Assembly (NCBI GenBank): GCA_029565675.1
Contig: JAKQNP010000008.1
Coordinates: 62,001 to 126,000, forward strand
Source of the DNA: a bacterium
GTDB taxonomy: Bacteria; Zhuqueibacterota; Zhuqueibacteria; Residuimicrobiales; Oceaniaggregativiventaceae
Length of the DNA stretch: 64,000 bases
Direction: 5' to 3'
The position numbers and the translations under genes were made by a program. The notes under the pieces were generated by a model. That model saw only the letters and a program-made list of their open reading frames with translations, made no database searches and was not told where the DNA came from. This document shows positions 1 through 64,000 of this stretch, in pieces. Position 1 is the stretch's first letter. Each line of letters starts with the position of its first letter.

Positions 1-702
1 CAATATGGCGGTAGCGATTCCTTCCGCCAACAAACGGCCATGTTGATAACCTGACATCAGACGGCTGATTTTTGCACGCAGCGCCTCGATGTTGATCTTG
101 AGCTTGCTGCGGTCGACAAACTCAACGTCTTCGGAAAAATCGAGTTCCACCTCCAACAGCGCACACTGCTCCTTCAGGTCGTCGCGCAAATGGTGCAGAT
201 CCCTCGACAACCAACCCTGCAGATTCTGAAGAGACAATCGGTGCTCTGCTGCCGTCTGCGCGCGGATCAAATCATCGATCGCTTCAGCTTGCACCAGGTC
301 GATTTTGCCGTTGATAAACGCTCGGCGGGTAAACTCTCCCGGTTGCGCCGGCCTGGCGCCCGCTTCGCACAGGCGCTTGAGGATTTGCTGTACGATATAA
401 GGGCTGCCATGGCAACTGATTTCGACCACATCCTCGCCGGTGTAGCTGTGTGGCGCGATAAATTTGCTCACCAACACCCGGTCGATCAACTGATCCTGTC
501 CGCCCGTTTCGCGCAAACTCGCGAAAATCTGCCGATGCGACGGCAGTTGGTCGAATTCTCGTTTTCGCTTGAGCAATTGGCCGGCAACGGAAAAGGCCTG
601 CGGTCCGCTGACACGGATAAGGGCCAAGGCCGCCATGCCCGCGGCGGTCGCCGGCGCGGCGATCGTATCGCCGAGTAGCAGATCTCTCATGGTGTTGGGC
701 AT
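1..702 (-). CDS. mnmE: tRNA uridine-5-carboxymethylaminomethyl modification GTPase MnmE (N-terminal part, cut by window edge)
   Basis: The minus strand is open from an ATG at 702 to the window edge (234 codons, no stop), so only the N-terminal part is present. The protein opens MPNTMRDLLLGDTIAAPAT and continues with ALIRVSGPQAF, GEDVVEISCHG and GEFTRRAFINGKIDL. These match the formyl-tetrahydrofolate-binding and first helical region of MnmE; the G domain lies outside the window. MnmE with MnmG modifies U34 of certain tRNAs. A second ATG at 690 is possible. It is last in the rpmH-rnpA-yidD-yidC-mnmE run, 78 bp after yidC, with no jag/khpB gene between. Confidence 0.93.
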   Translation of the reverse strand, partial: MPNTMRDLLLGDTIAAPATAAGMAALALIRVSGPQAFSVAGQLLKRKREFDQLPSHRQIFASLRETGGQDQLIDRVLVSKFIAPHSYTGEDVVEISCHGSPYIVQQILKRLCEAGARPAQPGEFTRRAFINGKIDLVQAEAIDDLIRAQTAAEHRLSLQNLQGWLSRDLHHLRDDLKEQCALLEVELDFSEDVEFVDRSKLKINIEALRAKISRLMSGYQHGRLLAEGIATAIL

Positions 703-780
703 TTCTGCGCGAATCTTACATAAAAGCCCTGCCTGGGTTCGTCACAAGCAGGGCGTCGATTTGCGTTGGCCAAACCGCGT

Positions 781-2532
781 TCACCGCTGTTTCAGTTTTT
801 TCGCTTTGTCGTTGATTTGCGGGGCCGGCGTTTTTTGACTCAATTTTTGCTGCAAAATGGAGAGAACATTAAAAAGCGCATAATAGAGATTCAATCCGGA
901 TGGAAAGGTGTTGAACAAAAGAATAAAAAAGATCGGCATCATGTAAACCATGGCCTTTTGTTTCGGATCGGTAACCGACATCTTTTGTTGCCAGATCATG
1001 GTGGCACCCATCAACAAAGGCAAAACGTTTACCCCGTTGCCGTAGATCGGAATGGAAAAGGGCAACGTGTAGACGGTATCGGGCATGGAAAGATCTTTTA
1101 TCCAGCCGATAAAACCAGCGCCGCGCAATTCAATGGTGCTGCGAAAGACGATGAAAAGGCCGTAGAGCAATGGCATTTGCAGCACCATCGGCAGACATCC
1201 GCTCATCGGATTGACTTTTTCGCGCTTGTAAAGCTCCATCATTTCTTTTTGATAGCGCTGCTGATCGTTGCCGCACTTTTCTTTCAGCTCTTCAAGTTTT
1301 GGCTGCAACAGCTTCATTTTGTTCATCGACTCATAACTCTTGTGAGTCAATGGCCAGACGATAAGCTTGATCAAAAATGCAAATATGATCAGGACCACCC
1401 CATAGTTCGGAACGACGGTGTGTATTTTCTTGAAGGTCCACAAGATGGCGATGCTGAAGGGTTGAATGATTTTGGCGCCGAAATCCATTGTTTTTTCTAG
1501 ATTGCGCCCATAGCTCTTGAGCAGATCATCATCCAGTGGGCCGACATAGATGCGGAAATGATCGCCTTCGCGCGGAGTGTTGAGAAAAGGCATGCCAAGC
1601 GAGATGGCAAACTTTTTCCATTTCTCACCGCTTGGCTTTTGCGCCACTTCCTGTAGAAAGACTTTCGCAGAGGTCGCTTGCCGATTCTCCGGCATCATGA
1701 CGAGAGTGAAATACTTGGTGCGCACAGCCATCCAGTCGAAGGAGCCAGCTTCGTGATAGAGTCGCCCCTTATCTTTATAGTCCTTTTCGATTCGTTTTCC
1801 GGAAGCCAGAACAACTTTGGCATAGTGCATATCATCTGCCAAACGCTTTTCTGTGGACATTAAACCGGTTGGCGAGTCGAGATAGTATACTTTTTCATCG
1901 ACATGGTGTTGCATGTTGATAAATTGCACTGCCAGATCAAAATCGTAGCGGTCGCCGTAAAAAGTATAGACCTTTCTGATCTGCGCATCTCCCGACCAGG
2001 GCAAAACAAAGGATACGGTGGCACTTGCTGTGCGGTCGAGCGTCAGCAACGTGTCGCTGTCGCAGGAAAAATTCCACTCAAGGGTGTTGATCGTATCTCC
2101 GTCGACGTGGTAATAACTCAGTCCGAGATTTCCTTCGTTCTGCGCCGGCAGGAGATGAACAAATTGACCCTCTGAATCGGTATAGTCTTTCAGTATCGCC
2201 TGTTGCAGGGACGCACCTTTGCTGCTGATCTCAATCCTAAAAAGCGGTGTCTCGACAGCTATGGATTTGGCCGCAATGTCATGGTAAGCCTGCGGAGATC
2301 TCTTCGTCGCCGACAGCTGGGTTTCGTGGGATATTTGATCCATTGCTTTGGGAGAAGGCCGTTCTTGTTCTTCTTGACTAGAGGCGGTCAGTGTGTCCTG
2401 TGCGGCGATCTGATTCTGATTCCTCTCGTAGCGGTCAGGGGCGACCCACTTCTGGTAAAAAGGCGAATAGACAAATGCAAGGACCAGCCCTATCAAAATA
2501 AATGCCAACAGTGTTCTTTTATCGAATTCCAT
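781..2532 (-). CDS. yidC: Membrane protein insertase YidC
   Basis: YidC inserts and folds inner-membrane proteins, alone or with SecYEG. The 583-residue length and an N-terminal membrane segment (LLAFILIGLVLAFVYSPFY) followed by a large periplasmic domain of about 300 residues are the Gram-negative form. The C-terminal insertase core has the usual membrane segments (for example YGVVLIIFAFLIKLIVWPLT, then LPMVLQMPLLYGLFIVF with its preceding MSGC) and a basic tail ending in KKLKQR. I prefer the ATG at 2532 because AGGA lies 5 nt upstream; the ATG at 2538 abuts that motif. It sits between yidD and mnmE. Confidence 0.97.
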   Translation of the reverse strand: MEFDKRTLLAFILIGLVLAFVYSPFYQKWVAPDRYERNQNQIAAQDTLTASSQEEQERPSPKAMDQISHETQLSATKRSPQAYHDIAAKSIAVETPLFRIEISSKGASLQQAILKDYTDSEGQFVHLLPAQNEGNLGLSYYHVDGDTINTLEWNFSCDSDTLLTLDRTASATVSFVLPWSGDAQIRKVYTFYGDRYDFDLAVQFINMQHHVDEKVYYLDSPTGLMSTEKRLADDMHYAKVVLASGKRIEKDYKDKGRLYHEAGSFDWMAVRTKYFTLVMMPENRQATSAKVFLQEVAQKPSGEKWKKFAISLGMPFLNTPREGDHFRIYVGPLDDDLLKSYGRNLEKTMDFGAKIIQPFSIAILWTFKKIHTVVPNYGVVLIIFAFLIKLIVWPLTHKSYESMNKMKLLQPKLEELKEKCGNDQQRYQKEMMELYKREKVNPMSGCLPMVLQMPLLYGLFIVFRSTIELRGAGFIGWIKDLSMPDTVYTLPFSIPIYGNGVNVLPLLMGATMIWQQKMSVTDPKQKAMVYMMPIFFILLFNTFPSGLNLYYALFNVLSILQQKLSQKTPAPQINDKAKKLKQR

Positions 2533-2595
2533 GATCATCCTGCTGTTGAGTTTGTTCGATGTCGGTAGCCAAAAGAATTGTTGATACCGCGTGTT

Positions 2596-2832
2596 TTAAA
2601 CCGGGTCGTAACCCCCTGGATGAAATGGATTGCAGCGCAGCAAGCGGGTTAACGCTTTATACAATCCGGCGAAGAACCCATGTTTCTCCAGAGCTTGGAT
2701 AGCATAATTCGAACAGGACGGATAGAAACGGCAGGTACGCGGCAGAAAGGGAGAAAGGCATTTTTGGTAAACGCGAATGATGAAAATTAACGCTTTTGCC
2801 GGGCAACTTTTTATTTTCAGCAGGTCAGACAT
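2596..2832 (-). CDS. yidD: Membrane protein insertion efficiency factor YidD
   Basis: This is a 78-residue YidD/UPF0161 protein with the family core [20 protein letters not shown], then [11 protein letters not shown] and the closing [11 protein letters not shown]. The three cysteines and the CRFYPSCS signature are intact. YidD is a small peripheral membrane protein that helps YidC-dependent insertion. An ATG at 2832 is chosen over a TTG at 2838; neither has a strong Shine-Dalgarno, consistent with translation coupled to rnpA, which ends 12 nt upstream. Confidence 0.95.
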
Positions 2833-2844
2833 AGACAAAAAGGG

Positions 2845-3219
2845 TTATTGTTGCCAATGCGATTCGCGCAGAGCGGATTCGATCCGGCATAATCCTGCCA
2901 TAAAGTCTTCCGTCAACGGTTTAAAAGAGCAATCGAGAACAGATTCTCCAGCAGCGACGATTATTGACGCGGATAGAGAAAAAAGCGGAGAGCTTATGCG
3001 CCACAACTCTCTCTCTATTCTCTTGATTTTATTTCTTTTAACTGCAGTTTTGCGGTTTTTTTTCACCACAAACCCTATTTTAACCGATTCCGCAGGCACA
3101 AAGAGAAACAAAAAATATTTTTGCCGCAAAGAATAACCGTTGGCGAAAATTGCGGCAAATTCATCACTCTTCAGAATTGAACTCTTGTGCAGGGGATATT
3201 TTTTACCGGTTGGATTCAT
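2845..3219 (-). CDS. rnpA: Ribonuclease P protein component
   Basis: This is the protein subunit of RNase P, which helps the catalytic RNA remove tRNA 5' leaders. The 124-residue length fits, and the family signature is visible as [19 protein letters not shown], the conserved RNRIKR-type RNA-binding helix. The reading begins inside rpmH: the ATG at 3219 overlaps the last 17 nt of rpmH, with an adjacent GTG at 3222 as alternative. Overlapping rpmH-rnpA starts are known in other bacteria. No RNase P RNA gene was seen in this window. Confidence 0.95.
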
Positions 3220-3355
3220 CACTGACGGTCAACCGTTTGCGGCCTTTTGCCCGACGTCGTTTGAGGACGATTTGGCCACCTTTGCTGCTCATGCGGGCTC
3301 TGAAGCCATGGACATTGATGCGCTTCCTGCGACTGGGCTGGAACGTTCTTTTCAT
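3203..3355 (-). CDS. rpmH: 50S ribosomal protein L34
   Basis: This is a 50-residue protein opening [20 protein letters not shown], with the near-invariant MKRT(F/Y)QPSxRKR start and a GFRARM...KGGQ...[10 protein letters not shown] body typical of bacterial L34. It is extremely basic and ends DESNR. It is the first gene of the minus-strand run and diverges from dnaA, the usual arrangement around bacterial origins. A possible promoter lies at 3550-3578. Confidence 0.97.
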
Positions 3356-3549
3356 AGATTCCTCGCTCTTTCTGGTTGTTGAAGACCTTTCCGTAAAGCC
3401 AGCGCCGATAAAACAGTAAAAAGATCGAACCTGCGCTTGGGGGCAATCAAAATAGAACCGTAAACGGGCCCCGGCTGTGTGATCGCGCGAACCGGAATGG
3501 CGTATTGTCGACTTGTTTTTAATCTAAATCATTTATACTAAAGCTTATA

Positions 3550-3578
3550 AATTTAGAATATTTTTTTATTTTTTGCAA
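3550..3578 (-). promoter_or_regulatory. Candidate promoter for rpmH-rnpA-yidD-yidC-mnmE
   Basis: On the minus strand a TTGCAA (3573-3578) and a TAAATT (3550-3555) are separated by exactly 17 bp in a very AT-rich stretch, about 190 bp upstream of rpmH. The -10 is only a fair match, so this is tentative. Its layout matches other promoters proposed in this window. Confidence 0.35.
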
Positions 3579-3664
3579 GATTTTTATTCTGTCTTTCCCT
3601 TTCTGGATAAGAATTGTCGCGTTGCGGCAGAGGAATAACCCTTGCAAAAAACGTGCTTGGCAAA

Positions 3665-3916
3665 TGTGGATAAACTATTTTTTCGTCTTGACATTGAAAT
3701 GCGATTTATCTAAGTTTGATCAGCTCTCCTGCTGCTATAACATCTTGTGGATAAGCCTCTAATTCTCGTTTTGCCATTCAGCGAGTAAAAATCGAGAGCG
3801 TTGCATGCCTTGTGGATATCTTTTATTGCTTTTTTTATAATTTGCTGTTTTTAATCAACTTTTGGTTTTTTGCTAACCTGAGTTAATGTGGAAAAGCCAA
3901 ACAATAATGTGGATAA
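3665..3916. other. oriC: oriC, upstream DnaA-box cluster
   Basis: Five DnaA-box-like 9-mers lie between rpmH and dnaA, all in the same orientation: TGTGGATAA at 3665-3673, 3746-3754 and 3908-3916, TGTGGATAT at 3811-3819 and TGTGGAAAA at 3887-3895. Three are perfect complements of TTATCCACA. The surrounding 3530-3600 stretch is strongly AT-rich. Together with the second cluster and unwinding element downstream of dnaA this makes a bipartite origin. The stretch 3356-4009 holds no gene; it carries these boxes and the two candidate divergent promoters. Confidence 0.85.
3688..3716 (+). promoter_or_regulatory. Candidate dnaA promoter inside the origin
   Basis: A perfect TTGACA (3688-3693) is followed after 17 bp by TAAGTT (3711-3716), which keeps only the TA...T core of a -10. 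DnaA boxes lie just upstream (3665) and downstream (3746), so binding of DnaA could control its own gene, as in other bacteria. Confidence 0.35.
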
Positions 3917-4009
3917 CTCTGGGGATTCAATTTTATAGGTGTCGCAATGCGAAATGAACTAGATGTTGATAATTCGGACCTTTTTGTCCAGGAAACAAAG
4001 GAAAAAACC

Positions 4010-5362
4010 ATGGATAGTGCGGTCATCCATAAATGGAATGAAATTCTGAATATCGTCAAGGACGGCACCCCGTCGAACAGTTTTGTCACCTGGTTTAAAC
4101 CTATCAAGCCCGTTAAGCTCGAAAACAATTCCTTGACCATTCAGGTGCCCAGCCAATTCTTTTATGAATGGATGGAACAGCACTATAGTGTATTGCTCAA
4201 CGATGCCATCCGCCTTGTTTTGGGTCCTGACCACAAATTGCTCTATTCTATCGTGATGGATTCTGCTACCACGCCGGTGCAACTGCCTTCTTTCAATAAA
4301 AAAATTCTGCCAGGGCGTCCGCAAAATGGACATGATAATCTGAGCACTCGCTATACCTTTGACTGCTTTGTTGAAGGAGAAAGCAACAAGTTTGCCAAAG
4401 CGGCTGCTCTGGCAGTGGCAAAATCCCCAGGTAAAACCACATTCAATCCATTGGTGGTTTACGGCGGCGTTGGACTCGGAAAAACCCACCTGATTCAGGC
4501 TATTGGCAATTATGCAAAAGTTGATACAGCGACAACCCGAGTCCTCTATGTGGACAGTGAGCGTTTCACCATGGATTTTATCAGCAGTATTCAGAAGAAT
4601 AAAACCACCGAGTTCAGCGACCTCTACCGCAATGTTGATCTTTTGTTGGTCGACGATATTCAATTTTTCGCCAATAAAGAAAGAACGCAAGAAGAATTCT
4701 TTCATACTTTTAATACTCTGCATCAAAAAGGCAAACAAATCGTTCTCTCCTCAGACCGTCCACCGAAAGAGTTGCAGGGAATGGAAGAGCGGCTGATTTC
4801 GCGCTTTCAGTGGGGATTGGTCGTCGATATTCAACCTCCTGATCTGGAAACAAGACAGGCAATTTTGCAGCGCAAGGCCGAAGAAAATGGTATTGTCATG
4901 ACCACTGAAATTTTCCATTTTATTGCCACACATATTACCTCCAACATCCGCGAATTGGAAGGCGCTTTGATTAGATTGCTCGCTTATGCCTCATTGAATG
5001 GGATCGATATCACCCTCGATCTGGCAAAAAATGTTTTGAAAGATGTCTGCATCAAGAAAAGCAAGGCCATCAGCATCGAATTGATCCAAAAGTTTTCCGC
5101 CGAATTTTTTGGTTTTCCCGACGATCTTTTGCGTGCCAAAACACGCAAAAAAGAAATTGCCCAGGCCCGCCAGATCTCGATGTATCTCTGCAAAATGCTG
5201 ACCGACAACTCTTTAAAAACGATTGGCCTTCATTTTGGCGGCCGGGATCACAGCACTGTCATTCATGCGGTCAATACCATCGAACAGAGCAAAGATCAAG
5301 ATACAAAAATCCGCGAGGCGATCGAAAAAATCGCTTCAAAAATTGAAATTTCTCAGCTTTAA
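4010..5362 (+). CDS. dnaA: Chromosomal replication initiator protein DnaA
   Basis: DnaA binds DnaA boxes and opens oriC in its ATP form. Visible parts: domain I with the early Trp and SFVTWFKPIKP; the AAA+ core with Walker A GGVGLGKTH (about 152-160) and Walker B LLVDDIQFF; and the C-terminal DNA-binding signature GGRDHSTVIHAVN. From the ATG at 4010 the protein has 450 residues, and the domain I Trp falls at residue 9, as in other DnaA proteins; AAAGGA lies about 7 nt upstream. The frame is open upstream to another ATG at 3947, which would add 21 acidic residues; this cannot be excluded. Confidence 0.97.
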   Translation: MDSAVIHKWNEILNIVKDGTPSNSFVTWFKPIKPVKLENNSLTIQVPSQFFYEWMEQHYSVLLNDAIRLVLGPDHKLLYSIVMDSATTPVQLPSFNKKILPGRPQNGHDNLSTRYTFDCFVEGESNKFAKAAALAVAKSPGKTTFNPLVVYGGVGLGKTHLIQAIGNYAKVDTATTRVLYVDSERFTMDFISSIQKNKTTEFSDLYRNVDLLLVDDIQFFANKERTQEEFFHTFNTLHQKGKQIVLSSDRPPKELQGMEERLISRFQWGLVVDIQPPDLETRQAILQRKAEENGIVMTTEIFHFIATHITSNIRELEGALIRLLAYASLNGIDITLDLAKNVLKDVCIKKSKAISIELIQKFSAEFFGFPDDLLRAKTRKKEIAQARQISMYLCKMLTDNSLKTIGLHFGGRDHSTVIHAVNTIEQSKDQDTKIREAIEKIASKIEISQL

Positions 5363-5782
5363 TATCCAGGGTGAACAATTTTTCTAAAAAGATGTTAACA
5401 AACCCTGTGGAAAACTCGGTCTTTTTTCTGGATAACTTGTTGACAGAATGTGAATGATTTTTTTTGCAACAGGGTTTAAAATTGCAGTCGGCGTTTTTCC
5501 ACAAAAGAAATGAACTTTTCACCAACTTTTTCACATCCCCATTATGACTAAAAAACAATATTTTAGAACAATAATAGACGGCTTATCAACATATCAACAG
5601 CCCCTACTACTACTATTTTTATTCGCTTGAATTATTATTATTATTGTACTAAGTTTATCACCATAATTCAGAGTCAGTAAAATTCGTGCAAATTTGTTTG
5701 CTTGCTAGGTGTCTGGCGGTGGATTTGCTTTCTCAGGATTTGCCGCAAACCCATTTTACAGTGATTTTTCAAGGAGGGCAAA
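5363..5782. other. oriC: oriC, downstream cluster between dnaA and dnaN
   Basis: This 420-bp gap has no gene. It holds DnaA-box-like sequences in both orientations: TGTGGAAAA at 5406-5414, TCTGGATAA at 5427-5435, TTTTCCACA at 5495-5503 and TTATCAACA at 5583-5591. The last leads into the unwinding element at 5583-5615, followed by an A/T-rich tract with ATTATTATTATT near 5630-5645. The dnaN ribosome binding site (AAGGAGGG) lies at its end. The arrangement mirrors the two-cluster origin of Bacillus subtilis. Confidence 0.85.
5583..5615 (+). other. Basal origin unwinding element: DnaA boxes, GC cluster and DnaA-trios
   Basis: In order the sequence reads TTATCAACA (5583-5591), an overlapping ATATCAACA (5591-5599), a short G/C cluster GCCCC, then four CTA triplets (5604-5615), then a T-run. 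On the complementary strand the triplets are 3'-GAT repeats, the DnaA-trio motif on which a DnaA filament assembles to melt the origin. Element order, spacing and orientation match the known B. subtilis element between dnaA and dnaN. This marks the probable melting site. Confidence 0.85.
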
Positions 5783-6940
5783 ATGAAATTTTCTGTGGCA
5801 AAATCTGAATTGTACAATTCCTTGCATAAAATTATCGGTGTGGTTCCGCAGAAAACCACCATTGCGGTTCTCAATTGCCTGTTGATGGAAGTTGAAAACA
5901 ACCAGCTGAATTTAACTGGAACTGATCTGGAAATTTCGGTTACCACTTCTTTGCCGGTGGAAGGCAGTGAAAACGGTATCATGGCTGTACCGGCACGATT
6001 GCTGGCAGATATCGTCAAAGAATTGCCCGATGTGCCTTTAACCTTGTATTCTCATGAAGGAAACAAATTGGTGATTGAAACCGAAAAGGGAGAGTACAAG
6101 ATAGCCACACAACCAAAAGAAGATTTCCCAAAAATCAATGTTGAAGAAAGTGTTCTTACCCTTGACCTCAGCAGCGATAAGGTGATTCATCTGATCAACA
6201 AAACGATTTTTGCTGTTTCTGCGGACGAATTGCGGCCTGCGCTGACTGGAATCAATATGGAATTGTTGCCCGATGAACTGCGTTTTGTGGCAACAGATGG
6301 ACATCGCCTTTCGAAGATTGTTTTTTCAAATTTTGATTCGCCGGTTAAGGAAAAAAGAAATTTTATCATTCCGACCAAAACCCTCAATTTGTTGTTGCGC
6401 AACGTTGAAAACGACGATCGGGTTAATATTCAGATAGGTGAAGATCACATTGTTTTTCAGCTCCAGACCGCGACGATCTATTCCAAGTTGATCAACGGAG
6501 CTTATCCCAATTATGAAAGAGTGATTCCGACCGACAACGACAAACGGCTGGTTGTTAACCGCGACCTGTTGTTGGCAACGCTTCGCCGGGTTTCCATTTT
6601 TTCCAGCTCATTGACTCGTCAGGTTCGCCTGGTTATCACCCCCAATGAACTGACCATCCGCAGCGAAGATATCGAATTCGGTGCGGAAGCCAAAGAAATG
6701 ATTCCAGCATCGTTTTCTGCGGAATGGATGCAAATCGGCTACAACTCGAATTATTTTATTGATATTCTGCGGCATGTCGATGGCGAAGAAGTTATCATCG
6801 AACTCAAGGACAGCATGAGTGCAGCAGTCATGTTTCCATCTGAACAACAGGAGAAAGAAGAGCACCTGATGTTGTTGATGCCTATCCGCATCAATGAAGA
6901 ATCATACGAAGGGGAGTCCAGCTCCGAGGAAAATGAGTAA
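5783..6940 (+). CDS. dnaN: DNA polymerase III beta sliding clamp
   Basis: The 385-residue protein has the start MKFSVAKSELYNSLHKIIGV and the family landmarks GTDLEISV near residue 50, VPARLLADIVKELPD, and ATDGHRLSK around 175. Three clamp subdomains of about 125 residues are expected; the dimer encircles DNA and tethers the polymerase and other partners. The C-terminus carries an unusual acidic tail (ESYEGESSSEENE) beyond the normal LMPIR end of the clamp, which would project near the partner-binding face. A strong AAGGAGGG Shine-Dalgarno precedes the ATG. recF starts 9 bp downstream. Confidence 0.97.
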   Translation: MKFSVAKSELYNSLHKIIGVVPQKTTIAVLNCLLMEVENNQLNLTGTDLEISVTTSLPVEGSENGIMAVPARLLADIVKELPDVPLTLYSHEGNKLVIETEKGEYKIATQPKEDFPKINVEESVLTLDLSSDKVIHLINKTIFAVSADELRPALTGINMELLPDELRFVATDGHRLSKIVFSNFDSPVKEKRNFIIPTKTLNLLLRNVENDDRVNIQIGEDHIVFQLQTATIYSKLINGAYPNYERVIPTDNDKRLVVNRDLLLATLRRVSIFSSSLTRQVRLVITPNELTIRSEDIEFGAEAKEMIPASFSAEWMQIGYNSNYFIDILRHVDGEEVIIELKDSMSAAVMFPSEQQEKEEHLMLLMPIRINEESYEGESSSEENE

Positions 6941-6949
6941 GAACAGGCG

Positions 6950-8077
6950 ATGCGACTCAACCGACTTTGGATAAAATCGATTCGCAATCTTTGTGAGATC
7001 GATCATCTGTTTTCTCATTCCAAAACGTTTATTTATGGCGAGAACGGTCAGGGAAAGACCAATCTCCTCGAAAGTATTTATCTGCTCTGTTTGGCAAAAA
7101 GTTTTCGCACTCGTGATGATGCGGATTTGCTGCCGATCGAAGCGGATTTTTTTCGTGTGGAAGGAGAATTGGCGGATACCAACGGCAGCAATCACCGCGT
7201 GGTTGTTTATTTCAGTGAAGCAACAGGTAAAAAAATTCAACTGGACGGAAAACCACTTCGTCCGTTTTCCGCATTGGTCGGCAAATTTCCAGTGGTTGCT
7301 CTCTCGGCCGGAGATCAATCGATCACCCTGGGTCCTCCCAGTGAGCGACGTCGTTTTATCAATATTCTGCTTTCTCAAAGCTCCCATCGTTATTTGGACG
7401 ATCTAAAAGAATACGAACGGATTCTCAAACATCGCAATGCGCTGTTGAGCCGCTCCTTACAGGGTGAGCGTATCTCTGCGCAGCAAATCGATCCCTGGGA
7501 TGAAAGATTGGTGTGTAAAGGCGAAGCGCTCGTTCTCAGCCGCGAAAAAATGACCATCGAACTCAATGCGCTCTTGTCTTCCGCTTATTCCTATTTGACC
7601 GGTGGAAACCAGGTTCTCTCGTTGTCGTACAAGCCGAATGTCCCGATGATCGCAGGACAAGAGCGGCGGGAAACGTTTTTTCGCCGCTTGAAGACGGCCA
7701 GCGCGAAAGAAAGAAAACAGGGAATTTCTTTGGTCGGTCCGCATCGCGATGACTTTGTTTTTATGATCAGCGGTCGCGATTTGCGCCGCTTCGGTTCTCG
7801 AGGCGAGCACAAAAGCGTTCTGGTGAGCCTCAAATCAGCTGAAGCATTTTTTTTGCAGGAAAAAACGAACACTGCGCCGCTGTTGTTGCTGGACGATCTA
7901 TTCGCAGAACTGGATGAAATGCGGGGAAAAAAGGCGATTTCTTTGTTTTCTCAGTCATGCCAGATTTTTATAACCGGCACGACCGCTGACTATATGGCAT
8001 TGAAACCCTTTCTGGAAAAAGAAGGCGAATTCGACCCCTTGTTTGTGCAACAGGGAAAGGTAAACAAGCAAACATGA
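6950..8077 (+). CDS. recF: DNA replication and repair protein RecF
   Basis: RecF is an SMC-like ATPase that loads RecA at gapped DNA with RecO and RecR. The 375-residue protein has Walker A GENGQGKTN at about 30-38, the ABC signature region around GEHKSVLVSLKSAEAFFL, and Walker B LLLLDDLFAELDE near 310. It lies in the conserved dnaN-recF order and overlaps the next gene by 4 nt (ATGA), indicating translational coupling. Confidence 0.96.
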   Translation: MRLNRLWIKSIRNLCEIDHLFSHSKTFIYGENGQGKTNLLESIYLLCLAKSFRTRDDADLLPIEADFFRVEGELADTNGSNHRVVVYFSEATGKKIQLDGKPLRPFSALVGKFPVVALSAGDQSITLGPPSERRRFINILLSQSSHRYLDDLKEYERILKHRNALLSRSLQGERISAQQIDPWDERLVCKGEALVLSREKMTIELNALLSSAYSYLTGGNQVLSLSYKPNVPMIAGQERRETFFRRLKTASAKERKQGISLVGPHRDDFVFMISGRDLRRFGSRGEHKSVLVSLKSAEAFFLQEKTNTAPLLLLDDLFAELDEMRGKKAISLFSQSCQIFITGTTADYMALKPFLEKEGEFDPLFVQQGKVNKQT

Positions 8078-8358
8078 CAGTGAAAAGTCTCGCAGAATCC
8101 TTGCAAGAGCTGTTCACAGAACTCGGCCACGCGAAGAAAATCAAACAAGTAGAAATCCTGCAAAAATGGCCGGAGATTGTCGGCGCGCAGATCAGTGCCA
8201 TAACAATTGCCGAACAGATCCGTGACGATGTTTTGTATGTTCGGGTTAAAAGTATGACCTGGAAGAGCGAATTGGTGCTGCGCAAGCAGGAATTGCTGAG
8301 CAGAATTGCTGAAAGCGTGGGAAAAAACATTCTCTCCGATATCCGTTTCACCATTTAA
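8074..8358 (+). CDS. DUF721 protein, DciA-like candidate helicase loader
   Basis: A 94-residue protein with the DUF721 pattern: an early helical region, VEILQKWPEIVGAQIS with the conserved W-x-x-I/V-V-G, then DDVLYVRVKSMTWKSELVL with the V/S-x-x-W-x-x-E-L core, ending in a short helix and I-x-x-I-R-F. DUF721 includes DciA, the ancestral loader or regulator of the replicative helicase DnaB. This protein matches the compact core of that family without the long extra tail seen in some DciA. Its place between recF and gyrB fits a replication role; helicase loading here is inference. Confidence 0.8.
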   Translation: MTVKSLAESLQELFTELGHAKKIKQVEILQKWPEIVGAQISAITIAEQIRDDVLYVRVKSMTWKSELVLRKQELLSRIAESVGKNILSDIRFTI

Positions 8359-8375
8359 TAATGATCAGCGAGTAA

Positions 8376-10298
<1,923 letters not shown>

Positions 10299-10377
10299 CA
10301 ATCACAAATCAATTGCCAGTCATATTTTCGAGTCTAACTGCTGATCGAGTGCGATAGACGATAGGAAATCCCGCGAC

Positions 10378-12789
10378 ATGGAAAAGAATGAGAAAATTGT
10401 CCCGATTTTAATCGAAGAAGAGATGCGCCATTCGTACATCGATTATTCGATGTCTGTCATTGTTTCACGCGCCTTGCCGGATGTTCGGGATGGGCTAAAG
10501 CCAGTACACCGACGCGTTCTTTACGGTATGTTGGAGCTCGGTCTTCGACCCAATTCAGCCTATAAAAAAAGTGCCCGCATCGTGGGTGAGGTTCTCGGCA
10601 AATATCATCCGCACGGTGATACGGCAGTCTACGATGCCATGGTTCGCATGGTACAGGATTTTTCTTTGCGCTATCCTCTGGTCGATGGCCAGGGCAATTT
10701 CGGCTCGATCGATGGCGACTCGCCGGCGGCCATGCGATATACGGAAGCGAAATTGGCTCAAATTGCGGATGAAGTGCTGCGCGATATCGAAAAGAACACC
10801 GTTCCCTTTGTCCCCAATTTTGATGACACCTTGAAAGAACCTCTGGTTCTTCCCTCGCTTTTGCCGATGCTGGCGGTTAACGGCGCTTCCGGTATTGCGG
10901 TCGGCATGGCAACCAATATCCCGCCACACAATCTCTCCGAGGTCATTGACGCGTTGGCTTTGATTATTGAAAAACCAAACATCGCTCCGGAGAATCTGCT
11001 CGATACAATTAAAGGGCCTGATTTTCCAACCGGCGCAATCATCGTCGGCAATGAAGAGATTGTTGAATACTTTAAATCCGGCAAAGGCAGACTCGAAGTG
11101 CGCGCACGAGTCCATATCGAGGATTTGCGCGGTGGGCGAGAGCGCATCGTGGTCACCGAGATTCCCTACCAGGTCAACAAAACCTCCCTTATCGAGCGTA
11201 TTGCCAGCCTGGCACGCGACAAACAGATCGAAGCCATCAGCGATATCCGCGATGAGTCTGACCGCGAAGGCATGCGCATCTCCATCGAGCTGCGCAAAGA
11301 CGCCAATGTCGAAAAAGTGGTCGAATTTCTTTACAATCACACGCAGATGAAAATGACTTTTGGGGTGAATCTTTTGGCCCTGTCGAATGGCAAACCCAAA
11401 GTCATGAACATCAAAGAGATGCTGGTTGAATTCCTCAATTTTCGCCACGAGGTGGTGTTCAAGCGGCTGACCTTTGATCTGGACAAGGCGGAGAAGCGCG
11501 CCCACATCCTTGAGGGATTAAAAATCGCGCTGGACAATATCGAGGAAATTATCGCTCTCATCCGCAAGTCGCGCTCGGTCGAAACCGCGCGCGCCAACCT
11601 GATGAAACAGTTCAAACTGTCCGAAATTCAAGCTCAGGCGATACTCGATATGCGCTTGCAAAGGCTGACCGGTCTGGAACGCAAAAAAATCGAAGATGAA
11701 TATTTGGAAATCATCAAACTGATCGAGAAATTGCGCTCGTTGTTGGCCAGCAAGTCGCGCCGCCTGCAGTTGATCAAGGAAGAGCTGCTGGAACTCAAAG
11801 CCAAGTACGGCGATACTCGACGAACCCAAATCATCTCCGGCGAACAAAAAAAGAACCTGCAAGAAATACTCAAAGAGGAAGAGGTGCTGGTGTCGATCAG
11901 CCACAAGCAGATGATCCAGCGCTATGCCGCACACGAGCTCGAACGAGCGAACGATCTGCTTAAAACCGGAATCGACAATCAGGATTTTATCATCAAGCTC
12001 TTTAAATCGTCTGTCAGCCACTATGTCCTGAATTTCACCGATACCGGCATTTGCTATATGCTGCGCACCAGCGCCATTCCACTTGCCAACAACGGCAACA
12101 GCACCTCATTGTTTCGCATGCTGACAATCGCCGAGAATGTCAAAATTATCGAACACATCGAAATAGAAAAATTTATTGAAGACCGCTTTATTTTTCTGGT
12201 AACCCAGGAAGGCCTGGTGAAAAAGATTGCTCTTTCCGAATTGGCAAAACGCAAAGAAGTCGGAGCATCCGTCATTTCTTTAAAAGAGAAAGACCACCTG
12301 GTTTCTGCCTTTATCACCGATGGTGAGCGGGAAATCCTGCTCGCCACGCGGGAGGGCAAAGCCATACGTTTCCAGGAGAGCGATGTTCGCGATATGGGAT
12401 TGGCGGCCGGCGGCATTCGCGGCATGACCCTGGAATCGGGTGATGAGATCGTTTCTGCTCTGCCACTCACCCTGAAAAAAGCTTCGACCCTGTTGACCGT
12501 GACCAGCCTGGGTTACGGCAAGCGCTGTCAGCTGGATGAATACAGCCTGATCAAGCGCGGCGGCAAGGGTATCGTCAATACCAAAACGAACGAAAAAGTC
12601 GGTGAGGTTGCCGGCGTGATGGAAGTGAATGAAAAACAAGTTGTGGTTTTGACCACCAAGAAAGGTCGACAAAAACGAGTCAAAATAAAAGACATCAAAA
12701 TCATGGGCCGCGCATCCATGGGCATGGTTGCCGCAAATATTGCCAAAGGAGATCAGGTTATCGACTTGAGCTCATTACCGGTATATTGA
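10378..12789 (+). CDS. gyrA: DNA gyrase subunit A
   Basis: This is the 803-residue DNA cleavage and wrapping subunit. [20 protein letters not shown] and [18 protein letters not shown] mark the winged-helix region, and [10 protein letters not shown] carries the catalytic tyrosine. The C-terminal beta-pinwheel is present, but its GyrA box reads IKRGGKG, with the usual first Gln replaced by Ile. At the position of E. coli Ser83 there is Thr (GDT), while Asp87 is kept. It ends 34 bp from the convergent patatin-like gene. Confidence 0.95.
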
Positions 12790-12823
12790 TGGCCGCAACC
12801 GATTTCTGCACCAATCGCTCCGG

Positions 12824-15499
12824 TCAGAACCCATAGCCAAACTGCAGATAGAACTGCTCTCTGCCCAAACTGGCCTTACCATAGGCAACGGTGAAAGGGC
12901 CGGCAGGTGTGGCAAAAGAGAGGGCCAGACCTTTACCGCTTATAAAGTCCTTCGGTTTGATATCCACCGATTTTTCCCATACCGCACCAAAATCGAAACG
13001 CGTGCTTAAGTATATATTTACAAATGACTTCCAGGGGAGAAAGTACCGATACTCCAGGCTGGTGACGAAAGCATGACGTCCAACAAAATCATCTTCCCGC
13101 AGACCATAGAATGAATTGATTCCGCCCAACCGAAATTGTTCCGAAAAGGGCAATGTCAGGTCTGATGTTCCCCAAAAGAGCTTTGGTGACACCGTGTTGC
13201 GGCGGCGAAAGGTCCAAAACGAAGACAGTTGGTTTTGCACCTTGAAATAAGAAAGATCGGCGCCGAGAAATTTTCCGGAAGAGACCTCGTAATAGAATTG
13301 GTGAAATTTTCCGCTGCGGGGAAAGGGAACCTGGTCGCGGGCGTCGATGGTCGAAATCAAACCCAGGGTGCTGATATTCATTTTTCCGACATCATAGCCC
13401 GATCCGGAATGGCTTTGCAATTCGATTTTATTGAAACGCATGAATCCGGAGATGGTGCCCAGGCGCTCGATCTGCCGGCCGAGATTCAAATGAATGCCAT
13501 GGGTCTTGCGCCCATACTCGCCTTGAAGATTATGGTTTTGATAATAATGATGCATTGTTTCGGTATAAAGCAGGTCGATTCCACCGGTAAACAGGGTTTG
13601 AAAAATGCGATCTGCGCGCAAAGTGACGCCGGTTTGCAGATCGCGCAACCCGTAAAGCACATTAAACGACAAATCATTCGCCGTTCCCAAAAAGTTGTCG
13701 TCGGAAACTTCCGCAAATACCCGGCCATACCGTTCCAGATTATAGGCCATGCCGAGGCGAAAGGAGGTGGACAACTGTTCCTGCAGGTCGAGGCGAATAT
13801 CCCAACCTGTTTCTGTGGGTATGGGCTTGAGAACAACGGACTGAAATAAACCGGAAGCATAAATGTTGCTGATATTTTCCTTGGCGAGGCCAAGTTGAAA
13901 AACCTGCCCACTTTTTATGGTAAAATCGCGGGAAATCACATAGTCTTTGGTTTTCTTGTTGCCCGAATAGACAATCTGGCCGATTCTGCCCTCATCGATT
14001 TCCACCGTGGCCGTTCCATCTGTCGGCTCAAAAATGACGGTATCAAGTGCAGCCAAAACATAACCGTTTGATTTGTACATTTTGATCACCTCGAGCAGCG
14101 CTTTGCGGCTCGATCCTTGATTGATGTTTTTCTCGAGCAGGGCATTGAAAGGCTGGATCAGAACTGAATCAGCAAAGATGGTGTTGCCGCGAAAGGTGAT
14201 TTTTTTTATCACCGGATGAAAGGTACCGCGGTAGACCAGGACCGTATCCTGTTCCTCTGCCAGGATGGCTGCGCTCACATCCCGATAATTGCCCGTATGG
14301 TAGATCTTATACAGATCTTGTGCGATTTCACATTCACTCAACCGATTTTTCTTGGCAATATGGAGATCCGCGATCGCCTCCTGCGGCACATTTTCCAAGC
14401 GAAAATTGGCAAAATGCCAGATCGCGGCATTGGAGCAGCTCTGCTCCTGGTATTTTTGCAGCGTTGCCTCGAGCTCATCGATGACCAAAGATGTGCGCCG
14501 GTAACCTTCGTCATAAAGAGTCTGAAAGATTTTTTTAGTTGCTTCCATGGAATTCATCTGCAGATCGCTCAGGCTGACAATAAAATCCGCGCCGGCCAGT
14601 TCAGCCTGTTTGATGGGAACCTGCATGATGGTGGTCACTTGATCAGCGACCTCCCAGGGTGCGCGAATCGCTTCTCGTTGCCGCAGAGGAGATGTCGTAT
14701 CGATGGCGATGACCAGGTCGGCTCCCAGCGTTCTGGTTTCAGAGACCGGGATGTTGTCCATCAGGCCGCCATCCACCAGAAGTGACTGGCTATACTCGAC
14801 CGGTGAAATCAAGAGTGGAATCGCGACAGAAGCGCGAATCGCTGTGACCAGATCTCCCGCTGCCATCACCACCTTTTTCCCCTGCAAAAGATCTGTGGCA
14901 ATGATTCTCAACGGAACATGCAGACGGTCAAACTCCTGAGCGTGGTGGGGGGCTCTGAGAATTAAATCGGTGAGCAATTCAGTCAGTTTTTGTCCCGGCG
15001 TATAAGCTTCAGGCAAGGTTGGCGTCAGTCCATCCAGGCGTATCTGCAGAATCGGCTGACGGCCTTTTTCTTTTTGCCCCAGGAAAAGCGAGGAACGTTG
15101 CGGTCGGTCGCGCAGGATATCGCCAAAATCCAATTGGTTCAGCAATTGCCACAGCTCATCGGGTGTATAGCCAGAAGCATACAACCCGCCGATTATCGCG
15201 CCGATGCTGGTCCCGACCATACAATCGATCGGTATGTTTCGATCTTCAAAAGCTTGCAGAGCCGCGATTTGCGCAACACCGCGCAAGCCGCCGCCGCTCA
15301 AAGCCAGCCCAATTCGAGGCCGCTCTACTTTTTGTTGTGGAAGGATGTATAGAGGCGGCCGCTCCCAGCCATCAAGAGGCAAGGCGATTGCGCGAAGGCA
15401 GTCACTTGCCGTCAAAATCTTCGTGCTGGACAACAGAAAAACGAGGGCAAAAATGACAGCTGTGCAGAGTGGATTAATTTCTTTTTTGTTTTTGGCCAA
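12824..15499 (-). CDS. Patatin-like phospholipase with POTRA domains and a BamA-type outer-membrane barrel
   Basis: The TTG at 15499 starts a protein of 891 residues: a signal peptide (AKNKKEINPLCTAVIFALVF), a patatin domain, about two POTRA-like repeats (ITFRGNTIFADSVL; IVYSGNKKTKDYVISRDF), and a C-terminal barrel ending in Phe. Patatin motifs are the oxyanion-hole GGGLRG (about 70), the serine motif GTSIG and VDGG with the catalytic Asp. This is the PlpD/FplA-like plan of self-secreted lipases, but with a longer POTRA region. An in-frame ATG at 15580 lies upstream of the probable transcription start and is rejected. GAGGAG lies about 9 nt before the TTG. Confidence 0.88.
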   Translation of the reverse strand: MAKNKKEINPLCTAVIFALVFLLSSTKILTASDCLRAIALPLDGWERPPLYILPQQKVERPRIGLALSGGGLRGVAQIAALQAFEDRNIPIDCMVGTSIGAIIGGLYASGYTPDELWQLLNQLDFGDILRDRPQRSSLFLGQKEKGRQPILQIRLDGLTPTLPEAYTPGQKLTELLTDLILRAPHHAQEFDRLHVPLRIIATDLLQGKKVVMAAGDLVTAIRASVAIPLLISPVEYSQSLLVDGGLMDNIPVSETRTLGADLVIAIDTTSPLRQREAIRAPWEVADQVTTIMQVPIKQAELAGADFIVSLSDLQMNSMEATKKIFQTLYDEGYRRTSLVIDELEATLQKYQEQSCSNAAIWHFANFRLENVPQEAIADLHIAKKNRLSECEIAQDLYKIYHTGNYRDVSAAILAEEQDTVLVYRGTFHPVIKKITFRGNTIFADSVLIQPFNALLEKNINQGSSRKALLEVIKMYKSNGYVLAALDTVIFEPTDGTATVEIDEGRIGQIVYSGNKKTKDYVISRDFTIKSGQVFQLGLAKENISNIYASGLFQSVVLKPIPTETGWDIRLDLQEQLSTSFRLGMAYNLERYGRVFAEVSDDNFLGTANDLSFNVLYGLRDLQTGVTLRADRIFQTLFTGGIDLLYTETMHHYYQNHNLQGEYGRKTHGIHLNLGRQIERLGTISGFMRFNKIELQSHSGSGYDVGKMNISTLGLISTIDARDQVPFPRSGKFHQFYYEVSSGKFLGADLSYFKVQNQLSSFWTFRRRNTVSPKLFWGTSDLTLPFSEQFRLGGINSFYGLREDDFVGRHAFVTSLEYRYFLPWKSFVNIYLSTRFDFGAVWEKSVDIKPKDFISGKGLALSFATPAGPFTVAYGKASLGREQFYLQFGYGF

Positions 15500-15540
15500 C
15501 CAACATCTCTCCTCTAACCCGCTCCAGGGAGATAAATAAA

Positions 15541-15563
15541 AAGGTGTCCGAATGCGGAACACC
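15541..15563 (-). promoter_or_regulatory. 5'-leader hairpin of the patatin-like gene
   Basis: On the minus strand AGGTGTTCCGC and CGGACACCT form a hairpin followed directly by TTTTTATTT. It begins at the predicted transcription start. It resembles an intrinsic terminator, so it may cause early termination (attenuation), or simply protect the 5' end of the message. Confidence 0.5.
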
Positions 15564-15569
15564 TGCAGC

Positions 15570-15598
15570 AATATATTCATGGTCTTTTATAAATGCAA
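15570..15598 (-). promoter_or_regulatory. Promoter for the patatin-like gene
   Basis: Minus-strand TTGCAT (15593-15598) and TATATT (15570-15575) are separated by 17 bp, predicting a start near 15563. The gap 15500-15837 has no gene; besides this promoter and the leader hairpin it holds the divergent bioY promoter. Confidence 0.55.
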
Positions 15599-15775
15599 GA
15601 AATATTCCCCAGAGTCGGTGTTAACCGAATCATCAAACATTCAATCGCTTATTCTATATGTGGTTGTGAAAAACGCACTTTCCACCTTTTGCGTATCGCA
15701 ATCAGGTTGATTTTCTGCGAGATCCGATTCTGTGCACCGAATAGGGCTATTCATTTTTATGGCGGCAAAAAGCGG

Positions 15776-15804
15776 TTGCTTCAAATGCTGAACTTTTGTA
15801 GTTT
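15776..15804 (+). promoter_or_regulatory. Candidate bioY promoter
   Basis: TTGCTT (15776-15781) and TAGTTT (15799-15804) are 17 bp apart and end 33 bp before the bioY ATG. No clear BirA operator palindrome was recognised nearby. Confidence 0.4.
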
Positions 15805-15837
15805 GCAAAATGAGGCAACCCAATTAAGAGCAAAAGA

Positions 15838-16371
15838 ATGCAGCAGCGTGCCAGATCCTTTATTTTGACGGCGATGTTTGCCACCATGATGGCAGTTTCT
15901 GCTTATCTCCACATCCCACTGCCATGGATACCGCTTACCTTGCAGACGTTTGTCCTGGTCTGTGCCGCCAATTTTTTATCGCCGAATTGGGCGGCGGTCA
16001 GCCAATTGCTCTATTTGCTGCTCGGTCTGACGGGTTTGCCTATCTTTTCCGGCGGCGGCGGTCTGGCGGCCGTGGTTTCACCTTCGTTTGGCTATCTGCT
16101 CTCGTTTCCCTTGATCGCTTGGTTGATCTCGCACAGCCAACATCGCTTTCGTCCCACGTCGTTTGGCGTTCGGTGGACAATCAATTTTTGCGGTCTGATA
16201 TTGACTCTTATTCTTGGCGTGCTGTGGCTCTATTTTATGGCCCCGATCTGGACGGGAAACACGATCTCACCGCAAGGGGCGTGGATTTATGGAGCGGCGA
16301 TTTTTCTTCCCGGCGAGATGATCAAGTCGCTTTTTGCCACCATCGTGATAGACAAATTGCGCGATTTTTGA
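15838..16371 (+). CDS. bioY: Biotin transporter BioY (ECF S component)
   Basis: A 177-residue, very hydrophobic protein with about six membrane segments. It has the BioY opening (ILTAMFATMMAVSAYLHIPL then WIPLTLQTFVLVCAANFL), the central LYLLLGLTGLPIFSGGGGL, and the closing FLPGEMIKSLFATIVIDKL. BioY is the membrane substrate-binding subunit that takes up biotin, usually with a shared ECF energizing module; none is encoded nearby, so one elsewhere or solitary action is likely. A kinase gene follows after 18 bp. Confidence 0.92.
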   Translation: MQQRARSFILTAMFATMMAVSAYLHIPLPWIPLTLQTFVLVCAANFLSPNWAAVSQLLYLLLGLTGLPIFSGGGGLAAVVSPSFGYLLSFPLIAWLISHSQHRFRPTSFGVRWTINFCGLILTLILGVLWLYFMAPIWTGNTISPQGAWIYGAAIFLPGEMIKSLFATIVIDKLRDF

Positions 16372-16389
16372 TACAAAGGAGAACAACCG

Positions 16390-17361
16390 ATGAAGAAATT
16401 CGTAATCGGATTGGACGGCGGCGGAACAAAAACCAAAGGCGTTTTGCTCGACAGCCATGGCGCACTGCTGGCCAGCGCTGAAGGAGAGTCATCCAACATC
16501 CAGGCGGTCGGCGAGGAGCAGTTGGAGCGTGTCTTTTCCGGCCTGATCCATCAATTGAAAGAAACGTCAGGAGTCGAGCCGGGAGAGATCGCCCATTTTT
16601 ATGCCGGATTGGCTGGCGCGGGTCGACCGGCAGATCGCGCACGGATCAGCGCGATCGTGGAAAAGTTGTCCAATGTTCTCCATTATACCATCGATACCGA
16701 TGCGATGGCTGCCCTGGCTGGGGCCTTTCATGGCGGGCCAGGGATCATCATCATTTCCGGAACCGGCGCCATCTGTTTCGGCAAGAAAGAGAATGGCGAA
16801 ATTGTCCGCTGTGGAGGCTGGGGCTATCTGCTGGGAGACGAAGGAAGCGGTTATTATTTGGGCCAGCAAGCCATTATCGCAGCGCTCAAAGATCTCGACG
16901 GACGCGGTCAACCCACCCGTCTGCGACAAAGGATTGTCGACTTTTTTCGACTCGAGCGCATCGAACTGATCATTTCACCGATCTACTCTGGTGAAATCGA
17001 TCGTCCAACGATTGCCAGTCTGGCTCCGATCGTTTTTGCCGAAGCCGAGTCCGATGATCAGGTCGCCCAACAGATTGTGCAAACAGCAGGGCATGAGCTG
17101 GGAAAAATTATTGCGGCAACTGTGAGAGCGATGGGAAAAACCGGTCAACCGGTGCAAGTGGCTTTGATCGGCAGCATCTTCAAACAACGCGATGTGCTTA
17201 TTCCCGCCATGCGCGATCAGGCTCGACAATCAACTGATTTGATCGAGTTTATCGATCCCGAGTTTGAACCAGCGGTCGGAGCAGCCTTGCTCGGCTTGCA
17301 AAAAGAGGGGATTGTTGTCGACGCAAGCTTGATCCGCCAATTGCATCAGAGCATTCATTGA
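16390..17361 (+). CDS. BadF/BadG/BcrA/BcrD-type ATPase, probable N-acetylglucosamine kinase
   Basis: This 323-residue member of the ASKHA sugar-kinase/acetate-kinase fold has phosphate 1 motif GLDGGGTKTKGVLLD at residues 7-21, phosphate 2 GTGAICFG with GGWGYLLGDEGSGYYLG near 145-160, and a C-terminal adenosine-type motif (EPAVGAALLGL). This pattern is that of the N-acetylglucosamine kinase/BadF group. Substrate is inferred; phosphorylating an amino sugar would fit the GlmM-like mutase gene nearby. AAAGGAG precedes the ATG, and the gene likely shares a transcript with bioY. Confidence 0.8.
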   Translation: MKKFVIGLDGGGTKTKGVLLDSHGALLASAEGESSNIQAVGEEQLERVFSGLIHQLKETSGVEPGEIAHFYAGLAGAGRPADRARISAIVEKLSNVLHYTIDTDAMAALAGAFHGGPGIIIISGTGAICFGKKENGEIVRCGGWGYLLGDEGSGYYLGQQAIIAALKDLDGRGQPTRLRQRIVDFFRLERIELIISPIYSGEIDRPTIASLAPIVFAEAESDDQVAQQIVQTAGHELGKIIAATVRAMGKTGQPVQVALIGSIFKQRDVLIPAMRDQARQSTDLIEFIDPEFEPAVGAALLGLQKEGIVVDASLIRQLHQSIH

Positions 17362-17387
17362 GGCAAACGCGCTGCTCGCTTGCCTTG

Positions 17388-18128
17388 TCAAGCATCCTCT
17401 TCTGAACTGATCTTTACTCCAGAACTTGTGCCGATTCGACTGGCGCCGGCCGCGATCATCTGCAAAGCCGCTTGTCGATCTCTGATTCCCCCAGAAGCCT
17501 TGACACCCAGGCACGAACCCACGGTTTGCCGCATTGCATGCACCGCCTCGACCGTTGCTCCTGCGGGGCCGAAGCCGGTCGAGGTTTTGACAAAGCGGGC
17601 GCCGGAATTCCGGGCGATGATGCATCCAGCGACTATTTCTTCGGTTTTCAACAACCCGGTTTCGAGAATAACCTTGACCGGCCAGGGATGTGCCGCCTTG
17701 ACCACCAGTTCAATCTCTTTGGCGACAACCGCATATTCTCTATTCAACAAAGCTCCGACATGAACAACCATATCCACTTCGCGAGCACCGCAATCGACCA
17801 CCCAACTTGCTTCCCGCGCTTTCAGATCCGCCCCGGTGGCTCCCAGCGGAAAGCCGATTACCGAACAGACCGGAATTTGGCTGTCCTGCAGCAGGTTTTG
17901 ACATTCACCAACCCAGACCGGATTGACACAGACCGCGGCAAAACCGTAGGTTTTGGCTTCTCCGCATAGCTTGATCAGATCGTCGCGTCGGGCAGCAGCG
18001 TGCAGGAGGGTGTGATCGATCATCGCGGCCAGTTCCGCCCCTGTCAGGTGCGGTAGAACCAGCTGGTGATCAGGCGATAAGGGGACACAGGCATTCAGTG
18101 CTGCGGCTATTTGTTTTTCCAGGCTCAT
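17388..18128 (-). CDS. deoC: Deoxyribose-phosphate aldolase
   Basis: DeoC converts 2-deoxyribose 5-phosphate into glyceraldehyde 3-phosphate and acetaldehyde, completing deoxynucleoside salvage. The 246-residue protein has MIDHTLLHA, YGFAAVCVNPVWV, SVIGFPLGA, EVDMVVHVG and FVKTSTGFGPAGAT; the Lys of VKTSTGF is the expected Schiff-base residue, and ASGGIR is also present. An extension of about 35 residues precedes the core. It overlaps the upstream mutase gene by 4 nt. Confidence 0.95.
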   Translation of the reverse strand: MSLEKQIAAALNACVPLSPDHQLVLPHLTGAELAAMIDHTLLHAAARRDDLIKLCGEAKTYGFAAVCVNPVWVGECQNLLQDSQIPVCSVIGFPLGATGADLKAREASWVVDCGAREVDMVVHVGALLNREYAVVAKEIELVVKAAHPWPVKVILETGLLKTEEIVAGCIIARNSGARFVKTSTGFGPAGATVEAVHAMRQTVGSCLGVKASGGIRDRQAALQMIAAGASRIGTSSGVKISSEEDA

Positions 18129-19498
18129 TTTGGGGCGCCCATTTCTTGGATTTCTGATTTAAACTTTTGCACCAATTGCTCGGCCGCCTGACGGACAGGC
18201 ATTTCGGCGATGATGCGGATCAGCGGTTCGGTGTTGCTGGCGCGGATATGAACCCAGCCGTTGTCGTAAACCACTTTCAGTCCGTCGGTTCTATCCAATT
18301 TCTCATCCGAATGGCGTTTCTCCAGATTTTTTACCAATTCCTTGGCATTGGTGTCAAAAGAGAGCGGCACTTTATCTTTGATCATGGTATATTGTGGAAG
18401 CTCGCGGTGCAGATGCGACAAAGTGCCGCCATGGTTGACACACGCCTGCAAGAGCAGGGCGATGCCGACCGGTGCATCGCGGCCGAGATGCAGCTCCGGA
18501 TAGATCACACCGCCGTTGCCTTCACCGGCAATTACCGCGCCAACTTGACGGGCACGGCTGGCGACGTGAATTTCACCCACCGGGGTGCGAAAAACCGGTA
18601 CCTGATAGAGATCCGCCAGGTCTTCGATCGCCCGCGTGGTTGAAGCGTTGATCACAACAGGACCGGGAGTCTTTCTCAGGATTACCTGAGCGGCGATGAC
18701 GAGGGTATACTCTTCACCGAGAGGCAAACCGCGATCAGAGACAATCGCCAGGCGATCGACATCGGGGTCAACCGCTATCCCCAGGTCGGCTTGATAGAGC
18801 CGTACTGCTTCGCATAGATCGCCGAGGTTCTCCGGGATCGGTTCCGGGCTGCGCGGAAACAGGCCAGTGGGCTCCTGGTTGAGAAAAATGACCCGGCAGC
18901 CGAGTTTTTCCAGCAACAACGGCAGAATGACGCCGCCAGCGCCGTTGCAGCAATCGGCGACGACGGTGAATTGGCGTCGTCGGATGGCGGGGATATCCAG
19001 CATAGCCAATTTGAGGATGGCGTCCACATGTTCCGCAATCGCATTGGAATAGGGCAAAATCCTACCCATGCGGTCCCAGGTCGCAAAATGAAAGTCGCTG
19101 TTCTTAACCCGCGCGAGCAATCGATCTGCCTGAACGCTGTCGAGAAAGAGTCCGTCTGGTGCAAGCAGTTTGAGGGCGTTCCATTCTTTGGGATTGTGGC
19201 TTGCTGTGATGATGATGCCGCCGGCGTGCTCTTGTTTTTCGGTGAGCAATTCAGTGGTCGGAGTAGGGGCGATGTCGATATCGATGACATCGCATCCCGC
19301 GGCCATCAATCCGGACCAGACCGCGTATTTGACCATATTGCCGGTCACGCGCGAATCTCGGCCGACCACAATCTTGCCCGGCCCATACTCGCTGCCATAG
19401 GCCAGCGCGAAACGCATAACAACCTCAGGAGTCAATCCATCCCCGACAAGCCCCCTGACCCCGGAGACCGAGATCATCAAGTTTTTAAATTCTGCCAT
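18125..19498 (-). CDS. Phosphohexomutase, probable phosphoglucosamine mutase (GlmM-like)
   Basis: A 457-residue alpha-D-phosphohexomutase. The active-site phosphoserine loop ITASHNP is at 98-104, the metal-binding DPDVDRLAI in the middle, the sugar-specificity loop reads GEGNGGVIYP, and the phosphate-binding loop RASNTEPLIRIIAE is near the C-terminus. VSGVRGLVGDGLTPE near the start resembles GlmM and archaeal-type phosphoglucosamine/phosphomannomutases. The GEGNGG loop, where GlmM usually has GEQSGH, favours the latter group, so substrate is uncertain. The ATG at 19498 is chosen because the family core starts there. Confidence 0.88.
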   Translation of the reverse strand: MAEFKNLMISVSGVRGLVGDGLTPEVVMRFALAYGSEYGPGKIVVGRDSRVTGNMVKYAVWSGLMAAGCDVIDIDIAPTPTTELLTEKQEHAGGIIITASHNPKEWNALKLLAPDGLFLDSVQADRLLARVKNSDFHFATWDRMGRILPYSNAIAEHVDAILKLAMLDIPAIRRRQFTVVADCCNGAGGVILPLLLEKLGCRVIFLNQEPTGLFPRSPEPIPENLGDLCEAVRLYQADLGIAVDPDVDRLAIVSDRGLPLGEEYTLVIAAQVILRKTPGPVVINASTTRAIEDLADLYQVPVFRTPVGEIHVASRARQVGAVIAGEGNGGVIYPELHLGRDAPVGIALLLQACVNHGGTLSHLHRELPQYTMIKDKVPLSFDTNAKELVKNLEKRHSDEKLDRTDGLKVVYDNGWVHIRASNTEPLIRIIAEMPVRQAAEQLVQKFKSEIQEMGAPK

Positions 19499-19524
19499 CG
19501 AGATTTCCAGATTTAGATTTTTCT

Positions 19525-20634
19525 TTAAAATTGACCAGCGCCATTCGACATTGAATCCGAAATGGCTCGGTTGTGGATCGCCTGAACAATGATTCCCCCA
19601 CCCAAAACACAATCGTCGACAAAGAAAACAGCCGATTGACCGGGCGTTACCGCTGCGCGCGGTTGGTCAAAGCGGATAGCAATTCGATCCTCTTCAAAAG
19701 CCTCTATCGTTGCGGCAAAACCGGGGTCCTTGTAGCGGATACGCACATTCACCTTCATACCTACAGGCGGTTGCGGAAGCGAAATCCAGTTGGTTTTTTC
19801 GGCAACCAGGCCGTCAGAGAGCAGATCAGCTCGATCACCGATTTGAATGCGGTTGCGCTGTGGATCAATATCGACAACATAGGCGGCGTGGCCCAGAGCG
19901 ATGCCCAGGCCCTTGCGCTGACCTATGGTATAAAACGGATAGCCGCGATGACGGCCGATCACTTTGCCGGAACGGTCGATGATCTCTCCAGGTTCAATGG
20001 AAGTGACGGTTTTCCGGATGAATTGTTGGTAATCGTCGTCTTCGATAAAACAAATTTCCTGACTGTCGTGTTTGCCGGCTGAGCTCAATCCCAATTCGGC
20101 GGCAAGTTTCCTGACCTCTTCCTTGTGAAAGCAACCCAGAGGCAAAAGAGTTTTCTCCAATTGCGGTTGTGTCAATTCCCACAGCGCATAAGACTGGTCT
20201 TTTTGCCTATCGAGGGCCTTGCACAGCAAAAACCGCTTGCTGTTCGGGTCCTGGCGGATGCGCGCATAGTGACCGGTGGCAAAAAAGTCGGCTCCACGGC
20301 TGAGGCCGTGTTCCATCAGCAATCCCCATTTGATCTTCTGATTGCAATGCACACAAGGATTGGGCGTCTTTCCGCCCAGATATTCCTGCAAAAATGGATC
20401 GATGATCTCTCTTTTGAAATCGATTCGCATGTCGACCAGATAGAGATCGATTTTCAGCTCTGCACTAACGCGTATGGCATCCTGGCGGATCTGTTCCTGT
20501 TTCTGACAGGGATCCATCTGCAACATGGTCACACCGATTACCTGATAGCCCTGCCGCTGCAACAGAAGGGCGGCAACCGAACTGTCTACTCCGCCGCTCA
20601 TTGCCACCGCAACGATTTTTTGGCTTTTTTTCAT
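19525..20634 (-). CDS. mnmA: tRNA-specific 2-thiouridylase MnmA
   Basis: MnmA adds sulfur to C2 of U34 in tRNAs for Lys, Glu and Gln. The 369-residue protein has the PP-loop AMSGGVDSSVAALLL (SGGVDSS at 13-19), the first catalytic Cys in KTPNPCVHCNQKIKWG, ATGHYARI, and the second in SQEICFIED. Its start overlaps the sensor kinase stop by 4 nt. It works on the same wobble base as MnmE, also encoded in this window. Confidence 0.96.
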   Translation of the reverse strand: MKKSQKIVAVAMSGGVDSSVAALLLQRQGYQVIGVTMLQMDPCQKQEQIRQDAIRVSAELKIDLYLVDMRIDFKREIIDPFLQEYLGGKTPNPCVHCNQKIKWGLLMEHGLSRGADFFATGHYARIRQDPNSKRFLLCKALDRQKDQSYALWELTQPQLEKTLLPLGCFHKEEVRKLAAELGLSSAGKHDSQEICFIEDDDYQQFIRKTVTSIEPGEIIDRSGKVIGRHRGYPFYTIGQRKGLGIALGHAAYVVDIDPQRNRIQIGDRADLLSDGLVAEKTNWISLPQPPVGMKVNVRIRYKDPGFAATIEAFEEDRIAIRFDQPRAAVTPGQSAVFFVDDCVLGGGIIVQAIHNRAISDSMSNGAGQF

Positions 20635-22091
20635 GATCGGTTTTCGCTGATTTCTGCAGTTTTGAGTCTAAAACGAAACAATGATCCTTCACCGACCCGG
20701 CTCTGGACTTCGACCTTTCCCCCATGCGCCTCGATAATATGTTTGACGATAGCCAATCCCAGTCCGGTACCGCCCAACGATCGCGACCGTTCTTTATCGA
20801 CCCGATAAAAACGCTCAAAGATGCGTGAAAGATGTTCTTCGGGGATACCCCTGCCGTTATCTTTCACGGTTATTTCGATTTCGCCGGGCAACAAGACACT
20901 GGATACCTCGACGTGACCTTGTGGCCGGTTGTACTTGATGGCGTTTTCGACCAAATTGACCAAAACCTGATTCAAGCGTTCCTGATCGCCGTGCACCATC
21001 ACCTTTTTCAAACCCTGTGAATTGGCAAAGCGCAACTGGATGTGGTGTTGATCGGCAATTACCTGCAGATCATCGATTTGTTTTTTCAGCCACTTGACAG
21101 CGTTGAAGGCGGTGTAATTCATTTTCATTTCGCCGGACTCGATACGCGAGATATCGATCAGGTCGGTAAAAAGGTTGTTGAGTCGGACTGCTTGATTGTG
21201 GGCTTTGTCGATGAATTTTTTCTGTGTCTCGCCATCCAAATCATGCTCATTGAGCAGGGTTTCCAGGTATCCCTGAACCGCGAAAATCGGAGTGCGCAAT
21301 TCGTGTGAGACATTGCCAAGAAACTGGCTGCGCATTTTCTCCAGGCGCCGCAGCTGGATCACATCCTGACGCAGTTTGGCGAGCATTTCGTTCAGGATAT
21401 CTGCCAATTCGCCGATCTCATCTCGCGTTTCTTTGGCAAAATGCGCTTGCAAATCCCCTTTTTTGACCAATTCTGCCGTGCGCGACAGGTGCAAGATCGG
21501 GGTGGCAATCCGCCCGGCCAAAAAGGTGCTGATCAAGGCAAAGAGCAGCAAGAGCAGACTGCTGGCTAGCAGAATTTTCCACCGCAATCCGCACAAAACC
21601 TGCTGCATTTCTACCAGCGGCATGGCCAGACGAACCACATGCACCGTGGGGTGAGAGATCGCCTTGGCGGAATAAAAAAAGGGCTCATCAACTGTCGAAC
21701 TGGTGCGCTCGCCGCTTCCGTGACCCAGTTGCAACGCTTTTTGGATTTCTTCGCGATAGAGATGGTTTTCGACTGTGCGAATGGAATCGAACGGCACCTG
21801 CGAATCAAAGAGGACAACTCCAGAGGAATCGATCAAAGTCAGGCGCAAACCCGCCGATTCGGCGAATCCAGTCAGATAAGAATACTGATCTTTTGAAAAT
21901 AGGTTCTGCAGTTTCGGAGTGTGTTGCAGGAGATATTCGATGGCCGCCAAATCGGTTGTGAGCTGCTGTTCGATGCGCTGGCGATAGAATCGCTGCACTT
22001 CACCAGTGGTCAGGATGCCGGAAAAAATCGTCAAGAACAACAGAAGCGCAACAAAGCTTAGGGTGAATTTTTGCCGCAGAGAGTTTTTCAT
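20631..22091 (-). CDS. Sensor histidine kinase, PhoR-like
   Basis: A 486-residue inner-membrane kinase: membrane helix 1 at about 9-29, an extracytoplasmic sensing region of about 140 residues, membrane helix 2 (ILLASSLLLLLFALISTFLA) near 173-192, HAMP, then the phospho-acceptor His in FLGNVSHELRTPIFAVQGYL, and the ATP-binding N, G1, F and G2 boxes (NLVENAIKYN, DNGRGIPEEHL, FERFYRVDK, GGTGLGLAIVKHI). This plan is that of PhoR/WalK-type kinases. It follows its response regulator by 4 bp. The signal is unknown; no pst/phoU genes lie nearby. Confidence 0.9.
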   Translation of the reverse strand: MKNSLRQKFTLSFVALLLFLTIFSGILTTGEVQRFYRQRIEQQLTTDLAAIEYLLQHTPKLQNLFSKDQYSYLTGFAESAGLRLTLIDSSGVVLFDSQVPFDSIRTVENHLYREEIQKALQLGHGSGERTSSTVDEPFFYSAKAISHPTVHVVRLAMPLVEMQQVLCGLRWKILLASSLLLLLFALISTFLAGRIATPILHLSRTAELVKKGDLQAHFAKETRDEIGELADILNEMLAKLRQDVIQLRRLEKMRSQFLGNVSHELRTPIFAVQGYLETLLNEHDLDGETQKKFIDKAHNQAVRLNNLFTDLIDISRIESGEMKMNYTAFNAVKWLKKQIDDLQVIADQHHIQLRFANSQGLKKVMVHGDQERLNQVLVNLVENAIKYNRPQGHVEVSSVLLPGEIEITVKDNGRGIPEEHLSRIFERFYRVDKERSRSLGGTGLGLAIVKHIIEAHGGKVEVQSRVGEGSLFRFRLKTAEISENRS

Positions 22092-22095
22092 TCAA

Positions 22096-22779
22096 TCAAT
22101 CGCCTTTGAATCGATACCCGACCCCTTTGATGGTTTCGATGCGCAGCATATCTTTTGGTCCGAGTTTTTCACGGATTTTGCGGATATGGACATCGATGGT
22201 GCGATCGATGACGATGACATCCTGGCCCCAAATCTGATTGAGCAGCGTTTCCCGGGAAACGACACGACCGCTGCGCTGAGCCAGATAACAGAGAATATCA
22301 AACTCTTTTTTGGTAAATTCGAGAACAATGTCTTTCTGTTTGACCGTATAGTTCTGGGGATCGATTTCCAGATCGCCGAATTGCAGGGTGTTTTCTTCTG
22401 ATAAACCGGTGCTTTTGCGCAACACCGTTTTGATCCGGGTCAAAAGTTTCAGGATACTGATGGGTTTGACGATGTAATCATCTGCTCCCAGCTCAAGGCC
22501 GATGACTTCATCCATTTCGCTGTCTTTGGCGGTCAGGAAGATGATGGGAAGAAATCTCGTGGCGCTGTTTTGCCGCAGCTCGCGCAACACTTCGCGACCA
22601 TCTTTGCCCGGCAACATGATGTCCAACAACACCAGATCGATTTTTTCGTTCAAGGCCAAATCGAGCGCCTGTTCTCCGTCCAGGGCTATCAGCGTCTCAT
22701 AGCCCTCTTTCTCTAAATTGAATTTAAGGAGATCGATGATATCCCGCTCGTCATCGACGATCAGTATCTTTTTGGCCAT
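22096..22779 (-). CDS. Response regulator, OmpR/PhoB family
   Basis: A 227-residue regulator: receiver domain with the acidic pair VDDE at the start, phospho-accepting Asp in LVLLDIMLPGKDG, Thr in FLTAKD and Lys in DDYIVKP, followed by a C-terminal winged helix (LEFTKKEFDILCYLAQR, TIDVHIRKIREKLG, ETIKGVGYRF). I choose the ATG at 22779; a longer in-frame TTG at 22815 falls inside the predicted -10 element. It is the first gene of the run through the kinase, mnmA, mutase and deoC. Confidence 0.93.
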   Translation of the reverse strand: MAKKILIVDDERDIIDLLKFNLEKEGYETLIALDGEQALDLALNEKIDLVLLDIMLPGKDGREVLRELRQNSATRFLPIIFLTAKDSEMDEVIGLELGADDYIVKPISILKLLTRIKTVLRKSTGLSEENTLQFGDLEIDPQNYTVKQKDIVLEFTKKEFDILCYLAQRSGRVVSRETLLNQIWGQDVIVIDRTIDVHIRKIREKLGPKDMLRIETIKGVGYRFKGD

Positions 22780-22813
22780 CCTTGTTACCGTTTTTAGTCC
22801 AGCCCCAAAGGGC

Positions 22814-22842
22814 AAAATAGAGGATTTTTATCTCATTCTCAA
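22814..22842 (-). promoter_or_regulatory. Promoter for the two-component operon
   Basis: Minus-strand TTGAGA (22837-22842) and TATTTT (22814-22819) with a 17-bp spacer predict a start near 22807, 28 nt before the regulator ATG. It faces away from the promoter at 22944-22972. Confidence 0.5.
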
Positions 22843-22943
22843 GCTCTTTTTCGGCTGCCGCCTTCTCGGCTTCCGGTCGGATGACGACAGGTTTTGGCGG
22901 GACGAAAAGATGCGTCTGACTTTGAACTGCTCAATCTTTATTC

Positions 22944-22972
22944 TTGATTCTCAAATGAATAATCTTTACATT
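22944..22972 (+). promoter_or_regulatory. Candidate promoter of the secretion/outer-membrane gene cluster
   Basis: TTGATT (22944-22949) and TACATT (22967-22972), 17 bp apart, lie about 50 bp before the first gene of the cluster. Short gaps after that gene suggest one long transcript. Confidence 0.45.
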
Positions 22973-23022
22973 TTTTCTTACAAAATTGCAATTCTCTCAC
23001 CCGTGTTTGCGAATGGATTCAG

Positions 23023-25299
23023 ATGAAACGTTTGAGCTTGTTTTTCCTGGTAACCAGCGTTTTTCTCTTGGCCGCCGCTTCTCTACAAGCGCAAACCCAC
23101 CAAAGAGACCGTCAAAACGAACCTCGATCCCCCCTGCGTAAAACCGCCATCGATGATTATTGGCATTACCACAACGTCGGCAATCTGGGTCTGACCATTA
23201 CCAATTATGGCGTTATCGGCGAAGGATACAACAATCCCGAACAGCCTTCTTGCATGTACAAGCTCTATGCCGATAATCCGCGTAACCAGATCGAGCATAT
23301 GTCATTTGGCGGTCTGTGGGTTGGTGGAATCGGCGGTGATGACGACGGCGTGCATGTTTCGACGGCAATCATCGACGGTGTATTCGAGGCTGGTGAAGAG
23401 GGATTCGAGTTCACCAATTCCGCGGCGGCAGGCGACACGATCCGCATCCGTTCGACGATCGTCACTTCGCCCTATTTCGATCCGCGGGCGGTTTCCCACC
23501 AGGATTTTTGCTGCAATTTCACTGACACCAATCTGCGAGTCCCTGGAACCGATTTCGAGATTCCCAACCACTCTCCGCTTGGATTAAGGATCCATTTGGA
23601 GTCGTATGCATGGAATTTTTCTTTCACCGACGCCTTTGTCATCCTAAATTATACGATCACGAACATCTCCAACCACCGGATAGATGAACTATACACCGGG
23701 TTGTGGGCGGACGCCTCGGTTGGCAACATGAATTACACCAGTATTTATCAACCCGGCGGCGGATGGACCTGGTACGACAACTTGACCGGTTTTGACCAGC
23801 CCTACCGCCTGGCGTATCAATACGATGTTGATGGCGATGACGGTTTTGCCCAAAGCCATTTTGGTCTTCGCTATTTGGGTTCTTCGGCCGAACAGGAAGG
23901 GATCCAAAGCCATTTTGATACCTGGAAATGGTCGACCTCATCCAGCCTCGATTATCCGGACTATGTGACCCCCATCAACGATGAGCAACGCTATGATGTG
24001 CTCAAAGGGCGGCACATCGGCAAGTACAACAACGATCCGGCGAGCGGTGGATTGCCGGTCGATCCGGAAGACGCCGGCAGTTGGATGCTGGTCTTGAGCT
24101 CCGGCTCACACGGGGATCTGTTGCCGGGAGATTCCCTCAATGTGGTTTTTGCGGTGGTATGCGGGTTGTGGGCGAATTCGGAGGAAACCGACACCCCTGC
24201 CCGGCGTGCCAATTTGCGGTTGAACTCGGAATGGGCACAGATCGCCTACAATGGCGAAGATGTGGACGGCGACGGCAAACTCGATCCCGATGAAGATGTC
24301 AACCATAACGGCGTGCTCGATCCCGGCGAAGATGACTATCGACCGGATCTCGACCATAACGGCAACGGCAGATGGGATGCCGGCGAACCGATCTTCGGCG
24401 ATGGTGACGGCATCCTGGATATCGAGGAAGATGTCTACAGCAATTCTCTCAAAGGCATTGCTGCCGGCAACGGTGAAATCGATCGCTATATTCTGCCGAG
24501 CCCGCCTCCATCGCCAAACTTGCTGGTGATTCCTGGCGATGGCCAGGTTACCCTCTTTTGGGATGATATCAGTGAGGAATTTGAGGATCCGATCACGCGG
24601 CAAAAAGATTTCGAAGGTTACCGCATTTTCAGCGCGCCCAAGACAGCCAATTCCACGGTTGATCATTCTCTGCTGGCGCAATTCGACCACATCAACAACA
24701 TCGGTTACGACACCGGTTTTCGCGCTATCGAACACGATACGGTTATCGACGGAAAAACCTATCGCTATCGTTTTATCAACAAAAACTTGCGCAGCGGCTG
24801 GCCGGGCGAGATCTGGTACAGTGTGACCGCTTTTGACCGCGGCAACGTGGCCAACCGCCTGCCGAGTCTGGAAAGCTCGATTCTTGAAAACAAGACATAC
24901 GCGGTTGCCGGATCGCGGCCGCGGACAGCCATGACAAAACGTCCGGTCAGTGTTTTTCCCAACCCGTTCCGAGCACAAGCAGCCTGGGACGGCGACAGCG
25001 AGCGGCAGCAGATGCTCTGGTTCATCGATCTGCCCGCGCGCGCGCGGGTGCGGATTTATACTCTGGCAGGCGATTTGGTCGACGAATTCTACCATGACGC
25101 GGATACTTATGCCGGGCAGGATGTGCAGTTGATGACCAATCGCATCGGCAGCAACAAAACGGTCCTGCCGGGCGGTATGCATGCCTGGGATTTGATCTCT
25201 CGCTATGACCAGGCCGTGGCAACCGGGCTCTATCTTTTCAGCGCTGAAGACCTCGATACCAGCGAGGTCTTTAGCGGCAAATTCCTGATCATCAAATAA
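23023..25299 (+). CDS. Secreted protein with Asp-rich calcium-binding repeats and C-terminal sorting-like domain
   Basis: A 758-residue exported protein of unknown function. A signal peptide (KRLSLFFLVTSVFLLAAASL, ending QAQ) leads into a long beta-rich region. Around residues 410-480 there are repeated Asp-rich motifs (DVDGDGKLDPDEDV, DVNHNGVLDPGEDD, GDGDGILDIEED) of the calcium-binding dockerin/thrombospondin-3 type. An FN3-like segment follows (GQVTLFWDD...GYRIF). The C-terminal 100 residues, starting at VFPNPFRA and ending SGKFLIIK, resemble type IX-secretion sorting/FlgD-Ig-like domains. First gene of a six-gene envelope cluster. Ribosome binding site weak. Confidence 0.8.
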   Translation: MKRLSLFFLVTSVFLLAAASLQAQTHQRDRQNEPRSPLRKTAIDDYWHYHNVGNLGLTITNYGVIGEGYNNPEQPSCMYKLYADNPRNQIEHMSFGGLWVGGIGGDDDGVHVSTAIIDGVFEAGEEGFEFTNSAAAGDTIRIRSTIVTSPYFDPRAVSHQDFCCNFTDTNLRVPGTDFEIPNHSPLGLRIHLESYAWNFSFTDAFVILNYTITNISNHRIDELYTGLWADASVGNMNYTSIYQPGGGWTWYDNLTGFDQPYRLAYQYDVDGDDGFAQSHFGLRYLGSSAEQEGIQSHFDTWKWSTSSSLDYPDYVTPINDEQRYDVLKGRHIGKYNNDPASGGLPVDPEDAGSWMLVLSSGSHGDLLPGDSLNVVFAVVCGLWANSEETDTPARRANLRLNSEWAQIAYNGEDVDGDGKLDPDEDVNHNGVLDPGEDDYRPDLDHNGNGRWDAGEPIFGDGDGILDIEEDVYSNSLKGIAAGNGEIDRYILPSPPPSPNLLVIPGDGQVTLFWDDISEEFEDPITRQKDFEGYRIFSAPKTANSTVDHSLLAQFDHINNIGYDTGFRAIEHDTVIDGKTYRYRFINKNLRSGWPGEIWYSVTAFDRGNVANRLPSLESSILENKTYAVAGSRPRTAMTKRPVSVFPNPFRAQAAWDGDSERQQMLWFIDLPARARVRIYTLAGDLVDEFYHDADTYAGQDVQLMTNRIGSNKTVLPGGMHAWDLISRYDQAVATGLYLFSAEDLDTSEVFSGKFLIIK

Positions 25300-25336
25300 G
25301 CCGTATCAACCTTAACCAACCGAAAGGGGTTTAACT

Positions 25337-27979
25337 TTGAAAAAATTGCTATCCATCTGCAGCCTGTTGACGATTCTGCTTATGGCGGGTGCATCCTTTG
25401 CTGACGTGACGCCAATCCGCGATATCCAGTACACGGAAGACGCGAGCGGCAATTCCCCCCTGAAAGATCAGATTGTCACCATATCAGGTATCGTCACCGC
25501 TGAACCCTATGCGTTCGGCAATGGCTATTATTTTGTCCAGGATGCCAACGAGCCCTGGTCAGGAATCAAAGTGTATGAAAAGAACCGTCAGGTTGCCGAA
25601 GGCGACAGCGTAACCGTGACCGGCAAGGTCGCCGAATACTATGGGCTGACAGAAATCACCAACATAACCGATTTCGTTCTGGAAAAAGAGGGCGTTTTCG
25701 GCATCGAACCGATGGTGGTCACCACCGGTGAAATCGCCACCGGTGGTAGCATGGCAGAGGCCTATGAGAGCTGCCTGGTCCGCGTGCAAAACGTTACCAT
25801 CACCAACCCCAACCTCGGTTATGGTGAATGGATGGTCGATGACGGAACCGGAGCCTGCCGGGTTGACGAGGTCGCACCCGACTATTTCGACCCAAGCAAA
25901 CACACCGAAGTCAAATCGATCACCGGTCCGCTGGAATATGCTTACAACGATACCAAGATCTTGCCCCGTCTGGCGTTCGATGTCGTCGAAGCCGGGCCCT
26001 TTACCCGTCTCCAGCGCATTCAGCAGGTGCGCTACAGCGACTTGCTCAAGACTGCAACGGACAATACAAAGGATTTCAGTTACCTGAACGACAGCACCGT
26101 GACCGTAAAAGGCGTGGTGACCATGCCCACGGGCTTGAGCTATGCCGGTGCAGGAATCAAGTTCATTTTTTCTGAGCCTGAAGGCGGCCCATGGTCGGCG
26201 ATTCTCTCCTACAATGCCGATGCGACCTCCTATCCCACCCTCTATGAGGGTGATCAAATCGAAATGACCGGCTATATTTCCGAATATACCACCGGCCCGA
26301 GCAACATGACCGAACTGTTCATTACCAGCGGAATCGATATCACCGACCTAACGCCCGTGCCTGAACCGGATTCGATCGCCACCGGCATGCTGCGCTGGCC
26401 GACCACGGCCGAGCAGTGGGGCAACGTGATCGTCAAAGTCGGTAAAGCCAAAGTCACCAAAGTCAATCCACAATACGAATTGTTTGCTGTGGATGACGGC
26501 ACCGGCAGCATTTTGGTAGATGACGATTCCGACAGTTTGCAGGACTATCCCGATCCACCCCTCGGCACGGTTGCCGAATCGATTCGCGGTTGGGTCTACC
26601 ACCACTACGGCAGCTATGCCGATTCCACCACCTATGTGCTCGAACCGCTCTACAAATCGGACGTCGTGTGGGGAGCAGGCCCGCCATCTATCGAGAACAC
26701 CCTGCGCCAGCCAGCCATGGTAAAGAGCACGGATCCCGTGACTGTAACCACCCTGGCTACCTCCAGTATCGCCATTGCCCAGGTGGTGTTGAATTATAAA
26801 GTCGACGACGGGGACTATACTGCGGTGGCGATGACCGATCAAGGTGAAGGCTCGTTCAGCGGTGAGATTCCGGCACAGCCGGAAGGGAGTTTTGTCAGTT
26901 ATTTTATCGAAGTGAAGGACAGCCAGGATCAGACCAGTACAGATCCCGCCGACACATCGCTCAGCAATTATGGCTATCGGGTCAAGGACACCACACTGAC
27001 GATCAGCGATATTCAATACTCCCCCTGGAAACTGGCGGACAGTCCCTACAACGGCTATACAGTTGAAGTCACCGGCACCGTCACTGCCGGCGCCACCTTT
27101 AAAAGCAAATACAACGCCTATCCCATTCAAGATGCCAATGGCCCCTGGAATGGATTGTTCATTTTCGGGACCACACCGGAGCTGGCGCCTGGCGATATCG
27201 TCAAGGTTGTGGGACAAGTCTCCGACTATAATCCGGATTACCATTACAAGTGGGACAACAACACCCTTATTTTGGCGCAGTCGGTCGAATTGCTGAGCAG
27301 CGGCAATGCGGAATTCGAACCGCAGGTTGTCAGCAGCGGCGATCTGGTCAGCGGCAGCGTGGAAGCCGAAAAGTATGAGGGCGTGCTGGTCAAGGTCGAG
27401 AACGCCACGCTGACCCGCGTCAACCGTTATGATGTCACCATCGATGACGGCACCGGCGAATGCCTGCTCGATGGCGATGCGTTTGTGGGACGAGATCAGG
27501 ATCCCAATCCCTACTTCCACATCGACAGCAACAAGGGTTGGTTGATTCTCAACAATACCGATACCTTGCGGGTCGGCGATCAGCTTTCTTTTGCCCAGGG
27601 CGTCTTTTTGTTCAGCTTCGGCACACACAAAATTGAAATCCGCTCGATGGCTGATGTGGGCATGACGACCGGCGTCGAAGATGCGGTGGTGGCTCAGCCG
27701 CTGGCTTACGCTCTTGAACAGAATTATCCCAACCCGTTCAATCCGGAAACCCGTATCTATTTCGAGATTCCGCAGCGCCATTCGGTCAAGGTGATGATTT
27801 ACAACATCCACGGCCAGCAAGTCAAAACCCTGGTCGATGAAATGTTGGATGCCGGACGCCACATCGTGAACTGGGACGGCAGCGATCGGGCCGGCAATTC
27901 TGTTCCCACCGGCATGTATATCTACCGCATCAAGGCAGGCGATTTTATCGCCAGCAAAAAAATGTTGTTGATCAAATAG
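25337..27979 (+). CDS. Secreted multi-domain OB-fold-like protein with type A sorting-like C-terminus
   Basis: An 880-residue exported protein starting at a TTG (GAAAGGGG is about 8 nt upstream). The signal peptide is followed by repeated domains of about 120-150 residues of the OB-fold/DUF5689-like type: VTISGIVTAEPYAFGNGYYF, VTVTGKVAEYYGLTEI, VKGVVTMPTG, VTGTVTAGATFK, each followed by a W-S-G/N-I/L strand and DDGTG. Such domains accompany extracellular nucleases, but no nuclease catalytic motif is seen. The C-terminus has the classic LEQNYPNPFNPETRIYFEIP and VPTGMYIYRIKAGDF, ending KKMLLIK. It would be exported and then anchored or released at the cell surface. Confidence 0.82.
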   Translation: MKKLLSICSLLTILLMAGASFADVTPIRDIQYTEDASGNSPLKDQIVTISGIVTAEPYAFGNGYYFVQDANEPWSGIKVYEKNRQVAEGDSVTVTGKVAEYYGLTEITNITDFVLEKEGVFGIEPMVVTTGEIATGGSMAEAYESCLVRVQNVTITNPNLGYGEWMVDDGTGACRVDEVAPDYFDPSKHTEVKSITGPLEYAYNDTKILPRLAFDVVEAGPFTRLQRIQQVRYSDLLKTATDNTKDFSYLNDSTVTVKGVVTMPTGLSYAGAGIKFIFSEPEGGPWSAILSYNADATSYPTLYEGDQIEMTGYISEYTTGPSNMTELFITSGIDITDLTPVPEPDSIATGMLRWPTTAEQWGNVIVKVGKAKVTKVNPQYELFAVDDGTGSILVDDDSDSLQDYPDPPLGTVAESIRGWVYHHYGSYADSTTYVLEPLYKSDVVWGAGPPSIENTLRQPAMVKSTDPVTVTTLATSSIAIAQVVLNYKVDDGDYTAVAMTDQGEGSFSGEIPAQPEGSFVSYFIEVKDSQDQTSTDPADTSLSNYGYRVKDTTLTISDIQYSPWKLADSPYNGYTVEVTGTVTAGATFKSKYNAYPIQDANGPWNGLFIFGTTPELAPGDIVKVVGQVSDYNPDYHYKWDNNTLILAQSVELLSSGNAEFEPQVVSSGDLVSGSVEAEKYEGVLVKVENATLTRVNRYDVTIDDGTGECLLDGDAFVGRDQDPNPYFHIDSNKGWLILNNTDTLRVGDQLSFAQGVFLFSFGTHKIEIRSMADVGMTTGVEDAVVAQPLAYALEQNYPNPFNPETRIYFEIPQRHSVKVMIYNIHGQQVKTLVDEMLDAGRHIVNWDGSDRAGNSVPTGMYIYRIKAGDFIASKKMLLIK

Positions 27980-27996
27980 GAATCGTCGTTCTGTAT

Positions 27997-28031
27997 TGTG
28001 CCGGCAGGCGGCTTTGCCGCTTGCCGGCACA
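27997..28031. other. Strong intergenic hairpin within the secretion cluster
   Basis: A 16-bp stem (27997-28012 with 28016-28031, one G-U pair in RNA) closes on a TTT loop; the core is GCCGGCAGGCGGC. No T-tract follows, so it is not a normal terminator. It may stabilise the upstream mRNA or limit read-through to the lipoprotein gene. Confidence 0.6.
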
Positions 28032-28041
28032 CATTGATAAG

Positions 28042-29544
28042 ATGACCATGCGAAACAAATCGATCAGCACAATACTGCTTCTTGTGCTTTTGGCGGCAGC
28101 CTGTAGTTTAAAAGACCCGTTTGGCGACAGCCGTGAATCGCATCCGCTCGGCAATCTGCCGCCGGAAACCCATCTTTTCTTGTTGGTGGAACAAGATGTG
28201 CGCGTTGACACTTTGTCGACCGGCAAAATCGACACCCTGATCGTCAAAACCGGGCTCGATACCACACCCAGCCGGCAGATTGTGCATTGGTGGGGTGACG
28301 ATCCGGATGGCCGGGTGGTGGGCTATGCGATCCAATGGAATTACCAGCCAGAGCCCGTTTTTACGACCGCTGAAATGGACACATTCTATATCCCGATTCG
28401 ATCCCAATATGATGTTTTTTCTTTTTCGGTATGGTCGGTTGACGATCAGGGAGCTCAGGATCCGACACCTGCCGTGCTCTATTTCCCTGTCTACAACACA
28501 CCTCCTTCGATCAGTTTTAGGCTCAACAGCAATCCGCGCGTCAGCGGCAATCCGAATGTAACCAGTCATACGTTTCCAACCCGCACGTTTGTCTGGGATG
28601 TTTTTGATCCTGACGGTCGGGAAACCGTGACCGCCATTCTGTACGCTCTGGACGACACCACTTCCTGGATAAGATTGCCCGGGAATGCCGATCAGGTCAC
28701 TCTGCGCGATTTGCCCCCCGGCGAGCACCAGTTTTTTGTCAAAGCTGAGGATATATCGGGCGCACAGAGTTCCACCATTTGTTTTCCGGATCCGCGTGAT
28801 CCGCAGGTTCCCAATCGTTGGGAGGTCAAGCCGATTATCGGCAGGCTGTTGCTGGTCAATGATTATGCCCAAGATCAAACTCTGCTGCAGGGGCAGAATT
28901 TTTACGAGTCCATTTTACGGCAATTGCTGGGCGATGACGGCTATTCGGTCTGGCAAATCGGCACGAGTCGAGTGCCGATGATCAATTCCCAGAATTCACT
29001 TCCCTATACATCGATCGATATCGAGGCCAATCTGGCCTATTTCGATCAGGTGATCTGGTTTTCCCATCTGGGACGCCCGAATTTGAGTGCGGCCGGTTTG
29101 AGCATTACCCGCTTCATCAGGGAAGGCGGCAAAATTCTGATTACCAACGCCAACCAAGAGCTGCCGGATACCACCTGGACCTTTACAGGAATCGATTCGG
29201 TCTTTACCCTCAATCCGGACGGACGACTGTTTACTGGCACCCGCATTCTCGCCTCCTTTGGCAGCGGCGATGATGCGGCATTGGATCTGAGCCTCGACAA
29301 GTTGGTCGGCAATCGCGTTTCGGCCTTGATTCCGGGCTCTGATGTCGATGTGGTTTATCGCATGGAACCCGATTCGACTGCGCAGGTCAAAGTGCCTTAT
29401 AAAGGCAATCCGGTGGTCGGCGTGCGATATCGCGTCGGGGCCGGTGAATCGATCTATTTTTCTTTGCCCTTGAATTATTGCAACGGCAACCAGAATCTGG
29501 TAAATGTTTTTCGTCATCTCTTGTTTGAAGAATTTGGATCGTGA
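28042..29544 (+). CDS. Outer-envelope lipoprotein of unknown function
   Basis: A 500-residue lipoprotein: the N-terminus TMRNKSISTILLLVLLAAAC has a lipobox (LAAAC) with the lipidated Cys near residue 20. A region with FN3/Ig-like strands follows (VHWWGDDPDGRVVGYAIQWN; FVWDVFDPDGRE). The C-terminal half (LLLVNDYAQDQTLLQGQNFY, FDQVIWFSHLGRPN, ITRFIREGGKILITNANQEL) resembles the Rossmann-like glutamine amidotransferase-like folds of secreted proteins, without a recognisable catalytic triad. The ATG at 28042 or 28048 could start it. It overlaps the TonB receptor frame by 4 nt (GTGA), so the two are probably coupled. Confidence 0.75.
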   Translation: MTMRNKSISTILLLVLLAAACSLKDPFGDSRESHPLGNLPPETHLFLLVEQDVRVDTLSTGKIDTLIVKTGLDTTPSRQIVHWWGDDPDGRVVGYAIQWNYQPEPVFTTAEMDTFYIPIRSQYDVFSFSVWSVDDQGAQDPTPAVLYFPVYNTPPSISFRLNSNPRVSGNPNVTSHTFPTRTFVWDVFDPDGRETVTAILYALDDTTSWIRLPGNADQVTLRDLPPGEHQFFVKAEDISGAQSSTICFPDPRDPQVPNRWEVKPIIGRLLLVNDYAQDQTLLQGQNFYESILRQLLGDDGYSVWQIGTSRVPMINSQNSLPYTSIDIEANLAYFDQVIWFSHLGRPNLSAAGLSITRFIREGGKILITNANQELPDTTWTFTGIDSVFTLNPDGRLFTGTRILASFGSGDDAALDLSLDKLVGNRVSALIPGSDVDVVYRMEPDSTAQVKVPYKGNPVVGVRYRVGAGESIYFSLPLNYCNGNQNLVNVFRHLLFEEFGS

Positions 29545-32282
29545 AGATGAAACCATGGTTCTCAACCTCGCTGGTTTTGGCGATTTTATGCTGCACAGCA
29601 CTTGCCGCCGGAGCGGGCAAGACGCTCATCCGCGGACGCGTGACCGATAAGGAGACCGGGGAGCCGCTTCCAGGCGTCAATGTGATCGTTTCCGGAACCT
29701 ACAAAGGCGCAGCGACCGACGAAAACGGCGAGTTCACCATAAGCGGTTTGGCGCCGGGAGATTACGACCTCAGAGCATCGATGATCGGCTATACCGTCCA
29801 GGTGCAAACCGGCATCAAGATATCGCCTATTTCGCCTACCACCGTTACCTTTGCCCTCGAGTCGACTGTGCTGGCGCTGGGACAAACGGTACAGGTCATC
29901 GGTGAAAAACCGCTTTTTGAAACCGATATCACGGCTTCTCAACAGCGAATCTCGTCAGAGGAAATCAGCCAAAAAGTGGTGGAGAATCTCAACGACCTGG
30001 TCGCCGATCAACTCGGCGTGGTGATGCAGGACAACAAGATCCATATCCGCGGTGGCCGCGCTGATGAGAGCATGTACGTTATCGATGGCCAATCCGTCAA
30101 AGATCCGTTGTCAGGCTACTCCAATACCCTGTATGTCAATGCTTCGGCCATCAAAGAGCTGAAAGTGATCACCGGCGGATTCAATGCCGAATACGGCCAG
30201 GCAATGTCCGGCATCGTCGATATCGAAACCAAAGAGGGCGAGGAAGAGTTTTCCGGCAGTGTCATCTATAAAACCGACAATGCGTTCTCCGGTTTTATCG
30301 ATGGTTTCAATACCGATATCGCACAGGTCAATCTGGGGGGACCAGAACCGATTTCCACCAACCTTCTCAGAGGGATCGGAATTCGCCTGCCCGGGCAAGT
30401 TTCATTTTTTTTCAGCGGCTATACCCACCTGAGCGATTCCTATCTGCCGGGCGCCGACAAACTCTATCCATCAAAGAGCGAATATGAAAAATTTGCCCGA
30501 CGCCAGGAAAACGATTGGCATCTCCTCGGCAAACTCACCTGGAATCTGCGACCCGGGCAAAAACTCAGTTACTCCTATGACCGCTCGGTCAACATCAATC
30601 AAGGATATTTTATTGCCAATATCAGCGGCAACCGGGGTTATCCGTATGAATATGAAAAGATGTTGGACAACTACAACACCTTCACCAAGGAAGCCCTGCT
30701 GAATACTCTGCAATGGGTGCATACCTTGAATCCGCGCACCTACTATCGCCTCAGTTTGTCCAGATTTTACACCGGCATCCATTCCGCTGTGCAGAACAAA
30801 GAGTGGACGGAATACGAGGAGCGCCTGGATCTGGAGCCGGTTTACTATATCCCGGACAGCCAGGGCAATATTCAGACGCGATTCGGCGATGGTTTTTGGG
30901 ATACCGGCGATGCAGAAAACTGGTACGATTATTACTCGGATAATTTTTCGCTCAAAGGGGATCTGACCGCTCAACCAAACGAACGCCATTCGATCAAGAC
31001 GGGGTTCGAATCGCGCTATACCGAGATGCAGGTAATCGATATCAATGCGCCCTGGTTCGGAGAAACCGGCCTGGGAAGGAATTATGACTATTTTCGCGTC
31101 TATCCCAATGACGGTTCCTTCTACATCCAGGACCGCATTACCTATAGCGGCATGATCGTCAATATCGGCTTGCGCTACGATTACTGGTTTCCCGGCAAAT
31201 ATGTGGACGATGCGATCGCTGATCCGGAAACCATCACCATCACCGATGCAGCGCGGCAAAAATACCGCGCCGAAACGTTTTCTCTTCTTGGCATGCGCGG
31301 CAAAGGCCATCTGAGTCCCAGACTCGGCATCTCCCATCCGGTTACCGACAACGACATGCTCTATCTCTATTACGGCCATTTTTCCCAGCGACCCAACGGC
31401 CAATATGTCTATGCCAAACTCAAGTCGACTTCTGAAGCAACCTATCAGCTTTTTGGCAATCCCAATCTCAATCCCACAACCACGGTGGCCTATGAAATCG
31501 GCTTGAAGCACCGGTTCAACGCCAATCAGACCATCGAGATCAAAGCCTATTACAAGGATATGTTCGATTATCCGACCTCGGCATCGGTGCGCAAATACAG
31601 CCCGCGTTACGGCAACATCAGTTTCCTGATGTATGTCAATATGGACTATGCGCGGGCGCGCGGAATCGAAGTGAGATTCCGCCGCCGCTATTCCAAATAT
31701 CTGAGCGGCAATGTGGATTTTACCTATGCCCTGGCCACGGGAAAAAGCTCGACGCCGAACACCAATCTGCTGGTCGCTGCCGGCAAGGTCGCGGAAAAAA
31801 CGCTCGGTGAGAGCCGACTGGCGTGGGATAAACCCTATCGCCTGTCAGCTGATCTCTACTTCGATATGCCGCGCAATGCGGATTTGCGCTTGTGGGGATT
31901 GCGCCTGCCCGAAAATTGGGGAGTGACCCTGCGGTGGGAATTTGAAAGCGGCAAACGGTTTCAAAAATTGATCGATGTCGCGAATCATATTTATGAAAAA
32001 GATGAATACGGCAGCCTGTCCGATCCCTGGATGCGGACGGATATCAAATTTTATAAAGATTTTTCCCTTGCTGACCGGAAGATGTCTTTTTTTGTCGAAG
32101 CTGAAAATGTTTTCAACACCAAGGTTCCGCGCATCATCAATCCGGTAACCGGAAGGCCCTATGAACCCGGAGACGTCATTCCTCTAACCTGGTATGATGA
32201 TCCAATGGACTTGCCGGCGGACAATCCGGCACGCTATGACTGGCCTCGCAGGGTGATGACCGGTGTGGGAATTCATTTTTAA
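29541..32282 (+). CDS. TonB-dependent outer-membrane receptor with carboxypeptidase-regulatory-like domain
   Basis: A 913-residue receptor. Signal peptide (to about AAGAG), a carboxypeptidase-D-regulatory-like domain (IRGRVTDKETGEPLPGVNV, TDENGEFTISGL), a plug domain (IHIRGGRADESMYVIDGQSV), then a long beta-barrel ending in the terminal aromatic GVGIHF. No TonB box is obvious. It lacks the usual SusD partner, so it is not a simple SusCD pair; in FCB bacteria similar receptors sit with sorting-domain proteins and PorV-like barrels. Substrate unknown. The start may be the GTG at 29541 or the ATG at 29547. Confidence 0.9.
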   Translation: MKMKPWFSTSLVLAILCCTALAAGAGKTLIRGRVTDKETGEPLPGVNVIVSGTYKGAATDENGEFTISGLAPGDYDLRASMIGYTVQVQTGIKISPISPTTVTFALESTVLALGQTVQVIGEKPLFETDITASQQRISSEEISQKVVENLNDLVADQLGVVMQDNKIHIRGGRADESMYVIDGQSVKDPLSGYSNTLYVNASAIKELKVITGGFNAEYGQAMSGIVDIETKEGEEEFSGSVIYKTDNAFSGFIDGFNTDIAQVNLGGPEPISTNLLRGIGIRLPGQVSFFFSGYTHLSDSYLPGADKLYPSKSEYEKFARRQENDWHLLGKLTWNLRPGQKLSYSYDRSVNINQGYFIANISGNRGYPYEYEKMLDNYNTFTKEALLNTLQWVHTLNPRTYYRLSLSRFYTGIHSAVQNKEWTEYEERLDLEPVYYIPDSQGNIQTRFGDGFWDTGDAENWYDYYSDNFSLKGDLTAQPNERHSIKTGFESRYTEMQVIDINAPWFGETGLGRNYDYFRVYPNDGSFYIQDRITYSGMIVNIGLRYDYWFPGKYVDDAIADPETITITDAARQKYRAETFSLLGMRGKGHLSPRLGISHPVTDNDMLYLYYGHFSQRPNGQYVYAKLKSTSEATYQLFGNPNLNPTTTVAYEIGLKHRFNANQTIEIKAYYKDMFDYPTSASVRKYSPRYGNISFLMYVNMDYARARGIEVRFRRRYSKYLSGNVDFTYALATGKSSTPNTNLLVAAGKVAEKTLGESRLAWDKPYRLSADLYFDMPRNADLRLWGLRLPENWGVTLRWEFESGKRFQKLIDVANHIYEKDEYGSLSDPWMRTDIKFYKDFSLADRKMSFFVEAENVFNTKVPRIINPVTGRPYEPGDVIPLTWYDDPMDLPADNPARYDWPRRVMTGVGIHF

Positions 32283-32338
32283 CCGCAACGTCGATTGTCT
32301 GACGTATGAATTGTTAACTTTATCGATCAGGGTAGTTT

Positions 32339-33337
32339 GTGGTGATCGCAAAACGGTATAAAGCCATTGGATTGGCGCTTTTGTTGACGGTTGGCTGTGG
32401 GTCGGCGCAATCGTTTCTTCCCCGCCTCGGCGAACAGCGGGCGGGAACCGCGGCTTTGACTTTCCTCAAGCTTGCGGTCGGAGCACGCGCGCAGTCGATG
32501 GGCGGCGCCTATGTGGCCATGGCAAATGACGCCGCCGCCCTGCACTGGAATCCGGCCGGTTTGGTACAGATCGGAAACAACGAATTGGTTATGTCCCATC
32601 TGGATTGGCTGGCGGATATCGATTTTGACTATATCGGCTATGTCCACCAATTGAACAGCTCTATCGGACTGGGGGCGTTCGTTGGCTTTTTGCACCTGGC
32701 CGACATGCCCGTGACAACCGAATACCATCCCTACGGCAACGGCGAGATGTTTTCCTACAGCGACTTGGCAACCGGGATGAGCATTTCCATCCGCATGACC
32801 GATCGTTTTTCGTTTGGCGTAACCGGTAAATATGTGCGTGAGGATTTGGCGGGTCTGATCATGGACGGTTACATGCTCGATTTGGGGACCTGGTACTGGA
32901 CTGGCTATAAATCGCTGCGCATCGCCGCAGCGATGCGCAATTTTGGCACGGATCTCAGACCCAATGGTGTTTACCAACGGCGCACCATCAACGGGATTTC
33001 TGAGCGCACCTATCAATCTTTTTCACCGCCGACGGTTTTTACCCTTGGCGCAGCGATGGATGTCTTTTGTTGCCGATATCACAATATCGCCGCCTCCATG
33101 CAGATGAACCATCCGATGGACGATCAAGAGAATTTCGTTCTTGGCGGTGAATACAGCTATCACAACCTGCTCAAACTGCGAACCGGTATCAGCACCAACG
33201 ACGAGAGCAACCGCTGGAGCTTTGGCGCCGGCACCCAGATCAGTTGGTATGGCAAAATTTTCAAATTTGATTACTCTTATGCGGATTATAAATATTTACA
33301 AAACACCCAACAACTCACTTTTGCCTTCGAATTCTGA
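32339..33337 (+). CDS. PorV/PorQ-like outer-membrane barrel protein
   Basis: A 332-residue protein from a GTG with AGGG upstream. Signal-like start, then the family signature AALTFLKLAVGARAQSMGGA and YVAMANDAAALHWNPAGL seen in PorV/PorQ and FadL-like barrels, then alternating beta strands to a C-terminal F (TFAFEF). PorV is the outer-membrane partner that receives type IX secretion cargo. Genes for the T9SS core (PorK/L/M/N, SprA) are not in the window, so a secretion role is inference from family and neighbours. Confidence 0.82.
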   Translation: MVIAKRYKAIGLALLLTVGCGSAQSFLPRLGEQRAGTAALTFLKLAVGARAQSMGGAYVAMANDAAALHWNPAGLVQIGNNELVMSHLDWLADIDFDYIGYVHQLNSSIGLGAFVGFLHLADMPVTTEYHPYGNGEMFSYSDLATGMSISIRMTDRFSFGVTGKYVREDLAGLIMDGYMLDLGTWYWTGYKSLRIAAAMRNFGTDLRPNGVYQRRTINGISERTYQSFSPPTVFTLGAAMDVFCCRYHNIAASMQMNHPMDDQENFVLGGEYSYHNLLKLRTGISTNDESNRWSFGAGTQISWYGKIFKFDYSYADYKYLQNTQQLTFAFEF

Positions 33338-33340
33338 GCC

Positions 33341-34588
33341 ATGATGAAACCATACCTACCGACATTTTTTTATGCGGCCACCATCTTGATTCTGGCAGGG
33401 TGCATGCAAGACAAATACCCCTTGCCGTCGCCGCAAAGCGCACCGGTAAGCTTTGGCGCCAACGATACAAGTTATATCGAGCTGCAACCAATTTGGGATG
33501 CAGCCCATTTGGCAACACCGCTTTCCTATCCGGTGGACATCGTCAGCGGCCCGGATGGCTTGATTTTTGTTGCTGACCAGAACAACAATCGCATCGTCAC
33601 ACTTTCCAAGGCCGGCATACCAGTCTATGATCGCGGCTTTGACCGCTTGCAAGGGATTGCCCGGCCCTGTGGATTGGCCATCGACAGCAAATTGAACCTG
33701 CTGATCGTCAACAACAGCGATACGCTCTACTGCTGGAATCAATACCTCAACTCCGTCGACCTCGACTCGGTTGCAGTTTCGGGTGTTTTTATCGATCCAC
33801 AAACCGGCAACCCGGTCGAGTTGACCTGGAATCAAGTGGTCGATCGCCTGCTGGCCGGGGAAGCTTTTCCGCGAATCGTGCGGCTCAATTTTAGCAAAGA
33901 TAACGATTTGATCGAACAGGCGATTGGTATCTACCCCCTGTTTATCGATCCGAATCAATCCGCCGCCTATGCCGGCGTGGCCAGCGGTCCACACGGCGCG
34001 GAAACGCTGTTTGTTTCCGACTCTTATTCAGATCGCATTTTTCGCCTAAGACTGGTTCCCCGATTGGTTTTTCTGACCAAAAGCGGCAACACGGTTGTCC
34101 AATATCGCGCCGTTTTTACCGGCGACATCGCCACCTATGGATCGGGCGCAGGCACGGTTGATACTCCCGGGGCTTTAGCAGGAGACCGCCAGGGCAATCT
34201 CTACTTTACCCAACTTGATGGAAATTTTCTGGTGCAAAAACTCAAGGCGCCTGATTTTTCTCCACAGTATGTTCTCTATCAACACGCAATCATGGACCTC
34301 GAGCGATTCAGCATGCCTTATGATATCGCGTTGGACGATGAGGGCGATATTTTTGTTATGGATACCGGCGCCGGCAGGGTCTACAAGTTCGACAATTCGG
34401 GCAAAAACGCAGGCCAGGAAATCGATCTGGGCGATCGCGGCATTGCCACCCAGATTTTTACCGATGCGCGCGGCATCATGGCCACCAATAAGGTTGTCTA
34501 TGTGGCGGAGAGCGGAAAAAACCGTATCCGTCGGTTTCAATATTCGGTCTCCGATGACGATTTGCCGGATGACGACAAGAAACCCTGA
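33341..34588 (+). CDS. NHL-repeat beta-propeller lipoprotein
   Basis: A 415-residue lipoprotein starting 3 bp after the PorV-like gene. The N-terminal ATILILAGC is a lipobox. Repeats such as PVDIVSGPDGLIFVADQNNNRIVTL (residues about 64-88), PYDIALDDEGDIFVMDTGAG and GIMATNKVVYVAESGKNRIR are NHL-type propeller blades; about five or six are visible. Such propellers bind ligands or proteins at the cell surface. It ends in an acidic tail, DDDLPDDDKKP. Role is inferred to be in the same envelope complex. Confidence 0.8.
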   Translation: MMKPYLPTFFYAATILILAGCMQDKYPLPSPQSAPVSFGANDTSYIELQPIWDAAHLATPLSYPVDIVSGPDGLIFVADQNNNRIVTLSKAGIPVYDRGFDRLQGIARPCGLAIDSKLNLLIVNNSDTLYCWNQYLNSVDLDSVAVSGVFIDPQTGNPVELTWNQVVDRLLAGEAFPRIVRLNFSKDNDLIEQAIGIYPLFIDPNQSAAYAGVASGPHGAETLFVSDSYSDRIFRLRLVPRLVFLTKSGNTVVQYRAVFTGDIATYGSGAGTVDTPGALAGDRQGNLYFTQLDGNFLVQKLKAPDFSPQYVLYQHAIMDLERFSMPYDIALDDEGDIFVMDTGAGRVYKFDNSGKNAGQEIDLGDRGIATQIFTDARGIMATNKVVYVAESGKNRIRRFQYSVSDDDLPDDDKKP

Positions 34589-34609
34589 TCGCGCTGAACA
34601 AAGGGCGAT

Positions 34610-35119
34610 ATGCCAAATCAGTCTGAACACGACCGCTATTCTTTTTATTACAGCCGCGTAGACTGGAACATGCACGTGACAGCCACCCGTCATGGGCTGC
34701 GAGAAATTGTCTTCCTCGAAGATCCGCTTGCCACTTTTGCTGCCGATTTTTACCAGTATCCGGACCCTGTACAACGAATGTTTTCCAACTTGCAAGCTGA
34801 ACTCGAACGATATTTTAACGGTGAAACTGTTCAATTTACAGCAGCTCTGGACTGGCGCGATCTTTCTGTCTTTCAAAAACAAGTTTACTCCGCCTTGCAA
34901 AAAGTGGCTTATGGCAGTGTTGTCACTTATGGGGATCTGGCTCGTCAGATCGGCAGCCCCGGGGCGGCCCGGGCTGTTGGCACCGCGCTGCACAACAATC
35001 CTCTGCCCCTCGTTGTGCCTTGCCATCGCGTTGTTTCCAGCAGCGGGATCGGCGGCTTTGCCGCCGGCCTGACGCTCAAGAGGGCCTTGCTGCAGCTGGA
35101 AGGAATCTCCGGGTTATGA
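34610..35119 (+). CDS. ogt: Methylated-DNA-protein-cysteine methyltransferase
   Basis: A 169-residue suicide repair protein that removes alkyl groups from O6-guanine onto its own Cys. The active site PCHRV is at 137-141 (Cys138), preceded by the helix-turn-helix region YGSVVTYGDLARQIGSPGAARAVGTAL, and followed by GGFAAGLTLKRALLQLEG. The N-terminal domain is short, as in Ogt/MGMT. The next gene overlaps by 4 nt. Confidence 0.95.
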   Translation: MPNQSEHDRYSFYYSRVDWNMHVTATRHGLREIVFLEDPLATFAADFYQYPDPVQRMFSNLQAELERYFNGETVQFTAALDWRDLSVFQKQVYSALQKVAYGSVVTYGDLARQIGSPGAARAVGTALHNNPLPLVVPCHRVVSSSGIGGFAAGLTLKRALLQLEGISGL

Positions 35120-35886
35120 GTTCTGCTTTTGAGATCCTTTTTGACGGCGAATTTTTTCTCGGCCCCGAACATGTGGAGTGGCGGAATTCTCTCACCCGGC
35201 CGCCGGCAATGCAAACCGAAATCCAGGCCTTTTGGCAAAGCTTTGCCCAACCACACCACTTTAACGGCCGCATCGCGCGCCTCGACTCATGGGCCCACAT
35301 TCGCGGGGAATTGTTTTTAACGCTTAGCCCGAGCGATTATCAGACCTTGATCTACAGCAACCAATTTGTCGAGTCTATTTGCCAACGATGGGGCGAAGCC
35401 TATCTGTCAAAAGCTCTGGGAATCAGTTGTGTGCTGGTCAGCGCCGATCACCGCGTACCTCTGATGGTGCGCAGCGCTGCGGTCGGCGAATACCCCGGCG
35501 CGACCGATGTCTTCGGCGGTCATATCGACCTGGCTCCTGATCCGCACGAAACCGATATCTGCACCTGTATGGCCGCCGAAATCAGACAGGAACTCAATGT
35601 TGACCTGGCTTGTGCGGACCTGATCGGGATCGGTTTGATTTCTACTGTGGAGACGAGAAAACCGGAACTCATTTTTACCGCGCGCACCCATCTTCAGCAA
35701 AGCGAGATCGTGCAACATGCCAAAGAGGCCTGCGATCGCGACGAATATAGCCGGTTATTTTTTCTTGCTGGTGAGGAGGTAGACCCTTATATTATGGAAA
35801 ATCAAGGTCGCTTGACTCCGTCTGCATTGGGTGCATTGACACTTTTTGGCCGATGGCAGCAAAAGTCTTTTTTGAGGAAACAATGA
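35116..35886 (+). CDS. Nudix hydrolase, NUDT22-like
   Basis: A 256-residue protein; the ATG at 35116 overlaps the ogt stop (ATGA), so the longer upstream reading is rejected. A modified Nudix box is visible: GGHIDLAPDPHETD, then AAEIRQELNVDL, keeping the metal-binding Glu in QE but with Ala for the first Arg and Asn for the Gly. The N-terminal half, with the GATDVFGGH lead-in, resembles NUDT22-type enzymes that cleave UDP-sugars; this is by resemblance only. It is coupled to ssb downstream by another ATGA overlap. Confidence 0.65.
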   Translation: MSSAFEILFDGEFFLGPEHVEWRNSLTRPPAMQTEIQAFWQSFAQPHHFNGRIARLDSWAHIRGELFLTLSPSDYQTLIYSNQFVESICQRWGEAYLSKALGISCVLVSADHRVPLMVRSAAVGEYPGATDVFGGHIDLAPDPHETDICTCMAAEIRQELNVDLACADLIGIGLISTVETRKPELIFTARTHLQQSEIVQHAKEACDRDEYSRLFFLAGEEVDPYIMENQGRLTPSALGALTLFGRWQQKSFLRKQ

Positions 35887-36401
35887 GCGATAATAGAGAA
35901 AAAGGGGTCGTTGAAAAGCGGTTCAAAGGAATGGCTTTTCCGATTCTCAATCAGGTGACGGTTGCCGGTGTATTGATGGCTGATCCACCGCTTCGGCAAA
36001 CTCGCCGTGGTGTGCCGGTGACCAATTTTGTCATCAAAACCATGCCGGAAGCAAGCCATCTTGCCGCTTTAGAGGGAATGGAACGCGAACCCTGCTTTAT
36101 CAGTGTGGTGGTCTGGGCGCAGCAGGCGATTACCTGCAACAAATACCTGAAAAAGGGCTCTCCGGTCTTGATCGTCGGTGAATTGCAGTCCATGCCCAAT
36201 GCTTCAACAGAAAGCGCTTATTTCCCTGTGCAGATCAATGCGCAATGGATACAGTATCTGGATAAAGGCGAGAATGCCATCAGTTTGTTCGAGGCAGAGG
36301 AGCAGCCTGCAGCGCCAGCCGATAAAAAGAGCGAGCCTGAGGATTCAGTGGGGATGGAAAAACAGCCGGGTGGAAGCAGCGAGCAATTGCCGGTTGAATG
36401 A
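35883..36401 (+). CDS. ssb: Single-stranded DNA-binding protein
   Basis: A 172-residue OB-fold protein: LNQVTVAGVLMADPPLRQTR then GVPVTNFVIKT, CFISVVVWAQQAITCNKYLKKGSPVLIVGEL, the core of SSB. A Pro/Glu-rich tail of about 50 residues follows, but it ends EQLPVE and lacks the acidic DDDIPF tip that most SSBs use to recruit partners. It may therefore be an accessory SSB. Start at the ATG overlapping the Nudix stop. Confidence 0.85.
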   Translation: MSDNREKGVVEKRFKGMAFPILNQVTVAGVLMADPPLRQTRRGVPVTNFVIKTMPEASHLAALEGMEREPCFISVVVWAQQAITCNKYLKKGSPVLIVGELQSMPNASTESAYFPVQINAQWIQYLDKGENAISLFEAEEQPAAPADKKSEPEDSVGMEKQPGGSSEQLPVE

Positions 36402-36441
36402 GCTTTTTGTTTTTTTTCATTGCCCCGAAAGGCAACGGCCG

Positions 36442-37872
36442 TTACCCTTTGACGACGCCAAGGGGGACGAGTTTTGCAACCCGCCTTGAAATATCCGCAC
36501 CCACGACTGCATCGACGACCTGGGTGACATTTTTATAGGCTTCCGGCATTTCTTCTGCCAACGTGCCGCTGCTGCTCGCGGCCACGATAACTCCCTGGTT
36601 TCGCAGTTCCTTTTGGATATTCCTGCCTTTAGCAATTTTAATCGCTTGCGTGCGACTCAACAACCTGCCCGCCCCATGGCAGGTCGAGCCGAATGTCTGT
36701 TCTTGAGCGGCTTGCGTGCCGACCAGGACGTACGAACAGCGCCCCATGTCTCCAGGAATCAGAACCGGTTGACCAAACTCTCGATACTCGGCGGGCAGAT
36801 CCGGATGGCCCGGACCAAACGCGCGCGTCGCTCCTTTTCGATGTACGCAGAGCCGACGGAGTTTGCCGTCGATGGTATGGCTTTCGATTTTGGCGATGTT
36901 GTGCGCAACCTCATAGACCGTTGCCAACTCCAGCGTCGAAGAAAAAATCTCCTTGAATGCCTGGCCTGTCCAGTGCGCGATCATTTGACGGTTGCAAAAA
37001 GCAAAGTTGACCGCTGCCGCCATTGCCGCCAGATACGCTTGTCCTTCAGGCGATTGGATGGGGGCACAACAGAGCTGCCGGTCTGGAAGGTCGATGCCGT
37101 ATTTTTCGCTGGCGCGCAGCATCATCCGAATCGAATCGTCACAAACTTGATGTCCAAGACCGCGCGAGCCGGTGTGAATGATCACCGAGACCTGGTTGAG
37201 AAACAAACCCAATTTTGCGGCGGCCCGAGCATCATAGATTTCCTGCACAAAACCGACCTCGATAAAATGGTTGCCTGATCCCAGCGTGCCGAGCTGTGGA
37301 CGGCCGCGTTTATGCGCATGTTCGCTGACTTGTTGCGGATCGGCGCCTGCCATCTCCCCGTGTTCTTCGATCTTGTCTAGATCTTTTTCGCTGCCGTATC
37401 CTTGTTCAACAGCCCAACGTGCCCCCTTTACAAGAACTTGTTTCAGGTCTCGAGCCTCGAGTTTAATCGAACCGGTGGAACCGACGCCGCTCGGGATGTG
37501 ATTAAACAGAGTGCGCATCAGCATTTCGAGTTTTTTCTCGATTTCCGATCGCTTCAAATCGGTGCGCAGCAAACGCACACCGCAATTGATGTCATAACCC
37601 ACTCCGCCGGGCGAGACAACGCCGGTTTCGATGTCGAAAGCCGCTACCCCGCCGATCGGGAAACCATATCCCCAATGGATGTCAGGCATCGCATAGGAAT
37701 AGCGGACAATGCCGGGCAGCCATGCCACATTGCACGCTTGCTCGGGGGCCTTGTCGTTGAAAATGGTTGGCAGCATATCTGTCGAGGCGATCAGGCGAAC
37801 CGGTACCCGCATTTTGCCCGAAGCCGGGATTTCATGCACAAAATTGTTGATGTGCACCAAATGCTCTTTCAT
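36442..37872 (-). CDS. rtcB: tRNA-splicing ligase RtcB (3'-phosphate/5'-OH RNA ligase)
   Basis: RtcB joins RNA ends bearing 2',3'-cyclic or 3'-phosphate to 5'-OH, using GTP and manganese. The 476-residue protein has the core MPDIHWGYGFPIGGVAAFD, GGVGYDINCGVR with the metal-binding Cys, NHFIEV, and HRKGATRAFGPGHPDLP preceding the GSTCHGAGR block. The strong GGAGG upstream of the ATG at 37872 sets the start. It lies 41 bp after the archease gene, its known activator. Confidence 0.96.
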   Translation of the reverse strand: MKEHLVHINNFVHEIPASGKMRVPVRLIASTDMLPTIFNDKAPEQACNVAWLPGIVRYSYAMPDIHWGYGFPIGGVAAFDIETGVVSPGGVGYDINCGVRLLRTDLKRSEIEKKLEMLMRTLFNHIPSGVGSTGSIKLEARDLKQVLVKGARWAVEQGYGSEKDLDKIEEHGEMAGADPQQVSEHAHKRGRPQLGTLGSGNHFIEVGFVQEIYDARAAAKLGLFLNQVSVIIHTGSRGLGHQVCDDSIRMMLRASEKYGIDLPDRQLCCAPIQSPEGQAYLAAMAAAVNFAFCNRQMIAHWTGQAFKEIFSSTLELATVYEVAHNIAKIESHTIDGKLRRLCVHRKGATRAFGPGHPDLPAEYREFGQPVLIPGDMGRCSYVLVGTQAAQEQTFGSTCHGAGRLLSRTQAIKIAKGRNIQKELRNQGVIVAASSSGTLAEEMPEAYKNVTQVVDAVVGADISRRVAKLVPLGVVKG

Positions 37873-37913
37873 TTTCCCTCCTCCGGCAGCAATCGGATAG
37901 GCACCGATGCGTA

Positions 37914-38333
37914 TCAAACATCGAAAATGATGCGCGCTTCCCAGCCGGTGGAAATCGGTCGGATGAGCAAATCGTGGTAAGTAACGGCTTTGATCTCGGT
38001 ATGAATCTGATGGCGTTTTGAATCCAGGCGATCGGCGGAAAACTTGGCGTGCAAAAGCAGCTTGTCGATATTGAGTGCGATAATTTCAGCGACCAAAATT
38101 TGTTCGGTTTGGAAAAGAAAATTCAGTTCAGACAACCAATTGACCAACATTTCTTCGAGATCATGACCTTCGACAGACAGCGAATGCTCTTCTTTTTCCA
38201 AAATCTCATCGCTGTTGCTGCAAATCAGCCGAAACAGTTCGATGGCCGCGGCTTTGAATAGCTCCTCAAGGGTGGAGGCTTTTAAGGCCAACCCGATATC
38301 GGCTGTATGCTGCAATCGTTCGACAGAGATCAT
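37914..38333 (-). CDS. Archease, activator of RtcB
   Basis: A 139-residue archease: ERLQHTADIGLALKA at the N-terminus, with the conserved H-T-A-D metal site, a middle helical region, EEMLVNWLSELNFLF, and the end VTYHDLLIRPISTGWEARIIFDV. Archease speeds guanylylation and turnover of RtcB. AAAGGGATG precedes the ATG. The pairing with rtcB is a recognised RNA-repair/ligation module. Confidence 0.93.
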   Translation of the reverse strand: MISVERLQHTADIGLALKASTLEELFKAAAIELFRLICSNSDEILEKEEHSLSVEGHDLEEMLVNWLSELNFLFQTEQILVAEIIALNIDKLLLHAKFSADRLDSKRHQIHTEIKAVTYHDLLIRPISTGWEARIIFDV

Positions 38334-38360
38334 GACATCCCTTTCGGCCGCTTAAACCGG

Positions 38361-39161
38361 TCAATTGTGCAAAGGCGTCAGCCGCAGGGCATGGGCCAGC
38401 AACAACACCATCAGATCGTCGTAGCTGATCCGACCGAGGCCGCCGTGACTGCAAGACAATTCATCAAACGATTGCACCGCATCGTTGCGCACGCTCGATG
38501 CCTGGATCATCACTGGCACCGGATGCCAGGATGGATGGGCCATGGTGGTTGGCAGGGAATAATCGCCGCTGATCGCCAGCACATCGAAAGAAAAATCTTG
38601 CAGGGCGGCCAGGCTGGAATCGATTTTTTCAATAGTTTTGACTTTATCGTAATAATCGCCCTGTCGAGCGGCTTTGGCTATCGCGTCAAAATATACCAGA
38701 CAAAAATCGAAACTTTTCAATTGTTCGCTGGCCAGGTGCAGCCATGCATCAGAATCGCCGCTCACTTTGGGACAGGCCAGATCGAACAAGCGCGCCATTC
38801 GCGACACCAGCGGATTGTCCGCAATCAAGGCTCCGTGCATGCGATAACGCTTGGCAAAAGATTCAACAAAAGTTTTTTGACTTGCGGTTTCAGGTCTTTT
38901 CGTCGGTTGTTTCAGATCGCCATACCCCAGCATGCCAGATAATGCATCGATCGGATCCGGCGCTGTGCCGACCGGGCTGGCGGACATCAGACCACAGCAA
39001 GCCTTGCGCGCAATGGCGTTCAACTTGGGCTTATGAGCCTGTTGCAGTTCAGTCAGCAGGTTGGGCCCGGATTGAATTCCTCCAACTCCGCTGAGCACAA
39101 TCAGGAGAATTTTACTGTCGTTTTGGACAAGCTGTTTTTTCAAAAACCGATTCATTCTCAT
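38361..39161 (-). CDS. Truncated ApgM-like phosphoglycerate mutase homologue, probable pseudoenzyme
   Basis: A 266-residue protein of the alkaline-phosphatase fold. It lines up with archaeal-type ApgM at both ends: LLIVLSGVGG for the usual LDGxGD start, ACCGLMSASPVGTAPDPIDA with LGYG, a C-terminal SGDYSLP for T/SGDHSTP, SWHPVPVMI, and SCSHGGLGRISYDDLMVLLL. Two metal-site residues are changed (Asp to Ser in the first motif, His to Tyr in the second) and the protein is much shorter than the roughly 400 residues usual in the family. It is therefore probably inactive as a mutase. It lies 45 bp downstream of gpmI, in the same run as archease and rtcB. Confidence 0.7.
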   Translation of the reverse strand: MRMNRFLKKQLVQNDSKILLIVLSGVGGIQSGPNLLTELQQAHKPKLNAIARKACCGLMSASPVGTAPDPIDALSGMLGYGDLKQPTKRPETASQKTFVESFAKRYRMHGALIADNPLVSRMARLFDLACPKVSGDSDAWLHLASEQLKSFDFCLVYFDAIAKAARQGDYYDKVKTIEKIDSSLAALQDFSFDVLAISGDYSLPTTMAHPSWHPVPVMIQASSVRNDAVQSFDELSCSHGGLGRISYDDLMVLLLAHALRLTPLHN

Positions 39162-39206
39162 TCTGCCATATCTGCGATAAGCGAAAAGTTGTTGCCGATC
39201 AGCCGA

Positions 39207-40832
39207 CTATTTAACTGCGATCAAGGAATCGTCATAATCAGGTACTTTGGTATAACCGAGCAAATTGAGCAAGGTCGCAGCGATGTTGGTGAGTCCAGGC
39301 TGCTGCATGGACGTCAGGGTATATTCATTTTGGTATTGTGGATCATAGATAATAAAGGGAACCGGGTTCAAGCTGTGCGCGGTCTTGATCTCTTTGTGGT
39401 TGTTTTTTTCGACAAACATGACATCAGCATTGCCGTGATCAGCAGTGATGACGGCAATGCCGTCGAGTTCTTTGATCGCTTGCAGCAGCTTGCCGACGCA
39501 GGTGTCGACGGTTTCGACCGCCACTATCGCTGCCTCCATCACCCCGGTGTGACCGACCATATCGCCATTGGCAAAATTGATCCGGCCAAACCGATAGCGG
39601 TTTGTGCGCAGCAGCTCGATGGTTTTATCGGTGATTTCATATGCTTTCATTCTGGGAGCTTTGTCGAATTCGATTTTGTCTGACGGGATTTCGATATAGG
39701 TCTCCAATGCAGGATCGATGTATCCGGATCGGTTGCCATTCCAGAAATAGGTTACGTGGCCGAATTTTTGCGTTTCTGAAATGGCAAACGATGTCACGCC
39801 GTCGGCACAAAGATATTGCGAGACGGTCCGATCGATTTCCGGCGGGTTGACCAAAAAGTTCTTTGGGATGTGCAAATCGCCGTCATATTGCATCATGCCG
39901 ACATAGAGGACATCGACAAACTGGTGGGGAAACTCGTTGAGCTCTTTTTCTTCAAACGCCCTCGATATCTCGATCGCCCGATCGCCGCGAAAATTAAAGT
40001 TGATCACCACATCATCGTTTTCGATACGGCCGACCGGTTCGCCGTTTCCGTCGACAATCACAAACGAATCGAGATACTGATCGGTGATGCTGGGATTTTC
40101 ATCATAATAGGTCTGCACCGCCCCGGTCGCCGATGCAAACGGCCGGCCGATGCCACACACATGGGCGTTCCAACCGCGTTCAACCACCCGCCAATCCGCA
40201 TTGTAGCGGTCCATGGTGGTGACCATGCGGCCGCCGCCGGACGCTATGCGGTAGTCCAACTGTCCGGAGTTCGAAAGGTCGCGTAAAAGATCCTCTATCG
40301 GCTTGATGTAATCGATGGCTGACCGTTCGGCAACGTCACGACCATCCAGCAGCACATGCAGGCGAACCCGAGGAACTTTGTTTTTTGCACACGCGCGCAA
40401 TAATGCAAAAAGGTGGTTGATGTGCGAGTGCACGTTGCCATCAGACAACAGACCGAGAAAATGGATCGTCTTGCCCTGTTTGCCGCGCGCGACGATTCGC
40501 GCCCACAAGTCGCTCTCAAACAGCGAGCCGCTTTGCAGCGATTGATCAACCAACTTTGCACCTTGGGAAAAAATTCGGCCGGCGCCGATGGCATTGTGGC
40601 CGACTTCACTGTTGCCCATATCGTCGTCAGAGGGCAAACCTACGGCGGTGCCGTGCGCTTTGAGTCGGGTGACCAGTTTGCCCTGCATCAGTTTGTCCAG
40701 CACGGGGGTTTTGGCCAGGTAAACGGCATTGCTGTTGTCGTTTTTGCCCAATCCGATGCCGTCCATGATGATCAACAGCAGGGGACCTTTGCGGCCCTGA
40801 AAATGAGGCAGTTTCTGCAATCGGAGCGCCAT
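39207..40832 (-). CDS. gpmI: 2,3-bisphosphoglycerate-independent phosphoglycerate mutase
   Basis: GpmI interconverts 3- and 2-phosphoglycerate in glycolysis. In 541 residues it shows IIMDGIGLG (metal Asp), SDDDMGNSEVGHNAIGAGR with the catalytic Ser, HFLGLLSDGNVHSH, and the C-terminal metal motif AVITADHGNADVMF. All expected motifs are intact, unlike the neighbouring homologue. The ATG at 40832 has AAGGA about 7 nt upstream; a GTG at 40859 is possible. Promoter proposed at 40928-40956. Confidence 0.96.
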   Translation of the reverse strand: MALRLQKLPHFQGRKGPLLLIIMDGIGLGKNDNSNAVYLAKTPVLDKLMQGKLVTRLKAHGTAVGLPSDDDMGNSEVGHNAIGAGRIFSQGAKLVDQSLQSGSLFESDLWARIVARGKQGKTIHFLGLLSDGNVHSHINHLFALLRACAKNKVPRVRLHVLLDGRDVAERSAIDYIKPIEDLLRDLSNSGQLDYRIASGGGRMVTTMDRYNADWRVVERGWNAHVCGIGRPFASATGAVQTYYDENPSITDQYLDSFVIVDGNGEPVGRIENDDVVINFNFRGDRAIEISRAFEEKELNEFPHQFVDVLYVGMMQYDGDLHIPKNFLVNPPEIDRTVSQYLCADGVTSFAISETQKFGHVTYFWNGNRSGYIDPALETYIEIPSDKIEFDKAPRMKAYEITDKTIELLRTNRYRFGRINFANGDMVGHTGVMEAAIVAVETVDTCVGKLLQAIKELDGIAVITADHGNADVMFVEKNNHKEIKTAHSLNPVPFIIYDPQYQNEYTLTSMQQPGLTNIAATLLNLLGYTKVPDYDDSLIAVK

Positions 40833-40927
40833 CCGGTTTTCCTTAATTTTTTCTTCCACTCAGATCCGGTGCTGCGCATCGAATCCGGGTGGCAGTTGAA
40901 TGGGAGAGACCATATCGATTAAACATA

Positions 40928-40956
40928 AAATTACATAAAAATAGCCAAAGAGTCAA
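40928..40956 (-). promoter_or_regulatory. Promoter for gpmI-ApgM-like-archease-rtcB
   Basis: Minus-strand TTGACT (40951-40956) and TAATTT (40928-40933) are 17 bp apart, with a predicted start near 40921, about 90 nt before gpmI. The rest of 40833-41105 holds nothing else recognised. Confidence 0.5.
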
Positions 40957-41105
40957 ATTCAATTTGGTCGCCCAGTTTTGAGGTCTATTCTCGGTACGAA
41001 TCCTCAAACACGCATTTGTGCACAGATCCATGAAAAGGTGCAGGCATCGAATTGGCGAAGCGCAGTCGGGTTGCGGTCATTTGAATAAGGTTGGGTGGGG
41101 CGGCT

Positions 41106-41561
41106 CTAGATGGCAGCCATCGCCTTAACCATCACTTCGGCGGTTTCCACCGGCGCCATGGCGATGAGCGCGATTTCTTGCTCGATTCCGAGAGCAAGAC
41201 GGCCGTTTTGAATCGGCAATACAGTGCGATAGGGCAAATGAACGACGTGCCAGGCAAGAGCGGCGAGAGTTCCGGATCCGTGCTCCTCTTGTGCTCCGGC
41301 AGGACAGCCGCCAGTGGATTCAGCAGCCTTTTGGCTGTCGATCAGGGTGACGCAAACCTGTTCGGTTTGCAAGGAGATCAGGACCCAGCCTCTCTGAAAA
41401 CCGCTTCTTCGCACAATTTCTGCGACCTGATCGGTGATCAGCAGAGGTTGCCGAGGTTCTGGAAGAGAAAAATGGAGGTGTTTTACATAATGGGACAAAC
41501 GCAGGCTCCCGTGACTGGCGACGCGTTTATTGGTTTCTCTGTTCACCAGGCAAACCGGCAT
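41106..41561 (-). CDS. YjbQ/UPF0047-like protein, divergent
   Basis: A 151-residue protein. PLLITDQVAEIVRRSGFQRG followed by WVLISLQTEQVCVTLID, and NGRLALGIEQEIALIAM with VMVKAM at the end, follow the YjbQ (UPF0047) pattern. The family's HTT motif, normally in the second strand, is replaced by QTEQ, and the GTWQ motif reads GIEQ, so the usual active-site residues appear lost. Similarity was judged by eye, and function is unknown. It ends the short run from 42101. Confidence 0.55.
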   Translation of the reverse strand: MPVCLVNRETNKRVASHGSLRLSHYVKHLHFSLPEPRQPLLITDQVAEIVRRSGFQRGWVLISLQTEQVCVTLIDSQKAAESTGGCPAGAQEEHGSGTLAALAWHVVHLPYRTVLPIQNGRLALGIEQEIALIAMAPVETAEVMVKAMAAI

Positions 41562-41588
41562 TCAGGCAGGGATTGCCGATGAGACAGA

Positions 41589-42101
41589 TCAAACCGCATA
41601 TTCTGCGATCAGCGCTTCTCTTTCGAAAAGCCCTTGATTGAAAGTGTCGATCAGGTCCTGAATGTGGGCAAATTGTTCTTCTACCTGTTCGATTCTGGTT
41701 TGTTGAGGAACAGAATTGATTTCCATGGATAAAAAGGCAATAGAATTCAGCATGGAAAGTTCGTGTTGATAGAGGCGCAGTAAAAGTTTTGCCGGTAGGC
41801 GGTCGCGGTTGAAAAACGATTCGGCAGTGTCGCCTTGTTGCTCCAGGCTTTGCGAGAGCATGGACAATTTGCGCCGAACGCTGGCACAAGACTGATCCAC
41901 CTTTTGCTGCAGCTTGTGATCCGGAAACTCCGGCGGAGTTGCGAGCCGAGTGAGAATGGCCTTCAGATCTCCTCTCAGGTGGGCGCGGAGCAAAAGATCG
42001 CTTTGCGAGCGTTCTTCTTTGTTCTCGTACCCTTGATATCCGGAAATGTTCGCCTGCAATTGCTGGCGTTCAGTCGAAGCTGCAACAAAAGCCGGACACA
42101 T
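41589..42101 (-). CDS. Hypothetical helical protein
   Basis: A 170-residue protein I do not recognise. It is predicted mostly alpha-helical, with heptad-like stretches (HKLQQKVDQSCASVRRKLSM; EQVEEQFAHIQDLIDTF), no signal peptide and no membrane segment. A strong GAGGAGG lies 6 nt before the ATG at 42101, which supports that it is translated. It has a near-consensus promoter and a leader of about 250 nt. It is followed after 27 bp by the YjbQ-like gene. Confidence 0.6.
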   Translation of the reverse strand: MCPAFVAASTERQQLQANISGYQGYENKEERSQSDLLLRAHLRGDLKAILTRLATPPEFPDHKLQQKVDQSCASVRRKLSMLSQSLEQQGDTAESFFNRDRLPAKLLLRLYQHELSMLNSIAFLSMEINSVPQQTRIEQVEEQFAHIQDLIDTFNQGLFEREALIAEYAV

Positions 42102-42420
42102 GGGCAACCTCCTCTTGACCGACAAAAGGTACAATGCCTATTGTCAAGTGAACTCGAAAAAGTGATGGTCTCTTCTATTGTTATGGTTTTACCATGGGAA
42201 ATCTGGAAGTACTAGAGGAAGATGTACTGAATGCAAAATTGATGCTGCACGCTGCCGCTGATCGTGGGGACCGCCTGCATCGTCTCTCATCAGCGTGTTC
42301 GAGGCCATGCAGTTGGATATCAACGGATATCGCGTCTATATACCGATAATTGACACGAGTTAAATATAGTTGGAAAAGAGATTCATGTCAACAATTATTG
42401 TTTGTTTATCTGCTGTTGCC
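42102..42420. other. 319-bp gap: leader of the 42101 gene with its promoter
   Basis: No convincing gene is seen. It contains the promoter at 42363-42391 and the long untranslated leader downstream of it. A plus-strand frame of about 50 codons from 42194 (starting MGNLEVLEEDVLNAKLML) is open, but no ribosome binding site was found. Confidence 0.5.
42363..42391 (-). promoter_or_regulatory. Near-consensus promoter for the hypothetical gene at 42101
   Basis: Perfect minus-strand TTGACA (42386-42391), 17-bp spacer and TATATT (42363-42368) predict a start near 42356, about 255 nt before the gene. This is the best-matching promoter in the window. Confidence 0.6.
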
Positions 42421-44376
42421 TTAAGCTTTTTCCGGACGGGCGACTTGTTTGTAGACCTCGGCCTGCACAAAGACATCTAGCAGGTCGGCGTCCAACTTGC
42501 CATCTTTTACTTCATAGCCGAGAATTTCCAGAGCGCGACTTTCTTCTACCGCTTTTTTATAGGGGCGATCCCATGCGGTCAGGGCATCGTAGATGTCGGC
42601 GATGGCCATGATTTTCGACGGCAGGGGAATTTGTTCGTCCTTGAGGCCGCGCGGATAACCGGTGCCGTCCAGTTTTTCGTGATGGGCGTGCGCGATTTCA
42701 GGAACGTTTTTCAAGTTGGATGACCACGGGATGCGTTTGAGAAAGTTGAAAGTATGGGTGACGTGCGATTCGATCTCTAGTCTCTCCTCTTCTCCCAGGC
42801 TGCCCCGACGAATCGAAAGGAACTTGAACTCTTGTTCGGTGAGGTAAGGGTTAACCGAGCCATTGTCGCGATAGGTCAAATTGCGCAATTCGGACAGGCG
42901 CTCAAAACCCTCGCTGTCGAGAAGTCGGGGTTCGTTGGTCTCCAGAATGAACCGCAGATCGTTATCCACTTCCATCATCTTTTCCTGCAGAAAGCGATCG
43001 AGGCGGGAGAACTCTTTTGCTACCTGTTCAGGACTCTTTTTCAACAGCATTTGCATTTTTTTTCTGGCTGTATTCAGTTCAAGAGCCTGGCGAATAAACT
43101 GGAAGCGATATTTGATCATATCAATCTGTTCGGGATAGAGCTTTTTGGCTTTGACCAGAACACTTTCGCGCACACCGATTTTGCCGAAATCGTGCAGCAG
43201 TCCGGCATATTTGATCTGCTGCAGATCGTCGCGGCTGAAATGAACATCGCGAAAGCGGCCGACTGAAATCTGATCGATTTTTTGGGCCAATCCCAATGAC
43301 AACTCGGCTACGCGCTGCGAGTGACCAAACGTCGTCGGATCGCGTTGTTCAATGGCATGTACGGAAGCGACAATGAACCCCTCGAACAGCCCTTTGATTT
43401 CTTCATAAAGCTTCATATTCTCGATGCTGACCGCCGCCTGGCTGGCCAAAGAAGAGGCCATCTCGACGCTCCGCTGGTCGAACGGCAGCACATGGCGTTG
43501 AAATCCGCTTGGGTCAGCCAGTTTGGCCGCGGCTGAAGTCTTGCGATTGATCAACTGCAGAACGCCGATCATCTCCCCGCGATGGCTCTTCATCGGTAAA
43601 CAGAGCACAGACTGGGTGCGGTAGCCCATTTTTTCATCGAAACTCTTGTTGTGCTGAATCTGACTGTTGCGCGGCAGATTATAGGCATCAGGAATATTTA
43701 GGGGTTTTCCGGTGATTGCGGTGTATCCCGCCATACTCGATTTTTTTACCGGCATAACAAACTCGCGATAGCTGGAATTGATCGAGTCGTTGTGCGCCAG
43801 TTTGAATCGCAGCTGTTTGTCAGCCCAATAATCGTTTTCGGTCGTTTTGATGTTGTTGTTTTTTTCGATCAGATAAAGACTGCCCGCGTCGGCCGTGGTA
43901 ATTTCACGTGCTTTGTTGAGGATCATTTCCAATAGAACATCCGCGTCTCTTTCGGCAGATAGCGCAATGCCGATTTTGTTCAGCTCAGTCATCTCCTGGT
44001 TCTGTTGCTGCACGGAGCGATGCAGGCGATCGAGCTCGGTTTGTACCGCCAAACTGTGCCCCAACCGATGCAAGGCATGCGCGATTTGCCACCCGGTGAT
44101 GGGCATTTGAAGGTATTCGACTCTGGCGTTGTAAGGCCGTGGAGACTGGGTGCCGGCTGGCAACAGCACCAGCTGAGCCGCATATTTTTTCGCTATCCGT
44201 TGTCCCTGGTGGTCGCTGTCCACAACCAGCACCGATGCCTCTTCTGCAATCGGCAGCCGTTGGTCTGCGCTTCGTATGACGGTCAGACGCCAGCTTTTGA
44301 CTTTCTTGACGATTTGTTCGACCAGGTCAGCGTGGTCTGAACCCCAATGGACGATATTCAACGAATAGGATTCCAT
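42421..44376 (-). CDS. GAF domain / HD-GYP phosphohydrolase signalling protein
   Basis: A 651-residue cytoplasmic protein from the ATG at 44376. Residues about 1-110 form a degenerate receiver-like domain (VLVVDSDH, VEYLQMPITGWQI); a coiled coil (LDRLHRSVQQQNQEMTELNK) leads to a GAF domain (about 150-330) and then an HD-GYP core. HD-GYP residues include GHSQRVAEL, LLHDFGKIGVRES, ESHVTHTF, AHAHHEKLDGTGYPRGL and ADIYDALTAWDRPY. Between the HD and GYP parts there is an insertion of about 130 helical residues. Such proteins degrade cyclic di-GMP or related dinucleotides; activity is inferred from intact motifs. Confidence 0.85.
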   Translation of the reverse strand: MESYSLNIVHWGSDHADLVEQIVKKVKSWRLTVIRSADQRLPIAEEASVLVVDSDHQGQRIAKKYAAQLVLLPAGTQSPRPYNARVEYLQMPITGWQIAHALHRLGHSLAVQTELDRLHRSVQQQNQEMTELNKIGIALSAERDADVLLEMILNKAREITTADAGSLYLIEKNNNIKTTENDYWADKQLRFKLAHNDSINSSYREFVMPVKKSSMAGYTAITGKPLNIPDAYNLPRNSQIQHNKSFDEKMGYRTQSVLCLPMKSHRGEMIGVLQLINRKTSAAAKLADPSGFQRHVLPFDQRSVEMASSLASQAAVSIENMKLYEEIKGLFEGFIVASVHAIEQRDPTTFGHSQRVAELSLGLAQKIDQISVGRFRDVHFSRDDLQQIKYAGLLHDFGKIGVRESVLVKAKKLYPEQIDMIKYRFQFIRQALELNTARKKMQMLLKKSPEQVAKEFSRLDRFLQEKMMEVDNDLRFILETNEPRLLDSEGFERLSELRNLTYRDNGSVNPYLTEQEFKFLSIRRGSLGEEERLEIESHVTHTFNFLKRIPWSSNLKNVPEIAHAHHEKLDGTGYPRGLKDEQIPLPSKIMAIADIYDALTAWDRPYKKAVEESRALEILGYEVKDGKLDADLLDVFVQAEVYKQVARPEKA

Positions 44377-44478
44377 AGACAAGGCAATTCCAATCGCGAA
44401 AATTTGACATTCAATCAATGAAAGCCCTATAGTTTATGGTCAAGGGCTCTACATTTTAGTAACAAATTCAAATTGCGG

Positions 44479-45351
44479 TTATTCCCGCACCTTGATCCAC
44501 GCCAGGCCTACCCCGAACAGAATCAGCAGCGCCCCGGCTATTTTTTCCAGGCTCAAAGGCTCGTGCAGCAGGAACAGCGCCAACAGACTGGCTCCGACTG
44601 GTTCGATCAACACAATTACCGCCACCTGAGTTGCTGAAAAATACTTGAGAGCCCAGTTTAAACTCGTATGGCCGATGATCTGCGGACCGATGGCAATGGC
44701 CAGCAACAGCAGCAGAGTGGGCGAAGGATAGCCAAAGAGCGGCTGTTGCAGCAGCGCAAGACAAAAAATGGTGGCCGCTGCAGCGATGGCATAGACCACA
44801 GCGACATATTGAGCGGTATCCATCTTTTTGCGACAAATCCGGCCGGCGACGAAATAGCCTGCCGAACCCATGGCGCCAACAACCGCCAATATATTACCGG
44901 CGAGACTGCTCTGTTGCCGATAAAAATCGTGGGCGCCGATGGTTATCGCGCCCAAAACAGCCAGCAAAATGCCGAGCCACTGAAATCGCGTCACTTTTTC
45001 CTGCAGAATGAAAAGGCTGCCGAAGGCGACAAAAACGGGCGACAGCTGCACCAGCACCACAGAGCTTGCCACCGAAGTCGATGCCAGGGAGGCAATCCAG
45101 GCGGCAAAGTGCAAGGCCAAAAACAGACCCGCCATCAGCAGCGCCTTCCATGGCAGATTGGCCAATTGGCGCCGGTTTTTGTGCTTGTCCGCCATTACCC
45201 ACAGAGTGTAAAAGGCCGCCGCAATGGCCAGACGATAGGCAGCGATAACCAGGGCTGGCGCGTCGCAAAGTTTGATCAAAATCGATGCGAACGACATGGC
45301 CAGAATACCCAGTCCAATGAACCAGATTTTATTTGCTCGATTCGGATTCAT
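44479..45351 (-). CDS. EamA/DMT-family transporter
   Basis: A 290-residue membrane protein of about ten hydrophobic segments in two EamA halves: LWVMADKHKNRRQL, SVASSVVLVQLSPVFVAFGS in the first and SLNWALKYFSATQVAVIVLI with EPVGASLLALFLLHEPLSLE in the second. Drug/metabolite transporters of this type export small metabolites; substrate unknown. It overlaps the RNase Z stop by 4 nt. A weak stem (AGCCCT/AGGGCT) lies after it. Confidence 0.88.
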   Translation of the reverse strand: MNPNRANKIWFIGLGILAMSFASILIKLCDAPALVIAAYRLAIAAAFYTLWVMADKHKNRRQLANLPWKALLMAGLFLALHFAAWIASLASTSVASSVVLVQLSPVFVAFGSLFILQEKVTRFQWLGILLAVLGAITIGAHDFYRQQSSLAGNILAVVGAMGSAGYFVAGRICRKKMDTAQYVAVVYAIAAAATIFCLALLQQPLFGYPSPTLLLLLAIAIGPQIIGHTSLNWALKYFSATQVAVIVLIEPVGASLLALFLLHEPLSLEKIAGALLILFGVGLAWIKVRE

Positions 45352-46289
45352 TGAACCATTCGGCGCGGGACTTGCAGATTTAAATCGTCTTGTGGCAAGA
45401 GCACTGCCGGGAAGATGGCGGCGGCGCGTTTGGTCATTGCCTCTTCCTCTTCAGGGGTATAGCGGCCGCTGATGTGCCAAAGCACAAGTTGTTTGGCTCC
45501 CGCGAGCCTGGCCAATTTCGCCGCTTCGGTCGATGTGCTGTGCCCGGTTTGGCGGGCGCGGTTTTTATCGGCGGGACCGAAGGTGCTGTCGTGGATCAGC
45601 ACATCACAGTCCTGTGCCAGCCCGCGGCCGGCAATGCAGGGACGGGTATCCGTACAGAAAACGATGCTGCGGCCGGGGCGCGGCGCACCGACCAGCTCTG
45701 CCGGCTCGACTTTTCGGCCGTCAGCCAGAACGATTGCCTTGCCGTTTTGCAGCTGCTTACGTTCGGAGCCGAAAGGGATGGCGAGTTTTTCAGCCTTTGG
45801 CGCATCGAAAATCCCTGGTTTTTCTTTCTCTTGCAAACGATAGCCAAGACACGGAATCCGATGCGACAGGGGAGCCGAAGTGACGGCAAAGGGACCGGCT
45901 TGACGCTGCTCAACTGCCCCGAGCGGCAACTGCTCGATGACCAGCGGGTAACCGAGGGTCAACAGCTCATGCTTCTGCAGCCAATGAATGTAGGTGGCAA
46001 GTTCGGGGGGACCCCATAACGTGAGCGGCTGTGAGCGCTCCAGCATTTGCATCGTCGCCAACAAGCCGGGCAAACCAAAAATATGATCACCGTGCAGATG
46101 CGAAATGAAAATATGCTGTATTTTGCCAGGTGAAATCGAATTGCGGCTCAGATGAAATTGTGTCCCTTCTCCGCAATCGCAGAGCAACCATTCGCCGTCC
46201 CTTTCGACAGCCAGGCAACAGAGCCGGCGGCGGGGCGAGGGGATAGAGGCCCCGGTGCCGATAAAAACGAGTTGCAGACGGTCGCTCAT
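45348..46289 (-). CDS. rnz: Ribonuclease Z (tRNA 3'-processing endonuclease)
   Basis: From the ATG at 46289, 313 residues starting MSDRLQLVFIGTGASIPSP. Metallo-beta-lactamase signature HISHLHGDHIFGLPGLL in the form SHLHGDHIFGL, CDCGEGTQFHL, and later metal ligands in DSTFG and LWHISGRY. RNase Z trims the 3' trailer of pre-tRNA. The longer upstream reading overlaps plsY and lacks the family start, so it is rejected. Seven bp after plsY. Confidence 0.93.
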   Translation of the reverse strand: MSDRLQLVFIGTGASIPSPRRRLCCLAVERDGEWLLCDCGEGTQFHLSRNSISPGKIQHIFISHLHGDHIFGLPGLLATMQMLERSQPLTLWGPPELATYIHWLQKHELLTLGYPLVIEQLPLGAVEQRQAGPFAVTSAPLSHRIPCLGYRLQEKEKPGIFDAPKAEKLAIPFGSERKQLQNGKAIVLADGRKVEPAELVGAPRPGRSIVFCTDTRPCIAGRGLAQDCDVLIHDSTFGPADKNRARQTGHSTSTEAAKLARLAGAKQLVLWHISGRYTPEEEEAMTKRAAAIFPAVLLPQDDLNLQVPRRMVQ

Positions 46290-46296
46290 ACGCGCA

Positions 46297-46935
46297 CTAT
46301 TCTTTGCCGGCAGAGCGTTTGAATCGGTTCTCGGTTCCGGACAACAGGCGTTTGATATTTGAGCGATGGGTAAAGATGATGAGCGCAGCGGCAAAAAAGC
46401 CGAAGGCATAGAGAAGATCCGGAATCGTTTTTCCAAAACAGCAGCGCTGCAATGTGAGCACGATCGGAAAAGCCACGGCCGCGGTCATCGAACCGATAGA
46501 GACGATTCGGGTGAGGGCAAATACAATGGCAAAGACACCCAGACAAATCAGCAAGGCTTGTGGATAGAGTGCCAAAAGCATACCGGCCGAAGTGCCGACG
46601 CCTTTGCCGCCGCGAAAACTGGCGAAAACCGTCCAGATGTGACCAAACACAGCGGCGATACCGGCGATCAACTGCACGGTCGTATCTTCCATCCCTGCCG
46701 CTCCAAAAGCGATGCGCGAGATCCAGTAGGTGGCGATAAAACCCTTGAAGGTATCGGCCAACATGACGAACAGACCGGGTTTCCAGCCGAGCACCCGAAA
46801 GACGTTGGTGCCGCCGGCATTGCCAGAGCCGTGCTGGCGGATGTCGATGCCTCGCAGTTTCTTTGCCACAAGGATGCTGGTGGGTATCGAGCCCAACAGA
46901 TAGGAAAGGGCGATCACTGCGATCAACTCGAGCAT
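46297..46935 (-). CDS. plsY: Glycerol-3-phosphate acyltransferase PlsY
   Basis: PlsY transfers an acyl group from acyl-phosphate to glycerol 3-phosphate, the first step of phospholipid synthesis. The 212-residue membrane protein has SYLLGSIPTSILVAKKL at the N-terminus, the glycine-rich RQHGSGNAGGTNVFRVLGWK and SFRGGKGVGTSAG, all key family motifs. AAGGAG precedes the ATG. Immediately upstream is a FakA-FakB fusion, which would supply acyl-phosphate. Confidence 0.96.
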   Translation of the reverse strand: MLELIAVIALSYLLGSIPTSILVAKKLRGIDIRQHGSGNAGGTNVFRVLGWKPGLFVMLADTFKGFIATYWISRIAFGAAGMEDTTVQLIAGIAAVFGHIWTVFASFRGGKGVGTSAGMLLALYPQALLICLGVFAIVFALTRIVSIGSMTAAVAFPIVLTLQRCCFGKTIPDLLYAFGFFAAALIIFTHRSNIKRLLSGTENRFKRSAGKE

Positions 46936-46953
46936 AACGACTCCTTATTGAAA

Positions 46954-48762
46954 TTAACGCGGTGAACCAGCCACGGCGATCGCCGCGCTGCCGATCCCGG
47001 CATGCACGCCAAGCGCCGGAGAGGCGTCCGTCACCATGATTTCCTTGACATCAAAATGCAAGCGGATTTGCTCGCAATACCAATTGGCCAGTTCCGGCGC
47101 CAAAGCATGCACCACACTGAATCGGGGCGCATGCAAAGTGTGCGCGTGATCGAGGGCAAGTTGCAGCGTTTTTTTGTTGAGATTTTTTTGGCCAATCACC
47201 TTGGCGGCTTCCATGATTTTGCCTTCCGGGCTCAAGGTAATAATCGGTTTGAGGTGCAACAGCGTTCCCAGGAGGGCTTTTTTGCGGGTCAAACGGCCGC
47301 TGCGCAACAAGTATTTTAACGTCGGGATAGAGACAAAGAAGCGGATATTGGCTCGAAACTCTTCGATATGTGCAACAATTTCATCCACTGGTTTGTTTTT
47401 TTCGATCCATTCTGCCGCCTCGGCTACCAGCATGCCCAGCGCCGCCGAGGTGGTGCGACTGTCGATGATTCGCACCCGGTCTGCATAGGGCTGCCGCGCC
47501 ATACCACTGCGAGCGGCGCTGATGGTTCCGCTCAATTGTTCCGAGATGTGAATGGAGAGAACCGCTGAATAGTGCGGGGCGATTTTGTCGTACAGGTTTT
47601 TAAAGGCGCCGGCGGGTGGCTGCGAGGTGGTCAATCTGCTCTGGGTTGTCTGCAGAATGCGATAAAAGTCGGCCGGCTTCATCTCGATGCGGTCTTGATA
47701 ACTCTGGTCGTCAATCTGCAGAATAACCGGTACGATATAGATGTTGTGTTTTTCGATGAATTCGGCGCTCAAATCGCAGGTCGAATCGGTGACCAGCGCA
47801 ATCTCCTGCACATGATGGTCGGCAATGATATTGCGGTGTTGTTTTCGCATGTCGTCTATCTTGCTGGTCAAAAGAGTGCCGTAAGTTTTTGCGGTTGCAA
47901 CCACGGTCTTGGGATCGTTGGTATGAATGTGAATTCGCACCTTGCGAGGGGTTCCCACGACGATCAGCGAATCGCCAAGCGAGGCAAGCTGTTGCCGCAA
48001 TTTTTTGCGATCGATCTTTTGGCCTTCAATCAGGCATTCGGTGCAATATCCATAAGAAATCGGATCATCGACTTTGCCCAGATGAAACGACTTGACCGCC
48101 TGGGCAATTTGCGATCCGGCCATCATCATGTTGATTTTGCCGGTATCCATGAAATGAACGATGCCTTCCAGCAAATGGACGAATCCTTGCGCTCCGGCGT
48201 CAACCACCCCGGCCTTTTTCAGAACTTTGAGTTTTTCCGGAGTTTGCAGCAGCGATTCTTTGGCTTTGGCAAGCGAACCATGCAACAGCTCCGCGATATC
48301 GGTCGTGCTGCTGGCCCGTTCGTTGAGATGCACCGCCCAGTCTTTCATCACTGTTAAAATGGTTCCTTCGCGCGGGTTGCTGATCGCGTCTCTGGCGCGC
48401 TCGACCGCGACATTTGCCGCCACCGCCAGACTGTGCGCATTGATCCGCCATTTTCCGCGCAATTCTTCCGCCAGACCCTGGAAAAACTGTGCGAGAATCG
48501 CGCCGCTGTTCCCTCGCGCACCATCGAGCGCCGAATCGGCTATTGCGCTGCTGATCTGGTCGATCGAATTCGACTGACAGGCTTCCGCACCGCGGGCAAT
48601 GCTCTGCATGGTGCTGGCCATATTGGTACCTGTGTCACCGTCAGCAACCGGAAAAACGTTGATGTCGTTCAACTGGGTCTGCATCTGATGAACTCGATTG
48701 GCAGACGCGATAATGGAACGTTTGAGCCGAACGCCGTCGATGTATTTGATTTTGATTTTCAT
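46954..48762 (-). CDS. Fatty-acid kinase fusion: FakA-like (DhaL/DAK2) + FakB-like (DegV)
   Basis: A 602-residue fusion. Residues about 1-200 are a DhaL-type ATP-binding domain with INVFPVADGDTGTNMAST (DGDTGTN at 41-47) and LDGARGNSGAILAQFF; about 200-310 match the FakA middle domain (GYCTECLIEG; RIHIHTNDP); about 315-602 are a DegV/FakB domain (ALVTDSTCDLSAEF; SRLTTSQPPAGAF; TLKYLLRSGRL). In two-protein systems FakB binds the fatty acid and FakA phosphorylates it, making acyl-phosphate for PlsY. That plsY starts 18 bp downstream supports this role. The fusion would keep binding and kinase parts together. Confidence 0.88.
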   Translation of the reverse strand: MKIKIKYIDGVRLKRSIIASANRVHQMQTQLNDINVFPVADGDTGTNMASTMQSIARGAEACQSNSIDQISSAIADSALDGARGNSGAILAQFFQGLAEELRGKWRINAHSLAVAANVAVERARDAISNPREGTILTVMKDWAVHLNERASSTTDIAELLHGSLAKAKESLLQTPEKLKVLKKAGVVDAGAQGFVHLLEGIVHFMDTGKINMMMAGSQIAQAVKSFHLGKVDDPISYGYCTECLIEGQKIDRKKLRQQLASLGDSLIVVGTPRKVRIHIHTNDPKTVVATAKTYGTLLTSKIDDMRKQHRNIIADHHVQEIALVTDSTCDLSAEFIEKHNIYIVPVILQIDDQSYQDRIEMKPADFYRILQTTQSRLTTSQPPAGAFKNLYDKIAPHYSAVLSIHISEQLSGTISAARSGMARQPYADRVRIIDSRTTSAALGMLVAEAAEWIEKNKPVDEIVAHIEEFRANIRFFVSIPTLKYLLRSGRLTRKKALLGTLLHLKPIITLSPEGKIMEAAKVIGQKNLNKKTLQLALDHAHTLHAPRFSVVHALAPELANWYCEQIRLHFDVKEIMVTDASPALGVHAGIGSAAIAVAGSPR

Positions 48763-48824
48763 CTTTTTTCACCGCTTAATGGTCAATGCAAAGCTACAAG
48801 TTTTTGCTCGCTGATGACGAAATC

Positions 48825-49760
48825 TTAATGTTTTGCATGGCGTTGAAAAAACCGTTCTGTTTCCATTGCAAAAGCGCCGCTCATGGCCAGGGCGATTTGG
48901 GTTTCGATATAGCCGAGCGGGGTGCCCATGTCGAGACGCTGACCATCCACCTCCACACCGATGGTGCCTTCCTGGGTGCAGAGTTCGGCCTGCGCAGTGG
49001 TCAATTGGATTTCATTGTTCTGACGGATATTATTTCGAATGTGGTTCTCCAGGATGGTAAAAATGGTCGGTGTCAGCACATGCATCCCGAAGAAGGATAA
49101 AAAGGTGTCGGCCGGCAATCCTTCGACGCGCAGGTGCTCTCGAGCATATTTGACATCCGGTTTTTCGACGATCCGGGTCAACTGATAAGCCGGCGGATCC
49201 TGGTCGATCCTTTCCCCGGTGACCGTACCAAACAAGTAGATCAACTCGGCCGGGGTTTGTTTGATGGCGTAAACCGATTTTTGATATCTGCTGAATGCCT
49301 GCAACAGCTGCTGGGTACAGGAGAGTTGACTGGCTGAAATGTAGACGTGGTCGCCAAGCATGAGCAGGAAGGGTTCGTCGCCAACCCATTCACGCGCGCA
49401 ATAGACCGCATGGCCATAACCTTCCTGTTGCGTTTGAGGCAGGTAAGTGATGGAGTCGTGCAATTGATCGAGCAGATCCGATTGTTTAAGCCCCCATTTT
49501 TTGTTGGCAAACAGATGTTTTTCATCGGCACCGAGCCCAACAAAATGGGAGCGGAACTGCTTTTCTCCCCCGGGCTGAACAACGATGCAGATTTGTTCGA
49601 TCCCGGACTGCAGGGCCTGTTCAGCAATGATCTGGATGGTCGGTTTGGTGATGCCGTCGCGGTCGACAAGCGGAAAGAGCTCCTTTTGCACGCTGTTGGT
49701 TGCCGGGTATTGGCGGGTTCCTTTGCCTGCCGCCGTTATCACGGCCTTGCGAATTTTCAT
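48825..49760 (-). CDS. UTP-sugar-1-phosphate uridylyltransferase (GalU-like)
   Basis: A 311-residue nucleotidyltransferase with the signature MKIRKAVITAAGKGTRQYPA then KELFPLVD and EGYGHAVYCARE; LMLGDHV is the metal-binding Asp strand, and IVEKP is present. Like GalU it would make UDP-glucose or another UDP-sugar. The ATG at 49760 shares its A with the last base of the upstream stop (TAATG), so coupling is likely. In this operon it would convert the sugar 1-phosphate made by the GHMP kinase into a UDP-sugar. Confidence 0.88.
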   Translation of the reverse strand: MKIRKAVITAAGKGTRQYPATNSVQKELFPLVDRDGITKPTIQIIAEQALQSGIEQICIVVQPGGEKQFRSHFVGLGADEKHLFANKKWGLKQSDLLDQLHDSITYLPQTQQEGYGHAVYCAREWVGDEPFLLMLGDHVYISASQLSCTQQLLQAFSRYQKSVYAIKQTPAELIYLFGTVTGERIDQDPPAYQLTRIVEKPDVKYAREHLRVEGLPADTFLSFFGMHVLTPTIFTILENHIRNNIRQNNEIQLTTAQAELCTQEGTIGVEVDGQRLDMGTPLGYIETQIALAMSGAFAMETERFFQRHAKH

Positions 49761-50821
49761 TAGAGTTCCTCTCTTTTCACAACAGGGGCGGAATCGATGA
49801 TATGGTATTCCTGTAGAATTTTCTGCAAAATGGGCTCGATTTGGCGATGCAAAATCGCATTGGCATAACCGATCCAGGAAACATCGGTGGTCACATCCAG
49901 AGGTTGGTCCAGCGGCCGGCCGTGGATATCGGTGACGATCACCCCGGCTTCGCGGGCGATCATCTCGGTGCACAGATCATAGGGATGAGCGGCCATGACC
50001 GGCGGATTGCCTGCCAGATCGGCTGCGCGCATGAGGTGGGCGCGGAAATCGCCGCTGAAGCGGTCATGTCCCATGGCCAATTCGTAAAATTGGCCGCCGG
50101 TGCTGATGTACTGATCGTCGAACACATAAGTGGCATCGGCATCATCCAGCAAACCCAGACGCCGCAACAGCTCCTCTTCGATGGCGGCGGTGATCTGCTT
50201 GCGGCCCGGGAAAAATTTCGTCAACATGGCAAAGCCGTGTTTCAAGGTGACGGCGCTGCTGGGCCGCGGGTAAAACTCGCTGACCTCGCCGCTGATCAGA
50301 TTCATGCGCTCGCCTTTGGCGCCGCGGCCCCGGATGGCAAAAAGCATGTCGGCCAAATACTGTTTCGACAGCGGCACTTCGGTCTGTATCGCCAACTCGA
50401 TGTCGGAAAGACGGGTCTCTTGGCCGCGATTGGGGGCGATGCCGGAGAGAATCCAGGCGCTGCGCTTGTCGTACATGATGCCGCGGGTACCGTCGATGGG
50501 ATCGAAAATCAAATAAAACTCCGCATCCGCCGGGGATGTGCTGGCGGGAAAGTTCAGCATTCCGTTTTTTCCCAGGCCCTCGGCGATCAGGGTAAAACAT
50601 TCCTGACGCCCCCACCTCTCACAATGGCTGAGAAGGATGTCTTCGCAACTTTCATCGATGGCATAGATTGTATCCGATTCGCTAACCCGCGCCACCCGGG
50701 ATAACGCAGTGATATCGTGTGTATGCGCATGCTCGGTGATCGCTTTTTGCATGTCCAAATGAATCGTTTTGAGCCGGCTCAGCGCACGGGTCAAGAAATC
50801 GGTATCCACGGTACTTCTCAT
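49760..50821 (-). CDS. Inositol-monophosphatase-like sugar phosphatase
   Basis: A 353-residue protein from the ATG at 50821, which overlaps the GHMP kinase stop (ATGA). The IMPase/FBPase motif DPIDGTRGIM with upstream AIDE and a later metal Asp (PYDLCTEMIAREAGVIVTD) are visible. It is longer than usual IMPases (about 260), with an insertion before the DPIDGT motif and around YPRPSSAVTLKHG. Likely a Mg- and Li-sensitive phosphomonoesterase of a sugar or inositol phosphate. Sits between a sugar kinase and a UDP-sugar synthase gene. Confidence 0.8.
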   Translation of the reverse strand: MRSTVDTDFLTRALSRLKTIHLDMQKAITEHAHTHDITALSRVARVSESDTIYAIDESCEDILLSHCERWGRQECFTLIAEGLGKNGMLNFPASTSPADAEFYLIFDPIDGTRGIMYDKRSAWILSGIAPNRGQETRLSDIELAIQTEVPLSKQYLADMLFAIRGRGAKGERMNLISGEVSEFYPRPSSAVTLKHGFAMLTKFFPGRKQITAAIEEELLRRLGLLDDADATYVFDDQYISTGGQFYELAMGHDRFSGDFRAHLMRAADLAGNPPVMAAHPYDLCTEMIAREAGVIVTDIHGRPLDQPLDVTTDVSWIGYANAILHRQIEPILQKILQEYHIIDSAPVVKREEL

Positions 50822-52245
50822 TCGAATTGGGTTTTGATGACCCCGAGCTGCAGAGCCCCGGGCGATGATTGAAAAAAGAGCGTTGCCGGCAGTTTGGTTG
50901 TATCGATATAAAGGGAAACGATGTTCTTCAACAGGTTTTCCTGTCCGTTGGCCAGCAGGACAGCCACCGTGCCGCCGCTGCCGCCGCCGCTGATTTTGGC
51001 GCCATACAAGCCGTTCTTTGGCCCCTGGTGAAGAACCAGGTCCACCAGGAGGTCGGTTTCTTTGCTGCCCAGACGGCAATTCTGGCTGTAGCTCAGATGG
51101 GATTCGACCATCAATTCGCCTGCCTGGATGATCTGTTCTTCTCCCAGCGATTGGGTTTGCAGCAGACGGATGAATTCACCGACGCGGGCGTTCTCGAGAA
51201 TCGGGTGTTCCGTACACCGCCGGAGCGAATAGATCTTGTCCGGATCGATCTGCGTGGCGGGATCGTCATGCGAACCGTAGCGGTTGATGAAATCGATGCC
51301 GCGCATGCGGCCGGGTATCTTTTTCTTCAGAGTTTCTTGCCAGGTCTGCGGATTGATGTTGGCCAAATATCCGCCGTAAGGAATATCGCCTGCGATCGCC
51401 TCCTTTTGGGCCGATTGCAGACACATCTTTCTGCCCATGAAAGTAGCGGTGCGCGCATCTGCATAATGCGATCCGCTGACCGAATGCTTGACGCCCGAGT
51501 CGATGCCAGCAAACTGATAGCCTTTGGGACACGGAATCGAGTCGATGATTTCAGCCGGCTGGCAGCGTATGGCCAGCAGTTTGTCTTTATGCCCCAACGC
51601 CGAGGTCAATTGATCCATGACTCCACAGGGGGCGCCGACCAGATGGTTTTCGACTTTTTGGCAAAGCAACGGCAGGTCTTCCGGTTTGATCTGCAGAGAA
51701 AAGGCATGCTGCAGAGCCAGAAGAGTGGCAACTTCCAGGGCCGCCGATGAGGCAACTCCAGAGCCCAGCGGGATATCTGATTTAATGGCGATATTGGCGC
51801 CGACGGAAAAATCAGCGGCAACTCCTTCTTGAATCAACAAAGGGAAAAATCCAACCACATAGGCGATCCAGCGCGACCGCGGATTTTGCTTCAGCTGCGA
51901 TTGCAGTTCGGCAACGGATTTGAGTTGCCCGTTATGGTAAAAATCATCGAGATAGAGTTCGACCAAATTTTGCATCCCCTCTGTCTCAACACCGAGGCTC
52001 TTGAGCAAAATCCGTCGGTCTGTGCGTTTTTGCACGGCAACAATCGTCGCTTCCTGCAGAGTGCCCTCGAGCACCAGAGATCCGGAATAGTCGCCGACAC
52101 CGCCCATAATATCCAGACGTGCAGGGGCACGAGCGATGCTGATTTCTCGTTTGGGAGCCAACAAGCCGCCGAAATCTCTCTTGATCCGGCTCAGAAACAG
52201 CGCCAAATCCTTGGGAACCGAAGCATGATGACTGTTCTCTGGCAT
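50818..52245 (-). CDS. GHMP sugar kinase, galactokinase/L-arabinokinase-like
   Basis: A 475-residue GHMP-superfamily kinase. Sugar-binding start ARAPARLDIMGGVGDYSGSL, ATP loop LGSGVASSAALEVATLLAL, GAPCGVMDQLTSALG, GIDSGVKHSVSGSHYADART, and the C-terminal GGGSGGTVAVLL. The MGG(V/I)-DYSGSLVL wording recalls plant L-arabinokinase and related galacturonate/galactose kinases, which make sugar 1-phosphates. The exact sugar is unknown. GAGGAAA lies upstream of the ATG at 52245; an in-frame ATG at 52257 is possible. Confidence 0.83.
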   Translation of the reverse strand: MPENSHHASVPKDLALFLSRIKRDFGGLLAPKREISIARAPARLDIMGGVGDYSGSLVLEGTLQEATIVAVQKRTDRRILLKSLGVETEGMQNLVELYLDDFYHNGQLKSVAELQSQLKQNPRSRWIAYVVGFFPLLIQEGVAADFSVGANIAIKSDIPLGSGVASSAALEVATLLALQHAFSLQIKPEDLPLLCQKVENHLVGAPCGVMDQLTSALGHKDKLLAIRCQPAEIIDSIPCPKGYQFAGIDSGVKHSVSGSHYADARTATFMGRKMCLQSAQKEAIAGDIPYGGYLANINPQTWQETLKKKIPGRMRGIDFINRYGSHDDPATQIDPDKIYSLRRCTEHPILENARVGEFIRLLQTQSLGEEQIIQAGELMVESHLSYSQNCRLGSKETDLLVDLVLHQGPKNGLYGAKISGGGSGGTVAVLLANGQENLLKNIVSLYIDTTKLPATLFFQSSPGALQLGVIKTQFE

Positions 52246-52310
52246 GTTTTTCCTCATCTGTAACTGTCCGGATAATCAGCAAAATACTGAATCCGATCCA
52301 TTTGTTGATA

Positions 52311-52339
52311 AAGATAGAAAAGAATTCACCAAAAAGCAA
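52311..52339 (-). promoter_or_regulatory. Promoter for the sugar-activation operon
   Basis: Minus-strand TTGCTT (52334-52339) and TATCTT (52311-52316), 17 bp apart, predict a start near 52304. It lies back to back with the plus-strand promoter at 52411-52439, so the two operons may share control. Confidence 0.5.
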
Positions 52340-52410
52340 ACAATCCGTCGGCAAAAAACGCAAGAAACGAATATTGCTGGCTGATCCTCCCCGGCCAGGC
52401 GATAAAAGGC

Positions 52411-52439
52411 TTGAAAAGCGGGCAAGAAAAAGCTATATT
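52411..52439 (+). promoter_or_regulatory. Promoter for the SDR-flavoprotein operon
   Basis: TTGAAA (52411-52416), 17-bp spacer, TATATT (52434-52439), about 95 nt before the SDR ATG. An in-frame-open ATG (52455) close to the transcription start begins a 57-codon frame that runs out of frame into the SDR gene; it has no ribosome binding site. Confidence 0.5.
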
Positions 52440-52539
52440 GTGTGGTTGTAAACTATGAAAAAACGGCACTTTGAACTTGCCGACGCCATCGCGCAAAACG
52501 AGGTGCCGGTGTTGGTCATGCAGCAAAGAAGGAGTGAAA

Positions 52540-53316
52540 ATGAAAAATTCGCGGGTAGCGCTCATCACCGGCGGAGCGCGGGGAATTGGTTTTGGCATCG
52601 CCCTCAAGCTGGCAGAATTGGGATTTGACATCGCCATCGATGATGTGCATCCTCCAGAAGCCGTTGCGGAAAACCTGGCCAAACTCACTGAGCATGGGGT
52701 GCAGGCCAGCTATATTCAGGCTGATATTTCGCAGGCAGAAGGACGCCGGCAACTGCTGGAAGAGATTCGCGCCAGATTCGGCCGTCTGGATGTGCTGATG
52801 AACAATGCCGGGGTGTCTCTCAAAGTGCGCCTCGATATTCTTGAAACCACAGAAGAGAGCTATGACCGCGTCCTTGACATCAACCTGCGCGGACCCTTTT
52901 TTCTCACCCAGGCGGTGGCCAACTGGATGATCGAACAAAAGACCGCCCACCCGGAGCGCGATTTTAAAATCATCAATACCGCATCAATTTCCTCTTACAC
53001 CTCTTCGCCCAGCCGCGGTGAATATTGCCTGTCCAAGGCGGGAATCAGCATGATGACCCAATTGTTCGCCGATCGGCTGGCGGAATATGGCATTTATGTC
53101 TATGAAGTCCGTCCCGGCATTATCGAAACCGATATGACCAGCGTTGTGAAACAAAAATACGATAAAATGATCGATGAGGGGCTGCTGCCGATCAAGCGCT
53201 GGGGATATCCGGAGGATATCGCCAAGGCTGTGGCTGCCATCGTTATGGGATATCTCGATTATACGACCGGCCAGGTCATCAATGTGGACGGCGGCTTTCA
53301 TCTCCGCCGGTTGTGA
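52540..53316 (+). CDS. SDR-family oxidoreductase (FabG-like)
   Basis: A 258-residue short-chain dehydrogenase. Cofactor motif TGGARGIG at 10-17, NNAGVS, then NTASISS with the catalytic Ser and EYCLSKAGI with the Tyr-x-x-x-Lys pair, and PGIIETDMT. The C-terminus GQVINVDGGFHLRRL matches the FabG-like group. The acidic residue after strand 2 (AIDDVHPP) suggests NAD preference. Substrate unknown; the flavoprotein gene downstream is probably functionally linked. AAGGAGTG lies 6 nt upstream of the ATG. Confidence 0.88.
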   Translation: MKNSRVALITGGARGIGFGIALKLAELGFDIAIDDVHPPEAVAENLAKLTEHGVQASYIQADISQAEGRRQLLEEIRARFGRLDVLMNNAGVSLKVRLDILETTEESYDRVLDINLRGPFFLTQAVANWMIEQKTAHPERDFKIINTASISSYTSSPSRGEYCLSKAGISMMTQLFADRLAEYGIYVYEVRPGIIETDMTSVVKQKYDKMIDEGLLPIKRWGYPEDIAKAVAAIVMGYLDYTTGQVINVDGGFHLRRL

Positions 53317-53449
53317 TTCACGGCAAACCCGCATGCGGAGGCGAGTTTCGGCGTCGACAACATGGACTGCCGAAAGAGCTTGTGACGGCAAAAGCTTTGC
53401 TGAAGCTGCGAGGTTAAAGCCGGATTGACCAGAAATCATCGGAGCAAGC

Positions 53450-55444
53450 ATGAAACAGAGCAAGATTCAAATCGAAGGACTGTCCTTTCCTCTTTATGAG
53501 ATCGATACCGTCGTTGTCGGTTCTGGCGCGGCGGCGCTCAATTGCGCCGATCACCTCCATTCGTTCGGACATCGCGATATCGCGATCGTTACGGAAAAGA
53601 TCGGCGGCGGCACCTCCAACAATACCGGATCGGACAAACAGACCTACTACAAACTTTCGGTCAGCGGCAAAGAACCGGATTCGCCCTATGAGATGGCCAA
53701 ATCGCTCTTTGACGGCGGCGCCATGCACGGCGACCTGGCTCTGATCGAAGCGACCATGTCGGCGCAGGAGTTTTTTCATCTGGTGCAGATCGGCGTGCAA
53801 TTTCCACACAACAGCTTTGGCGGCTTTGTCGGTTACAAAACCGATCACGATCCGCGCCAACGGGCCACATCGGCCGGTCCCTGGACGTCGAATCAGATGT
53901 TCACCTGCCTTTACCGCGAGGTCGGGAAAAAAGAGATCCCCATTTTCGACGAGCACGATGTGGTCGCCCTGTTGGTGGACGAAAATCGCTGTGTCGGTTT
54001 GATCGCCATGGACAAGAAGCGGGTTCAGGAGGAGAGCCGCGGCCTGGTTTTCTTCAAGGCTGACGATATCGTTTTCGGCGTCGGCGGCCCGGGCGGGTTG
54101 TACCAGACCTCGGTCTATCCAAAGGTGCATATCGGCGCCATCGGCCTGGCGCTCGAAGTGGGCGCGATGGCGAGAAACCTGACCGAATCGCAGTACGGCC
54201 TGGCGTCGATCCAGTTTCGCTGGAACGTTTCCGGAACCTACCAGCAGGTGATTCCGCGCTACATCAGCACCGATGCCGCAGGCGGGGATGAACAGGAATT
54301 TCTCAATCCCCATTTCCCGACCATGGGCAAGCTGGCAACCGATGTTTTTCTCAAGGGCTATCAATGGCCGTTCGATCCGCGCAAGATTCCAAACTATGGA
54401 TCCTCCCTGGTCGATGTGCTGGTCTATATCGAAACCGTGGTCAAGGGACGACGGGTCTATATGGATTTCCGCGAAAATCCGCGCGGCGATGACCGGATCG
54501 GTGCCTTTTCGTTCGAGGATCTCGAGCCCGAGGCTTTTCGCTATCTGGAGAATTCGAACGCTCTCTTCGGCACGCCGATCGAAAGGCTGGACAAGATGAA
54601 TCCGCTGGCCATCGAGTTGTATGCCAAAAACGGCATCAACATTCGCCGCGAACCGCTGGAAGTGGCGGTGTGCGCGCAGCACAACAATGGCGGACTGGCG
54701 GGCGATATCTGGTGGGAATCGAATATCCGCCATCTCTATCCGGTGGGCGAAGTGAACGGCAGCCATGGGGTCTATCGGCCGGGCGGCTCGGCGCTGAATT
54801 CCGGCCAGGTCGGCTCCTACCGGGCGGCGGTGCGAATCGCCAGGGCGGGCAAGGACAAGCCGGTTGCCGGTGAGACCTTTGAGCGCGTTGCGCGGGAACG
54901 CGGCGCGCACCTCATCGACCTGCTGAAAAAGGCGGTCACCGCTGAAACAGGCGTGTCGGTGACGGACTATCGCCATGAATTCCAGCACCGCATGACCCAG
55001 TACGGCTCGCATATCCGCGCGTTGCATCAGGCCGAGCGAGCTTTGGGCGAGGCGTATGCGCAAATCAAGAGATTCGATGAACAGCGGTTGCAGGACGCGG
55101 CAGAGATTCCGGCGTTTTTGCAAAACCGCCATCTCGTCCTCGCGCACGCCGCCTATCTGGAAGCGATCTGCGCCTATCTCAAGGCGGGCGGCGGCAGCCG
55201 GGGTTCCTATCTGGTGATGGATCCGGCCGGCGAGCCGGTTTTGGACGATCTCGGCGACGCGTGGCGCTATAAAACGGAAGAGCTCTCTTTGCGCGAAAAG
55301 GTGTTGGAGACGGTTTACCGGGACGGCGCTTTTGTCAGCCGCTGGAAGCCGCGGCGTCCGATTCCGCAGGAGGAGAGCTGGTTCGAAAATGTCTGGGGCC
55401 GCTATCTGCGCGGCGAGATATTTGAGGAAACCGGTGAGATCTGA
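53450..55444 (+). CDS. FAD-dependent oxidoreductase, fumarate-reductase/aspartate-oxidase-like
   Basis: A 664-residue flavoprotein. Dinucleotide-binding VVVGSGAAALNCADHL at about 21-36, GGGTSNNTGSDKQTYYK, a middle substrate domain, and HLYPVGEVNGSHGVYRPGGS with ALNSGQVGSYRAA near residue 430-460 that closes around FAD. There is no quinone- or iron-sulfur-domain partner nearby. Substrate not recognised. Its base composition is visibly more GC-rich than the following island. Confidence 0.82.
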   Translation: MKQSKIQIEGLSFPLYEIDTVVVGSGAAALNCADHLHSFGHRDIAIVTEKIGGGTSNNTGSDKQTYYKLSVSGKEPDSPYEMAKSLFDGGAMHGDLALIEATMSAQEFFHLVQIGVQFPHNSFGGFVGYKTDHDPRQRATSAGPWTSNQMFTCLYREVGKKEIPIFDEHDVVALLVDENRCVGLIAMDKKRVQEESRGLVFFKADDIVFGVGGPGGLYQTSVYPKVHIGAIGLALEVGAMARNLTESQYGLASIQFRWNVSGTYQQVIPRYISTDAAGGDEQEFLNPHFPTMGKLATDVFLKGYQWPFDPRKIPNYGSSLVDVLVYIETVVKGRRVYMDFRENPRGDDRIGAFSFEDLEPEAFRYLENSNALFGTPIERLDKMNPLAIELYAKNGINIRREPLEVAVCAQHNNGGLAGDIWWESNIRHLYPVGEVNGSHGVYRPGGSALNSGQVGSYRAAVRIARAGKDKPVAGETFERVARERGAHLIDLLKKAVTAETGVSVTDYRHEFQHRMTQYGSHIRALHQAERALGEAYAQIKRFDEQRLQDAAEIPAFLQNRHLVLAHAAYLEAICAYLKAGGGSRGSYLVMDPAGEPVLDDLGDAWRYKTEELSLREKVLETVYRDGAFVSRWKPRRPIPQEESWFENVWGRYLRGEIFEETGEI

Positions 55445-56074
55445 AACTTTCGCACTTTGACCTTGGCACTTGCCACTTCGCCTTCTGCTCTTTATTTTCG
55501 TATTTGGAACGTGGCACTTTTTGCCTTTTACCTTTTGCCTTTTTCCTTCTAACTTTAGCCCCTCTTTCCCGTTTTGAACCAGGCACGTTCTTCCTTTGTG
55601 CGCCTCCGGCTACGGCTTGCGCGCGGATTACCGATAATCTTTTATGTTTTCCGAGTTTTTTTGTTGGTGCAGAATCACTGATTTTGGGGGCGCAAGCCGT
55701 GAGCCTCCGGCGGCTGCGCGCGCCTCCTCGGCCGCAGGAGCGGCGGCCTGCGGGGTCGCGCTCCGCTGAATTTAATGAGGCGGGTTGTGCGGGCTGGATC
55801 GTTTCCGCCACCGCGGGGCTTGTCCCCGCGGAGCGGTGATTGATGGCCAGAAAAGGAGACCCTAAACCATCCTTTTTGGGGGGGAAGGGGCTGTGGTGCG
55901 GCGTTTTTCTGGCTTTCAATCATCATCCCGCAGGGGCAAGCCCTGCGGTGATGCAGCTTTGCCGGCTTTGCGTTCAGGCAGTCAACCCCCATCCCACTGC
56001 ATCGAGAACACCACGCTCTCGATATCGCACAGATACATCGAATTCAAAAATTGAGGCGGTAATAGCGTGTCAGC
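55445..56074. other. Intergenic: purine/pyrimidine-biased low-complexity stretch and repeat copy A
   Basis: No gene is supported. Positions 55445-55600 are a stuttering low-complexity sequence (plus strand rich in CTTTTTGCCTTTTACC-type words, minus strand in AAAGTGCCA and AAAAGGC words). The composite repeat copy A (55722-55996) follows, including two hairpins. Open frames here are shadows of these repeats. Confidence 0.7.
55722..55996 (+). repeat. Composite dispersed repeat, copy A
   Basis: About 275 bp that match copy C (60997-61270) with few differences, starting GCCTCCTCGGCCGC and ending ATCCCA. It contains two palindromes: a CCGCGGGG/CCCCGCGG stem at 55811-55831 and CCGCAGGG/CCCTGCGG at 55928-55948. 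Its first third also matches copy B. It lacks the left arm shared by B and C. Confidence 0.85.
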
Positions 56075-56524
56075 CTAGGAGAGCTTTTCAACATCATCGA
56101 GATCTTTATGGCGGCCGCTAGCTTTTTTATTCTTGATCAAGTTTTCCAAATCAATGATATCGATGTGAATGCCATCGATGGTATCGACAATTCGCTGTTT
56201 GTAGCAGGACTGAAAATCAACTCCAGAGAGAGTTGTCAGCAGCTCGATTCTCAGGGGGACATTCCCCATTCGCAGCACTTTATTCTTTTGCAGAAAAAGG
56301 TTCTCATCCACTTCCGGAAGGTCAAAGCCGAATTCTTTGACTACCGCAACCAACTTTTTGGCGTTTCTCGGACTCACACCAACCCAGATGTCCATATCGC
56401 CGGTTGCCCGTGGATAGCCATGATACCCGACGGCATACCCGCCGACCAGCAGATATTCAACGCGGTGGGAATTCAGCAATTTCAAAAAATCTTGCAAGTC
56501 TTGCGGTAGCGATGGAGTGGCCAT
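56075..56524 (-). CDS. Nucleotidyltransferase-fold protein (DUF6036/AbiEii-like minimal type)
   Basis: A 149-residue protein with the minimal nucleotidyltransferase motif LLVGGYAVGYHGYPRATGDMDIWV: GG then a DxD pair. The N-terminus LPQDLQDFLKLLN is typical of this group, often linked to toxin-antitoxin or phage-defence loci. Its start overlaps the upstream small gene by 68 nt. Which of the two would be toxic is unknown. Confidence 0.72.
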   Translation of the reverse strand: MATPSLPQDLQDFLKLLNSHRVEYLLVGGYAVGYHGYPRATGDMDIWVGVSPRNAKKLVAVVKEFGFDLPEVDENLFLQKNKVLRMGNVPLRIELLTTLSGVDFQSCYKQRIVDTIDGIHIDIIDLENLIKNKKASGRHKDLDDVEKLS

Positions 56525-56660
56525 AATTGATTCTTCTCATCAGTTCGATTGCCAAAATTCGGTCTTGCGGAGATTGTTTTCGCCAGTATTGGGCATCAGG
56601 ATCCTCATCCTGCAAGTGGTGAATCGCAAAAAAATTTCGATCGATGCGTTCGCTGATCAT
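56457..56660 (-). CDS. Small partner of the nucleotidyltransferase (unknown family, YWRKxSPxxRxxAIE motif)
   Basis: A 67-residue basic protein with RKQSPQDRILAIELMRRINY, a pattern I associate with small genes commonly found just upstream of such nucleotidyltransferases. AAGGACGATCAC precedes its ATG at 56660. The reading overlaps the next gene by 68 nt, unusual but compatible with coupled translation. Candidate antitoxin or accessory factor by context only. Confidence 0.6.
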   Translation of the reverse strand: MISERIDRNFFAIHHLQDEDPDAQYWRKQSPQDRILAIELMRRINYGHSIATARLARFFEIAEFPPR

Positions 56661-56879
56661 GTGATCGTCCTTATTCGCTTAATGGGCTGGATTCGGTGTT
56701 CAGGTCCGAATCCGGAAGAGGGTCTCTATTGATCAAGATAGCATAAAATAACCGTTTTTTCAATAACCAATCTTGTGTCGTTTTCTCATGCAGTTTTCAA
56801 AGCTTCTGGTTCCCTGCGCGGTTGCTCCAGCTCTATTTTTCGCATTTGGAACTTGGCACCTATTACCTTTAATCGTTCA

Positions 56880-57150
56880 CAGGCTCTGCCTTTGAATGTA
56901 TCTCGCCGGCTCTGCCGCCCAACAATTCTCAACAGCAAAGATCGACAAATGGCCGAGTCTGAAACTCGTTCCAATCGGTCATTTGCAGTTTCTTTTAACT
57001 TTCGCATTTCGCACTTCGAAATTGCAAATTATTTACTTCGCCTCCTCGGCCGCAAGAGCGGCGGCCTGCGGGGTCGCGCTCCGCTGAATTTAATGAGGCG
57101 GGTTGTGTGGGCTGGATCGTCTCCGCCACCGCGGGGCTTGCCCCCGCGGA
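56880..57150 (+). repeat. Composite dispersed repeat, copy B (left flank of the cassette)
   Basis: A 271-bp sequence with the same length and near-identity as 60837-61107. It begins CAGGCTCTGCC, includes AACAATTCTCAACAGCAAAG, and ends in the CCGCGGGG/CCCCGCGG palindrome (57129-57149). Copies B and C lie in the same orientation, 3.96 kb apart, on either side of the AT-rich secreted-protein gene. The gap 56661-57565 holds this copy, a short low-complexity patch at about 56830-56870, and the promoter at 57372-57400. Confidence 0.88.
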
Positions 57151-57371
57151 CACGAAATCTGTCACTCCCCATTTTTAGGGCTTTTGTCCCAGCATTTAGC
57201 AATCCTCAAATGACTCTGATTTAATTAATATAAGAGGTTTCTTTGAGAATAGGATCGATTTAGAAAAATATATTAATCTCTTGGTCTTCAGTAAAATTCT
57301 GAATAAAATTAAATCACTCATCCCTTTAACGAATATGACAATAATAAATGACCTAAAGGCACTGAATGACA

Positions 57372-57400
57372 TTGCATTTTTCATCACAACTATATATGTT
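57372..57400 (+). promoter_or_regulatory. Promoter for the large secreted protein
   Basis: TTGCAT (57372-57377), 17 bp, TATGTT (57395-57400), about 165 bp before the gene in AT-rich sequence. Confidence 0.42.
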
Positions 57401-57565
57401 ATCATACCTGTTGGGTACTCTTTGTAGCCATAAATCAGTGAATTCTGAATAACATGGATAGTAGATTCCCTATAGGAGACCGTATGAATAGGTTATTCAA
57501 AATGAACTTTAGGACTAAAACACACATCTAGATATCATAAAACGACAAGAAAGGAATCAATTACC

Positions 57566-60500
57566 ATGTACACACGAATTCAAAATATTATGTGTATCTG
57601 CACATTTGTATGCTGCACTGCACTTTTTGCTGTGGATACACAACAGCTTTTAAGTGAATTAGAAGCTGAGCGTGACAAGCTTGACAAGAGCAGATTTGAG
57701 GAACTAGATACGGGCAGAGTATCAGAAGCAGAGATTAGACAAACGAAACAGAAAATCGCAGAGATTAAAATTCAGCTGGATGAAGTAACTAATGAATTGG
57801 ACAATGCGGTTTTTTATCGAAATGATGTCTATTTGGATTTAAACATCGATCTCGTTGATTTTTATGTTTATGAATATTCCTCAGGTTATTATCAGGTTCA
57901 TGCTCTTATTAAAAACAAGAAAGGTAAATATTTAGATTGGATCAAATTAAGATACAATTTGTACAAGAATGGCTCTTTCGTAGCAACCGATTATAGCTAT
58001 ATAGATTATGAATCGTATGGTTATACAGGTATGTCGCCTTATTCAGTTACATTTTTCGAGGCATACCTCGAAAAAGTAGATTTTGATAGTATCGGCTATG
58101 AAATTGACTATGATATTGAAGATGGCAGTGGCAACATTTTATGGGATCAGATTTTACAACTGGAATCCGTTGTTCTCCAGCCTTACGGGAGCAGTAACAA
58201 ATGGCAGGGAGTTGTTCGCAACGACCATAACTATACCATGAAGTTTGCCAAAATCTTTGCCTGCATATACAAAAATGACAGAATGATTGCTACTGATTAT
58301 ACCTATTTGGATGTGCCTGATAATACTATGCCCGCCAATACCTCGGCGGTATTTGATTCATATATCAATTTACCAGAAGATTATGATGAAATTAAATATT
58401 ATCTAAATTATGCCTTATATTCACTGGAAGGTACTGGAAACCTGCCACCGAATAGGCCAATTTTTACCGAGAGGTCTGCAACCGGGCATTCCCGAATCAT
58501 CTCGCAATTCGTCGTTTTTGTTATAGACCCTGATAATGACAGCATCGATTTATTTGCAGACTATGATAATGGAGCGGTATCTGCGTGGCTGAAAAATTAT
58601 ACCTCTGGTTATAGTGCAGATTTTGACTATGCCTATCCACTTTCCGGAATTTTTAAAATGCGTGCCAAAGCATCGGACAGAAACCATGAGACTGCTTGGT
58701 CTGACCCATTGATTGTTACCATCAATCCGTCCACGTCTCCAAAGATAGCAAATACTGAAATTGGACAAGCGGATTATAAAAGATCTTATCAGTTTCAGTT
58801 TCAAAGCAATGGAGGTATTGAACCTTTGTCATGGAAGATCAACACTGGAAATATTCCTAAGGGACTGGTTTTGGACAACAACAGCGGTCTGATCTATGGA
58901 ACGCCTGCAGAGTCCGGTTCATTCACTTTTACAATTCTCTGTCAAGATGCTGGCCAGCCTCCAGCAGCAGACGAGGCTCAATTTCAGTTTGTGGTCAGAA
59001 ACCAAAAGCCTGTGCTCTCGTCATCGTCACGATTGAACGCCTTCGCCAGAGAGACCGTAATCTATTCAGCAGCGGCTGAGGATCCAGATGGAAATAGCGT
59101 CAGTTTTTCGTATTTGCAGCTGCCATACTGGTTATCGGCTTCCGGCCACACTCTCAGCGGTACAGCACCAAACCAGGTTATAGAGGGCACATTTTATGTG
59201 ATAGCTACAGATGGAGATCTGGCTGATACTCTTGAGGTCAGTTTTTTTGTTCGTACGCGTCCACTTTCTATCATGACCACGGAACTTCCGTATGGGATTT
59301 ACCGATGTAATTATGAAACCCTTCTGGCTGCAGAAGGAGGATTAATCCCTTATCACTGGTCGATTGTTGAGGGATCGCTGCCTGATGGAATCGTCCTTGA
59401 TAAGACAGGAGTGATTATTGGACAGCCGATTAATTCTGGCCAATTTGTTTTTGTTGTCCAAGTCCAGGATTCGGATGCACCACCCCAAACGGATTCACTT
59501 TCTTTCCAACTTTATATTAACAACTCGGCACCAGTCATCAATTCTCCATCGTCCATATCCATACAGAAACAGCAGATTCTAACCTATAATGCCTCTGCGA
59601 CTGATGCTGATCATAATCCACTTCAATTTTATTTCAAGAACTTTCCCAGTTGGCTCGTCTCGCATGATAACATTTTAAGCGGTCTTGTGCCCTTGAGTGC
59701 GACGGACACCTCGTTTGTTGTTATTGCCAGTGATGGCGATAAAAAAGATAGTTTGCAAGTCACTCTGACAATAGAAACACCAGAACTAGTAATCGCAACC
59801 CAGTCGCTAGACAAAGGCCTCTATCTTTACGAATATGAGGCACAGCTGAGCGCTCAAAGTGGCATCGCACCCTACACCTGGTCGATGGTAGGCGGCCAGC
59901 TGCCACCCGGAATGAGCTTCTATCCTTCTGGAATTTTATTCGGCTCGCCCCAAGAATCCGGAAACTTTGATTTGCACATACAGGTAAAGGATAGTGATAT
60001 CCCGCCCCAGTTTGCGGACATAAACTTGATTCTGAACATTACCAACACTGCACCTAAAATCACATCCACAGATACGTTAACAGCCTTTAAGCTACAGCAG
60101 TGCACCTATATCGCAAGGGTAATGGATCAGGATGGGCATGAGATCACCTTAAGCTTTTCAAACCTGCCATCCTGGCTTGATGTAAGTGGTAGCATAGTTT
60201 CAGGTTTGGTGCCTTGGCCCGCTTCTGATACCAGCTTTAACCTCCTCGCCACCGATGGAGACCTTTCAGACTCGATAAAAGTAAAACTCTTTGTACGGGC
60301 AGTCACCAATGTAGAATCAGCGAATTTACCTGCAAAGTTCCAGCTTGAACAAAATTATCCCAATCCATTCAATGCCAGAACAACAATCAAGCTTGATCTT
60401 CCGCAATACACGACCTGTGAATTAGCCGTTCACGACATCCATGGTAAGCTTGTGCATAAATTGTATAAAGGTAACCTCGAAAGCGGCTCACATAAATTCG

Positions 60501-60595
60501 CTTGGAACGCCAGCACAGCATCATCTGGTATCTATTTTATCCAATTCGCTTCGCCATCATTCAACCAGGTTTTGAAATGTACTCTGTTGAAATGA
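57566..60595 (+). CDS. Large secreted putative-Ig/cadherin-like protein with type A sorting-like C-terminus
   Basis: A 1009-residue exported protein. Signal peptide (MCICTFVCCTALFAVDT region), coiled-coil helix to about residue 75, a beta-rich region to about 290, then repeated pairs of He_PIG-like Ig and cadherin-like modules. The cue phrases recur: GLVLDNNSGLIYGTPAESG, GIVLDKTGVIIGQPINSG and GMSFYPSGILFGSPQESG, each followed by DPDGNSVSFSYLQLPYWL-type units. The last 90 residues start LEQNYPNPFNARTTIKLDLP and end VLKCTLLK, the same sorting-like domain as the products at 23023 and 25337. Base composition is clearly AT-richer than the neighbours, suggesting transfer. Likely surface adhesin. 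Confidence 0.82.
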   Translation: MYTRIQNIMCICTFVCCTALFAVDTQQLLSELEAERDKLDKSRFEELDTGRVSEAEIRQTKQKIAEIKIQLDEVTNELDNAVFYRNDVYLDLNIDLVDFYVYEYSSGYYQVHALIKNKKGKYLDWIKLRYNLYKNGSFVATDYSYIDYESYGYTGMSPYSVTFFEAYLEKVDFDSIGYEIDYDIEDGSGNILWDQILQLESVVLQPYGSSNKWQGVVRNDHNYTMKFAKIFACIYKNDRMIATDYTYLDVPDNTMPANTSAVFDSYINLPEDYDEIKYYLNYALYSLEGTGNLPPNRPIFTERSATGHSRIISQFVVFVIDPDNDSIDLFADYDNGAVSAWLKNYTSGYSADFDYAYPLSGIFKMRAKASDRNHETAWSDPLIVTINPSTSPKIANTEIGQADYKRSYQFQFQSNGGIEPLSWKINTGNIPKGLVLDNNSGLIYGTPAESGSFTFTILCQDAGQPPAADEAQFQFVVRNQKPVLSSSSRLNAFARETVIYSAAAEDPDGNSVSFSYLQLPYWLSASGHTLSGTAPNQVIEGTFYVIATDGDLADTLEVSFFVRTRPLSIMTTELPYGIYRCNYETLLAAEGGLIPYHWSIVEGSLPDGIVLDKTGVIIGQPINSGQFVFVVQVQDSDAPPQTDSLSFQLYINNSAPVINSPSSISIQKQQILTYNASATDADHNPLQFYFKNFPSWLVSHDNILSGLVPLSATDTSFVVIASDGDKKDSLQVTLTIETPELVIATQSLDKGLYLYEYEAQLSAQSGIAPYTWSMVGGQLPPGMSFYPSGILFGSPQESGNFDLHIQVKDSDIPPQFADINLILNITNTAPKITSTDTLTAFKLQQCTYIARVMDQDGHEITLSFSNLPSWLDVSGSIVSGLVPWPASDTSFNLLATDGDLSDSIKVKLFVRAVTNVESANLPAKFQLEQNYPNPFNARTTIKLDLPQYTTCELAVHDIHGKLVHKLYKGNLESGSHKFAWNASTASSGIYFIQFASPSFNQVLKCTLLK

Positions 60596-60836
60596 TTTTT
60601 ATCTTCCAAAGATCCAATGCTCTGGCTTTTTCATAGGACCAATTGAAGAGAAAAAAGAACCACAGGTTACGTCGAGAGCGCAGAAAAAAACTTCTTTATA
60701 AAATCTGTTTATCAAGCGTTACGTTTCGTCCTTCAATTCTTTTAATGATTGATGTGATGAACAATGATAAAATGAATTGTGCCCAGCGTTTCCTTGAGTA
60801 TTATCGAGTAGATCGCTTCAAGTTTTTTCTTATTTC
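60596..60836. other. AT-rich tail with a degraded repeat word
   Basis: This 241-bp stretch has no convincing gene. Its 60655-60710 part (GAACCACAGGTTACG, then GCGCAGAAAAAAAC) resembles the AACCACAGATTA...CAGA words that recur between genes of many bacteria. Confidence 0.4.
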
Positions 60837-61270
60837 CAGGCTCTGCCTGGGAATGCATCTCGCTGGCCCTGCCGGCCAACAATTCTCAACAGCAAAGATC
60901 AACAAATGGCCGAGTCTGAAACTCGTTCCAATCGGTCATTTGCAGTTTCTTTTAACTTTCGCATTTCGCACTTCGCAATTGCAAATTTTTTACTTCGCCT
61001 CCTCGGCCGCAAGAGCGGCGGCCTGCGGGGTCGCGCTCCGCTGAATTTAATGAGGCGGGTTGTGCGGGCTGGATCGTCTCCGCCACCGCGGGGCTTGCCC
61101 CCGCGGAGCGGTGATTGATGGCCAGAAAAGGAGACCCTAAACCATCCTTTTTGGGGGGAGTTGGCTGTGGTGCGGCGTTTTTCTGGCTTTCAATCATCAT
61201 CCCGCAGGGGCAAGCCCTGCGGTGATGCAGCTTTGCCGGCTTCGCGCCCTGGCAGTCAATCCCCATCCCA
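60837..61270 (+). repeat. Composite dispersed repeat, copy C (longest, right flank of the cassette)
   Basis: The left 271 bp (60837-61107) equal copy B in length and nearly in sequence; the part from 60997 to 61270 equals copy A. Thus C joins both arms and may be the most complete copy. It carries both palindromes: 61086-61106 and CCGCAGGG/CCCTGCGG at 61202-61222. No conserved reading frame. Confidence 0.88.
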
Positions 61271-61452
61271 TGGGAACAAGTCCCGCGGAGGATCCCGGCC
61301 CCGCAACGCAAACAATCAAAAGCGAACGATCAGAATCATTTCCCGCAATTCCTGGTCACGGAACAAAGGCGGGGCCGGAGCCGGAGCGGCCCCCCCCAAA
61401 AAAAATCCAGAAGCATTTGAAAAAGGATAATTCTTCCCTCGCCCCGATCGAT

Positions 61453-61489
61453 TCACCCGGATCCGCGGCACCGCAGCGAATCCGGGTGA
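61453..61489. terminator. Stable hairpin after hflC
   Basis: A perfect 10-bp stem, TCACCCGGAT (61453-61462) with ATCCGGGTGA (61480-61489), and partial pairing inside, lies just downstream of the hflC stop (minus strand). No T-run follows, so either a Rho-type end or a 3'-protective structure is possible. Confidence 0.4.
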
Positions 61490-61498
61490 GTGGAAATA

Positions 61499-62437
61499 TC
61501 AATAGGATTTGAGGAATTTCAGGTATTCGCCGTCCGTGCTCAGGATCAGCGTGCTGGAGCTGTCCAGGCTGTTGCGATAGGATTCCAGGGTGCGCAAAAA
61601 GGAATAGAACTCGGGGTCGCGCGAAAAGGCATCGGCATAGATCTCTGTCGCCTCGGCATCGGCCTTGCCCTGGATCTGCTGGGCTTTGCGATAGGCTTCC
61701 GAGTTGATGCGCTGCAGTTCTTTTTGCATCTGGCCTTCAATCTCCGCTTTTTTCCCCTGCCCTTCCGAGCGATAGAGCTCGGCGATGCGCCGGCGCTCCG
61801 AGATCATGCGGTCGAAAACCTTGACCTGCACCTCTTCGATATAATTGACCTGCTTGATGCGCATGTCGAGAACCTCAAGGCCATACTGCGGCGTCAGTTT
61901 TTGTACCTGTTCCAGAATCATGCGGGTGATGGCCAGTCGCCCTTTTTCGATGCGCAGCGAATCCATCGAGATCGGCGTTTCTTCTCCTTCGCTGGCGATG
62001 GTCAGCTCCCGATTCGAGTTGCGCACCACCTCGATCAGCATTTTTTCCGAGATAAAATCGCGGGTGATGCCGTCGATGATATCGTCCAATCGGCTGTGTG
62101 CATTGCGTTCGTTGTTCACCGATTGATAGAATTTGAGCGGATCGACGATGCGCCAGCGCGCAAAGGTGTCCACCAGGATGTATTTCTTGTCCGAGGTGGG
62201 GATTTGATTGGGATCGCCATCCCACTGGATGATGCGTTTTTCGAAAAACGTTGCCTTTTGAATAAACGGCATCTTTATTTTCAAGCCGGCGGTGGTCACC
62301 GGATCTCCGATTGGATCGCCGAATTGGGTGATGATGGCCAGATGTGTTTCATCGACGATATAAAAGGTATCGCTGAGCAGGATCAGGAGCAAAATGATGA
62401 CAGCAACAATCACATAGCGGGAGGTTTTCGCGTTCAT
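61499..62437 (-). CDS. hflC: HflC, modulator of FtsH protease
   Basis: A 312-residue SPFH/band-7 protein: an N-terminal membrane anchor (YVIVAVIILLLILLSDTFYIV), the SPFH domain (LAIITQFGDPIGD, RWRIVDP, EKRIIQWDGDP), and the C-terminal coiled coil (SERRRIAELYRSEGQGKKAE). HflC with HflK forms a large cage around FtsH at the inner membrane. The ATG at 62437 overlaps the hflK stop by 1 nt and has GGAGG about 7 nt upstream; a GTG at 62440 is possible. Confidence 0.93.
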   Translation of the reverse strand: MNAKTSRYVIVAVIILLLILLSDTFYIVDETHLAIITQFGDPIGDPVTTAGLKIKMPFIQKATFFEKRIIQWDGDPNQIPTSDKKYILVDTFARWRIVDPLKFYQSVNNERNAHSRLDDIIDGITRDFISEKMLIEVVRNSNRELTIASEGEETPISMDSLRIEKGRLAITRMILEQVQKLTPQYGLEVLDMRIKQVNYIEEVQVKVFDRMISERRRIAELYRSEGQGKKAEIEGQMQKELQRINSEAYRKAQQIQGKADAEATEIYADAFSRDPEFYSFLRTLESYRNSLDSSSTLILSTDGEYLKFLKSY

Positions 62438-63420
62438 CACTTCACCTCCTTTCCCTTGAGCTGCAGCAGCGGCAGAAACGATTTCATCTCCTCGTCAACC
62501 ACAATTTTATTGGGAATCTTGTTCAGGATCTCTTCCATGGTTTCCACATAAAAACGGGTTCGGGTCACATCTTTGGCTTTGCGATATTCCTGCCAGACGT
62601 TGATAAAACGATCGGCATCACCGCGGGCGCGATTGACGCGATTGGTGGCATAGCCTTCTGCCTCGAGCACGACCTGCTCGGCCTGTCCCCGGGCGCGCGG
62701 AATGGCTGTGTTGTAGGCTTTCCACGCTTCGTTGATGATGCGTTCGCGCTCCTGTCTCGCTTCGTTGACTTCGTTAAAAGCTGGCTGAACCGGTAAGGGC
62801 GGATTCACATCCTGCAGATTGACGGTGACGATATCGACGCCGGTTTCATAATCGTTCAACAGGGTTTGCATTTCAGTTTGTGCCTGCAGCGCGATATCCT
62901 TGCGGTTGAGAATGATCACTTCGTCGACGCTGTGGTCGCCCACCACTTGCCGCATGACCGATTCGGAGACATCCCGGATCGTGCCCTCCACATCGCGCAC
63001 GCGAAAGAGATAGGCAACTGGATCCTTGATCCGGTATTGCACAATCCATTCGACCAGAGCGGAATTGAGGTCGCCGGTCAGCATCAGGGACTCACTGCGA
63101 AAATCATCCGAAGAATATTCAGAATGGACCCCTGCGCGAACAGTGCGAAATCCGAATTCCTCTTTGAAAACCCGTTGCACCTTGACTTTTTTAATGCTTT
63201 CGATGCCCCAGGGCAGCTTCAAATGCAACCCGGGTTCGGTGGTGCGCACGTAGGCGCCGAAACGCTGAATGATGCCCACCTCATCCGCTCCAACAGTGTA
63301 AAACGATGAGATGAGAACGATCAAAAGAACGACACCGACCGCCAGATAGAGCAACGGTTTTTTGCCCGGGTCGGGGAGTTCGATCGTTTCGCCTCCAATA
63401 TTGACAACTCTTTTTTTCAT
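62437..63420 (-). CDS. hflK: HflK, modulator of FtsH protease
   Basis: A 327-residue SPFH protein: short N-terminal stretch, membrane anchor (LYLAVGVVLLIVLISSFYTV), SPFH domain with VGIIQRFGAYVRTTEPGLH, and a coiled coil (EVNEARQERERIINEAWKAY). It forms the HflKC complex with the downstream gene product. It lacks the long glycine-rich N-terminus of the E. coli protein. GGAGAAC precedes the ATG. Confidence 0.93.
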   Translation of the reverse strand: MKKRVVNIGGETIELPDPGKKPLLYLAVGVVLLIVLISSFYTVGADEVGIIQRFGAYVRTTEPGLHLKLPWGIESIKKVKVQRVFKEEFGFRTVRAGVHSEYSSDDFRSESLMLTGDLNSALVEWIVQYRIKDPVAYLFRVRDVEGTIRDVSESVMRQVVGDHSVDEVIILNRKDIALQAQTEMQTLLNDYETGVDIVTVNLQDVNPPLPVQPAFNEVNEARQERERIINEAWKAYNTAIPRARGQAEQVVLEAEGYATNRVNRARGDADRFINVWQEYRKAKDVTRTRFYVETMEEILNKIPNKIVVDEEMKSFLPLLQLKGKEVK

Positions 63421-63640
63421 GTTCTCCTTTCTCCTGGTTCGGGTTAACAGAATAAATGAAAAAGAGAGAATCGCTCTGTTGGGGCACTATCGAGCGGTTT
63501 CACTTTTTCAACGAAAAAGACAAGCCAACTTATTCCGAATGGTCTCCATTTTGCAAGATAGCAAACTGTGCTGACAATCAAAAGCAATTACTCGACAAGG
63601 CCGACCTGCAAAAGAGTGGAATATCGAGGGATAAAGGTAT

Positions 63641-63669
63641 TGACCCAGGGTCAAGAGTTTTATATATTG
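63641..63669 (+). promoter_or_regulatory. Promoter with palindromic operator before the last gene
   Basis: TTGACC (63641-63646), a 17-bp spacer and TATATT (63664-63669). The -35 is embedded in a perfect 7-1-7 palindrome, TTGACCCAGGGTCAA (63641-63655), which looks like a repressor or activator site. It reads toward the gene at 63789. The 63421-63788 gap holds nothing else recognised. Confidence 0.55.
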
Positions 63670-63788
63670 AAAAAACTGCAACAACCGTCGATCAAAAAGC
63701 AGGACAATCGGTTTGAAGGGTGCAAGCCAAGCCGGCGCCGGTTGTCGAACTCCTACTGGTTTTTAGAAAATGGAAAGGAGCTTCCACC

Positions 63789-64000
63789 ATGAAGCCGAAA
63801 ATCACCATACTTTTACAGGCCAATTCCCAGGCGCCTTATGGTCTGGCCGGCATGCAAAAGACTCTGGATTCCCTGGAAAAACAAGTCGAATCCAATCATG
63901 AGGTGCTGCTGTACGGGGACTGGAAAGAGGCTGAAAAAGAAGCGATGAAGCGCGGTCATCGCTTTGTCACTGCCAATTTGAGCACCCCTTCCCAGGCCTT
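63789..64000 (+). CDS. Unknown protein, N-terminal part (cut by window edge; possibly glycosyltransferase)
   Basis: The first 70 residues are visible: MKPKITILLQANSQAP, then AGMQKTLDSLEKQVESNHEV. A beta strand followed by a helix with TLDSLEKQ is loosely like the start of family 2 glycosyltransferases, but nothing decisive is present. GGAAAGGAG precedes the ATG. It follows the palindromic promoter, in the opposite direction to hflK. Confidence 0.55.
   Translation, partial: MKPKITILLQANSQAPYGLAGMQKTLDSLEKQVESNHEVLLYGDWKEAEKEAMKRGHRFVTANLSTPSQA

Follow-up and report, generated by a model that had tools for sequence, protein, structure and literature searches.

The locus raises the question whether the segment at 5583-5615 of the window (i.e., the whole stretch of 64,000 nucleotides that was analysed), which lies entirely within the gap between dnaA and dnaN, is the place where the chromosome would be opened by DnaA. 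In an earlier note it was proposed to be an unwinding site of the type of the basal unwinding system (BUS), found in a Gram-negative, FCB-type lineage and assisted by a second box cluster upstream of dnaA. As far as can be judged from the sequence, the segment is with high confidence assigned as the BUS-type unwinding module of a chromosomal origin, and both the conservation in relatives and the sign change of the GC skew back this proposal. BUS itself is already known as widespread; the unexpected part is family f4, in which BUS lies away from dnaA yet still marks the origin.

Layout of the module and its counterparts

All parts of the module were read on the plus strand. The first DnaA box (TTATCAACA, 5583-5591) deviates from TTATCCACA by one mismatch and is kept in relatives, while the second (ATATCAACA, 5591-5599) deviates by two mismatches and, by direct reading, shares A5591 with the first, which results in a spacing of 8 nt. 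A spacer of 4 nt, GCCC (the 'GC cluster', 5600-5603), follows, this being the usual length in relatives, and then four DnaA-trios, CTA CTA CTA CTA (5604-5615), the first of which lies 12 nt after box 1 and 4 nt after box 2. On the opposite strand the trios read 3'-GAT-5', and this is the strand that DnaA would be expected to capture. A T-run (TTTTT, 5616-5620) directly follows the trios and opens an AT-rich stretch (5616-5660), the putative unwinding element, which overlaps a putative dnaN promoter. The coordinates of the earlier note (5583-5615) proved exact, and the sequence agrees with its description. Next to the module, the gap holds three weak boxes, two on the minus strand (TTTTCCACA, 5406-5414; TTATCCAGA, 5427-5435) and one on the plus strand (TTTTCCACA, 5495-5503).

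By its sequence and position the module falls under the BUS definition: a same-facing DnaA box with at most two mismatches lies within 0-16 nt of the trios, the required three or more NAN trios with 3'-GAT nearest the box are present as the four GAT trios at 5604-5615, the location is that of a chromosomal origin according to the GC-skew sign change and the dnaA-dnaN context, and the encoded DnaA possesses an ISM, an arginine finger and an HTH. The dnaA gene (3947-5362, plus strand, Pfam) may instead start at the ATG at about 4011, as the alignment with many homologues begins only at residues 20-29. Its product retains the AAA+ and box-binding domains (Pfam) and keeps I190, I193, K222, E223, E228 and R264 (B. 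subtilis numbering), and two ISM residues that are important in B. subtilis are changed (N187 to M, R202 to S). To the left of dnaA, rnpA-yidD-yidC are divergently arranged; to the right, dnaN (5783-6940, plus strand, Pfam) is followed by recF, dciA, gyrB and gyrA, whereby dciA (DUF721, 8074-8358, plus strand; PF05258, 2.7e-19) codes for a helicase-loading factor and is located between recF and gyrB. An Rfam scan of positions 1-14000 yielded zero matches.

Comparison with the incC BUS of B. subtilis (Richardson et al. 2019, PMC6669920; Nat Commun 2023, PMC10721633) revealed the same order and direction of elements, i.e., tandem boxes of which the upstream one is the better match, a short GC-containing spacer, 3'-GAT trios and AT-rich DNA, all within the dnaA-dnaN gap. 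The same layout is found in Bacillota such as Bacillus sp. (L013, TTATCCACATATTCACAagccCTACTA) and Siminovitchia fortis (L021), whose string is near-identical to that of the window (TTATCAACATATCCACAgcccCTACTACTA / TTATCAACATATCCACAgcccCTACTACTATTA). The module in the window differs from the Bacillus BUS in a C-to-A exchange at position 6 of both boxes and in the few other boxes within the gap. When the B. subtilis model (PMC6669920, PMC10721633) is transferred to this locus, DnaA would dock on the two overlapping, same-facing boxes, from where the oligomer would grow past the 4-nt spacer to reach the strand with the 3'-GAT trio repeats and capture the bases of that strand. In consequence of such capture, the DNA would be pulled open at the trios and along the AT-rich stretch on their right, and the helicase would then be loaded onto the opened DNA, probably with the help of DciA. 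Strand opening by DnaA at 5583-5615 is thus a prediction made by analogy.

The idea of the earlier note that the locus extends the mechanism to a Gram-negative lineage is not supported, since BUS had already been predicted for 1,755 of 2,070 species (85% of origins). In the same study, in vitro work demonstrated it in three Gram-negative species, the ones tested being H. pylori, Synechococcus and Deinococcus (PMC8287927, Pelliciari et al. 2021). The window agrees with the box, spacer and trio rules of these predictions, which include Gram-negatives. Bacteroidetes, Chlorobi, Gemmatimonadetes, Fibrobacter and Calditrichota are not named in the main text of PMC8287927, and in the literature accessible to us nothing was found on DnaA-trios in combination with Bacteroidetes or Chlorobi, nor on KSB1 origins.

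Conservation in the class and significance of the match

Comparison of the dnaA-dnaN gaps of related genomes, as the earlier note had advised, documented that boxes and trios are conserved. The dnaA-dnaN regions were drawn from 49 relatives of the class, and the class gaps outside family f4, with the window included, amount to 39. By a criterion of our own, a pair of boxes with a spacing of 8 nt and, 3-5 nt further on, CTA/TTA is present in 29 of these 39 gaps and absent from 10, as compared to 0.1% of shuffled gaps; the looser form with a single box is present in 35 and absent from four, with 4.2% in shuffles. Where the module is clear, its spacer almost always measures 4 nt. The distance from the module to dnaN is commonly 90-120 nt, and in the window it is 193 nt. 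A genome-wide pattern search identified 36 matches in 35 of 63 class genomes, versus one match for the reversed control. The 8-nt box spacing and the mostly 4-nt spacer have hence been held over deep divergence. One relative (G026, L135) has six CTA trios in its gap that begin directly after box 2, unless a 'cta' is taken as the spacer.

A chance resemblance or a simple CTA repeat would be the most trivial reading of the module. The published permissive BUS rule (a box with at most two mismatches, 0-16 nt, three NTN) speaks for it insofar as 247 matches occur in the 435-kb contig, and the rule was dropped as a significance test for this reason, so that the argument stands on the strict form and on its conservation. 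The strict form is unique, and it is conserved with a fixed box spacing. In the 64 kb, TTWTCMACWTWTCMACANNNNCTACTA has a single match even when three mismatches are allowed (expected 0.00; none in 100 shuffles). The 435-kb contig contains CTACTACTACTA a single time and tandem boxes with CTAx3 at one place, and when the gap was shuffled 5,000 times, the latter combination never arose. Shuffles and conservation together rule out the chance reading, whose probability we regard as negligible.

As a further alternative, the conserved block might be nothing but the promoter and 5' region of dnaN, with the boxes controlling dnaN transcription. Just right of the trios, and overlapping the AT-rich stretch, resides the putative dnaN promoter TTGAAT-N17-TAAGTT (5627-5655, plus strand), which is a pattern match only, and similar matches to CTTG(A/T)..N..TAnnTT precede dnaN in 34 of 45 gaps. 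However, these 34 include gaps of family f4, which keep the promoter-like element without boxes or trios, and the f4 boxes and trios are found in other places, at the GC-skew minimum or close to it. The promoter-only reading was rejected on the grounds of the f4 gaps and is considered very improbable.

In the DnaA tree, the class groups with loci from Latescibacterota and Calditrichota (fork support 100/99, with several long branches in the tree) and stands apart from Bacillota, Nitrospirota and Acidobacteriota. A 1009-aa protein encoded at 57566-60595 possesses Ig-like repeats and, as read by eye, a type IX-like secretion sorting tail; the start of its gene coincides with a stretch of low GC content (0.39, 57001-59000). 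Tree and sorting tail render the FCB-type placement of the earlier note plausible, and fall short of proving it.

GC skew and the separated module of family f4

GC skew was computed contig by contig, the assembly of the window genome comprising 4.4 Mb in 64 contigs. On the contig of the window, the site separates a left flank with a skew of -0.033 from a right flank where the skew amounts first to +0.008 and then to +0.026, and the plus-strand coding fraction changes from 0.11 to 0.54. The switch postulated in the earlier note is thus present as a sign change, but the cumulative-skew trough is broad on this contig (about 61-101 kb), with its absolute minimum at 101 kb and BUS at 67.6 kb. The change is sharp in two related genomes: in G025 the minimum (721.0 kb) lies less than 3 kb from the BUS-bearing gap (723.4-723.7 kb), and in G016, a member of family f4, a distance of 0.5 kb separates the minimum at 53.0 kb from BUS at 53.5 kb.

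Family f4 belongs to the same order as the window genome, and its genomes group together in the DnaA tree, where the support is moderate (80/95). Its assembled dnaA-dnaN gaps measure only 80-128 bp, and neither boxes nor a trio module were found in them. Instead, the module is located 17 kb (G017), 94 kb (G006) or 111 kb (G010) from dnaA, or on a contig other than that of dnaA (G012, G014, G016, G018, G019), and it is also carried by G021, from which dnaA was not recovered; G020 yielded no BUS candidate, its sole match being a chance-like site with three mismatches. At the six loci measured, the module is accompanied by 4-10 boxes within 350 bp, as compared to a background of 0-0.7 per 700 bp. 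The f4 loci that bear the module (L248, L250-L256, L264, L265) represent at least three gene neighbourhoods, among which, with some assignments made by eye, one group contains a carbamoyltransferase/SxtJ pair, another a dGTPase-like HD protein, and G017 a TonB receptor. In the four genomes checked, the module lies about 5-20 kb from rnpA/yidC.

In f4, the GC-skew minimum tracks BUS and not dnaA. Next to G016, this is seen in G006, where the minimum (121 kb) is 10 kb away from BUS (111 kb) and dnaA (18 kb) has negative skew on either side, and in G010, where BUS (174 kb) resides within the trough (95-185 kb) and dnaA (286 kb) has positive skew on either side; G017 shows a plateau which begins near BUS, with no sharp minimum. 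The simplest history would be that the dnaA-gyrA block was relocated, with the origin remaining nearer rnpA-yidC. We lean slightly towards the view that this took place within one order: BUS and the boxes around it kept their place nearer rnpA-yidC, and dnaA-dnaN-recF-dciA-gyrBA, together with the cluster upstream of dnaA, shifted by at least 17-111 kb. If this holds true, f4 is a natural experiment, which would define BUS as a self-sufficient origin core and would assign the cluster at dnaA to autoregulation and not to initiation. Essentially, the comparison of genomes within this FCB-like lineage of uncultured bacteria provides clean evidence that the origin is marked by the module of DnaA boxes and trios and not by the locus of dnaA.

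The box cluster upstream of dnaA

The separation in f4 allows asking which of the boxes linked to dnaA truly belong to the origin. When boxes with at most one mismatch within 600 nt of dnaA are counted, the window contains six upstream of the gene, all on the minus strand (3665-3972; starts at 3665, 3746, 3811, 3887, 3908 and 3964), three of them being exact TTATCCACA. The earlier note had described a cluster of the same orientation, which is correct within the cluster itself; relative to the BUS boxes, the cluster faces the opposite way, as do 190 of 219 upstream boxes class-wide. In Bacillus, in contrast, the orientation within the upstream cluster is mixed. Five of the six boxes are located downstream of a putative dnaA promoter, TTGACA-N17-TAAGTT(TG) (3688-3716, plus strand, pattern match), i.e., towards dnaA.

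It had further been suggested that the cluster serves as one arm of a bipartite origin as in B. subtilis and H. pylori, where a loop formed by DnaA around dnaA would connect upstream cluster and BUS region. Two box clusters flank dnaA in the window and in most relatives outside f4, no other 1-kb bin of the contig is as dense in boxes as the upstream one, and the bipartite oriC of Helicobacter pylori (PMC8235120) likewise combines a cluster upstream of dnaA with a downstream module of box, GC cluster and trios. Given that the distal boxes of B. subtilis function whichever way they face (PMC6669920), the cluster may still loop in the genome of the window. In f4, however, unlike in H. pylori, both parts are separated on the chromosome, so that cluster and unwinding module are not inherited together: the cluster remains at dnaA, and BUS, with boxes of its own, is found at a distance of 17-111 kb or on a separate contig. 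Conservation of the cluster therefore needs no nearby BUS, and, together with the opposite facing of its boxes, this weakens the bipartite role, which we regard as possible and rather doubtful.

Autoregulation explains better why the cluster stays with dnaA when BUS is distant. DnaA is known to regulate its own gene (PMC8203912), and autoregulation is therefore the better single explanation. Most likely, the upstream cluster is chiefly a site of dnaA autoregulation.

The genes dnaA and dnaN carry matching promoter-like elements (3688-3716 and 5627-5655). That of dnaA resembles the Bacteroidetes -7 element, TAnnTTTG.
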